DNA of 37,661 nucleotides from Bacteroidota bacterium (GTDB lineage: Bacteria > Bacteroidota > Bacteroidia > B-17B0 > Aurantibacillaceae), in assembly GCA_030681615.1 (NCBI GenBank), contig JAUXSA010000133.1:1-37661 (forward strand). Direction: 5' to 3'. Shown here piece by piece: positions 1 through 37,661 of the stretch. Within the stretch, counting starts at the first letter, position 1, and each line of letters begins with the position of its first letter. Below the pieces are notes generated by a model, which was not told where the DNA came from, did not search any database, and worked only from the letters and a program-made list of their open reading frames with translations. A program made the position numbers and the translations under genes.

Positions 1-156
1 CTTAAAAGCATGTCCACCCCTTATCTCGCCGCCCGGCACATCATATAACCAAAAAACACGCTTGATCTCGAAAGGTATATGGGTAGGGTTTTGAATAAAT
101 GTTAAGTTACCTCTTGGATCGAGTATTTTAGGAAAATCGATGATCTTTACAGGCAT
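1..156 (-). CDS. FdtA/QdtA-type sugar 3,4-ketoisomerase (WxcM-like cupin), N-terminal fragment
   Basis: Reading leftward from an ATG at 154-156, 52 codons stay open to the window edge, so only the N-terminus is present. The peptide begins MPVKIIDFPKILDPRGNLTF and continues with a conserved IKRVFWLYDV segment and RGGHAFK. This is the start of the FdtA/QdtA/WxcM-like cupin family, which isomerises dTDP-4-keto-6-deoxyglucose to the 3-keto sugar during synthesis of amino-deoxy sugars for surface glycans. The RGxHA motif holds the first active-site histidine of the family; the second His of the usual RGxHAH is Phe here. A TATCTTTG -7 box lies just upstream. It points away from the L,D-transpeptidase gene. 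Without the rest of the gene the exact regiochemistry (3,4-ketoisomerase or a relative) cannot be settled. Confidence 0.8.
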   Translation of the reverse strand, partial: MPVKIIDFPKILDPRGNLTFIQNPTHIPFEIKRVFWLYDVPGGEIRGGHAFK

Positions 157-179
157 TTGGGACAATTATAAGATTTTAC

Positions 180-187
180 CAAAGATA
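180..187 (-). promoter_or_regulatory. -7 promoter box (TATCTTTG) for the sugar ketoisomerase gene
   Basis: The minus strand reads TATCTTTG, an exact match to the Bacteroidota -7 consensus TAnnTTTG. It lies 24 bases upstream of the ATG at 156, implying a leader of about 17 nt. I see no good TTTG at the -33 position, so this rests on one element. Confidence 0.45.
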
Positions 188-295
188 TAATTTTCTTAGC
201 AATTGAGAAAATTTTTTAAGACCGTATTTATGCTGTACACTCAATGGTTTTATGATCTTAATCATTTGAAATTGAAATAAAAATTTTATTAATAA

Positions 296-328
296 TTTGA
301 TGACACAATTCTATTTTTTATACCTTTA
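296..328 (+). promoter_or_regulatory. possible promoter of the L,D-transpeptidase gene
   Basis: TTTG at 296-299 is followed, 21 bases later, by TACCTTTA at 321-328, matching the Bacteroidota -33/-7 pattern with one mismatch in the last base of the -7 box. The TTG start codon is only 5 bases further on. If this is the promoter, the mRNA would be nearly leaderless. It may be coincidental in such AT-rich sequence. Confidence 0.35.
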
Positions 329-332
329 ATCG

Positions 333-2042
333 TTGAAAAAAATCTCTTTTATATTCGTACTTCTTTATTTTACAGCTTGCAAAAATGAGTCGAATGATAC
401 GACCAAAAAAATTGAAGTAAAACAACCTCAAAACGTAAATGCTGAAACTTTAAAGATCATTGAAGGTTTTTACAGCAATTCAATTGGCGATACTTTGCTT
501 GCCATAAATAAGGATACGATAATTACATACAATTTTTTTAAAAGACTACGTGATAACAAACAATTGCTTTTTTCAGATAAAGGAAAACTAACGCAATTGG
601 GTGATTCTTTATACTATGTTGTAAAAAATGCACGTATGTATGGCTTGTACACAAAATATTATCATTTTAAAAAATTAGAGAAGTTACGCTCAGAATTTTA
701 TGATAAAAAAGAAGATGCATATAACGCTTCAGCTGTTGCCGAAGCCGAAGTATTATTTACTGATGCCTATTTAAAATTTGGCGCACATTTAAACAAAGGC
801 CGGTTTAGTACCGATACAATTTTATTGGAATGGAAGCCAAAAAAACTGGATACTAATTGGGTAGAGATATTAAAAATGGGGCTTGAACCCGGAAAAATGC
901 GCAAAGCATTTGATTCGCTTGAACCAAGACATGCCGGTTATCACTTTTTAAAACAAGCAATACGAAATTATGTTGCAGAAAATGAAAAACTGAACTGGGA
1001 TACTATTTCTTTTAGAAATATTACAGATACTGTAAAATTTAAAGAAGACCTTAAACAAAAATTAATTAAAACAGGAGATTACAACGACACTTTAAAATTA
1101 AATGACAGTTTAAAATTAGCAACAGCAATAAAATCCTACCAAAAAAAATTCAATCTTGAGCCTGACGGTAAATTAGGAAAATTAACCCGCCAAACTTTAA
1201 GTTTATCAAAAGAACAAACTATTCGCCAAATGGAAATGGCCCTGGAACGCTGGCGTTGGGAGCCTACCAAATATCCTGAAAGATACGCTATTGTTAATAT
1301 TCCTTCTGCTGAAATAAATGTGTATGAATGGGACAAAAAACATAAAGAAGATACGCTTGTTTTAAACAGCCGTATTGTTGTTGGTAAACCCGAAACACCA
1401 ACCCCTACTTTAAAAAGCAAAATAACTTATATGCTTGTATATCCCTATTGGAGCGTACCCTATACTATTGCATGGAAAGAGATCTTGCCAATGGTAAAAC
1501 GTGATACTAATTATTTACACAAACATAATTTTGAATGCATTAATTATAAAGGCGAAGTTGTGCCGCCAAGTAAATTAAACTGGAAACGCTTTAATAAAGA
1601 TTATTTACCAGTAAAATTCAGGCAACGTATTGGCGATGACAATAGCTTAGGGATCTGTAAATTTAATTTCAATAATAAATATGGTGTTTACCTGCATGAT
1701 ACAAACAGCAAACGTTATTTTAAAACATTTTACCGTTATCAAAGTCATGGTTGCATGCGTTTAGAGAAATTTGTTGAATTAGCGCGTTTTTTAATACGTG
1801 ATGACACGTTGAAATTACCTTACGATACATTGAATGCTTATTTTGCAAGGCCTGAACAAAAGCAGATCAACCTGAGAAAGCCGTTACCAATTTACGTGAG
1901 ATATTATACTGCAAATGTTGAAATAGCGAAGGACAAGAAAGGTAGACCAAAAAAGAATCCAACAAACGAGGATAAGAAATTAAATGTGTTTATTGATATC
2001 TACAAGAAAGATGAACAGATGATGAAACTGATCTACAAATAG
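333..2042 (+). CDS. L,D-transpeptidase (YcbB/LdtD-like) lipoprotein
   Basis: This 569-residue protein is predicted to cross-link or otherwise transpeptidate peptidoglycan in the periplasm. The N-terminus MKKISFIFVLLYFTAC is a lipoprotein signal peptide with the lipidated Cys at residue 16. A peptidoglycan-binding repeat follows at about 267-290 (KSYQKKFNLEPDGKLGKLTR). A YkuD catalytic domain then carries SHGCMRL with His472 and nucleophile Cys474. Size and order fit the large YcbB-type enzymes rather than small YkuD proteins. The start is TTG at 333: an in-frame stop lies at 327-329, and later ATGs would remove the signal peptide. The C-terminal tail is basic (KDKKGRPKKN). The gene ends one base before the convergent flippase gene. 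Confidence 0.9.
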   Translation: MKKISFIFVLLYFTACKNESNDTTKKIEVKQPQNVNAETLKIIEGFYSNSIGDTLLAINKDTIITYNFFKRLRDNKQLLFSDKGKLTQLGDSLYYVVKNARMYGLYTKYYHFKKLEKLRSEFYDKKEDAYNASAVAEAEVLFTDAYLKFGAHLNKGRFSTDTILLEWKPKKLDTNWVEILKMGLEPGKMRKAFDSLEPRHAGYHFLKQAIRNYVAENEKLNWDTISFRNITDTVKFKEDLKQKLIKTGDYNDTLKLNDSLKLATAIKSYQKKFNLEPDGKLGKLTRQTLSLSKEQTIRQMEMALERWRWEPTKYPERYAIVNIPSAEINVYEWDKKHKEDTLVLNSRIVVGKPETPTPTLKSKITYMLVYPYWSVPYTIAWKEILPMVKRDTNYLHKHNFECINYKGEVVPPSKLNWKRFNKDYLPVKFRQRIGDDNSLGICKFNFNNKYGVYLHDTNSKRYFKTFYRYQSHGCMRLEKFVELARFLIRDDTLKLPYDTLNAYFARPEQKQINLRKPLPIYVRYYTANVEIAKDKKGRPKKNPTNEDKKLNVFIDIYKKDEQMMKLIYK

Positions 2043-2043
2043 A

Positions 2044-3291
2044 TTAATTCTTTGAAGCAACAAGATCTTTTAAATTCTTAAGATCATTCTTAAAACTGAA
2101 TAAGCGTTGAATTTTCATTTTATTATTGATAAAAAAAGCTGTTCCAATTGCAATTGCAACTGCCAGGTAAGCAATGTTAACGGTATACGCAGCGCCATCA
2201 ATGTCATACTTCTTAATTAATATCGGTGCTAACACCAGCGAAATTATAAAGCCAAAACTATTGCAGACCAACGTCAGTTTTAATTTACCTAATGCAGAAA
2301 AATAATTAGAAATGATGCCAAAAAAACTCACCATTAAAATGCCCGGCGAGTACAACATCATTAAACGTTTAATGCCTACAAAACCATCTCCCAATAAATA
2401 AATAAAAAAATCTTCAGGCAATAAAAAAATAACCAACACGGCCATAAAACTAAAAACTAAACTGGCTTTACTTAAACTCAAAGTCATTTCAGATGACCTT
2501 AATGTATTACCGGTGTTGGCAACCCGCGCCAATAATACCGGCGATATACCATTAGAAATAATTAAAACAGATTCTATTAACGATGAGGCTGAAGAATACA
2601 AACCTACTTTAGCTGTACTTGGCAACAAATAATAACTGTAACGGTTGCAAAATATATGCATGAGCACTGCAGCCTGACAGATCAACCCATTTATAATTAT
2701 TGGTTTTACGTCGAAGGCTTTTCCTGCAGATAATTTAAGATCAAATTTTAATACAACAGTAGTGGAAAAAATAAATGCTACTACAAATGATAATAATAGT
2801 GGGAAGATATAAGCATTAAATGTAAATTCTTTTAATACGATCAGTGAGAATCCTAATCCGATCAATAATAAAAGTGGTTGAATAAGGTTTAAAAAATTAT
2901 AGATCTTAACTTTTTCTTTTCCTAAAATTAAAACGCAATTAAATGTATTTACAATTATTAGTAGCGAAACAATATACCCCAACCAGCCATAACCCGGCAC
3001 TTGCCTGTTTAAAAAAACAACCACCACATTGCTTAACGAACAAAAAATAAGGGTGTAAACCAATCCAAAAACATACATTTTTTTGAGGTCGAATTTTGGA
3101 ATAAAATAAACCAAACTATATCCCGTGTAAATTTCATTTACAATTTGAATGATGGTAATGTTTAAAATAAAAATACTTATTTCACCACGCGAACTAACTC
3201 CTAAATATCTTGAAGAAACGATCAGGATAAAGAAATTAATTACCGCAACCAGTCCTTTGGTAAATAAGCTGTGTATTATATTTTTAAACAT
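2044..3291 (-). CDS. Wzx-like polysaccharide flippase (MOP superfamily)
   Basis: The 415-residue protein is almost entirely hydrophobic, with roughly 12 membrane segments and short basic loops. The opening pattern, an amphipathic start followed by SRYLGVSSRGEISIF, is typical of polysaccharide/O-antigen flippases of the MOP superfamily. These translocate lipid-linked glycans or related precursors across the inner membrane. No glycosyltransferase cluster is visible here, so its substrate is unknown; the sugar ketoisomerase fragment at the left edge is on the same strand but separated by a gene on the opposite strand. It starts 37 bases downstream of the OsmC gene and may share its transcript. 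It converges on the L,D-transpeptidase gene with only one base between the stop codons. Confidence 0.75.
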   Translation of the reverse strand: MFKNIIHSLFTKGLVAVINFFILIVSSRYLGVSSRGEISIFILNITIIQIVNEIYTGYSLVYFIPKFDLKKMYVFGLVYTLIFCSLSNVVVVFLNRQVPGYGWLGYIVSLLIIVNTFNCVLILGKEKVKIYNFLNLIQPLLLLIGLGFSLIVLKEFTFNAYIFPLLLSFVVAFIFSTTVVLKFDLKLSAGKAFDVKPIIINGLICQAAVLMHIFCNRYSYYLLPSTAKVGLYSSASSLIESVLIISNGISPVLLARVANTGNTLRSSEMTLSLSKASLVFSFMAVLVIFLLPEDFFIYLLGDGFVGIKRLMMLYSPGILMVSFFGIISNYFSALGKLKLTLVCNSFGFIISLVLAPILIKKYDIDGAAYTVNIAYLAVAIAIGTAFFINNKMKIQRLFSFKNDLKNLKDLVASKN

Positions 3292-3328
3292 ATATTATCA
3301 GCCTATTAACGTGAAAATAAGTTAAAAA

Positions 3329-3736
3329 TTACCATACAAATTCTACGATCTGTTTTATATCCGGATGTAAACTTTTAGCTACAGGACAGGTAAAGGCCGC
3401 ATTTTCATACATACGTTTTTCCTTATCGGTATACTCTTTTTTGGGGAAAGTGATCTTTACATGTATCTCACCTATCCTACGCGGATCGGGGTACATTACC
3501 TTTGTAACTTCGCCTGTGGCCCCGTCAACAGTAGTAAACCCTTCTTTCATGGCCACAATACCCATAATAGAGATCATGCAACTGGCAAGGCTTGTAGCTG
3601 TAAGGTCGGTAGGCGAAAAAGCCTCGCCTTTACCATGATTATCTTTAGGAGCATCTGTATTTATTACGGTTCCCGATTGAAGGTGGGTGGCTTCTGTCCT
3701 TAATTCCCCTACATATTTAACTAAACTTGTTGCCAT
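3329..3736 (-). CDS. OsmC family protein (YhfA-like)
   Basis: A 135-residue protein of the OsmC/Ohr fold. The sequence FSPTDLTATSLASCMISIMG contains the first family cysteine, and FTCPVAKSLHPD near the C-terminus contains the second. In this family the two cysteines form a thiol peroxidase site acting on organic hydroperoxides, although YhfA-like members are poorly characterised. The length is normal for the family. The ATG is at 3736, and a TATTTTTG box lies about 15 bases upstream. It is divergent from the secreted protein gene at 3793 and is followed on the same strand by the flippase gene. The assignment to OsmC is firm; the physiological substrate is not known. Confidence 0.88.
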   Translation of the reverse strand: MATSLVKYVGELRTEATHLQSGTVINTDAPKDNHGKGEAFSPTDLTATSLASCMISIMGIVAMKEGFTTVDGATGEVTKVMYPDPRRIGEIHVKITFPKKEYTDKEKRMYENAAFTCPVAKSLHPDIKQIVEFVW

Positions 3737-3750
3737 AACATTTGTTTATA

Positions 3751-3758
3751 CAAAAATA
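3751..3758 (-). promoter_or_regulatory. -7 box (TATTTTTG) upstream of the OsmC gene
   Basis: The minus strand reads TATTTTTG, fitting TAnnTTTG, 14 bases upstream of the OsmC start codon. It lies in the 56-base divergent intergenic region shared with the gene at 3793. No clear -33 element is seen. Confidence 0.35.
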
Positions 3759-3779
3759 GGATAATACCTCGTAATTCTT

Positions 3780-3787
3780 TAAATTTG
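3780..3787 (+). promoter_or_regulatory. -7 box (TAAATTTG) upstream of the secreted protein gene
   Basis: TAAATTTG matches TAnnTTTG exactly but ends only five bases before the ATG at 3793. If active it would give an essentially leaderless transcript, so the call is tentative. Confidence 0.3.
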
Positions 3788-3792
3788 TTATA

Positions 3793-4557
3793 ATGTTTAG
3801 ACTCCTTTATATTATTATTTTTTGTTGTTTTTTTAGCCTACTTTCTGTGGCGCAAGATAAGCCCGCACTTAATAATGATGAAGGCACTACTTTAAATGTA
3901 TTATACAGGAACGAAGGTTCAGGAAAAATTTACGCTAACACACGAGGTTTGGGCGTTTTATACCGTCGCGGAAAACATATTACAGCTAAAACCCGTTCTT
4001 TTTACGAGATCGATTTTCAATCTTTAAAACATCCAAAAGAAGTAAAGGTCAGCGGTTCAGCACAAGATAAAAAAAGATTTGTGTACGGTAAAATAAATCA
4101 GGTTTTTTTATTGCGTGGCTCTGTTGGTATGCAAAAAGTATTATTTGCCAAAGCAGATAACAAAGCTGTTGAAGTGCGTTATAGTTATTCTATCGGGCCA
4201 ACACTAGCCTTTGCAAAACCATATTATGTGCAAGTTTATAGATCACAAAACAGTATTACAGGGCAAACTAGTCCGGATGTTGTAAAATTTGATACAGAAA
4301 GTTTTACGCAGGATAGCGTAGTTGGACGTGGTGCATTTTCTGACGGTTTAGCAGAAACAAAAGTTTATCCAGGTGCTAGTGCAAAATTTAATTTAAGTTT
4401 TGAATACTCGCCCTATACCAATCTTATTCGTGCCATTGAAACGGGCATCTCTGTAGATTTTTTTCCAAAAGCGTTGCCCATCATGGCAAGAAATCCGGCT
4501 GAAAACTTAGTTGTGACCTTTCACGTAGGTTTTGTGTTTGGATCAAAATGGTATTAA
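3793..4557 (+). CDS. conserved-looking secreted protein, probable outer-membrane beta-barrel, function unknown
   Basis: I do not recognise this 254-residue protein. Residues 1-20 (MFRLLYIIIFCCFFSLLSVA) form a signal peptide cleaved near AQ. The rest is rich in alternating polar and hydrophobic residues with many aromatic positions (KTRSFYEIDF, VRYSYSIGPTLAF, LSFEYSPYTN). It ends in VTFHVGFVFGSKWY, whose alternation and terminal aromatic residue resemble the last strand of an outer-membrane barrel. Its stop codon directly abuts the lipA ATG with no gap, so the two are likely translated from one mRNA. The coupling to lipA does not obviously imply a shared function. Outer-membrane location is inference. 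Confidence 0.7.
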   Translation: MFRLLYIIIFCCFFSLLSVAQDKPALNNDEGTTLNVLYRNEGSGKIYANTRGLGVLYRRGKHITAKTRSFYEIDFQSLKHPKEVKVSGSAQDKKRFVYGKINQVFLLRGSVGMQKVLFAKADNKAVEVRYSYSIGPTLAFAKPYYVQVYRSQNSITGQTSPDVVKFDTESFTQDSVVGRGAFSDGLAETKVYPGASAKFNLSFEYSPYTNLIRAIETGISVDFFPKALPIMARNPAENLVVTFHVGFVFGSKWY

Positions 4558-5421
4558 ATGGAACCCACACAAGAAATTCAAAAGATCAAAAAACCAGATT
4601 GGTTACGTGTAAAATTACCTACCGGCGAAGAGTATGTTAAAGTTCGCGGTATTGTAAGTAAACACAAATTACACACCATTTGCGAAAGCGGTAATTGCCC
4701 TAACATGGGCGAATGCTGGGGCGCAGGCACAGCAACATTTATGATCCTTGGAAATATCTGTACACGCAGTTGCGGTTTTTGCGCTGTTGCAACAGGTAAA
4801 CCAAAACCGGCAGATTGGGATGAACCAAAACGTATTGCAGACTCTGTAAAATTAATGGGTGTTAAACACTGCGTAATTACAAGTGTTGACAGAGATGACC
4901 TTAAAGACGGCGGTTCTATTATATGGGCAGAGACTATTAAAGAAATTCGAGCCATTAGCCCTGAAACAAAATTTGAATGTTTAATTCCTGACTTTGCAGG
5001 CAAATGGGAAAATTTACAACGCATTATAGATGCACAACCTGATATTGTATCGCACAATATTGAAACTGTAAGACGTTTAACAGCACAAGTGCGCATACAA
5101 GCCAAATACGATCGCAGTATGGAAGTTTTAAAACGTTTGGATGAAGCCGGTGTAAAAACAAAAAGCGGCATTATGGTTGGTCTTGGAGAAACAGATGAAG
5201 AAGTTTACGCAACTATTGATGACCTTGCTAATGTAAAATGCGATGTGGTTACAATAGGACAATATTTACAACCTACACCAAAACATTTACCCGTTGCACG
5301 TTTTGTGCATCCTGATGATTTTAAAAAGTATAAAGATTATGCTTTAAATAAAGGCTTTAAATTTGTTGAAAGCGGTCCGTTGGTGCGTTCATCGTATCAT
5401 GCAGAAAAGCATATTTTTTAA
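4558..5421 (+). CDS. lipA: lipoyl synthase LipA
   Basis: LipA is a radical-SAM enzyme that inserts two sulfur atoms into the octanoyl chain on lipoyl domains of pyruvate and 2-oxoglutarate dehydrogenases. The 287-residue sequence has both diagnostic iron-sulfur motifs. The auxiliary cluster is Cys42, Cys47 and Cys53 ([12 protein letters not shown]). The radical-SAM CxxxCxxC is Cys68, Cys72 and Cys75 (CTRSCGFC). The C-terminus carries the family signature RSSYHAE. The length is standard. The start ATG directly abuts the stop of the secreted protein gene. Its stop lies five bases from the convergent stop of batE, with no room for a separate terminator. Confidence 0.97.
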
Positions 5422-5426
5422 AAGGC

Positions 5427-6185
5427 TTAAATAATCCCTACATCACTTACCTTCAACCAGCCTTCGTTACCGTTATCGAGTTTAATAAGCAACCAATTGC
5501 CGTTATTTTCAACTACACGAATTTTTGTTCCTTCATGCAGACTGAATTTAGAACTTGCTGATGCCGTTGGCTCATTCATGATCTTAACTTCTTTAGATGT
5601 TATGATCGCGAATTTATTTTCTACTTTGGATTGTAGAGCGGAGTAACCTAAAAAATAAGTCAGAACAAAAGCAAGAAGTAAAACACAACTCAACAGGAAT
5701 GAAATGCGTTTTACAATCAATATAGAAGAGTTAACGAAGATAAAAAACAGTATGCTGGCCAAAGCAATAGAACCAATAGAGAGCCATGCCCAGGCATTTG
5801 TTGTAAAAGAAGAAAGAAGATTTGTTTTAACTGCACTAATAAAAAAATTCTCTTTAGAATCTATTTTGTCAATAGTTTTTGCGGAAGCAATTCCTAAGTT
5901 GATCCTTACATCTTCATCATTAGGGTCTACCTTTCTTGCCAATTCATAATAATAAATAGCCTTTCCTAACTCGTTATTCCTGTAATAGGCATTACCCAAA
6001 TTAAAATACAATTGGTAAGACCTGTAACCATCGCTCACTAATTTTTCATAATTAGAAATTGCTTCCTTATAATTTTTTGAATCATAAGCCTTTTCTGCTT
6101 TTTGCAACAGATCGTTACTATACCCCTTTATTGAAAAAGATAAAAAACAAACCAATAAAATAAATATGTAATTATTATTTTTCAT
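5427..6185 (-). CDS. batE: BatE: TPR and SH3-domain protein of the aerotolerance operon
   Basis: Last gene of the Bat operon, 252 residues. A signal peptide (to about residue 23) is followed by TPR-like helices: KAEKAYDSKNYKEAISNYEKL, then YFNLGNAYYRNNELGKAIYYYELARKVDP. Two hydrophobic segments lie at about 130-180. A C-terminal bacterial SH3 domain follows (FSLHEGTKIRVVENNGNWLLIKL, then GNEGWLKVSDVGII). This TPR-TM-TM-SH3 order is the usual BatE layout. The Bat proteins were named in Bacteroides fragilis for aerotolerance; BatE is thought to provide protein-protein contacts for the membrane VWA proteins. It starts four bases after batD. The stop is five bases from the lipA stop. Confidence 0.88.
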   Translation of the reverse strand: MKNNNYIFILLVCFLSFSIKGYSNDLLQKAEKAYDSKNYKEAISNYEKLVSDGYRSYQLYFNLGNAYYRNNELGKAIYYYELARKVDPNDEDVRINLGIASAKTIDKIDSKENFFISAVKTNLLSSFTTNAWAWLSIGSIALASILFFIFVNSSILIVKRISFLLSCVLLLAFVLTYFLGYSALQSKVENKFAIITSKEVKIMNEPTASASSKFSLHEGTKIRVVENNGNWLLIKLDNGNEGWLKVSDVGII

Positions 6186-6189
6186 TTGC

Positions 6190-7989
6190 TTACACTTTCT
6201 TATTTAATTGTTCTTCAAGATCGGTAATTAACTCCATTGTGTTTTTATACACCTGTTGCAAGTCGCCACTTACAGCTCCTGGCGCATACTTGGCGTATTC
6301 ACTCGTCTCTAAAGTTGATACTAATTTAGCAGTACTTTGAGGGTCTACTTGTTTTTGATTTAATACAGTAGTAATTTTTTCACGTGAAAGATCTGCAACA
6401 GGAATATTTAATTTGTTACCAATGTAACTATTTAAGGCCATTAAGATCTCAGTATAAAATTCATCCTTTTTATTTTGTTGCATTAATTTTTCAGCGTTCA
6501 CTAATTGCTTTTTAGCCAATTTAGCAGCTTTACGTTCCTTCACCAAAACAGCGTTACTGTTATTCTTAATATAATTTCTTCTTAAGAATAAACCTGTTGC
6601 TAAAGCCAATAAAGGCAAGATCAATAATAAAATGTGCTTAGATGAATTAAAAAATTCAGTTTCAGATTTTAAAAGAACAAAATCTCCCTTTTTAATATAA
6701 CGGATATCGTTCTCGGTTTCTTTTACCTGGCTTTGTTGAATATAAACCTGCGCGCCTTTACTGTTTGGATCTGCAGGTAATACATTGATCTTAATTTCAG
6801 GTGCAGGAATAGTGATATACTTTTTCTGCTCTAAACTAAAATAAGAAAAATCAAGATTCTCTAATTTAAATTCTCCTTCACTTCTTGCAATAATTAAATA
6901 ATCAAATGTCTTTGTATTCCCAGCTTCTGAGATCTTTGGATCGTAGGTCTCGAAACTCTCAGGTAAACTTAATTTAGGCGCATCTATTAATTTAATATTT
7001 CCTTTACCACTGATGGTCATTTTTAAATTAAAGGCATCGTTCGCTTTTAACTCATTACGTGTAGTTGCAACTTTGTATGAGAAATCGCCAACCGCACCAT
7101 AATAACTTGCAGGGCGACCTGCTTGTGGCACATCTAAAACTTCAACAACTAACGATTTACTTTTTACACTAACCGGAACATCTTCATAACCCGCAGAGCC
7201 AAAGAATTGCTCAAATATGTTTTTTGGTTTTGCGTTGGTTTGTCTTCTCACCACTACATCTCCTTCAACAGGATTCAAACTTATCTTGCCTGTTTTATTG
7301 GCAATGGCAGAGCTACGGAACAATTCATAAGTGTAATAATTAACACCATCTACGTTCTCAACAATTGCCTGGCCTTTACTTGTTGACTCTTGTGCTTGCG
7401 AATAAAAACCATCGTAAGTTGGTTGCGCAAATTTTTGAAAACCGATCATTTGCAAACGCGAATATACTTTTTGAGTAATAGTAACCTGCTCGCCAACGTA
7501 ACATTTATTTTTACTTACACCGGTTCGGATAAACACATCTCCCCCACTTACCTTACTGCTATACTTTGGATCATCAGTTGAATTAGAACTTGTTTGATTA
7601 CCCGCTGCGCCTTTAACAACCTCCAGTGTTATTGGGTTTGTTTCTAATTTTTGACCGCCGGCTACAACACTTGCTGCACCAATGGTAACTTTACCTTCTT
7701 TTTTAGGAACCAACCCATACGAAATAACAATTTGCTGGCTCATTACGCCATTTGTATATTGAACGGAATTACTTTGGTTGGGGCCACTAACAACATCAAA
7801 CTCCTTAAAACTTGGCGGAACATAATTTGTACCGCTAACCGTAAGCACAATTGCAAATTCAAATGGAACACCCACCTGCACACGTTTTGAACTTACCTGT
7901 GAGTAAAAACTTTGTGCCTGGGCTGAATAAATAAAAAAGCAAGACACTATTAATAGTATCCATTTACCTTTTATTTTGTTCATTTTCAT
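6190..7989 (-). CDS. batD: BatD: aerotolerance/oxygen-tolerance membrane protein
   Basis: A 599-residue protein with a signal peptide (WILLIVSCFFIYSAQAQ). A long beta-rich extracytoplasmic region follows, containing the BatD signature (SVQYTNGVMSQQIVISYGLVPKKEG and GDVFIRTGVSKNKCYVGEQV). There is one membrane helix at about 455-472 (HILLLILPLLALATGLFL), then a basic cytoplasmic helical tail (LVKERKAAKLAKKQ). Length and order are normal for BatD. It probably serves as the periplasmic partner of the BatA/BatB VWA domains. An alternative ATG lies two codons downstream. It is flanked closely by batC (21 bases) and batE (4 bases). Confidence 0.92.
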   Translation of the reverse strand: MKMNKIKGKWILLIVSCFFIYSAQAQSFYSQVSSKRVQVGVPFEFAIVLTVSGTNYVPPSFKEFDVVSGPNQSNSVQYTNGVMSQQIVISYGLVPKKEGKVTIGAASVVAGGQKLETNPITLEVVKGAAGNQTSSNSTDDPKYSSKVSGGDVFIRTGVSKNKCYVGEQVTITQKVYSRLQMIGFQKFAQPTYDGFYSQAQESTSKGQAIVENVDGVNYYTYELFRSSAIANKTGKISLNPVEGDVVVRRQTNAKPKNIFEQFFGSAGYEDVPVSVKSKSLVVEVLDVPQAGRPASYYGAVGDFSYKVATTRNELKANDAFNLKMTISGKGNIKLIDAPKLSLPESFETYDPKISEAGNTKTFDYLIIARSEGEFKLENLDFSYFSLEQKKYITIPAPEIKINVLPADPNSKGAQVYIQQSQVKETENDIRYIKKGDFVLLKSETEFFNSSKHILLLILPLLALATGLFLRRNYIKNNSNAVLVKERKAAKLAKKQLVNAEKLMQQNKKDEFYTEILMALNSYIGNKLNIPVADLSREKITTVLNQKQVDPQSTAKLVSTLETSEYAKYAPGAVSGDLQQVYKNTMELITDLEEQLNKKV

Positions 7990-8010
7990 TTCTTCGTTTC
8001 TAATTTAAAA

Positions 8011-8733
8011 TTACCAATCTTTATCTACAGATGTTTTTCCGGCATCTTCCTGCTTTTGCTTACGCTTATCCTGTAGTTTCTTTTCCTGGTTCATTAATGC
8101 TTTTAATAATTGCTCTGCCTGATCTTTATTCATTTGATTTTGCTGAGGCGCGGCATTCTTGTTCTTATCTTTTTTATCTTCTTCTTTTGGATTACTGCTA
8201 CCGCCGCCGCCTTTTTTATCTTTAGGCATATTCTTTAAAGCATACGCCAAATTGTAACGCGTTTCCTCATCTTTAGGATTGAACTTCAAAGATTTTTTAT
8301 AAGCATCAACCGCCTGGCTAAAATCTTTCTTCTGCAAATAACAGTTACCTATATTATGCCATGCCTGGTGCAGCGTATCTTTATTTGAAATTGAATTGGC
8401 TACCTGCGCAAAGCTTTGTGCTGCTTCATCAAAAACCAAACCGGCTAATGAATCAGGTGTCACTTTTTTTCCTCCCTGAATAAAATTTTGTTTGCTTGCT
8501 TTTATCTGCAAAGCATTTTTGTATAAAGAGTTACCAAGATTAAAATTCGCCTTTTGATTATTAGGATTTACCTTTAATGCTTCCCTGTAGCGATCCGTAG
8601 CATCAATCGTTCTTCCATCGTAATACAATTTATTACCGTCATATATATTCATAGCGTCTTTTTGCCCCAACAACAAACCTGTTGCAAAGAACAAACACGT
8701 AACTACAAAATATTTGATATTATTTAACTGCAT
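8011..8733 (-). CDS. batC: BatC: TPR protein of the aerotolerance operon
   Basis: A TPR protein of 240 residues from the preferred start. I choose the ATG at 8731-8733 because it gives a clean signal peptide (MQLNNIKYFVVTCLFFATGLLLG) and only a 14-base overlap with batB. The upstream ATG at 8766 would add an unusual MSGLKKLIYLE leader. TPR units are visible at DRYREALKVNPNNQKANFNL and in the YLQKKDFSQAVDAYKKSLKFNP segment. The C-terminus is low-complexity and highly charged (KKGGGGSSNPKEEDKKDKNK), then Q/K-rich. It probably scaffolds the VWA proteins in the periplasm. Confidence 0.88.
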   Translation of the reverse strand: MQLNNIKYFVVTCLFFATGLLLGQKDAMNIYDGNKLYYDGRTIDATDRYREALKVNPNNQKANFNLGNSLYKNALQIKASKQNFIQGGKKVTPDSLAGLVFDEAAQSFAQVANSISNKDTLHQAWHNIGNCYLQKKDFSQAVDAYKKSLKFNPKDEETRYNLAYALKNMPKDKKGGGGSSNPKEEDKKDKNKNAAPQQNQMNKDQAEQLLKALMNQEKKLQDKRKQKQEDAGKTSVDKDW

Positions 8734-9760
8734 TTCCAAATAAATTAATTTTTTTAAACCACTCACTTACCCTTTCACTTATTAAAAATTCAATAAAAAA
8801 TAAAATTAAAGACAAACCCAAAAACCATTGGAACTGGTCTTCATAATCGGTATACATTTTATTTTCAATTTGCGCCTTATCCAACTCACCAATTTTATCA
8901 AGCACCGCTCCTAAGCCAACATCGGCCTGACTGGCCTGTACAAACACACCGTTTGCTTTTGATGCTATGGATTTTAAAAGATTTACATTCAATTTCGTGA
9001 TAACCGTTTGTCCTTCCTTATCTTTTCGGTAACCTTTAACAACGCCGTTTTCAATTAAAGGAATTGGTACACCTTTTTCAGATCCAATGCCGATAGTGTT
9101 TATCATTATTCCTTTTTTATTCGCGTCTTCGGCAGCTTTCAAGGCTTCCGAATCATGATTCTCTCCGTCAGTAATTAAAATAATTGCCCTGTTCTTACCT
9201 TCATCGCTACTAAATGATTCGGATGCTTTAACGATCGCGTCCGAAACATTTGTTCCTTGCACAGGAACCATGCCTGGGCCAATAGATTCTAAAAATAATT
9301 TTGCCGCGCTATAATCGCTTGTTATTGGTAATTGAACATAAGCTTCTCCCGCAAAGATCACTAAACCTAAACGATCTCCTTCAAGACCATCGATCATTTT
9401 TTCTAAAGCATATTTAGCGCGCGTTAAACGATCAGGACTAAGATCCTGTGCCATCATACTATTACTAACGTCAATACAAACAATGATATCCGCGCCTTCG
9501 CGTTTTACTTCAGTCAATTTACTTCCTGTTTGCAGATTGCATAAGGCAATTACAAGACTGCTAAAACCTAACATAAATAAAATAACTTTTATAATGCGTT
9601 TACGTCTGCTTGAATAAGGAATTAATTCGCTGATCAATTTTGCTTCGCCCAAACGTTTTAATTTTTTTCGGCGCGATACAAAATACCATATTACCAGTAT
9701 CAGCATCACAGGCAATGCTGCAAAAGCGTAAAAGTAAATAGTATGTTCAAATTTAAACAT
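8720..9760 (-). CDS. batB: BatB: VWA-domain membrane protein
   Basis: A 346-residue protein with two N-terminal membrane segments (about 8-28 and 58-76), a von Willebrand factor A domain and a final membrane helix (about 312-330). The metal-ion-dependent adhesion site begins at Asp97 in DVSNSMMAQDL (DxSxS). The TSDYSA and LITDGENHD segments supply the later MIDAS Thr and Asp. It is paralogous to the adjacent BatA and presumably forms a complex with it at the inner membrane. Start and batA stop share one base (TAATG). The 3' end overlaps batC. Confidence 0.93.
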   Translation of the reverse strand: MFKFEHTIYFYAFAALPVMLILVIWYFVSRRKKLKRLGEAKLISELIPYSSRRKRIIKVILFMLGFSSLVIALCNLQTGSKLTEVKREGADIIVCIDVSNSMMAQDLSPDRLTRAKYALEKMIDGLEGDRLGLVIFAGEAYVQLPITSDYSAAKLFLESIGPGMVPVQGTNVSDAIVKASESFSSDEGKNRAIILITDGENHDSEALKAAEDANKKGIMINTIGIGSEKGVPIPLIENGVVKGYRKDKEGQTVITKLNVNLLKSIASKANGVFVQASQADVGLGAVLDKIGELDKAQIENKMYTDYEDQFQWFLGLSLILFFIEFLISERVSEWFKKINLFGNAVK

Positions 9761-10770
9761 TATGGTACCGCTCTAAATATAGTATAACGTAATAAAAATT
9801 CTAATAACAATAATATTGCTGCGCCAAGGGCTAATGGTAAAAAATGTTCGGCCTTGTTAGTGAAACTTTTTTCGCTTACAATGGTTTTTTCCATTTTATC
9901 AATTTCTTTGTAAATATTCACTAAACTTTCTTTGTTGGTTGCTCTAAAATATTGTCCGCCGGTCATTTCAGAAATTTCGGTCATTACTTTTTCGTCCACA
10001 TCAACATCCACGTAGTCATATTCATATTCTCCAGGTGCGTAAATAGCAACGGGTTGTAATGCTTTTCCTTTAGAACCAACCCCAATACAATATACGCGAA
10101 TACCATAAGTTTTAGCTAGTTCTCCGGCAGTAAGCGGTGCTACTTCGCCAACATTATTCACTCCATCACTCACAAAAACAATTACTTTACTTTTTGCTTT
10201 ACTTTCTTTTATACGTGCAACAGCAGTTGCCAAACCTAAACCAATGGCAGTTCCCTGATCTAATGAACCAGCTTTAACCTGGGTGAACATGTTCTTTAAA
10301 ACCTTGTGATCACTTGTTAACGGACACTGTGTAAATGCAACGCCTCCAAAAATTACCAAACCAATTCTATCATTCGGACGCGCATCAATAAAATCAACAA
10401 TAACATCTTTGGCAACGTCCATCCTGTTTGGCTTAAAATCTTTTGCAAGCATAGACAATGAAACGTCTAACGAAATGACAATATCAATTCCTTCTGTTTT
10501 ACTGTCCTTCCAACTGCTGCGCGATTGAGGTCTTGCCAAAGCAGCAATGATCAAAGCAAAAGCTATTAAACGTAAGGCGAATAATGAGTGACGGAATTTT
10601 GCTTTACCTGAAGACTTTATTTTATGAAATAAAGCAAATGAAGAATAATTGAATTCGCCTTCGCGTTTTTTTAAACGAAGGATGTACCAAACGATCATTA
10701 ATGGCAAGAGGCACATTAACCAAAACCAATGCTTTTCTGCAAACTGAATATCGTTAAAGTAACTTATCAT
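9760..10770 (-). CDS. batA: BatA: VWA-domain membrane protein
   Basis: A 336-residue protein with membrane helices at about 14-30 and 63-79, a VWA domain and a C-terminal helix (about 310-330). The MIDAS motif DVSLS occupies residues 102-106, and CPLTSDH and FVSDGVNN supply the remaining metal-site residues, so metal binding looks intact. BatA is the paralogue of BatB; both are clients or partners of MoxR ATPases in this operon type. The start overlaps the upstream gene by four bases (ATGA) and the stop overlaps batB by one base, which indicates tight translational coupling. Confidence 0.93.
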   Translation of the reverse strand: MISYFNDIQFAEKHWFWLMCLLPLMIVWYILRLKKREGEFNYSSFALFHKIKSSGKAKFRHSLFALRLIAFALIIAALARPQSRSSWKDSKTEGIDIVISLDVSLSMLAKDFKPNRMDVAKDVIVDFIDARPNDRIGLVIFGGVAFTQCPLTSDHKVLKNMFTQVKAGSLDQGTAIGLGLATAVARIKESKAKSKVIVFVSDGVNNVGEVAPLTAGELAKTYGIRVYCIGVGSKGKALQPVAIYAPGEYEYDYVDVDVDEKVMTEISEMTGGQYFRATNKESLVNIYKEIDKMEKTIVSEKSFTNKAEHFLPLALGAAILLLLEFLLRYTIFRAVP

Positions 10771-11753
10771 TGCGCGGGTTGATTGATTGTTTGAGGTTCG
10801 GGTATTGTAACTTCTTCTTCACGCTTGGTTCCATTCACAAAATCGAAAGCGTTTTGCAAAGTGAATTTATGCTCGTCTTCTATTGGCGTTAATTTTGCAA
10901 ATTTTACAAGATCACTTAAGGTTAATGTCTGCTCTAATTTTTCTTTGCTTTGTTTATCTACAACTTGTGTTCGGAAAGCTTTCATGATCTCATCCGTTGT
11001 ACTTTCTAACGCATTTACATTAAAACGTTCTTCAATATATAAACGCACTGCATCTGAAATAGATGAATAATACTCTTTTACGTGCCCATCTTTCCAAACC
11101 TGTTCTGCTTTTATCTTTTCTAAAGTTGCAAGCGCTGTAATATGTGCAGGGATCTTCGGTTTCTCGGGTATAATGACAACCTGCTTGTTTCGTTTCGTAA
11201 AATAAACCGTGAGAAGGATTATAGCTGCAATAAAAACAATTATTCCTATGCCCCAATAAATATAATCGAGATACCATTTCCAGTTAAACTCTTCGTTAAA
11301 AGGTGGCTTTATGTCTTTTGTTTTTGTGAGGCTTGTATCTGTGGGAACAGTATGCACTTCCAGCAACAATGTTTCTGTAAAGAATGGCCGGGTAGTATCA
11401 TCGTTTACAATAAATTTAAAACCCGGCATTGCAAAATAACCGCTGTCGTAAGCGCTCACTAAAATTTGCTGATGTTGCTGGTAAATGGTTGGATTATTTT
11501 TATCAGGAATCGTAGTATCAATTGGTGTAATAGAAACAACTTCTACTTTACCTGTAATAGTATCACCAATAGAAGGCCATTGGATCTTAAGATCACGCTG
11601 GGAGGCATCGTAATTTACATAAATATCTAATTTAACCTGCTCGCCTATTCTTATCTTGGAAGAATCTAAAACAGCGCTCACTCTTATTTGCCCAAATGAA
11701 AATTTAGCAAAAAAGAAAAGGGCAATTAATATTATATTTTTAAAAAGTCTCAC
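10767..11753 (-). CDS. Bat-operon membrane protein, BatD/DUF4381-like
   Basis: A 328-residue protein between the DUF58 gene and batA. It has a signal peptide (about 1-21) and a beta-rich extracytoplasmic domain (VSAVLDSSKIRIGEQVKLDI resembles the start of BatD modules). A single membrane helix at about 163-187 (WGIGIIVFIAAIILLTVYF) leads to a cytoplasmic helical domain containing YYSSISDAVRLYIEERF. The TM plus helical tail resembles DUF4381 proteins, which occur at this position in related operons. No enzymatic motif is visible. I infer it couples the MoxR/DUF58 cytoplasmic side to the periplasmic Bat proteins. The 3' end overlaps batA by four bases. Confidence 0.75.
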   Translation of the reverse strand: MRLFKNIILIALFFFAKFSFGQIRVSAVLDSSKIRIGEQVKLDIYVNYDASQRDLKIQWPSIGDTITGKVEVVSITPIDTTIPDKNNPTIYQQHQQILVSAYDSGYFAMPGFKFIVNDDTTRPFFTETLLLEVHTVPTDTSLTKTKDIKPPFNEEFNWKWYLDYIYWGIGIIVFIAAIILLTVYFTKRNKQVVIIPEKPKIPAHITALATLEKIKAEQVWKDGHVKEYYSSISDAVRLYIEERFNVNALESTTDEIMKAFRTQVVDKQSKEKLEQTLTLSDLVKFAKLTPIEDEHKFTLQNAFDFVNGTKREEEVTIPEPQTINQPAQ

Positions 11754-11789
11754 TTAGATCTTAATTCTAAAATTTAATTTCTTAAATCA

Positions 11790-12656
11790 TTATCGATTCT
11801 TAAATAAATTCATTAAAGGCTTAACATAATTTTCATGGGTAAAAATATTGGTTGCATCTACACCGCTCCTGTTAAAAATGTCTTTCAGGTTTTCCTCAAA
11901 TTTTAAATGGTTAACGGCAAATTGTTTTCTGAATATTTTATCACTTGTATCCACCCACATTATTTTTCCAGATTCGTTATCTTTTAATTTTATCAATCCA
12001 ACATTTGGTAATTCTGTTTCGGTTTTATCTACAATACGTAAAGCAACCAGGTCATGTTTTTTATTAGCTATCTTTAATGCGTCCTTATAATCTGAATCAG
12101 CAAAAAAATCGCTTATTAAGAATACAATACTTTTTTTCTTGATAACGTTGGTTAAATATTTTAAGGCAACTTCTAAATTTGTTTTTTTATTCTGAGGTTT
12201 AAATTCAAGAAGTTCCCTGATAATTCTTAATACGTGTGATTTTCCTTTTTTTGGTGGAATAAATTTTTCGATCTTATCGCTAAAAAATATAATACCTATC
12301 TTATCATTATTTTGTGCTGCAGAAAAAGCAACAACGGCGCAAAGTTCTGTAATCAATTCTTGTTTAAATTGTTTATTTGTTCCAAAGGCTCCACTGGCGC
12401 TTACGTCTACTACCAACACAACACTTAACTCTCTTTCTTCTTCAAAAACTTTTACGAATGGTGTACTGAATCTTGCGGTAACATTCCAATCAATTGTTCT
12501 TACATCATCGCCTGGTGTATATTCACGAACTTCAGAAAAGGCCATACCTCTACCTTTAAAAGCGCTATGATATTCTCCCGAAAAGATCTGACTGCTCAAA
12601 CCACGGGTCTTAATTTCAATTTTGCGTACTTTTTTTAAAAGTTCTGAGGTTTCCAC
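11790..12656 (-). CDS. DUF58 protein of the MoxR/Bat operon
   Basis: A 288-residue soluble protein with the DUF58 signature REYTPGDDVRTIDWNVTAR at about residues 44-62, followed by a VWA-like domain with DVSAS at 84-88. DUF58 proteins accompany MoxR ATPases almost universally and are thought to be adaptors or substrates; their biochemical role is unsettled. It lies between the MoxR gene (80-base AT-rich spacer) and the DUF4381-like gene (36-base spacer). The length is normal for the short, TM-less DUF58 form found in Bat operons. Confidence 0.92.
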   Translation of the reverse strand: METSELLKKVRKIEIKTRGLSSQIFSGEYHSAFKGRGMAFSEVREYTPGDDVRTIDWNVTARFSTPFVKVFEEERELSVVLVVDVSASGAFGTNKQFKQELITELCAVVAFSAAQNNDKIGIIFFSDKIEKFIPPKKGKSHVLRIIRELLEFKPQNKKTNLEVALKYLTNVIKKKSIVFLISDFFADSDYKDALKIANKKHDLVALRIVDKTETELPNVGLIKLKDNESGKIMWVDTSDKIFRKQFAVNHLKFEENLKDIFNRSGVDATNIFTHENYVKPLMNLFKNR

Positions 12657-12660
12657 TTGA

Positions 12661-12695
12661 AATAATTTTAAATTTTAGATTCAAAATTTTAAATG
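12661..12695. repeat. AT-rich imperfect palindrome between moxR and the DUF58 gene
   Basis: Two arms around 12665-12677 (AATTTTAAATTTT) and 12681-12693 (TCAAAATTTTAAA) are close to reverse complements across a short centre. The spacer sits inside the operon. It may form a weak mRNA hairpin affecting the balance between moxR and the bat genes, but it could simply be AT-rich drift. Confidence 0.35.
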
Positions 12696-12736
12696 AGGAA
12701 TTAAATTTATAATTCAACATTTATAATTTAAGATCC

Positions 12737-13726
12737 CTAAGGAACTTCAACTGTATTTAAAATTTCGGTAATGATATTCTCTGAAGTAATGTTCTCAGCT
12801 TCGGCTTCGTAAGTCAGGCCAACACGGTGACGCATTACATCTGTACAGATTGCACGAACGTCTTCAGGAATTACATAACCGCGGCGTTTAATGAATGCGT
12901 AAGCTTTTGCAGCTAAAGCTAAATTGATACTTGCACGGGGTGATCCGCCGTAAGAAATTAAACCTTCAAATTTTTGAAGTTTATAATCTTTAGGAAAACG
13001 TGAAGCAAAAACAATATCAACAATATATCTTTCTATCTTCTCATCCATGTAAACATCTTTAACCACAGCACGTGCTTTTACAATGGCTTCAGGAGAAAGA
13101 ACAGAATTTACCTGCGGCATACCACCCGGTTGAATATTTGATGTTATAATTTTACGCTCATCTTCTTTAGTAGGATAACCTATCACAACTTTAAGCATAA
13201 AACGATCCATTTGCGCTTCAGGTAAAGGATAAGTTCCTTCCTGCTCAATTGGATTTTGAGTTGCTAGTACTAAAAAAGGATTTGGTAATTTAAAAGTTTG
13301 ATCACCAATAGTAACCTGCTTTTCCTGCATGGCTTCTAAAAGCGCTGATTGAACTTTTGCCGGGGCACGATTGATCTCATCGGCCAATACAAAGTTCGCA
13401 AAAATAGGTCCTTTACGAATAGAGAAAGCTTCTTGTTTTTGATTGTAGATCTGGGTACCAATAACGTCGGCCGGTAAAAGATCCGGGGTGAACTGGATAC
13501 GGCTAAACTGGCCATCAACGCACTTTGCCAATGTATTAATAGCTAAAGTTTTTGCAAGTCCCGGAACACCCTCTAATAAGATATGACCATTACTTAATAA
13601 GCCGATCAACAAACGCTCGACCATACTTTTTTGACCAATAATAACTTTGTCCATTTCAACAGTCAGTATGTCTACAAAGGCACTTTCCTGTTGAATTCGT
13701 TCGTTAATTTCTTTAATATCTACCAT
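12737..13726 (-). CDS. MoxR family AAA+ ATPase
   Basis: The 329-residue ATPase opens the Bat operon. Walker A is GVPGLAKT at 53-60. Walker B is LADEIN near 114-119. The sensor region ATQNPIEQEGTYPLPEAQMD and the lid typical of MoxR proteins follow. MoxR ATPases act as chaperone-like machines on VWA-domain proteins; BatA, BatB and the DUF58 protein encoded downstream are the likely partners. A TTTG-N17-TATCTTTA promoter-like pair lies just upstream of the ATG at 13726. Downstream is an 80-base AT-rich spacer before the DUF58 gene. Confidence 0.95.
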   Translation of the reverse strand: MVDIKEINERIQQESAFVDILTVEMDKVIIGQKSMVERLLIGLLSNGHILLEGVPGLAKTLAINTLAKCVDGQFSRIQFTPDLLPADVIGTQIYNQKQEAFSIRKGPIFANFVLADEINRAPAKVQSALLEAMQEKQVTIGDQTFKLPNPFLVLATQNPIEQEGTYPLPEAQMDRFMLKVVIGYPTKEDERKIITSNIQPGGMPQVNSVLSPEAIVKARAVVKDVYMDEKIERYIVDIVFASRFPKDYKLQKFEGLISYGGSPRASINLALAAKAYAFIKRRGYVIPEDVRAICTDVMRHRVGLTYEAEAENITSENIITEILNTVEVP

Positions 13727-13751
13727 AAATCTATTTTATTAGAATAACAGG

Positions 13752-13780
13752 TAAAGATAACATTGGTAAGGGTTTCCAAA
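13752..13780 (-). promoter_or_regulatory. promoter of the MoxR-Bat operon
   Basis: On the minus strand TTTG (13780-13777) is followed after 17 bases by TATCTTTA (13759-13752). This matches the Bacteroidota -33/-7 pattern with one mismatch in the last -7 base. The predicted start of transcription, near 13745, gives a leader of about 19 nt to the MoxR ATG. The pdxA terminator lies just upstream, so the Bat operon probably has its own transcript. Confidence 0.45.
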
Positions 13781-13817
13781 GATTTTATTGTAGTTAAAAT
13801 ATGTTAACTAGGCTCTT

Positions 13818-13855
13818 AAAAAAATTAAAGGAAACATGGGGAATTCGTTTCCTTT
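13818..13855 (-). terminator. Rho-independent terminator after pdxA
   Basis: On the minus strand AAAGGAAAC (13855-13847) pairs with GTTTCCTTT (13835-13827) across an 11-base loop, followed by AA and a run of seven T. It lies immediately after the pdxA stop and separates pdxA from the Bat operon promoter. Confidence 0.8.
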
Positions 13856-13861
13856 TTTGGG

Positions 13862-14914
13862 CTATCTTTCTTTCTTAATTGTTCCAATATGCAATGGATT
13901 TTCAGTTATTTCTCCATACAATTTCCGGTTCTTAAAAATATCAATTGCTGCATATAATGCCTTTTTAAAAGACTGCTCATTGGCTTTATTTTTTCCTGCA
14001 ATATCATAACCGGTGCCATGGTCAGGGCTTGTTCTCACTACATTTAAGCCGGCAGTAAAATTTACGCCTTCGTTAAAAGCAATCGTCTTAAAAGGTATTA
14101 AACCCTGGTCGTGATACATTGCTAAAACAGCATCAAATTGTTTGTAAGTTCCGTTCCCAAAAAAGCCATCGGCAGAATAAGGCCCATATACCAAACCGTT
14201 GGTTTTTGTCTTTTCAATTGCGGGAATAATGATCTCTTTATCTTCGTTGCCAATTGCACCACCATCGCCTGCATGTGGATTTAGACCCAAAACAGCAATT
14301 TTTGGTTTACGGATAGCAAAATCTTTGACCATTGATTCGTGCAGCTGAATTATTTTGTTAGAAACCCCGTCAATAGTCAATTTGGAAGCAACCTCTTTTA
14401 AGGGAACGTGTCCTGTTACAACTGCAATACGCAAACCACTTTCAGAACACATCAACATTAAAGGATCACCTGAAAATTTTGAGCCTAAATATTCGGTATG
14501 ACCAACAAATTTAAAATCATCGCTTTGAATATTACTTTTATTAATAGGTGCGGTTACAAGAGCATCAATATGTTTATCAAACAAAGCCATGCTGGCTTTT
14601 TCAAGAGAGATGAATGCGTATTTTCCACTTACATCTGTTGCTTTTCCCATCTCGATGTTAACCTCTTCTTCGTAACACACAAAAACATTTACCTTTCTTG
14701 CACTTAGTTGCGAAAAATCGCGCATAGGATTAAAACTAAATTCTTCAAATCCTAAAACTTTCCTGTAATATGAAACAGTTTTTTGTGAGCTGAACAGAAC
14801 TGGCGTGCAAATATCTGCAATGCCTGGCTCCATTAGGGTTTTTAAAACAACTTCCAAACCTATTCCATTTATATCTCCCTGGGAGATGCCAACAATTACT
14901 TTATTCTCGATCAT
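13862..14914 (-). CDS. pdxA: 4-hydroxythreonine-4-phosphate dehydrogenase PdxA
   Basis: PdxA oxidises 4-phosphohydroxy-L-threonine in the DXP-dependent branch of pyridoxal phosphate synthesis. The 350-residue sequence starts IGISQGD-like (VIVGISQGDINGIGLE) and contains all family blocks: GHTEYLG, GLNPHAGDGG, GPYSADGFF, AMYHDQGLIPFK and RTSPDHGTGYDIAGK. The three metal-binding histidines are those of GHTEY, NPHAG and YHDQG. The length is slightly above the usual 330. The start is two bases after the stop of the upstream amidohydrolase, so it is co-transcribed with the amidohydrolase genes. No functional link between them is known to me. Confidence 0.95.
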   Translation of the reverse strand: MIENKVIVGISQGDINGIGLEVVLKTLMEPGIADICTPVLFSSQKTVSYYRKVLGFEEFSFNPMRDFSQLSARKVNVFVCYEEEVNIEMGKATDVSGKYAFISLEKASMALFDKHIDALVTAPINKSNIQSDDFKFVGHTEYLGSKFSGDPLMLMCSESGLRIAVVTGHVPLKEVASKLTIDGVSNKIIQLHESMVKDFAIRKPKIAVLGLNPHAGDGGAIGNEDKEIIIPAIEKTKTNGLVYGPYSADGFFGNGTYKQFDAVLAMYHDQGLIPFKTIAFNEGVNFTAGLNVVRTSPDHGTGYDIAGKNKANEQSFKKALYAAIDIFKNRKLYGEITENPLHIGTIKKER

Positions 14915-14916
14915 AA

Positions 14917-16266
14917 TTATTTAATTCCGTATTTAGTTTTGTATTTAAGATACAATTCTGTTTGTTTATTTATAAGGTTAACGTTTTTTCCGGCAATATA
15001 TGCTAAAACAATATTATTTGTTTTCATGTCTAAAATATCACCATCACTTACTACTAACGAAGCTAATTTTCCTTCTTCAAGTGTGCCTGTTTCTTTCTCA
15101 ATGCCTAAAATTTTTGCAGCGTTATAACTTATGCTTGCGAGGGCTTGCTCTTTTGTAAGACCATATGCAACAGCCACTCCAGCGTTGAAGGGAAGGTTCC
15201 TGCTTTGCATAGCTTCCATATCACCTTCTAATTGCAGGCAAAATAAAACACTGTCTTTTTGCAACAAATAAGGTGTACGAAAAACAACATCCACATCATC
15301 ATCCGCATTATCAGGAAGATCGTTCACACGGTTTAACATTACCGGGATATTATTTTTCTTTAAAACAGAAGTGATCTTGTAAGACTCCTTACCTCCAACT
15401 ATTACAGGTTTTTTAATATTGTATTTTTTCGCGAAGTTGATAGCATTTAAAATATCTTTTGCTTTTTCTGAGTGCAAATATAAATTAGCGGTTCCGTTAA
15501 AAACACCAAGCATTGCTTCAAAACGAATATTTTTTTCGGCAGGAGTTGGCATTGAACAATATGCCTGCGCATCGGCAAAAAATTTATACAGGTAATTAAT
15601 TTCAGTAGTGTAATTTTTATTTGTAGCAACAGAAAGACCTTCTTCCTCAGTGAATTTACGTTTAACCGCTTTTGGGAAATTTAAATGAATACCGTCGTCA
15701 GCCTTTAGTACTGCGTCTTCCCAGTTCCAACCTTCTAATGCCATTACCGAAGAAGAACCACTTATCAATCCTTCGCGCGGAGATACTTGCGTATACAGAA
15801 TTCCATTTGTTTTTACTGTAGGAATAATAATATTATCTGTGTTGTAAGCAATTAAAGTTCTGATATGCGGATTAATATTTCCCACCTCTGCAAAATCTTT
15901 TGTGGCTCTAACGGCTTCCGCATCGTGCAGACCAAGAATATTATTTGTATTAATTAAGCCCGGATAAATGTGTTTACCCATAAGATCTATAATCGTATCG
16001 TAAGCACTGGGATTTAAACGTATACCCGTAACACTGCTTACCATTTCTAATTTATTTTTATTGATAACAACAATACTGTTCTCAATTACAGTTCCATTAC
16101 CAATATGCGCAGTGGCATTAATTAAGGCAATGTGGGTATAGGTTTTTTGGGCCTTAATACCAGTAAATGCTAAAATAAATAAAAAGAAAGCGACATTATA
16201 ATATACGGTAATTCCCCCTTGGCGAAGGGGGTTAGGGGGATTGATCTTATCTTTAAATTTCATCAT
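14917..16266 (-). CDS. secreted amidohydrolase-fold protein lacking the metal HxH motif
   Basis: A 449-residue periplasmic protein with the composite amidohydrolase layout. A small beta domain (HIALINATAHIGNG) is followed by GKHIYPGLINTNN, and the C-terminal block is TLEEGKLASLVVSDGD. The usual HxH after PGLID is NTN here, so the metal site is probably lost and catalysis is doubtful. It is homologous in pattern to the N-terminal half of the 1031-residue protein encoded upstream. The N-terminus is odd: MMKFKDKI is followed by NPPNPLRQGGI, encoded exactly by an inverted hairpin repeat, before the hydrophobic signal core VAFFLFILAFTG. No better start exists downstream. The start lies five bases from the end of the DUF559 cassette gene. 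Confidence 0.8.
   Translation of the reverse strand: MMKFKDKINPPNPLRQGGITVYYNVAFFLFILAFTGIKAQKTYTHIALINATAHIGNGTVIENSIVVINKNKLEMVSSVTGIRLNPSAYDTIIDLMGKHIYPGLINTNNILGLHDAEAVRATKDFAEVGNINPHIRTLIAYNTDNIIIPTVKTNGILYTQVSPREGLISGSSSVMALEGWNWEDAVLKADDGIHLNFPKAVKRKFTEEEGLSVATNKNYTTEINYLYKFFADAQAYCSMPTPAEKNIRFEAMLGVFNGTANLYLHSEKAKDILNAINFAKKYNIKKPVIVGGKESYKITSVLKKNNIPVMLNRVNDLPDNADDDVDVVFRTPYLLQKDSVLFCLQLEGDMEAMQSRNLPFNAGVAVAYGLTKEQALASISYNAAKILGIEKETGTLEEGKLASLVVSDGDILDMKTNNIVLAYIAGKNVNLINKQTELYLKYKTKYGIK
16211..16242 (-). repeat. hairpin repeat, left copy of the DUF559 cassette (translated)
   Basis: On the minus strand this 32-base unit reads AATCCCCCTAACCCCCTT, then CGC, then CAAGGGGGAAT. It contains a CCCCCTT/AAGGGGG hairpin and is the inverted counterpart of the copy at 16652-16684, differing mainly in the loop. 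It lies wholly inside the 5' coding region of the amidohydrolase gene and together with one adjacent base encodes NPPNPLRQGGI in frame. Confidence 0.9.
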
Positions 16267-16271
16267 ATTAT

Positions 16272-16649
16272 TTATACTGAATATTTTTGTCTTAATTCTT
16301 CTACTTTTGCAACAACAACTCTTGTAACATTTTCAAAATTATATTTAATATCATGTTCGGAAATTCTCACTACCTCATAACCCAAACTATTTAAATTCTT
16401 ATCTCTTAAATTATCCTCATCGTGTTTAAAATTATGAGAATAACCATCAACCTCAATAACTAATTTTAATTTTCTACAAATAAATTCTAAAATATAATTT
16501 TCAAAAGGGAATTGTCTATTAAACTGAAATCCTAACTTCGATTTACTTAATAAATTTTTCCACAAAAGAACTTCTCCAAAAGTTGAATCGTTCCTTTTGT
16601 CTCTTGCTAAGTGTTTTAGCGATTTATTATAGCGACTTTTTGTTTCCAT
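16272..16649 (-). CDS. DUF559 protein, Vsr-like PD-(D/E)XK nuclease fold
   Basis: A 125-residue protein matching the DUF559 family, related to very-short-patch-repair endonucleases. It begins with a basic region (KSLKHLARDKRNDSTFGEVLLWKNLL) and has GFQFNRQFPFENYILEF, then the core KLVIEVDGYSH and a final RISEHDIKYN. In the usual motif the first acidic residue is Asp (YIVDF); here it is Glu (YILEF), while the EVDG block is intact. There is no signal peptide and no methylase partner nearby. The ATG lies two bases from the right hairpin repeat and the stop five bases from the amidohydrolase start. DNA cleavage is inferred from the fold only; the cellular role is unknown. Confidence 0.85.
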   Translation of the reverse strand: METKSRYNKSLKHLARDKRNDSTFGEVLLWKNLLSKSKLGFQFNRQFPFENYILEFICRKLKLVIEVDGYSHNFKHDEDNLRDKNLNSLGYEVVRISEHDIKYNFENVTRVVVAKVEELRQKYSV

Positions 16650-16651
16650 TT

Positions 16652-16684
16652 AATCCCCCTAACCCCCTTTTTCAAAGGGGGAAT
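16652..16684 (+). repeat. hairpin repeat, right copy of the DUF559 cassette
   Basis: The plus strand reads AATCCCCCTAACCCCCTT, then TTT, then CAAAGGGGGAAT. It is the inverted partner of 16211-16242, with a CCCCCTTT/AAAGGGGG hairpin. It occupies the gap between the stop of the 1031-residue amidohydrolase (16695) and the DUF559 start codon (16649), so its transcript hairpin sits directly at the translation start. Confidence 0.9.
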
Positions 16685-16694
16685 AGTTCCTTTA

Positions 16695-19600
16695 TTATCT
16701 GTGTCCTGTAAGTTCTTCATCAACACCTTCTATGGTGTTGCAGTGATACAGGCGTTCGTGTTTCGTTTTTAATTTTTCAACCTTACCACCTTTTTGTTTT
16801 TCAAATAATAATTTTGCAATTATCCTGGCTCTTTCTGTTTTAATATATTGCTTCAATTTTTCATCCTCTTCCCTGTCAAAATAAATTTGCCCGTCAATTA
16901 TTGTTTTGTCTGCAATTGCATAAACACTCATTGGATTATCTGTCCACAAAACAAGATCGGCCACTTTACCAACTTTAATGCTGCCCACTTTATCATCTAT
17001 ATGTAACATTTTAGCAGGGTTTAATGTCACTAATTTTAAGGCTTCTGTTTCTGTTAATCCACCGTACTTAATTGCCTTTGCAGCTTCCTGGTTCAATCGG
17101 CGGGCCATCTCTGCATCATCACTATTTATAGAAGTATTCACTCCCATTCTTGTTAATATAGCGGCGTTGTATGGAATGGCTTCTATTACCTCATTCTTAT
17201 ATGCCCACCAATCCGCAAAAGTCGATGCGTTAGCACCATGAGCTTTCATTTTATCAGCTACTTTATATCCTTCTAAAATGTGCGTGAATGTATTTACTTT
17301 AAAACCAAAACTATCTGCCACATGCATCAACATATTTATTTCACTTTGTACATAACTGTGGCAAGTAATAAAACGTTTTTTATTTAATATCTCCGCAAGA
17401 GCTTCCAATTCAAGATCTTTGCGGGGTGTTATAATTTTATTCTTTTCAATATCTTTTGGATTTAGTTTTGAAAACCCTTGCCATTGCAGATCATATTCTT
17501 TAGCGCGCGAAAAATAATCATTGTAAACCTGTTCAACTCCCATTCTTGATTGAGGAAAACGAACGGAGTTATGATCGCCCCAATTACTTTGTTTTACATT
17601 TTCTCCCAATGCAAATTTTATAAATCCATCTGCCTTTTCATATTTAAGATCTTCTGCCGTATGACCCCACCTTAATTTGATCAAAACACTTTGCCCACCT
17701 ATAGGATTTGCTGATCCATGTAATAATTGCGAAGTAGTAACGCCACCAGAAAGCTGACGATAGATATTTATGTCTTCAGGATTTAAAACATCACCCATTC
17801 TAACTTCTGCACTACTTGCCTGTGTACCTTCGTTAACACCTGCAGTTAAAGCAATATGACTATGCTCATCAATAATTCCAGGTGTTAAATGTTTTCCTTG
17901 CGCATCAATAATTTTAGCGAAAGCCATTTTAGGAGCATCAATGTTCTTTGCAATACGCACAATTTTTCCTTCAACAACATACACATCATGATCTACCAAA
18001 ACACTATCGCCACTATTTGTCCAAACTGTTGCATTCTTTATTAAAATAGCCGAATAGCGATTCTTAAATTTATTCCACTGGTCTTTAAAAAGACCTTGCT
18101 CTTCTGGCAAAGGCTCTCCAAAAGCATTAAACGGATAAATGACCTTTCCCAATTCTATTTTTTTATCGATAGGTTTTGGTTTGGTGGTTGTATCTACAGC
18201 TGATTCAAATGTCAATTTAAAATCAAACCAATCGCCATTAGCAGATTGTGCTTTACCTTCAAAAAATTTATTTTCTAAATTATAATTTCCACTGCCACGA
18301 ATTGATTTGGTAGAATCATAAGAAAAGCTAAAAGAAATAAAGTTATTTGAAAATGAATAGTTTAAATTTTTCTTTGTTGTATCAATAGTGATCTTTGCCT
18401 GTGGCATATAAACGTCGCCTGAGAATTTAACTTTAAAATTTTTATCAGGCGTACTTAAAACATAATTTCCACGTATATCAGGCGCATTTATATCTGAAAA
18501 AACAGTTGGCTCACCCGCAACCCATGTTTGCATAATACTCGCTTCATTATCAAAAATTGATCTGTTACTAATAAAAAAATTAGCGAGTAACCCTTTTTTT
18601 AACGCGCCAACTTTATCCTGCACATTTATAAACGTTGCAGGATTTATGGTTAAAGCTTTTAAAGCAGTTTTTTCAGAAAGCCCATATTTCACAGCTTTTC
18701 TGAGGTTATTTAAGAACTGGCTTTTCTCTTTAAGATCAGCAGAAGTTAAACAAAACTGAATAAAAGATTTTTCAAAAGCCGCTGGATTTGTAGGCGCTAA
18801 TTCCCAATGTTTAAGATCCGCCAACGAAACCGCTTCTGCATCAAAAGGATCTTCTACGTCATACGCAATTGGAAAATTTAAAGGCACAATATATTTTAAT
18901 TGTGTATTCTGAATATCGTTTATCCTTTGGTATTCATTTCCTCCCGCTTTGATAATATATTTTACACCAAACTCATTACCAATTTTAGCTGCCCTTAATG
19001 CGTTATACTTATCATTGGCTTCAAGAATACATGGCAGCTCTTTTAGTTTATTAAATGCTTCTAAAGAAATATTATACTCTGTTTTATTTTTATTTTGTCC
19101 ATACCACAATGCATCGTAATAAGTTTGTCGTAATAATGCAATGCAACCTGTTAAAGAACTTGGGTAATCCTGGGTAGAAGTACCTTTTGATAAAGAATAA
19201 AAGCCGGCGGCTTTATCCATAATAATGCTTTCGTTCTCGTTCTTATTATTTAAATTCACAAATACACCAGATCCTCTTACAATTCCATCCTTAGGACAAG
19301 AGACAACAGCGCCAAAACCAATTTTCTTTAACTCCTCGGCTTTATCTTTATTTAAAACAAAAAATTTATAGCTTTCAATATCTGCTTTTATGGCCTGGTT
19401 CCAGCCATAAGCGCCCTTCATGTTACTCTCCATTTGAGGCGAACCGGCAGGACGATGATGGCCGCCGGTATTAACAGGTTTTGTTTCCTGAAGACCATAA
19501 TCCGAATAAAGATCAATAAATGAAGGGTAAATGAATTTTCCATTCAGATCATAAACAATAGCATTTTTTGGCACCTCTAATTTTTCAGCTGCATTTATAA

Positions 19601-19790
19601 TTTTACCATCCTGTATTAAAAGAGTTCCCTTTTTAATAACGGTTTCAAAATCAATGTAAATGGTAGCGTTCACAAAAGCATAAATGCTGTGTGTATTAAA
19701 TGGGGCGCCATTTGTGGGAAAAGTAGATTGCCCGAAAAAATTACAATTTAAAAAATTTAATACTAAAAGTAGTGCGCTTATTCTTTTCAT
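16695..19790 (-). CDS. large secreted tandem amidohydrolase
   Basis: A 1031-residue protein with a signal peptide (MKRISALLLVLNFLNCNFFG). The N-terminal half (about 30-430) has amidohydrolase composite-domain features, but its HxH position reads YSD (PSFIDLYSDYG), so it is likely non-catalytic. A beta-rich linker (about 430-560) follows. The C-terminal half (about 580-980) is intact: His643 and His645 in PGIIDEHSHIAL, further metal-ligand candidates in TCHSYVQSEI and THILEGYKV, and the catalytic-type acidic pair INSDDAEMA. It ends with the typical GKVADLVLW block. Related proteins are imidazolonepropionase-like or peptidase-associated hydrolases of the periplasm; the substrate is unknown. It heads an operon with the second amidohydrolase gene and pdxA. 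Confidence 0.88.
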   Translation of the reverse strand: MKRISALLLVLNFLNCNFFGQSTFPTNGAPFNTHSIYAFVNATIYIDFETVIKKGTLLIQDGKIINAAEKLEVPKNAIVYDLNGKFIYPSFIDLYSDYGLQETKPVNTGGHHRPAGSPQMESNMKGAYGWNQAIKADIESYKFFVLNKDKAEELKKIGFGAVVSCPKDGIVRGSGVFVNLNNKNENESIIMDKAAGFYSLSKGTSTQDYPSSLTGCIALLRQTYYDALWYGQNKNKTEYNISLEAFNKLKELPCILEANDKYNALRAAKIGNEFGVKYIIKAGGNEYQRINDIQNTQLKYIVPLNFPIAYDVEDPFDAEAVSLADLKHWELAPTNPAAFEKSFIQFCLTSADLKEKSQFLNNLRKAVKYGLSEKTALKALTINPATFINVQDKVGALKKGLLANFFISNRSIFDNEASIMQTWVAGEPTVFSDINAPDIRGNYVLSTPDKNFKVKFSGDVYMPQAKITIDTTKKNLNYSFSNNFISFSFSYDSTKSIRGSGNYNLENKFFEGKAQSANGDWFDFKLTFESAVDTTTKPKPIDKKIELGKVIYPFNAFGEPLPEEQGLFKDQWNKFKNRYSAILIKNATVWTNSGDSVLVDHDVYVVEGKIVRIAKNIDAPKMAFAKIIDAQGKHLTPGIIDEHSHIALTAGVNEGTQASSAEVRMGDVLNPEDINIYRQLSGGVTTSQLLHGSANPIGGQSVLIKLRWGHTAEDLKYEKADGFIKFALGENVKQSNWGDHNSVRFPQSRMGVEQVYNDYFSRAKEYDLQWQGFSKLNPKDIEKNKIITPRKDLELEALAEILNKKRFITCHSYVQSEINMLMHVADSFGFKVNTFTHILEGYKVADKMKAHGANASTFADWWAYKNEVIEAIPYNAAILTRMGVNTSINSDDAEMARRLNQEAAKAIKYGGLTETEALKLVTLNPAKMLHIDDKVGSIKVGKVADLVLWTDNPMSVYAIADKTIIDGQIYFDREEDEKLKQYIKTERARIIAKLLFEKQKGGKVEKLKTKHERLYHCNTIEGVDEELTGHR

Positions 19791-19858
19791 TAACGGGATA
19801 ATTTATTAATAGTTATTTATGATCTTTCTACCTAATAGCCTTTCAATTCATAAACCCT

Positions 19859-19866
19859 CAAATTTA
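19859..19866 (-). promoter_or_regulatory. -7 box (TAAATTTG) of the amidohydrolase-pdxA operon
   Basis: The minus strand reads TAAATTTG, an exact TAnnTTTG match, giving a leader of about 60 nt to the ATG at 19790. The -33 element is not clear. It lies in the divergent region shared with the SirB2-cytochrome gene. Confidence 0.4.
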
Positions 19867-19947
19867 AACAGATTTACCAAAATTACTAACTCTTATTTGC
19901 ATTTTATTCTGCCTTTTATTGCTATTTTTACGGTAAATATCCATATT

Positions 19948-20577
19948 ATGTATAAAGGTTTTTTACACACCCATTATTTAGTAGTCAGTCTTTTTTTATT
20001 GCTTTATGTTATTAAAACTGTACTCCTGTTAAGCAACAAAACAGACCTCCTTAAAACGTTCTCGAAAAAGACAAAACTTTTTGAGATCATCATCAGTTTT
20101 TTGTTCTTACTTACTGGTATTTACTTAATGACACAGATACCATACGGCGGTAAATATGATTATTTATTATGGATAAAACTGGTAATGATATTTGCCTCTA
20201 TACCTATTGCGGTTATTGGTTTTAGAAGATCCAATAAAATGCTTGCGGCTTTAAGTTTATTAATGATCACTGGTAGCTTTGGCCTGGGCGAGGTTTATCA
20301 TAAAAAGAAAGGAATTGCAAAAGAGATGGATACCACTACACCACTTGCAGCTAATGATGGTAAAGCTTTATACGAAGCCAATTGTACATTGTGTCATGGT
20401 GCCGATGGAAAACTGGGCATGTCAGGCGCTAAAGACCTTACAACTTCTGTAATGGATCTTGCTGCTATTAAAGAAATAATTATTCATGGCAAAGGCGCTA
20501 TGCCTGCCGCACAAGTTAACGCAGAGCAAGCAACAGCAATTGCCGCTTATGTTAACGATCAAATAAAAGGGCACTAA
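19948..20577 (+). CDS. SirB2-like membrane domain fused to cytochrome c
   Basis: From the ATG at 19948 the protein has 209 residues. The open frame continues upstream to 19819, but those extra 43 residues look non-family, while MYKGFLHTHYLVVSLFLLLY is the expected start of a SirB2 domain. About four membrane helices occupy residues 5-125. A short linker follows, then a small class I cytochrome c domain with CTLCHG (Cys146, Cys149, His150) and a distal Met in KGAMPA as likely sixth ligand. The haem domain should lie in the periplasm. SirB2 itself has no settled function; the fusion suggests a membrane electron-transfer or oxidase-assembly role. The hflX gene follows after seven bases. Confidence 0.82.
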   Translation: MYKGFLHTHYLVVSLFLLLYVIKTVLLLSNKTDLLKTFSKKTKLFEIIISFLFLLTGIYLMTQIPYGGKYDYLLWIKLVMIFASIPIAVIGFRRSNKMLAALSLLMITGSFGLGEVYHKKKGIAKEMDTTTPLAANDGKALYEANCTLCHGADGKLGMSGAKDLTTSVMDLAAIKEIIIHGKGAMPAAQVNAEQATAIAAYVNDQIKGH

Positions 20578-20584
20578 AAAATTA

Positions 20585-21781
20585 ATGAAAGAAACCAACT
20601 CCACAGCAATACCAACGCACACCTGTGTTTTAATGGGTGTTATAAATAAGTTACAGGACGACGGACTTGCAAAAGAATACTTAGATGAACTTGCCTTTTT
20701 AGCCGAGACCTATGGCCTTGAGACCAAAAAAACATTTACGCAAAAATTAGAGAAACCAGATAAAGCTACTTTTATTGGCAAAGGAAAGGTAAGTGAAATT
20801 AAAAATTATGTTCTCGAAAATAAAATAGACGTTGTGATCTTTGACGACGAGCTTTCGCCTTCGCAACAACGTAACCTGGAAAAAGAATTTGGTAAAAAAA
20901 TATTAGACCGTACTACTTTAATTCTTGAAATCTTCGAACAACGCGCACAAACTGCGCACGCAAAAACGCAAGTACAATTAGCGCAATACCAATACATGCT
21001 TCCACGCTTAACCGGTATGTGGACCCACTTAGAGCGACAACGTGGTGGAACCGGAACCCGTGGCGGAGCTGGTGAAAAAGAAATTGAAACAGATAGAAGG
21101 ATAGTAAGGGATAAAATTGCCTTATTAAAAGAAAGATTAAAAGAAATAGATAAACAAATGGCCACCCAGCGTAAGAACCGCGGCGAGTTAATTCGTGTGG
21201 CTTTGGTTGGTTATACAAATGTGGGCAAAAGCACCATTATGAATTTATTAAGCAAAAGCACTGTTTTTGCCGAAAATAAATTATTTGCCACGCTTGATAC
21301 TACGGTTAGAAAAGTGACCATTGACAATGTTTTTTTTCTATTAAGCGATACCGTTGGATTTATACGAAAATTGCCTACAGAATTAGTTGAAAGTTTTAAA
21401 TCTACTTTAGATGAAGTGCGCGAAGCCGATCTTCTTATTCATGTAGTAGATATCTCGCACAAAAATTTTGAAGACCATTTAAATGTTGTAAAACAAACCC
21501 TGCAGGACATTGGTGCAGGTGATAAACCTGTTATTTTGGTGTTCAATAAGATCGACGCTTTTACCTATACAAAAAAAGATGATGATGATCTTACACCAAC
21601 AACGCGCGAAAATTTATCATTAGAAGATATTAAAAATACCTGGATGAAAAGCCTTAATAACCCGTGTTTATTTATTAGTGCGCAAACCAAAGAGAACATT
21701 GAGGAGCTAAAGAAAACGGTTTACGACCTCGTAAAAGAAATGCATATTAAGCGTTATCCATACCACAATTTATTATACTAA
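20585..21781 (+). CDS. hflX: GTPase HflX
   Basis: HflX is a ribosome-associated GTPase that splits stalled or heat-damaged ribosomes. The 398-residue protein has the HflX N-terminal domain (KATFIGKGKVSEIKNYV and VIFDDELSPSQQRNLEK), a GlyGly-rich linker (GGTGTRGGAGEKEIE) and a G domain. In the G domain G1 is GYTNVGKST, G3 is DTVGF and G4 is NKID. An insertion between G4 and the C-terminal helices is acidic (KKDDDDLTPTTRE). It lies seven bases after the cytochrome fusion gene. The stop shares one base with the GNAT start (TAATG). Confidence 0.96.
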   Translation: MKETNSTAIPTHTCVLMGVINKLQDDGLAKEYLDELAFLAETYGLETKKTFTQKLEKPDKATFIGKGKVSEIKNYVLENKIDVVIFDDELSPSQQRNLEKEFGKKILDRTTLILEIFEQRAQTAHAKTQVQLAQYQYMLPRLTGMWTHLERQRGGTGTRGGAGEKEIETDRRIVRDKIALLKERLKEIDKQMATQRKNRGELIRVALVGYTNVGKSTIMNLLSKSTVFAENKLFATLDTTVRKVTIDNVFFLLSDTVGFIRKLPTELVESFKSTLDEVREADLLIHVVDISHKNFEDHLNVVKQTLQDIGAGDKPVILVFNKIDAFTYTKKDDDDLTPTTRENLSLEDIKNTWMKSLNNPCLFISAQTKENIEELKKTVYDLVKEMHIKRYPYHNLLY

Positions 21782-22278
21782 TGCAGGTTGAATTTATACA
21801 TGCAACTATTAACGATCTTCCAAAGATCGTAGCAACATATAATTCAACAGTTGCTTCGCGATTGGTTACTGCAGATCTTGAGCCGGTTAGCAACGAAAGT
21901 AAATTAGACTGGTTCAATGCACATTCTCCGGAGCGCAGGCCACTTTGGTTAGTAATAATGGACAATGAATACTCCGGTTGGATGAGTTTTAATTCGTTTT
22001 ACGGCCGCCCTGCATATGATGGCACTGTTGAAGTAAGCATTTATTTAGAAGAAAAAGCAAGAGGAAAAGGTTTAGGTAAACTCTGTTTACAAAAAGCAAT
22101 TGATGTTTCTCCATCTCTAAAGATCCACTCGCTTTTAGGTTTTATTTTTGGTCATAACGAACCGAGTTTAAAACTATTTTACCAATTCGGTTTCCAAAAA
22201 TGGGCACACTTACCCGCTATTGCTAATATGGACGGAATTATGCGCGACCTTATTATTCTTGGCAAAAAGACGGTTTAA
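21781..22278 (+). CDS. GNAT N-acetyltransferase (phosphinothricin-acetyltransferase-like)
   Basis: A 165-residue GCN5-related acetyltransferase. The acetyl-CoA pyrophosphate-binding loop is visible as VSIYLEEKARGKGLGKLCLQ, and IFGHNEPSLKLFYQFGFQKW is the standard C-terminal block. The opening (IHATINDLPKIVATYNSTV) and the overall pattern resemble phosphinothricin/methionine-sulfoximine acetyltransferases. The actual acceptor is unknown, as such annotations often do not reflect the physiological substrate. Its ATG overlaps the hflX stop by one base, so translation is coupled. Confidence 0.85.
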   Translation: MQVEFIHATINDLPKIVATYNSTVASRLVTADLEPVSNESKLDWFNAHSPERRPLWLVIMDNEYSGWMSFNSFYGRPAYDGTVEVSIYLEEKARGKGLGKLCLQKAIDVSPSLKIHSLLGFIFGHNEPSLKLFYQFGFQKWAHLPAIANMDGIMRDLIILGKKTV

Positions 22279-22328
22279 ATTGATTTGGGATATTTTGAGT
22301 ATTTAAGTAAATTGCGGGTAATTATCCC

Positions 22329-23222
22329 ATGTCATTCTTCTCAGAAATAGCTCATGAATTTTCATCTCAAAACACACAGTTTTGGAATTACACAAAAGAT
22401 AGCTTAAAACATCCAGCACTTAAAAATGTATATTATGCGGTTCTGCTAGCCTACTTGTTTTGCTTTTTTCTTGAAGTAGTGCTTCCAAAGCAACGCAAAC
22501 ATGGTGTTATGTCACGCAAATATTTTTGGCAGGATACATTTTATGTTTTATTTAACGACTTGCTTTTAAACGTATTGGGCTTTTTTGCATTATGCGCAGT
22601 TACCGAATTTGTGCTTTTAAAATTTTTACTTCTATTCGATATTCATAGTTTAAAAGTTACAGATATCACACACCTCAATCCGCTTTTACAGATCCTTATC
22701 ATGTTCATTTTGCAGGATTTTTGCGAATATGTAGCTCATATTTTTTTACACCGTTCCAATTTTTTCTGGGAATTTCACAAGATCCATCATGCCCAGGAAG
22801 AGCTCGGCGCAGCTTCAACCCGCCATTTTCACTGGGTTGAAATGCTGGTGTTTAAACCCCTGATCTATATCCCGTTTGCCTTAATAGGTTATTCTGCTGT
22901 AGATTATTTCCTTTTTCAAATAACGGTTCAAAATGTTTGGGGTTTTTTTACGCACACCAATATAAAAGTAAGGTGGGGTTGGTTAAATTATATTTTTAAT
23001 ACCCCCGAAACCCATGCCTGGCACCATGCCAAAAACATTGACAAAAAATACGGTGTAAATTTTGCCTCTATCCTTAATATTTGGGATCTTATGTTTGGGC
23101 ATTTTTATTTACCAAAAGGCAAACAGCCAATTTTGGGCGTTGAAGGCGGTAAAGAAGTACCCAATACATTCATCGGGCAGTTCTTTTACCCGTTTAAGAA
23201 ACATTTCGGTAAGAAAAAGTAA
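22329..23222 (+). CDS. sterol desaturase/fatty-acid hydroxylase family membrane di-iron enzyme
   Basis: A 297-residue integral membrane protein. Histidine clusters of the family are present: HIFLHR and FHKIHH in the HRSNFFWEFHKIHHAQEE region, RHFHW, and HAWHHA near the C-terminus. These bind the di-iron centre that uses O2 to hydroxylate or desaturate lipids. Four to six membrane helices surround them. In Bacteroidota such proteins hydroxylate carotenoid, fatty-acid or sphingolipid-like substrates; nothing here identifies which. It begins 50 bases after the GNAT gene and is about 3 kb from the lipid cluster. A functional link is possible but not shown. Confidence 0.85.
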   Translation: MSFFSEIAHEFSSQNTQFWNYTKDSLKHPALKNVYYAVLLAYLFCFFLEVVLPKQRKHGVMSRKYFWQDTFYVLFNDLLLNVLGFFALCAVTEFVLLKFLLLFDIHSLKVTDITHLNPLLQILIMFILQDFCEYVAHIFLHRSNFFWEFHKIHHAQEELGAASTRHFHWVEMLVFKPLIYIPFALIGYSAVDYFLFQITVQNVWGFFTHTNIKVRWGWLNYIFNTPETHAWHHAKNIDKKYGVNFASILNIWDLMFGHFYLPKGKQPILGVEGGKEVPNTFIGQFFYPFKKHFGKKK

Positions 23223-23284
23223 AATCTTATATTTAACTTACATTCTCATTAAAATTGTTATTAAATTTAGTGCTTGTAACAGAT

Positions 23285-24481
23285 ATGACACACTTATCAA
23301 ACAGAGTAAATAAAATATCCGAATCGCAAACAATTGCGATGGCGCGAAAAAGTCGCGAATTAAAAGCAGCCGGAATTGATATTATTAGTTTAAGTTTAGG
23401 CGAACCCGACTTTTCTACTCCACAAATTATTAAGGATACTGCAAAAAAAGCTATAGATGAAAATTTTAGTTATTATACACATGTATCAGGCTATCTCGAA
23501 TTAAGAGAAGCAATTTGCGGAAAATTTAAACGTGATAATAACCTTGTTTATACACCCGATCAAATTGTAGTTTCAACCGGCGCAAAACAAAGTATTGCAA
23601 ATGCTGTATTGTGTTTAATTAATCCAGGCGACGAAGTAATTGTACCGGCACCTTTTTGGGTAAGCTATTTGGAAATATTAAAATTGGCGGAAGGAACCCC
23701 GGTAATTGTTGATACAAAAATTGATGCAGATTTTAAAATAACGTCAGCACAATTAGAAAAAGCCATTACACCTAAATCAAGATTGATCATGTTAAGTACA
23801 CCCTGCAACCCAACTGGCAGTGTGTATACCAAAGCAGAATTAAAAGCTTTGGCAGAAGTTGTTGCAAAACACGAAGAGTTATATATTCTCAGCGACGAGA
23901 TCTACGAACATATTAATTTTGTTGGTGGCCATGAAAGTTTTGCCCAATTTGATTTTATAAAAGAGCGCGTTATTACTATTAATGGTGTTTCAAAAGGTTT
24001 TGCTATGACAGGCTGGCGCGGAGGAATTATGGCTGCACCAAAATGGATAGCACAAGCTTGTGATAAAATGCAGGGTCAATTTACATCTGCCACTTGCAGC
24101 ATTACACAAAAAGCTATGCACAAGGCAATGGAACTGGATTATGACACTTATATAAAACCAATGCGCGATGCTTTCTTAAAACGCCGCGACCTTGTATTAA
24201 GTTTAATGAAAGAGATACCGGGATTAAAGACTAACGTTCCGCAGGGTGCCTTTTATGTTTATCCTGAAGTAACTTATTATTTTGGAAAAAAGTACAAAGA
24301 TCACGTAATCAATAATGCTACCGATCTTTCTCTTTATTTGTTGGATGAAGGTCATTTGGCACTTGTGCCCGGTGCTGCCTTTGGTGATGATATTTATATT
24401 CGCTTTTCTTATGCCACCAGCGAAGAGAACTTAAAAGAAGCTTTAAAAAGAATGAAAGAAGCTTTAGCAAAACTTCAATAA
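23285..24481 (+). CDS. aspartate/aromatic aminotransferase, class I PLP enzyme
   Basis: A PLP-dependent aminotransferase of 398 residues from the ATG at 23285. The frame can be extended to a TTG at 23255, but the family normally begins near LSNRVNKISESQTIAMARKS. Key motifs are SLGEPDFSTP, CNPTGSVY, SDEIYEHI and the Schiff-base lysine in GVSKGFAMTGWRGG (Lys237). Arg of YIRFSYATS near the C-terminus binds the substrate carboxylate. This matches the AspB-type aspartate aminotransferase of Bacteroidota. The heptose-kinase gene follows after seven bases. Confidence 0.92.
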   Translation: MTHLSNRVNKISESQTIAMARKSRELKAAGIDIISLSLGEPDFSTPQIIKDTAKKAIDENFSYYTHVSGYLELREAICGKFKRDNNLVYTPDQIVVSTGAKQSIANAVLCLINPGDEVIVPAPFWVSYLEILKLAEGTPVIVDTKIDADFKITSAQLEKAITPKSRLIMLSTPCNPTGSVYTKAELKALAEVVAKHEELYILSDEIYEHINFVGGHESFAQFDFIKERVITINGVSKGFAMTGWRGGIMAAPKWIAQACDKMQGQFTSATCSITQKAMHKAMELDYDTYIKPMRDAFLKRRDLVLSLMKEIPGLKTNVPQGAFYVYPEVTYYFGKKYKDHVINNATDLSLYLLDEGHLALVPGAAFGDDIYIRFSYATSEENLKEALKRMKEALAKLQ

Positions 24482-24488
24482 TTTTGAA

Positions 24489-25505
24489 ATGAAGAAATTT
24501 TCTATAAAAAAAGAACACGTCCGCGAAATTTTCAAGTCCTTCAATAACTTAAACGTGCTAGTTATTGGCGACGTTATGATAGATAGTTATTTGTGGGGGA
24601 AAGTAAACCGTATTTCGCCAGAAGCTCCAGTACCAATTGTAGCTGTTAGCAAAAAAGAAAGAAGGTTGGGTGGTGCAGCAAATGTTGCACTAAACATACA
24701 GGCTTTAGGTGCAAATCCGATTTTATGTTCGGTAGTTGGTGTTGACTATGAAGGCTTAGCATTTTTAGATCTTTTAAGAGCGCAAAAACTAAGTCAGAAA
24801 GGTATTTTAAAATTACGTGACAGGATCACTACAGTTAAGACACGCGTAATTGGTAACAATGCGCAACTATTAAGAGTAGATGAAGAAGTTGAAGAAGACA
24901 TCGATCCATCGGATGTACAACAATTATTAACGCTTATTTCATACATTATTAACCACGATAAAATTGACGTAATAATTTTTGAGGATTATAACAAAGGTTT
25001 AATTACATCTAAACTCGTAAGTAAAGTGGTTGAGCTTGCAAAAAGCAAGAATATTCCAACCTGCGTTGATCCAAAAAAGAAAAACTTCAATACATATAAA
25101 GGCGTAAGTTTATTTAAACCAAATTTAAAAGAACTTCGTGAAGGAATTAAAATGGATGTGAGCGGCGATCACATCAACGAACTACAACGCGCTGTAAGCA
25201 GCTTTAGGGTAAAACAAAAAATGGAAACTATTTTAGTTACCCTTGCAGATAAAGGAATAATAACCAATTCACGCAAAGTAAAAGAACATTTGACCGCGCA
25301 TGTTAGAAGTATTGCCGATGTAAGTGGTGCCGGTGATACGGTTATAAGCGTTGCCGCATTATGCAGAGCATTGGAATGCCATGATATTGTAACGGCCGCT
25401 TTAGCAAATCTTGCTGGCGGACTTGTATGTGAGCAGGTTGGTGTTATTCCCATTGATAAATCTCAACTTTTTGAAGAGGCTTTAAAACTCGATATTGTAA
25501 AATAA
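24489..25505 (+). CDS. hldA: D-glycero-beta-D-manno-heptose-7-phosphate kinase (RfaE domain I)
   Basis: A 338-residue PfkB/ribokinase-family sugar kinase. It has the RfaE/HldE kinase signature VIGDVMIDSYLWGKVNRISPEAPVP at the N-terminus, LGGAANVALNIQALG, CVDPKKKNF and the anion-hole/catalytic SGAGDTVIS. It phosphorylates heptose-7-phosphate at C1 in the synthesis of ADP-heptose for LPS core or glycosylation. The C-terminal nucleotidyltransferase domain of bifunctional HldE is absent, so it is a stand-alone kinase (HldA form) and HldC should be encoded elsewhere. It lies seven bases after the aminotransferase gene and 39 before menG. Confidence 0.88.
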   Translation: MKKFSIKKEHVREIFKSFNNLNVLVIGDVMIDSYLWGKVNRISPEAPVPIVAVSKKERRLGGAANVALNIQALGANPILCSVVGVDYEGLAFLDLLRAQKLSQKGILKLRDRITTVKTRVIGNNAQLLRVDEEVEEDIDPSDVQQLLTLISYIINHDKIDVIIFEDYNKGLITSKLVSKVVELAKSKNIPTCVDPKKKNFNTYKGVSLFKPNLKELREGIKMDVSGDHINELQRAVSSFRVKQKMETILVTLADKGIITNSRKVKEHLTAHVRSIADVSGAGDTVISVAALCRALECHDIVTAALANLAGGLVCEQVGVIPIDKSQLFEEALKLDIVK

Positions 25506-25544
25506 TTTAAACTCAGAGTTAGAAGCTTTCTGAAAACCAAGACA

Positions 25545-26273
25545 ATGCTGCACGATAATGTTACTCCCTATAAGAACAATAACCCTAAAAAAGAACAGGT
25601 TGCGCAAATGTTTGATAACATTGCCAATCGTTACGATTTTTTAAATGGTTTATTATCGATGGGCACTCACAAAGGTTGGCGCAAAAAATGCGTAAACCTT
25701 TTAAAAACAAAACAACCAAAAATAATATTAGACGTTGCCACCGGTACCGGCGATTTTGCTATTGAATGTGCCAAATTAGATCCAACAAAAATAATTGGTA
25801 TTGATATAAGCGATGGCATGATGCAATTTGGAAGAGAAAAGATCAAAAAATTAAAGTTAGAAAATTTGATCACACTTGAGAACGGGAATGCTGAAACTGT
25901 GGATTTTCCCGATAATATGTTTGATGCTATTGTAGTTGGTTTTGGCGTACGTAATTTTCAAAATTTAGAAAAGGGTTTAGAGAATTTATACCGGGTTTTA
26001 AAACCGAACGGACAGCTAGTGATACTTGAATTTTCTTATCCCCGGAATTGGTTCATTAAAGGACTTTATAATTTTTATTTCTCCTATATTACTCCGGCCA
26101 TTGGGAAAATATTCTCAAAAGATAATCGGGCTTATACTTATTTAACTGAAAGTGTAAAAGCATTTCCAAATAATGAAAATTTTATTACAATTTTAAATAA
26201 ACTAAAATATAAAAACACCAATTTTAAAAGTTTAAGTTTTGGGGTTGCCGCCATTTATTACGCAGAGAAATAG
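25545..26273 (+). CDS. menG: demethylmenaquinone methyltransferase MenG/UbiE
   Basis: A 242-residue SAM-dependent methyltransferase of the UbiE family. Diagnostic blocks: MFDNIANRYDFLNGLLSMGTHKGWR, VATGTGDFAIE (motif I), GIDISDGMM, FGVRNFQNLEKGL and VILEFSYPRNW. In Bacteroidota, which respire with menaquinone, it completes menaquinone synthesis by C-methylation of demethylmenaquinone. Length and motifs are normal. It is the last gene before the lipid-modification cluster, from which a 67-base gap separates it. Confidence 0.94.
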   Translation: MLHDNVTPYKNNNPKKEQVAQMFDNIANRYDFLNGLLSMGTHKGWRKKCVNLLKTKQPKIILDVATGTGDFAIECAKLDPTKIIGIDISDGMMQFGREKIKKLKLENLITLENGNAETVDFPDNMFDAIVVGFGVRNFQNLEKGLENLYRVLKPNGQLVILEFSYPRNWFIKGLYNFYFSYITPAIGKIFSKDNRAYTYLTESVKAFPNNENFITILNKLKYKNTNFKSLSFGVAAIYYAEK

Positions 26274-26340
26274 GCTATAAAACTATTAACCCACGTAACT
26301 CGTATATTTAAAAACAATTATTTTATTAAACATACATTTT

Positions 26341-27120
26341 ATGAGCAATTACCTTTCAATTCCGTTAATTTCCTGGGCAGTAGTAGCCGTTATAATGGTC
26401 ATTATTTGGTTCTGGGCCTTAAAGATCAAGAACAATGGTATCGTAGATATTTTTTGGGCATTTAACTTTACTGTTATTGCAGGTATTATCTGGTATTTAG
26501 CGGATGGCGATCCTCAAAGAAAGAATTTAGTTTGTGCGCTGGCGGGTTTATGGAGTTTACGTTTAGGCATCTATTTATTAATACGTGTGGGCGGTCACAT
26601 TAAAGAAGAAGAAGGTCGGTACAAACAATTACGTTTAGAATGGAATGATACGAAATTTTTTTTCTTCTTCCAGATGCAGGCATTTTCAAATGTGATGTTA
26701 GCCATACCTTTTTTCATTATCGCTCTTAATCCAAATCCGGAAATATCCATCATCGAATACATTGGCGCGGGCTTATGGTTCTTATGTATTATTGGCGAAG
26801 GTATTTCTGACTGGCAACTACAATACTTTAAAAAACATAATACTGTAAAAGGAAAAGTATGTGAATTTGGTCTGTGGAATTATTCACGTCACCCAAATTA
26901 TTTTTTTCAATTTTCTTTATGGATCTCTGTTTTAATTTTCGCATTACCAAGCCCATACGGTTGGATCTCTGCGATTTGCCCATTGTCTATTGGTTATCTG
27001 TTATTTAAAGTAACGGGCATTCCTATGACCGAAGAACAAGCAGTTCGCAGTCGTGGTGCCGCATACAAAGAGTATCAGCGCACAACAAGTGTTTTTGTAC
27101 CCTGGTTCAAAAAAAAGTAA
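26341..27120 (+). CDS. DUF1295 (steroid 5-alpha-reductase-like) membrane protein
   Basis: First gene of the lipid cluster, 259 residues, with six or seven membrane helices. The C-terminal DUF1295 signature is present as GLWNYSRHPNYFFQF followed by GIPMTEEQAVRSRGAAYKEY. The fold is shared with steroid 5-alpha-reductases and isoprenylcysteine methyltransferases: an NADPH- or SAM-binding pocket open to the membrane. No member of the bacterial family has a role I am sure of. Immediate coupling (three bases) to a CFA/CNMT-like methyltransferase gene argues for action on the same membrane lipid, for example reduction of an unsaturated or methylene intermediate. A TACATTTT box abuts the ATG. Confidence 0.85.
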   Translation: MSNYLSIPLISWAVVAVIMVIIWFWALKIKNNGIVDIFWAFNFTVIAGIIWYLADGDPQRKNLVCALAGLWSLRLGIYLLIRVGGHIKEEEGRYKQLRLEWNDTKFFFFFQMQAFSNVMLAIPFFIIALNPNPEISIIEYIGAGLWFLCIIGEGISDWQLQYFKKHNTVKGKVCEFGLWNYSRHPNYFFQFSLWISVLIFALPSPYGWISAICPLSIGYLLFKVTGIPMTEEQAVRSRGAAYKEYQRTTSVFVPWFKKK

Positions 27121-27123
27121 AAT

Positions 27124-28152
27124 ATGTTTTACGATAAATTACTAGAAAAGGATAAACTTCCCGACTCTCTCATTCGAATTGGTATTCGCAAACTATTAAC
27201 ACAGCGTTTACAGGATGAGAATAAAGGAAATACCGAAGCGCAACAAGCGCACTTAATGCAATTAATAGCCGAATTAAAGGCCTCACCTATTGCAGTTAAT
27301 ACACAAGAAGCAAACGAACAGCATTACGAAGTTCCAACTCAATTCTACCAATATTGTTTAGGAAAACATTTAAAGTACAGCAGCGGTTATTGGAAAGAAG
27401 GCGTTACTGATATCAATACTTCCGAAAAAGACATGTTGGAATTAACCTGTCAACGAGCAGAATTAAAGGATGGACAGGATGTATTGGAACTAGGTTGTGG
27501 CTGGGGCTCACTTTCGTTATTTATGGCAGCAAAATTTCCGAAAAGTAATTTTACGGTTGTATCTAACTCGCGTACGCAAAAAATTTATATCGACGAACAG
27601 GCAAAACAAAGAAGCATTTATAATCTTACTGTAATTACCATAAATATTAACGATTTTGTTTTAGATAAAACCTTTGATCGTGTTGTTTCTGTGGAGATGT
27701 TTGAGCACATGCGTAATTACCAAAAATTAATGCATAAAGTGGCTACGCTTTTAAAACCCGAAGGAAAGTTGTTCGTTCATATTTTTACACATAAAGAGTA
27801 TGCATATAAATTTGAAGTAAAAGACGAAAGCGATTGGATGAGTAAATATTTTTTTACCGGTGGTATTATGCCAAGCGATGATCTGTTACTTTATTTTAAC
27901 GAACATTTAAGCATTGAGAAACACTGGCACCTGAGTGGCACCCATTATAGCAAGACCTCTGAAGCCTGGCTTCAAAATATGGATAAGCATAAAACTGAAA
28001 TAATTCCTTTGTTCGAGCAAACCTACGGTAAAGAAAATGCTGTAAAATGGTGGGTGTACTGGCGCATATTTTATATGGCCTGCGCCGAATTATGGAACTA
28101 TAACAATGGCGAAGAATGGATAGTGAGTCACTATTTATTTACCAAAAAATAA
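27124..28152 (+). CDS. CFA/coclaurine N-methyltransferase-like SAM methyltransferase
   Basis: A 342-residue class I methyltransferase of the CFA synthase superfamily. HYEVPTQFYQYCLGKHLKYSSGYW (about 67-90) is the cap region, motif I is VLELGCGWGS (120-129), and EMFEHMRNY (191-199) carries the catalytic-type Glu/His pair. The overall pattern is closer to plant coclaurine N-methyltransferase and its bacterial relatives than to classical CFA synthase, whose N-terminal lipid-binding domain is missing. The C-terminus WWVYWRIFYMACAELWNYNNG is typical of this subgroup. The substrate could be a lipid or an amine. It sits three bases after the DUF1295 gene and four before the hydrolase gene. Confidence 0.83.
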   Translation: MFYDKLLEKDKLPDSLIRIGIRKLLTQRLQDENKGNTEAQQAHLMQLIAELKASPIAVNTQEANEQHYEVPTQFYQYCLGKHLKYSSGYWKEGVTDINTSEKDMLELTCQRAELKDGQDVLELGCGWGSLSLFMAAKFPKSNFTVVSNSRTQKIYIDEQAKQRSIYNLTVITININDFVLDKTFDRVVSVEMFEHMRNYQKLMHKVATLLKPEGKLFVHIFTHKEYAYKFEVKDESDWMSKYFFTGGIMPSDDLLLYFNEHLSIEKHWHLSGTHYSKTSEAWLQNMDKHKTEIIPLFEQTYGKENAVKWWVYWRIFYMACAELWNYNNGEEWIVSHYLFTKK

Positions 28153-28156
28153 AACT

Positions 28157-29287
28157 ATGTGGCGTTTAATTGTTACAGGTCTTCTTTTTCTTTTATCTTT
28201 AATGGTGTTCTTTAAAGCGCCTACTAATTTTTTTTGGCGGGTATCAGTTGCAATCACCGAATTTCCTTACATCTTTATCCTTGCATCGTTGTTATTTTTC
28301 TTTGTTTGTTTAAAAGCCAATAAATACAAGACGGTAGTTGTAACTCTCAGTAGTATTACTACTTTAATTTATATTCTTCCACTTATCCAGGTTTATGTGC
28401 GTGGGAATAATTTAGAAGAAGATCTCAAAAAAAAATTCCCCTTTAAAGAGAATGAACAACATCTGCAACAGCCCTACTCTTTTATAAAAATGTTTAGCGG
28501 TATTAATCCTAAAGAAATTGCGCCGCAAATTTTTGCTTATAAAAAATTACCTGAAAGAGAACTGAATATCGATTTTTATCCTTCAAAGACAAATTCCGTA
28601 TCTCCTTGTGTAATTGTTGTACATGGCGGCTCATGGGCAGAGGGTGACAGTAAACAACTACCGGACCTAAACAGTTATTTAGCCAACAAAGGTTATCATG
28701 TGGCAGCTATCAATTACCGCTTGGCGCCCAAATATAAGTCGCCCGCACCAGTAGAAGACGTTAGAGATGTAATAAAATATCTTACTACAAATTCCGAGAA
28801 ATTAAAGATCGATACATCCAACTTTGTTTTACTTGGCCGTTCGGCAGGTGGGCAAATTGCTTTGTGTGCCGCTTATACTTACAACTTACCAAATATTAGA
28901 GGTGTAATTTCGTTTTACGCTCCTGCCGATATGGTTTGGGGCGCAAGAATAAAAAGTAATAAATTGGTATTAAACACAGATAAAGTTTTTACAGATTATT
29001 TAGGGGGCCTTATAGATGAAGTCCCGCAAAAATATCATGAAGCAGGTGCAATAGATCATGTAAACAAAAATTCAACTCCAACGTTAATTATTCATGGCGT
29101 GCATGATGCCATGGTAGCATATGGACATAGTGAACGCCTGGATAAAAAATTAGAGGAGAACAATGTTCAACATTACTTCTTAAATTTACCCTGGGCCACA
29201 CATGGCTGCGACTATAATATTAACGGGCCAAGCGGCCAAATAACAACTTTTGCAATTGAACGTTTTTTAAACTCAGTAACACATTAA
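28157..29287 (+). CDS. alpha/beta hydrolase with N-terminal membrane segments
   Basis: A 376-residue protein. Three hydrophobic helices occupy about 1-20, 33-52 and 59-80, followed by an alpha/beta-hydrolase domain of the carboxylesterase (BD-FAE/HSL-like) type. The oxyanion motif HGGSW is at 156-160 and the nucleophile elbow GRSAGG has Ser229. The acid and base come from HGVHDAMV and ATHGCD near the C-terminus, so the triad looks complete. Membrane anchoring and the neighbouring lipid enzymes suggest an esterase or lipase acting on membrane lipids or releasing a modified acyl chain; this is inference. Its stop shares one base with the next start (TAATG). Confidence 0.82.
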   Translation: MWRLIVTGLLFLLSLMVFFKAPTNFFWRVSVAITEFPYIFILASLLFFFVCLKANKYKTVVVTLSSITTLIYILPLIQVYVRGNNLEEDLKKKFPFKENEQHLQQPYSFIKMFSGINPKEIAPQIFAYKKLPERELNIDFYPSKTNSVSPCVIVVHGGSWAEGDSKQLPDLNSYLANKGYHVAAINYRLAPKYKSPAPVEDVRDVIKYLTTNSEKLKIDTSNFVLLGRSAGGQIALCAAYTYNLPNIRGVISFYAPADMVWGARIKSNKLVLNTDKVFTDYLGGLIDEVPQKYHEAGAIDHVNKNSTPTLIIHGVHDAMVAYGHSERLDKKLEENNVQHYFLNLPWATHGCDYNINGPSGQITTFAIERFLNSVTH

Positions 29288-30546
29288 TGCAAACATTAGC
29301 TATCATAGGAACAGGAATTGCAGGCATGGGTTGCGGGCATTTGCTTCAAAAAAAATACGATATAACTTTGTTTGAACAGAACAATTATATTGGTGGGCAC
29401 ACCAATACATTTTCTACAGATGAGGATGGCAATAAAGTTTTTATGGACACAGGTTTTATGGTATTTAATTTTGAAACCTACCCAAACCTTTGCAAATTAT
29501 TTGACGAAATAAAGGCGCCTATCAAAAAAACAGATATGTCGTTTAGTGTGCAACACACGGCAAGTGGTCTTGAATATTGTGGCTCAGGACTAAATGGTTT
29601 ATTCGCTCAACGTAAAAACATCTTTAATATTGGCTACATTAAAATGCTAATGGAGATAACACGCTTTAATAAAATAAGCGTAGAAATTTTAGATGATCCA
29701 AGATATGAGAATCATTCTTTAGCACAATACATTAAAGAATTTAATTTCAGCGAAGAGATGCTTTGGAAATATTTAGTTCCAATGAGTTCTGCCGTTTGGA
29801 GCACACCAATGGATAAGATGTTGGATTTTCCTGCTGTTGCACTTATTCGATTTTTTAAGAACCATGGTTTTTTGGGATTGAATACACAACACCAATGGTA
29901 TACTTTAGAAAATGGGAGCCAGGCCTATCGCGAGCTCTTAATTAAACCGTTTAAAGATCGGATACATATAAATAATGCTGGCGTAAAAGTTAGTCGTAAT
30001 ACAAATGGCAAAGCCACTATTCATTTAAAAGATGGTACATCAAAAGAATTTGATAAAGTTATTTTTGCCTCACACGCCGATGAAACTTTAAAAATATTAG
30101 ACCAACCAACCGTAGAAGAAAAAAGATTATTGAGTCTGTTTAAATATCAAAAAAACATCGCAACGGTTCATACAGATGAAGCAACCATGCCCAAAAACAA
30201 AAAAACCTGGAGCAGCTGGAATTACAGGATAGAAGAACGTAACGGTAAACAGATCCCAACTACTATTTATTGGATGAACAGTTTGCAAGGTGTTTCTAAA
30301 AAGAAAAATTATTTTGTTTCTATAAATGCTATTCCCGGAACTGTGAATAAATCTAGAATCTTAAAAGAAATAGATTACGAGCATCCGTTGTTTGATATAG
30401 CAGCTATAAACGCACAAAAAGAATTACAAACATTAAATGAAAAAGGCCCATTATATTATTGTGGAAGTTATTTTAAATATGGCTTTCATGAAGATGCTTA
30501 TGCCAGTGCGGTAGAACTTTGTAAGAAGCTACTAATTACTAATTAA
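29287..30546 (+). CDS. FAD-dependent amine-oxidase-like oxidoreductase of the lipid cluster
   Basis: A 419-residue flavoprotein. The dinucleotide fold starts at once with GTGIAGMG (Gly8, Gly10, Gly13) and Glu30 ends beta-2 (LFEQNNYIGGHTNTF). The body carries the sequence pattern of the amine-oxidase/protoporphyrinogen-oxidase-like proteins found beside CFA-synthase-like genes in many bacteria, and equivalent to the N-terminal half of plant cyclopropane synthases. The C-terminal FAD contact is YYCGSYFKYGFHEDAYASAVE. It probably oxidises or desaturates an acyl chain or supports such a step. Translation is coupled to the hydrolase gene. A GxxExxY cassette separates it from its natural partners DUF1365 and CFA synthase. 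Confidence 0.88.
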   Translation: MQTLAIIGTGIAGMGCGHLLQKKYDITLFEQNNYIGGHTNTFSTDEDGNKVFMDTGFMVFNFETYPNLCKLFDEIKAPIKKTDMSFSVQHTASGLEYCGSGLNGLFAQRKNIFNIGYIKMLMEITRFNKISVEILDDPRYENHSLAQYIKEFNFSEEMLWKYLVPMSSAVWSTPMDKMLDFPAVALIRFFKNHGFLGLNTQHQWYTLENGSQAYRELLIKPFKDRIHINNAGVKVSRNTNGKATIHLKDGTSKEFDKVIFASHADETLKILDQPTVEEKRLLSLFKYQKNIATVHTDEATMPKNKKTWSSWNYRIEERNGKQIPTTIYWMNSLQGVSKKKNYFVSINAIPGTVNKSRILKEIDYEHPLFDIAAINAQKELQTLNEKGPLYYCGSYFKYGFHEDAYASAVELCKKLLITN

Positions 30547-30604
30547 TACGAATGTACGAATCCAGCCGCCTATTACGAAACACGAATTAATCTACGAATC
30601 GTAG
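30547..30604 (+). repeat. ACGAAT array, left flank of the GxxExxY cassette
   Basis: Five ACGAAT-like hexamers occur in 58 bases (at 30548, 30556, 30574 with one mismatch, 30582 and 30594), starting directly after the oxidoreductase stop. The last runs into a small palindrome, CTACGAATCGTAG. The complementary hexamer ATTCGT is repeated on the other side of the GxxExxY gene. Confidence 0.75.
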
Positions 30605-30640
30605 CAACAAGGAATATATTTAAACCATTATCTTAGTATT

Positions 30641-31042
30641 ATGGAAAGCACTCTTAAAAGAAACGATCTGGTTTATCCTGAATTAAGCTATAAAATAATT
30701 GGTTGTGCTTTTGAAGTTTTTAATGAATTAGGTTTTGGTCATGCAGAAAAATATTATCAAAAAGCTATGGCAATTGCACTCAAGAACACAGGGTTGACTT
30801 ATAAAGAACAATTCTACGCGCCATTAAAATTCCAGGGTGAGTTAGTTGGAAAATTATATCTGGACTTTTTGGTAGAAGAAAAGATCATCATTGAATTAAA
30901 AAAGAACGCTCATTTTTCAAAATCTAATATCGATCAGGTAAATCAATATCTGTTATCGAGTAAGCTACAATTAGCACTTCTTATAAACTTTTCATCAAAA
31001 GGCATTATTAGTAAACGACTTGTTAATATTGAACAAGGATAA
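30641..31042 (+). CDS. GxxExxY protein (PD-(D/E)XK nuclease-fold family)
   Basis: A 133-residue protein named for its conserved motif, seen here as GHAEKYY in ELGFGHAEKYYQKAMAIAL. The second block GKLYLDFLVEEKIIIELK has the Asp...Glu-x-Lys arrangement of PD-(D/E)XK nucleases, and the C-terminal VNQYLLSSKLQLALLINF is typical. The family is common in Bacteroidota and cyanobacteria, often in repeat-rich intergenic positions; its function is unknown. It is the only gene in this operon with long flanks (94 bases upstream, 53 downstream), both full of ACGAAT/ATTCGT hexamers. There is no obvious relation to lipid metabolism. Confidence 0.9.
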   Translation: MESTLKRNDLVYPELSYKIIGCAFEVFNELGFGHAEKYYQKAMAIALKNTGLTYKEQFYAPLKFQGELVGKLYLDFLVEEKIIIELKKNAHFSKSNIDQVNQYLLSSKLQLALLINFSSKGIISKRLVNIEQG

Positions 31043-31061
31043 TTCCTGAAAATAGGGTATT

Positions 31062-31095
31062 GATTCGTAAATTCGTATTTTATTCGTAATTCGAA
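31062..31095 (-). repeat. ATTCGT array, right flank of the GxxExxY cassette
   Basis: ATTCGT occurs at 31063, 31070 and 31082, and ATTCG once more at 31089, ending at the GTG start of the DUF1365 gene. On the minus strand these read ACGAAT, so they are in inverted orientation relative to 30547-30604. Confidence 0.75.
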
Positions 31096-31893
31096 GTGAA
31101 TAGTTGTTTATATAAAGCCACCGTCATGCACAACCGTATGAAGCCAGTTTCTCACAGGTTTCATTACAATGTGTTTATGTTTTATATTGATCTTGATGAA
31201 ATAGAACAATTAAAAAAGAAGCTCTTGCTTTTTAGCCATAATAGATTTAATTTTTTTAGCTTCAGGGATAATGAGCATTTGCAATTACCAATAGAGAAGC
31301 CGGATAGAAGTAAAACTACAAAACAACATATTTTAAACTATTTGCAAAAGAATAATGTTACGCCTACTCCAACAAAAATAATGTTGCTTACCAATTTAAA
31401 TGTGTTGGGTTACAATTTTAATCCTGTTTCGTTTTACTATTGTTTTGACGAAAAAGATCAGGCAATTTGTTGTATTGCCGAAGTTGGAAATACCTTTGGA
31501 GAAATGAAGCCCTATCTTTTGAATAAGGAAAACTTAACTGGTAATACATTTCATTTAAATACCTCGAAGTACTTTTATGTTTCTCCTTTTATAGACCATG
31601 ATGCCAATTTTGATTTTAACCTGGTAATTCCATCCGAAAAATTAAACAATAAAATAGATACATATAAAGATGATGAACGTATTTTTATAAGTACTTTAAC
31701 TGGGATCAAAAAGCCAATAAATAATGGGAATTTATTTTGGTACAGTATCCGCTTTCCCTTTATTACCCTCAAAATAATTACTTTAATTCATTGGAATGCC
31801 CTTAAACTCTGGAGAAAAAAGATCCCATATCACAAAAAAGGCGAAAATCAACATCTGCAAAAGGATGTTTTTCGTAAGTATAAAAACGATTAA
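31096..31893 (+). CDS. DUF1365 protein of the lipid cluster
   Basis: A 265-residue protein matching DUF1365: MNSCLYKATVMHNRMKPVSHRFHYNVFMFYIDLDE at the N-terminus, LLTNLNVLGYNFNPVSFYYCFD, and a C-terminal basic region. The start is GTG at 31096, chosen because it gives the family's usual MNSxLY opening. DUF1365 genes occur next to the amine-oxidase-like protein and CFA-synthase-like genes in proteobacteria, and a member lies in the singlet-oxygen-induced operon of Rhodobacter sphaeroides. The biochemical function is unknown; association with an unusual fatty-acid modification is the accepted inference. The start codon directly abuts the repeat array, so its translation signals may have been supplied by the cassette. 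Confidence 0.87.
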   Translation: MNSCLYKATVMHNRMKPVSHRFHYNVFMFYIDLDEIEQLKKKLLLFSHNRFNFFSFRDNEHLQLPIEKPDRSKTTKQHILNYLQKNNVTPTPTKIMLLTNLNVLGYNFNPVSFYYCFDEKDQAICCIAEVGNTFGEMKPYLLNKENLTGNTFHLNTSKYFYVSPFIDHDANFDFNLVIPSEKLNNKIDTYKDDERIFISTLTGIKKPINNGNLFWYSIRFPFITLKIITLIHWNALKLWRKKIPYHKKGENQHLQKDVFRKYKND

Positions 31894-31915
31894 AAATGTA
31901 AGGATTAGACAAAAA

Positions 31916-31951
31916 ATTCGTCTATTTTTAGTGTAATATTCTTAAATTCGT
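31916..31951. repeat. further ATTCGT hexamers before the CFA-synthase-like gene
   Basis: ATTCGT occurs at 31916-31921 and 31946-31951 in the 69-base gap before the gene at 31963. These are the same hexamers as in the GxxExxY flanks and in the orientation of the right flank. They may be a remnant of, or a second target for, the same repeat family; two hexamers alone could be chance. Confidence 0.4.
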
Positions 31952-31962
31952 GATTAAGATAA

Positions 31963-33201
31963 ATGGCAACAGTAACCACCATAGCAACAAAACAGGGCTT
32001 TTATGAGAAAGTGATCTTAGATCTGCTTTCTAAAATGCAATTGGGGACCCTTAACATAACTTTGCCAAGCGGCCAGTTAGTTAAGATCGGTAATGGCGGA
32101 AGCAATATTGAAGCAAATATTGAAATTAATGATCCCATTTTTTTTAAGCGTTGTGTATTGTACGGTGATATTGGTTTTGGCGAATCATATACTGATGGAG
32201 AATGGAATACAGATAACATTACCAATGTTATAAAATGGTTCCTGCTTAACGTTGATAATGCTCCAACAGCATCAGGAAGCTCAACAAAAAGCCTTGCACT
32301 AAATCTTTTTAAAATCGCCAACAAATTGTATCATTTAAAAAGAAGCAATAGTCTTAACGGTTCAAGAAAGAACATATCGGCACATTATGACCTCAACAAC
32401 GAATTTTTTGCTCTTTTTTTAGATGAGACCATGACCTACTCCTCTGCCTATTTTAAAAAAGAAGGCATGACCTTAAAAGAAGCACAATTAGCCAAATATG
32501 ATCGTTTATGCAAACAACTAAATTTAAAAGCGAGCGATCATGTGTTAGAAATTGGTAGCGGCTGGGGCGGCAATGCTATTTATATTGCACAAAACTATAA
32601 CTGCAAAGTTACAACAGTAACTATTTCTGAAGAGCAATACAAATTAGCAAAAGAACGCGTTGAAAAAGAGAACCTAACCGATAAAATTACAGTTGTTTTA
32701 AAAGATTACCGTTTATTGGAAGGTAAATTTGACAAGATCGTTTCTATTGAAATGTTGGAGGCTGTTGGTGCAGAATTTTACAATACTTATTTTAAAAAAT
32801 GCAGCGATCTTTTAAAGAAGGATGGCATTTTTGCAATACAGGTTATTACTTGTCCTGACTCACGCTTTGAGAGTTTAAAGAATGGGGTTGACTGGATACA
32901 GAAACATATTTTCCCTGGTTCTTTATTGCCTTCGGTAGCGGCTATAAACATGTCTGTTAACGAATCCTGCGACCTTACCCTGGTAGACCTTAAAGATATT
33001 GGTTTAGATTACGCGCACACTTTAAAGATCTGGCACCATGAATTCAATAAAAATATTGATAAAGTTAAAGCCTTAGATTTTGACGATTATTTTATCCGTA
33101 AATGGAATTATTATTTATGTTACTGCGAAGCAGCCTTTGCTATGAGAAATATTAATGTAATGCAGTTGGTTTATACCAGACCGAATAATACAAATAGGTA
33201 A
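31963..33201 (+). CDS. cyclopropane-fatty-acyl-phospholipid synthase family methyltransferase
   Basis: A 412-residue enzyme with the full CFA-synthase layout: an N-terminal lipid-binding domain (about 1-120, with GDIGFGESYTDGEW) and a SAM methyltransferase domain. HYDLNNEFF is at 141-149, motif I VLEIGSGWGG at 194-203, and EMLEAVG at 263-269 with the catalytic Glu266. Compared with E. coli Cfa, the bicarbonate-site Cys of YSCAYW is Ser161 and the His of LLHTIG is Gln293. The MLEAVG and Gln features resemble the plant cyclopropane synthases and the methyl-branched/furan fatty-acid enzymes. It should methylate the double bond of a phospholipid acyl chain; whether the product is cyclopropane, methyl-branched or a furan precursor is open. 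Confidence 0.9.
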   Translation: MATVTTIATKQGFYEKVILDLLSKMQLGTLNITLPSGQLVKIGNGGSNIEANIEINDPIFFKRCVLYGDIGFGESYTDGEWNTDNITNVIKWFLLNVDNAPTASGSSTKSLALNLFKIANKLYHLKRSNSLNGSRKNISAHYDLNNEFFALFLDETMTYSSAYFKKEGMTLKEAQLAKYDRLCKQLNLKASDHVLEIGSGWGGNAIYIAQNYNCKVTTVTISEEQYKLAKERVEKENLTDKITVVLKDYRLLEGKFDKIVSIEMLEAVGAEFYNTYFKKCSDLLKKDGIFAIQVITCPDSRFESLKNGVDWIQKHIFPGSLLPSVAAINMSVNESCDLTLVDLKDIGLDYAHTLKIWHHEFNKNIDKVKALDFDDYFIRKWNYYLCYCEAAFAMRNINVMQLVYTRPNNTNR

Positions 33202-33258
33202 AATGTAATATGGAAAAAGGAAGATGGATTACCTTTTCCGTTTTACCTCTTACATTTT
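33200..33258. terminator. probable bidirectional terminator between convergent genes
   Basis: AAAATGTAA (33200-33208) pairs with TTACATTTT (33250-33258), and inside it GGAAAAAGG (33212-33220) nearly pairs with CCTTTTCC (33232-33239). The structure fills the whole 60-base gap between the convergent stops of the CFA-synthase-like and transporter genes. It has A/T-rich edges but no long T run, so the terminator role is likely rather than certain. Confidence 0.45.
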
Positions 33259-33261
33259 CCA

Positions 33262-34596
33262 TTATTGTTTCTCTTTAAACCTTGTAAAAATAATTGCTGC
33301 TAAAAAGCAAAGCACAAAACCTAAAATTCCATTGAGGCGAATACCAAAATCATTTCCAATATCTTTACCGTAAATTAAAAACATGGCAAATAAAGCAATA
33401 CCAAAGGTTTGCGCGATCTTCACAAAAAAGTAACGTACGGCAAAATAAATAGCTTCTTTATTTTCGTTGGTTTCTTCTGTATCTTTTTCAATGATCTCGG
33501 CAAGAATTGCATTAGGCAAAATATTTAAGGATGCCAAAGGAATAGCCGCAAAAGCGATCAATGAATAGATCTGTACTAAAGGATCAATTTCGGACTTCCC
33601 TAAAAAATAGATCCCTAAAAAAATTGTTGATAATAGTACCAGCGAAAAAACAACAATTATTTTTTTGCCAATTTTTTTTGCGAGATAATTTATTACAGGG
33701 TAAAAGATAAAAGATACAAGCACCATCATGATCATGAGTTTGTTACCAATCGTTTCAGGGAGTTGTAATAATACAGTTACAAAATACATTAAACCGGAAG
33801 TGATAATTGTTACCGCAATAAAATAAGAGAAATCCGCCACAATAAATAACTGGAAATTTTTATTGGTAAGCGTTTGTCGTAACGCTTTTCTCATTGGCAC
33901 GGCACTTGGTTTGCTGTGGCAATATTTTTTTTCATCAATGGCTAAAACTGTTACCAGCATAAAAACCGCTGCCAGTGCTGCCATTAAAATAATAGTTAAT
34001 TGTAAGGCCGAGATGCGTGAAGCAATGCCTACAGAATTTTGCAGAACATCCGTCAAATTAAAAGCATTAGATGCAATGCCAATACCAAACACATAACCCA
34101 CAGATTGCCAGGTTGCCAAACGTACTTTGTCTTCCGAACCAGGTGCTAGTTCCGGAAGCAAAGCATTATAAGGAATGATGTAGGTGGTTGAAGAAACGTA
34201 AAATCCTATCAACATAAAAACTAACCAAACAATATTTAATGTACATTCTTCTTCACGCAAAGGATAAAAAACAAGGCAACAAAAAATAAGAGATGGTATG
34301 ATGGCCAGTTTCATTAATGGGATTCTGCGTCCTTTAGGATTTTTGCTTTGATCGCTGAACTGCGCGATGAAAGGATCGTACACAGCATCTACCAGTCTAC
34401 CACTGGCAGTAACAATTGCAATAACATTAAAGATGCCAAAAATAGCAACCTGTGTAATTAAATTTGGAAGGCCGCTACTAGTTGGTGGAATGTATAAATA
34501 AACGAGAATAACACTTATCAAATTGATCATAATGCTCCAACCCATCATGCCAAAAGCATAAGCAACCTGTTTACCAAAAGGGAGTTTTTTAGCCAA
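33262..34596 (-). CDS. MFS transporter of the GPH (glycoside-pentoside-hexuronide) family
   Basis: A 444-residue protein with about 12 membrane segments. The GPH signature in the first cytoplasmic loop is clear: DAVYDPFIAQFSDQSKNPKGRRIP. Family members are cation symporters, mostly for sugars, but proteins of this type occur beside amine-oxidase/DUF1365/CFA genes in proteobacteria (one lies in the R. sphaeroides singlet-oxygen operon), where a lipid-related substrate is possible. It converges on the CFA-synthase-like gene and starts five bases after the phosphatase-fusion gene, with which it is co-transcribed. The substrate is unknown. Confidence 0.85.
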   Translation of the reverse strand: MAKKLPFGKQVAYAFGMMGWSIMINLISVILVYLYIPPTSSGLPNLITQVAIFGIFNVIAIVTASGRLVDAVYDPFIAQFSDQSKNPKGRRIPLMKLAIIPSLIFCCLVFYPLREEECTLNIVWLVFMLIGFYVSSTTYIIPYNALLPELAPGSEDKVRLATWQSVGYVFGIGIASNAFNLTDVLQNSVGIASRISALQLTIILMAALAAVFMLVTVLAIDEKKYCHSKPSAVPMRKALRQTLTNKNFQLFIVADFSYFIAVTIITSGLMYFVTVLLQLPETIGNKLMIMMVLVSFIFYPVINYLAKKIGKKIIVVFSLVLLSTIFLGIYFLGKSEIDPLVQIYSLIAFAAIPLASLNILPNAILAEIIEKDTEETNENKEAIYFAVRYFFVKIAQTFGIALFAMFLIYGKDIGNDFGIRLNGILGFVLCFLAAIIFTRFKEKQ

Positions 34597-34601
34597 GCGG
34601 T

Positions 34602-36923
34602 TTAAACTTTAATTCCAATTACGAGCACATCATCAACCTGTGCCAGAGGACCACGCCATTTTTCGAATGTATTATATAAAGTGGCTTTTTGTTCTTCCAT
34701 AGATTGGCCGTGCATATTGATCAGGGTTTCTTTAAAGCGTTTGTATAAAAATTTCTTTCCGCCATTCTCAATATTAGTACCACCAAACTGATCGGCATAA
34801 CCATCGGTAAATAAATAGATAATATCCCCTTTTTGCAGATCGAATAATTTATTGGTGAACGGCTTTGCTACCGAATCCATAGATGCTGTAATCGGTTGTT
34901 TATCCGCTTTAAATTCTATCAGTTCTTTATTTCTTACAATATACACCGGGTTATTTGCGCCAGCATATTCTAAACGCATACCTTTAAAATCAATACAACA
35001 TAAAGCAACGTCCATACCATCGCGCAAAGGTGTTTCGTTGCTATTCTTATTTAAACTTTTCTTTAATTCAGAATTCATATAATCTAAAGCCCGTCCTGCA
35101 GAATCTACAGTAAGATTATTTAATGTTTGATTCAATAAAGTATTGCCAATGATACTCATAAAGGCTCCGGGAACACCATGTCCGGTGCAATCCACAGCCG
35201 CTATCACCAAAATATTTGTTCCTGCTTTATAATGGTAACCGTCTGTTGAATGAAGATCTTCTTTGATATCATAATTAGTGAACCAATAAAAATCACCGCT
35301 CACCACATCGCGTGGTTTAAAAAAGATAAAAGAATCCGATGCGTATTCTTTTAATTTTTCTTTCTCAATAAAAATAGATTGTTGAATACGTTTTGAGTAT
35401 TCTATACTATCCGAAATATCTTTATTTTTTTCATCGATCTGATGGCGTTGTTCATTGATCTCTTTTTCCAAACGCAAACGCTCAGTTATATCACGGGCAT
35501 AAATAACAATGGCCGGCCTACCCGCAAATGGCGCTACTTTAGCAGAACACTCCACCGGAATTAAATTCCCTGTTTTTGTTTTAAACGGAATATCTTTATA
35601 AATCAAACCGCCTTTTTCCCAAACATCAGCTACGATACTCGAACTTTTTTCAAGAAATTCTTTTGGATGAAGATCAAATAAAGAAAGTTTTTCTAATTCT
35701 TCTTTTGAATACTCTAATAATTTTGCAGCACTTGGATTACTTTGATGGATCTTTCCATCCACAATATCAATAACGATCATAGCATCGTTTGCCTGATCAA
35801 TAATACTTTCGTAATTACTTAATTGTTTTTTTAAGGAAGCAATTGCCTCTTCGTAATTCTTTGCTTCTTCGTTGGTAGATACTTTTTTAGAAGTTGTTTC
35901 TTTTAAATGCATTTCTTCTGAAGATTCTTTAGATAGTTTGTGTTTTCCATCCAATTCTTCTATGATAGGAAAAATTAAAGAAGGATTTAAGAACTCCCCT
36001 ACTTTATCGGGACGCGAAACGTAGCGCACCACACCGCTTTTATCAATTAAAAAAGAAGCGGGTAAAGGAATACCTTCTTCGTATTTCTCTGCAAAATCGT
36101 TATCATACTCTTTTAATTGAACACCATACACCATGGCCGTTCTTTGTCCTTCATCGGCCAGTACTTTAAAATCGAGACCGAGTTTTTCTACCATGCCGCG
36201 ATTAACACCAACCGGATCGGGACCAATAGCCATTACCAAAATATTTTTGGATTGGAATTTATCATTATTTTTTTCGTAAGTACGTAACATCATGTGGCAA
36301 CCCGGACACCAGTCGCCGCGTACAAATATTAAAAGTAAATGGCGTTTATCTTTAAAATCAGAGAGCTTAACGATCTCACCATTTTGATCGGGCAAAGCAA
36401 ATTCGTTTGCAGGTTTACCAATTTGTACGCGGTAACCGCCCGAATGGATCTTTAATTGTTTTTTATCTTTTAAAATTCCCCAACCTAAAACTGCGGCAAA
36501 TAAAATTATTAAAGAAGGAAAAGCCCAACCCTGCCAACCATATGGGAAAATTAAATTACCAATTAAATAACTTACAAAAGCCAGGCAAAACATTAAAGGT
36601 TCGAACCATGAATAACCTGTATAAGAAAATGTTGTAAAAAATACGATCCGCAAAATAGAACCAAAACCTGCAATTAATAAGGCGATGGTTAAAAGAGGAA
36701 AATGAGCAAATGGAAGATCTAATGAAACACCAATTAATAATGCAGAAACAAAAACAGTAATAAATTGATACCAGCTGGTATATTTTGAAACCTCTTTAAT
36801 GGAAGCAAAATATGCTACAAGAGATAAAATGGAAGCCGGCAAAGCATAACCTAAAAACAGGCAAACAACGGAGCCGATATTCAGAACAACAGCAAGGGTG
36901 GTACTTGGGTGGATCTTTTTCAT
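34602..36923 (-). CDS. membrane-redoxin-PAS-SpoIIE phosphatase fusion
   Basis: A 773-residue protein of unusual composition. Five or six membrane helices span about 8-150. A cytoplasmic or periplasmic thioredoxin/AhpC-TSA-like domain (about 168-325) follows with the redox motif WCPGC (Cys206, Cys209) and PLPASFLIDKSGVVR. A charged coiled-coil-like linker leads to a PAS domain (about 370-485). A SpoIIE-type PP2C serine phosphatase domain (about 535-773) carries the metal-site motifs DCTGHGVPGAFMS, RDGMDVAL, FTDGYADQFGG and VDDVLVIGI. The redoxin domain may sense thiol state and control dephosphorylation of an unidentified partner. The topology places a question: redoxin and phosphatase should be on the same side of the membrane. 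The GPH transporter gene follows after five bases. Confidence 0.88.
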   Translation of the reverse strand: MKKIHPSTTLAVVLNIGSVVCLFLGYALPASILSLVAYFASIKEVSKYTSWYQFITVFVSALLIGVSLDLPFAHFPLLTIALLIAGFGSILRIVFFTTFSYTGYSWFEPLMFCLAFVSYLIGNLIFPYGWQGWAFPSLIILFAAVLGWGILKDKKQLKIHSGGYRVQIGKPANEFALPDQNGEIVKLSDFKDKRHLLLIFVRGDWCPGCHMMLRTYEKNNDKFQSKNILVMAIGPDPVGVNRGMVEKLGLDFKVLADEGQRTAMVYGVQLKEYDNDFAEKYEEGIPLPASFLIDKSGVVRYVSRPDKVGEFLNPSLIFPIIEELDGKHKLSKESSEEMHLKETTSKKVSTNEEAKNYEEAIASLKKQLSNYESIIDQANDAMIVIDIVDGKIHQSNPSAAKLLEYSKEELEKLSLFDLHPKEFLEKSSSIVADVWEKGGLIYKDIPFKTKTGNLIPVECSAKVAPFAGRPAIVIYARDITERLRLEKEINEQRHQIDEKNKDISDSIEYSKRIQQSIFIEKEKLKEYASDSFIFFKPRDVVSGDFYWFTNYDIKEDLHSTDGYHYKAGTNILVIAAVDCTGHGVPGAFMSIIGNTLLNQTLNNLTVDSAGRALDYMNSELKKSLNKNSNETPLRDGMDVALCCIDFKGMRLEYAGANNPVYIVRNKELIEFKADKQPITASMDSVAKPFTNKLFDLQKGDIIYLFTDGYADQFGGTNIENGGKKFLYKRFKETLINMHGQSMEEQKATLYNTFEKWRGPLAQVDDVLVIGIKV

Positions 36924-36927
36924 TTGA

Positions 36928-36943
36928 TACTATAAATATAGTA
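36928..36943. promoter_or_regulatory. inverted repeat TACTATA-AA-TATAGTA upstream of the phosphatase fusion
   Basis: Perfect seven-base arms with a two-base centre lie five bases upstream of the ATG at 36923. The position fits an operator or a start-proximal mRNA hairpin. Such AT-only symmetry can arise by chance in this genome. Confidence 0.3.
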
Positions 36944-36960
36944 CAACAATTACTTAAAAC

Positions 36961-36991
36961 AAAAAAATCCCTTTAGCTTTCACTAAAGGGA
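36961..36991 (-). terminator. Rho-independent terminator of dnaK
   Basis: On the minus strand TCCCTTTAG (36991-36983) pairs perfectly with CTAAAGGGA (36976-36968) across a six-base loop, followed by seven T. It lies 25 bases after the dnaK stop codon and ends dnaK transcription before the phosphatase-fusion gene. Confidence 0.92.
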
Positions 36992-37016
36992 CTCTTCAAT
37001 CATATTAAAATTAAAC

Positions 37017-37661
37017 TTACTTCACTTCTTCAAAATCAACATCGGTTACATTTTCGCCGCCATTTTTATTTGCTTCGTTTTGTGCACCGTTGTTATTTGG
37101 ACCGGCATTGTTTTGCTGATCATTTGCACCTGCGTTTTGTTGCGCTTTGTACATATCTTCGCTTGCCGCAGTCCACAAGGTATTTATACTTGCTAAAGCC
37201 GCAGTTACTTTCTCTACATCTTTAGATGCGTGAGCAGCTTTTAGTTCTGTTAAAGCATTTTCAATCGGTGCTTTTTTCTCAGCAGGAATTTTATCTCCAA
37301 ACTCTTTTAATTGTTTTTCTGTCTGGAAGATCATAGCATCTGCTTCGTTCAGTTTATCAACTTCTTCTTTCGCTTTTTTATCTGAATCGGCATTTGCTTC
37401 TGCTTCGCGTTTCATACGGTCTATCTCTTCCTGGCTTAAACCACTCTTAGCTTCAATACGGATGTTGTGCGATTTGCCTGTTGCTTTATCTTTTGCGCTT
37501 ACATTTAAAATACCGTTCGCATCAATATCAAAAGTCACTTCGATTTGCGGCATGCCGCGTGGCGCAGGCGGGATGTCGGCCAAATTGAATTGTCCCAAAC
37601 TCTTGTTGCCGGAAGAGATTTCACGTTCGCCCTGCAACACATGGATAGTCACTGCGTTCTG
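37017..37661 (-). CDS. dnaK: chaperone DnaK (Hsp70), C-terminal part
   Basis: The frame is open to the right edge and reads [14 protein letters not shown] from the last base, so this is the C-terminal 214 residues of DnaK; the apparent GTG start at 37652 is an internal valine. Recognisable parts are the end of the substrate-binding beta domain ([37 protein letters not shown]), the helical lid ([16 protein letters not shown]) and an Asn/Gln/Gly-rich disordered tail. The tail ends in DVDFEEVK, the conserved acidic C-terminus contacted by co-chaperones. DnaK is the central ATP-dependent folding chaperone. Confidence 0.97.

Follow-up and report, generated by a model that had tools for sequence, protein, structure and literature searches.

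Judged from its sequence, the locus described here most likely serves to build furan fatty acids in a Bacteroidota bacterium, with a pathway known from purple bacteria joined by a second methylation enzyme, a conserved reductase-like partner and a different control. It is likely that the enzymes of the cluster form dimethyl furan fatty acids on the acyl chains of membrane phospholipids. In the window, i.e. the whole stretch of 37,661 nucleotides that was analysed, the list of open reading frames and the family profiles gave a run of seven plus-strand genes at 26341-33201 with an MFS_2/GPH-family transporter converging on it (Table 1). This bore out the dense run of lipid genes and the converging transporter of an earlier note on this DNA. 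That note did not contain the GxxExxY ORF and the redoxin-PAS-SpoIIE ORF, which lies 5 nt upstream of the transporter. The data presented below support what the note chiefly inferred, namely that Bacteroidota have a version of the furan-fatty-acid genes linked to RpoE/ChrR, under another control.

Table 1. Features of the cluster and its flank (positions in the window).
Feature	Position	Strand	Evidence
DUF1295 protein, 259 aa, predicted membrane enzyme, conserved FufM neighbour	26341..27120	+	PF06966 201.6 bits
FufM-like SAM methyltransferase, 342 aa	27124..28152	+	CMAS fold 130.8 bits; 6gkv E 1.8e-80
BD-FAE alpha/beta hydrolase, 376 aa, optional cluster part	28157..29287	+	PF20434 146.1 bits
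UfaD-like FAD-dependent acyl-chain desaturase, 419 aa	29287..30546	+	Amino_oxidase/NAD_binding_8
GxxExxY/PDDEXK_3 ORF, probable passenger	30641..31042	+	TIGR04256 105.3 bits
UfaO-like DUF1365 protein, 265 aa, proposed oxygenase	31096..31893	+	PF07103 251.4 bits
UfaM-like SAM methyltransferase, 412 aa	31963..33201	+	CMAS 301 bits
MFS_2/GPH-family transporter, 444 aa	33262..34596	-	PF13347 149.4 bits
AhpC/TSA redoxin (RGDWCPGC) + PAS + SpoIIE phosphatase, 773 aa	34602..36923	-	domain profiles

The steps by which UfaM, UfaD, UfaO and FufM make furan fatty acids were shown in the alphaproteobacteria R. sphaeroides and R. palustris (PMC7380195, cited throughout for its passages on these genes). From homology, gene order and co-occurrence we infer the same steps for the present cluster. 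UfaM would carry out the first methylation on a cis-unsaturated phospholipid acyl chain, UfaD would desaturate the resulting methyl-branched chain so that a conjugated diene is formed, and UfaO would close the furan ring with O2. FufM would then add the second methyl group, converting the monomethyl to the dimethyl furan acyl chain. All three pathway families, i.e. CMAS methyltransferase, FAD-dependent amine-oxidase-like desaturase and DUF1365, are found together at the locus, and the order UfaD-UfaO-UfaM is that of RPA2571-2570-2569 in R. palustris (PMC7380195).

Co-occurrence in other genomes had been set beforehand as the check that might refute the earlier inference, and the genes were found to co-occur closely. 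The cluster is not a chance assembly: UfaD, UfaO and UfaM adjoin one another in most of 31 further loci from the phylum, and the greater part of the block recurs around FufM in 80 named loci. All four genes were present in 57/80 named FufM loci, invariably in the order UfaD-UfaO-UfaM (57/57), with FufM before them in 53 and after them in 4. Of 394 genomes from the phylum 11 had UfaO, and these 11 alone had FufM (p ~1e-21, uncorrected for kinship). Among 60 relatives UfaO was present in 22, FufM in 22 and both in 21; 22/22 of the FufM genomes also had a complete or partial DUF1295 with an identity of 57% or more. The four-gene set occurs together in Bacteroidota, Verrucomicrobiota, one Omnitrophota MAG and on proteobacterial plasmids. 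Seven plasmid regions, picked for taxonomic spread from 44 matching records, were read. UfaD, UfaO and UfaM were all present in 6/7, and 5/7 carried a sigma-70-family factor beside an anti-sigma factor (ChrR-family in four, unnamed in one) in the same stretch as DUF1295-FufM. Protein comparisons refer to these untested plasmid orthologues (23-54% identity), not to RSP1090, RSP1091, RSP2144 or RPA0924 themselves; UfaO was 23-36% identical to its counterparts and UfaD 35-39% in 7/7 regions.

Alternatively, the cluster might make another chain (cyclopropane, methyl-branched or methyl-diene) and no furan, with the CNMT-like enzyme methylating e.g. an amine or another lipid. CNMTs do methylate amines, and UfaM belongs to the CMAS family. 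Yet UfaM remained below the NCBIfam cyclopropane-synthase cut-offs of PRK11705 (297 vs 400 bits) and CPFASynBruc (314 vs 600) as well as that of CfaB (224 vs 650). From the bicarbonate pocket of cyclopropane synthases (reference residues C139, E239, H266, I268 and Y317) UfaM keeps E266, I295 and Y350, with C139 changed to S161 and H266 to Q293; S161, E263, A267 and Q293 are common to the proteobacterial cluster members. In cotton cyclopropane synthases the residue reported at the place of H266 is Q, and in two of the three enzymes C139 is replaced by S (PMC3132707). Because these enzymes carry the same changes, the pocket signature appears compatible with a cyclopropane product too and does not settle furan versus cyclopropane. 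Furthermore, two genomes, G419 (99% complete) and the L095 MAG, hold FufM, DUF1295 and UfaD without DUF1365, so that in some genomes FufM may act on a different substrate. G419 apparently is the Sediminibacterium MAG of locus L134. In one genome (G421) UfaO, UfaD and UfaM are present without FufM. On the other hand, the joint confinement of UfaO and FufM to 11 genomes and the recurrence of the four-gene set argue for a furan product, and we regard the alternative as improbable.

Dimethyl furan fatty acid is the product to be expected because the second methyltransferase fits FufM. The unusual acyl chain of the earlier note, for which it left several options (methyl-branched, cyclopropane or furan), is thereby narrowed to this one expected product. 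Nor does the second methyltransferase depart from the known pathway as had been thought, since it fits FufM of R. palustris best (PMC7380195). Its closest solved relative is coclaurine N-methyltransferase 6gkv (E 1.8e-80, as against 1.9e-29 for cyclopropane synthase 6bqc); it is 26% identical to UfaM of the same cluster, and E191, E194 and H195 were invariant across 13 sequences. The plant protein AT4G33110 is one that we take to be CNMT-like. It has been described as the plant homologue of RPA0924 (PMC10940516), and RPA0924 in turn is 26% identical to UfaM (PMC7380195).

The UfaO-like DUF1365 protein is the proposed furan-forming oxygenase. Its model (pLDDT 92) is a predicted beta-barrel, for which the best folds, both weak, were the OlmO spirocyclase (Z 7.0) and nitrobindin (Z 6.5). 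The BD-FAE hydrolase, with an N-terminus hydrophobic by eye, was found in 14/32 and the transporter in 18/32 loci of the phylum, each count including this locus; on a Mesorhizobium plasmid, too, a BD-FAE hydrolase adjoins DUF1295-FufM. Both may be accessory, perhaps for modified or oxidised chains. The GxxExxY ORF, which separates ufaD from ufaO, probably is an inserted passenger outside the pathway. It is bracketed by 18-nt arms (30545-30562 and 31062-31079, 94% complementary) and occupies the same place in 5/32 loci of the phylum including this one.

DUF1295, a Pfam family without assigned function, proved to be a faithful FufM neighbour from Proteobacteria to Bacteroidota. It lies no more than 250 nt 5' of FufM in 64/77 loci and directly 5' of it in 7/7 proteobacterial plasmid regions, so it is not peculiar to Bacteroidota. 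The model (pLDDT 88.5) is predicted to have a steroid-5-alpha-reductase-like fold. VIA-align gave Z scores of 13.9 for PbSRD5A, 13.4 for delta14-sterol reductase and 13.0 for SRD5A2, with 13-14 being near the level at which it advises caution for helical proteins. These were followed by ICMT (11.6 and 11.3), a chain of the Ycf2-FtsHi complex (10.3) and then 7.2; Foldseek returned E values of 0.33 and 0.59 only, none significant. Steroid_dh (PF02544) scored 28.7 bits over a cut-off of 22.6. In SRD5A2 NADPH is bound by N160, D164, R171, N193, E197, R227, H231 and Y235, and Q56-E57-Y91 are catalytic (PMC7815742). With N160, D164 and N193 as the only positions reliably placed in the alignment, D157 and N186 of DUF1295 correspond to D164 and N193 in 58/58 sequences and E153 to N160. 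DUF1295 resembles the steroid 5-alpha-reductases SRD5A2 and PbSRD5A by its fold model and the Steroid_dh profile; its sequence had no significant match in the PDB.

We tentatively propose, at less than even odds, that DUF1295 uses NADPH to reduce a C=C bond of an acyl chain that is either furan-derived or oxidised. It is also possible, though less likely than not, that it is no reductase and instead an ICMT/PEMT-type SAM-dependent membrane methyltransferase acting on a lipid head group or acyl chain. ICMT has the same fold, the C-terminal RHPNY block aligns with ICMT 4a2n (profile E 0.03) and a distant DUF1295 of the cluster matches ICMT and PEMT too. Yet the three top structural matches are reductases, Pfam gives Steroid_dh and not ICMT over the cut-off, and D157 and N186 fall on NADPH residues of SRD5A2.

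Regarding control, no sigma or anti-sigma factor was seen among the ten proteins scanned around the interval, as the earlier note had stated for its view. No match to ChrR (TIGR02451) exceeded the cut-off in the organism's own genome or in any of 31 DUF1365 carriers searched (31/32 covered, G415 left out; the Caulobacter positive control responded); one match was sub-threshold (G156, 19.9 bits). A MerR-B12 (LitR/CarH-type) regulator was absent beside this cluster. The own genome had one match of 24% identity on another contig (C92), and 9/11 searched in-genus genomes without DUF1365 had one also. Thus the different control held as far as ChrR is concerned, and a candidate replacement, the redoxin-PAS-SpoIIE protein, sits just outside the interval of the earlier note.

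We tentatively name this protein as the sensor replacing ChrR, a candidate for organisms that have the pathway without ChrR. Its redoxin domain would read the peroxide or thiol state and the SpoIIE phosphatase would act on a downstream regulator. The protein, whose N-terminus is hydrophobic by eye and which in seven genomes is divided between two adjacent ORFs, was present in 21/24 pathway-positive versus 0/36 pathway-negative relatives, a count that kinship in the genus may inflate. There is a substantial chance, if short of an even one, that it is unrelated to the pathway and was co-inherited in the clade, its adjacency being plain synteny with dnaK and the transporter. All eight adjacent cases have the same flank with UbiE upstream of the cluster, and one genus supplies most of the count. 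Three pathway-positive genomes (G395, G415 and G447) have no redoxin-PAS-SpoIIE protein, and in G404, where a DUF1295 fragment was all that was found of the pathway, it stands beside a transporter. On the other hand, 12 pathway-positive genomes keep it on another contig, where its neighbourhoods fall into four types shared between genomes and one that is unique, and no negative genome has it; outside the genus it was present in 3/4 pathway-positive and 0/19 negative genomes.

Upon quenching of singlet oxygen a furan opens to an ene-dione. One could envisage a closed repair cycle under its own redox control, with redoxin-PAS-SpoIIE in place of ChrR, although we consider this quite unlikely. The furan chain would be converted to the ene-dione, DUF1295 with NADPH would reduce the latter by the enone chemistry of steroid 5-alpha-reductases, and the furan could re-close. 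Redoxin-PAS-SpoIIE would sense the resulting peroxide or thiol state and set expression, and the peroxide-reducing step would come from thiol-peroxidase genes beside other versions of the cluster. In L019 and L048 the cluster adjoins a gene for a glutathione peroxidase, and in Mucilaginibacter a gene for a PrxQ-like protein lies 5' of it.

Furan fatty acids have been connected with singlet oxygen, both in defence and in signalling, and are thought to mop up reactive oxygen in membranes. In Bacteroidota and in Verrucomicrobiota the four-enzyme dimethyl set forms a single cassette, and cultured species of Pedobacter and Mucilaginibacter are among the carriers. RSP1089 of R. sphaeroides is presumably a GPH transporter. 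According to the passage on these mutants in PMC7380195, the fatty acids of a chrR-deleted strain did not change detectably when RSP1087, RSP1088 or RSP1089 was deleted singly. The earlier note counted the CFA-like gene among the parts of the RpoE/ChrR-controlled operon of R. sphaeroides, yet this gene, ufaM, is RSP2144 and lies outside the RSP1091-1087 operon (PMC7380195).

In Chlamydomonas, genes for CFA1, CFA2/CPLD27, DUF1365 and DUF1295 are SAK1-dependent and induced by singlet oxygen, and Table 9 names CFA2/CPLD27 a coclaurine N-methyltransferase (PMC4067076, passages on this gene set). DUF1295 by name thus also figures in the singlet-oxygen response of a green alga; this host is a eukaryote and the likeness is by annotation only. 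The light-controlled ufaM of Pseudomonas, of the LitR/CarH type (PMC9758184, passages on its control), finds a parallel in four other loci of the phylum (L019, L048, L049 and L050), in which a MerR-B12 gene adjoins the cluster, in contrast to the present one. With the ECF11 RpoE/ChrR core regulon (PMC6852236, passages on its gene content) the cluster has the furan-fatty-acid genes in common, whereas ChrR did not exceed the cut-off in 31/31 carriers searched. With UfaM/UfaD/UfaO of R. sphaeroides and R. palustris (PMC7380195) it shares the three families and the gene order of R. palustris; it differs in the Bacteroidota host, in FufM and DUF1295 lying in the same run and in ChrR not being found. 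Finally, RPA0924, the 9M5-FuFA methylase, is as here a second methyltransferase with about 26% identity to UfaM (PMC7380195). The two are likened by family, not protein to protein, and in the present cluster the FufM-like gene lies directly with the ufa genes.

From its homologies, the cluster is best read as a furan-fatty-acid locus, with known chemistry placed in a new setting. In the pathway of R. sphaeroides and R. palustris, cis-vaccenoyl phospholipid chains are methylated by UfaM and the product is desaturated by UfaD; the furan forms when UfaO (DUF1365) inserts an oxygen derived from O2, and a second methyl group comes from FufM (RPA0924) (PMC7380195). FufM and UfaM of that pathway share 26% identity (PMC7380195); a homologue of FufM in Arabidopsis is AT4G33110 (PMC10940516). 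The window's CNMT-class methyltransferase and its UfaM, a CMAS protein, are likewise 26% identical.

Features of the cluster and its flank
Feature	Position	Strand	Remark
DUF1295	26341-27120	+	
CMAS-fold methyltransferase (FufM-like)	27124-28152	+	nearest coclaurine N-methyltransferases
BD-FAE alpha/beta hydrolase	28157-29287	+	
FAD amine-oxidase-like protein (UfaD-like)	29287-30546	+	
GxxExxY ORF	30641-31042	+	
DUF1365 (UfaO-like)	31096-31893	+	
Second CMAS protein (UfaM-like)	31963-33201	+	
MFS_2/GPH transporter	33262-34596	-	convergent with cluster
Redoxin-PAS-SpoIIE protein, 773 aa	34602-36923	-	hydrophobic N-terminus (by eye), AhpC/TSA, PAS, SpoIIE phosphatase; upstream of transporter on its strand

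A UbiE gene upstream of the plus-strand run ends 67 nt before it, and an FA_hydroxylase-family gene lies upstream of the cluster at 22329-23222. In the genome that carries the window (4.28 Mb in 199 contigs; 97.8% complete) DUF1365 is single-copy and located in the cluster; the best CMAS match elsewhere reached 33.7 bits. Recent horizontal import was rejected because the G+C content of the cluster (34.2%) is close to that of the remaining window (34.9%) and Bacteroidota rows stay mostly together in a quick tree of FufM (66 rows, with SH-aLRT as the sole support measure and 22 of 63 inner branches left open). Their region encloses two Ignavibacteriota rows and one Omnitrophota row. Promoter and terminator scans did not rise above what shuffled sequence gives.

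Few genomes of the phylum have DUF1365 (6 of 148 and 11 of 394); it was present in 22 of 60 relatives, 18 of these being among the 37 that belong to the own genus. A FufM-like protein occurred in the identical 11 of the 394 phylum genomes and in 22 of the 60 relatives, 21 of them in common with UfaO; the p values of these co-occurrences take no account of kinship. The genome G421 (430 contigs) has UfaO without FufM, which was searched for genome-wide and not found, and G419 has FufM without UfaO. DUF1295, whole or partial at an identity of at least 57%, was detected in 22/22 FufM genomes among the 60 relatives, and fragments at the same identity also in G421 and G404.

The 32 phylum loci including the window contained UfaO in 32, UfaD and UfaM in 31 each, FufM in 29 and DUF1295 in 26 cases, in addition to the transporter (18), a fatty acid desaturase (15), the hydrolase (14) and DUF1475 (7). 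For L061 and L062 FufM was located elsewhere in the genome, on a different contig; for L066 (G421) the search found none. When named genomes were scanned with the FufM alignment, at least 582 pattern matches came up, of which 573 were confirmed and the best 80 analysed. The latter came from Mucilaginibacter, Pedobacter, other Bacteroidota, Verrucomicrobiota, Ignavibacteriota, Omnitrophota and one Leptospiraceae MAG. The complete set of four was present in 57 of these 80 loci, and in 48/58 where the locus spans 16 kb or more; the cultured carriers Mucilaginibacter frigoritolerans (L101) and Pedobacter suwonensis (L116) both have it. Four-gene loci kept the order D-O-M in 57/57, with FufM before it in 53 and after it in 4. 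UfaO was missing from 20 of the 80 loci. Seven of these, truncated by contig ends, were left out, and the genomes of the other 13 were searched together with that of L098, where UfaO is more distant. DUF1365 was found in 12/14 genomes; this whole-genome search yielded none in two MAGs, that of L095 and that of L134 (apparently identical with G419). The earlier note had proposed a neighbourhood search, and DUF1365, CMAS and DUF1295 genes do recur together across Bacteroidota loci; chance assembly of the cluster was rejected on the basis of this recurrence.

In L017, L018, L047, L056, L059, L064, L065 and L067-L070 a gene 5' of DUF1295 encodes a fatty acid desaturase, in which three histidine boxes were recognised by eye; it may supply the unsaturated chain. 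The window cluster itself is without it. Mucilaginibacter clusters are preceded by an AhpC/TSA-type thiol peroxidase of 178-183 aa with a signal-like N-terminus (about 7400-8800 in L092, L096, L097, L099, L101, L106, L108 and L111; Pfam assignment from L101 only).

DUF1295 is a strongly associated partner of the furan locus. Of the best 80 loci, 77 have 900 nt or more of upstream sequence, and in 64 of these 77 DUF1295 is no farther than 250 nt 5' of FufM; in the remaining 13 it is elsewhere in the locus (5) or not in the locus (8). A single-sequence search returned no solved relative for DUF1295 or UfaO. For the DUF1295 model (pLDDT 88.5), Z was 13-14 against PbSRD5A, a delta14-sterol reductase and SRD5A2, 11.6 against ICMT and 10.3 against a chain of the Ycf2-FtsHi complex. 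Foldseek also ranked PbSRD5A and SRD5A2 first, but with E values of 0.33 and 0.59. Pfam Steroid_dh scored above its cut-off, and D157 and N186 align with D164 and N193 of SRD5A2, which are described as NADPH residues (PMC7815742).

The model of UfaO (pLDDT 92, mainly beta) had OlmO and nitrobindin as its nearest folds, both with Z below 8, which at most hints at a calycin-like barrel. H12, R14, P17, G105, F108, N109, N132, T133, K158, S163, P164, F165, I231 and A235 were unchanged in 45/45 sequences. In FufM E191, E194 and H195, invariant in 13 sequences, align with the ExxEH block of the CNMT 6gkv, which is presumably catalytic in this class of enzymes. UfaM was aligned with 6bqc, which we take to be the E. 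coli CFA synthase. E266, I295 and Y350 match kept residues of the CFA-synthase pocket; every row has E at position 263 and A at 267. The position of C139 is occupied by S161 (28/30 of those Bacteroidota-phylum rows that have any residue there, 6/6 proteobacterial) and that of H266 by Q293 (30/30 and 6/6). The paper that sets out the five residues of the pocket reports cotton synthases with the Q, two of them with the S as well (PMC3132707). Because cotton synthases show the same changes, the pocket residues leave the product of UfaM unsettled, and we dropped them as a disproof of a cyclopropane synthase.

The GxxExxY ORF between ufaD and ufaO is flanked by 18-nt arms, 94% complementary and 499 nt apart (30545-31079); two occurrences of this arm pattern were counted in the window, where 0.09 would be expected. 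The same site holds a 23S-rRNA-IVP-type ORF in L057, L058 and L063, an opposite-strand ORF pair in L015 and next to nothing in L060 and L068. The ufaD-ufaO gap is probably a hot spot at which small elements carrying ORFs insert.

The earlier note had seen no ChrR, and a search of 31 of the 32 carrier genomes (G415 left out) bore this out: none scored above cut-off, while a Caulobacter control was positive. There was one sub-threshold match (G156). For these carriers control by ChrR was rejected. LitR/CarH control of the window cluster was not supported; it seems possible at L019, L048, L049 and L050. In these four loci the furan cluster has two divergent neighbours, a MerR-B12 (LitR/CarH-type) gene, whose product in L019 contains a W-x9-EH stretch, and a member of a second DUF1295 subfamily (about 30% identical); L019 and L048 also have a glutathione peroxidase.

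A candidate regulator is the redoxin-PAS-SpoIIE protein. With E values up to 1e-120, and genomes counted as pathway-positive by any of UfaO, FufM or a DUF1295 with 57% identity or more, it was found in 21 of the 60 relatives, namely 21/24 pathway-positive and 0/36 others, kinship being uncorrected by a species tree. Pathway-positive G395, G415 and G447 lack it. Outside the genus it occurred in 3/4 pathway-positive and 0/19 negative genomes. It adjoins the cluster in 8 genomes and in G404 stands beside a transporter with no cluster there. In 12 genomes it is on another contig, where four neighbourhood types are shared between genomes and a fifth occurs once; since these are draft genomes, another contig need not mean a distant position. 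Across the window and L221-L227 the protein occurs both fused and as neighbouring split genes; redoxin and PAS-SpoIIE are two adjacent ORFs in G409, G419, G420, G422, G434, G435 and G446; the last (L224) has three tandem redoxin copies ahead of the PAS-SpoIIE gene. RGDWCPxCHMM is kept in all alignment rows except two L224 tandem copies (CHIM) and the matches of L065 and L070 (40-44%), which were excluded because they are without this motif.

The FufM-like protein matched 44 plasmid records with up to 54% identity, and seven proteobacterial regions were picked for spread. DUF1295 is directly 5' of FufM in 7/7; UfaD, UfaO and UfaM are all present in 6/7, R. johnstonii having UfaD only. This layout suggests two sub-units, DUF1295-FufM and UfaD-UfaO-UfaM, which change their arrangement yet remain together. 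A sigma-70-family factor with an anti-sigma factor occurs in 5/7 (ChrR-family in four, unnamed in one), and the ChrR link was observed in proteobacterial stretches only. Deletions of RPA0923, which adjoins fufM, were built by Lemke et al., with no phenotype reported in the available part of the source.

The literature search, with subscription journals mostly outside its scope, found no link of DUF1295 to furan fatty acids and nothing joining furan fatty acid, singlet oxygen and dioxo; for Pedobacter, Mucilaginibacter and Verrucomicrobia, none among the matches listed named a furan fatty acid. In Chlamydomonas the log2 changes in wild type and sak1 were 5.92 and 1.16 for CFA1, 4.05 and 0.18 for CFA2, 3.50 and 0.40 for a DUF1365 gene, 3.04 and -0.16 for a DUF1295 gene, and 3.25 and 0.08 for a DUF2177 gene, with SOUL haem-binding and fasciclin-like proteins listed alongside (PMC4067076, Table 5). 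CFA2 is called coclaurine N-methyltransferase in Table 9 of the same paper. DUF2177, fasciclin and haem-binding genes flank the Mesorhizobium cluster too, the algal side of this likeness being by annotation only; the parallel between the CFA genes of Chlamydomonas and Rhodobacter has already been pointed out (PMC8491031). With respect to R. palustris, where ufaD, ufaO and ufaM are RPA2571, RPA2570 and RPA2569 (PMC7380195), the window carries the matching D, O and M genes in identical order.
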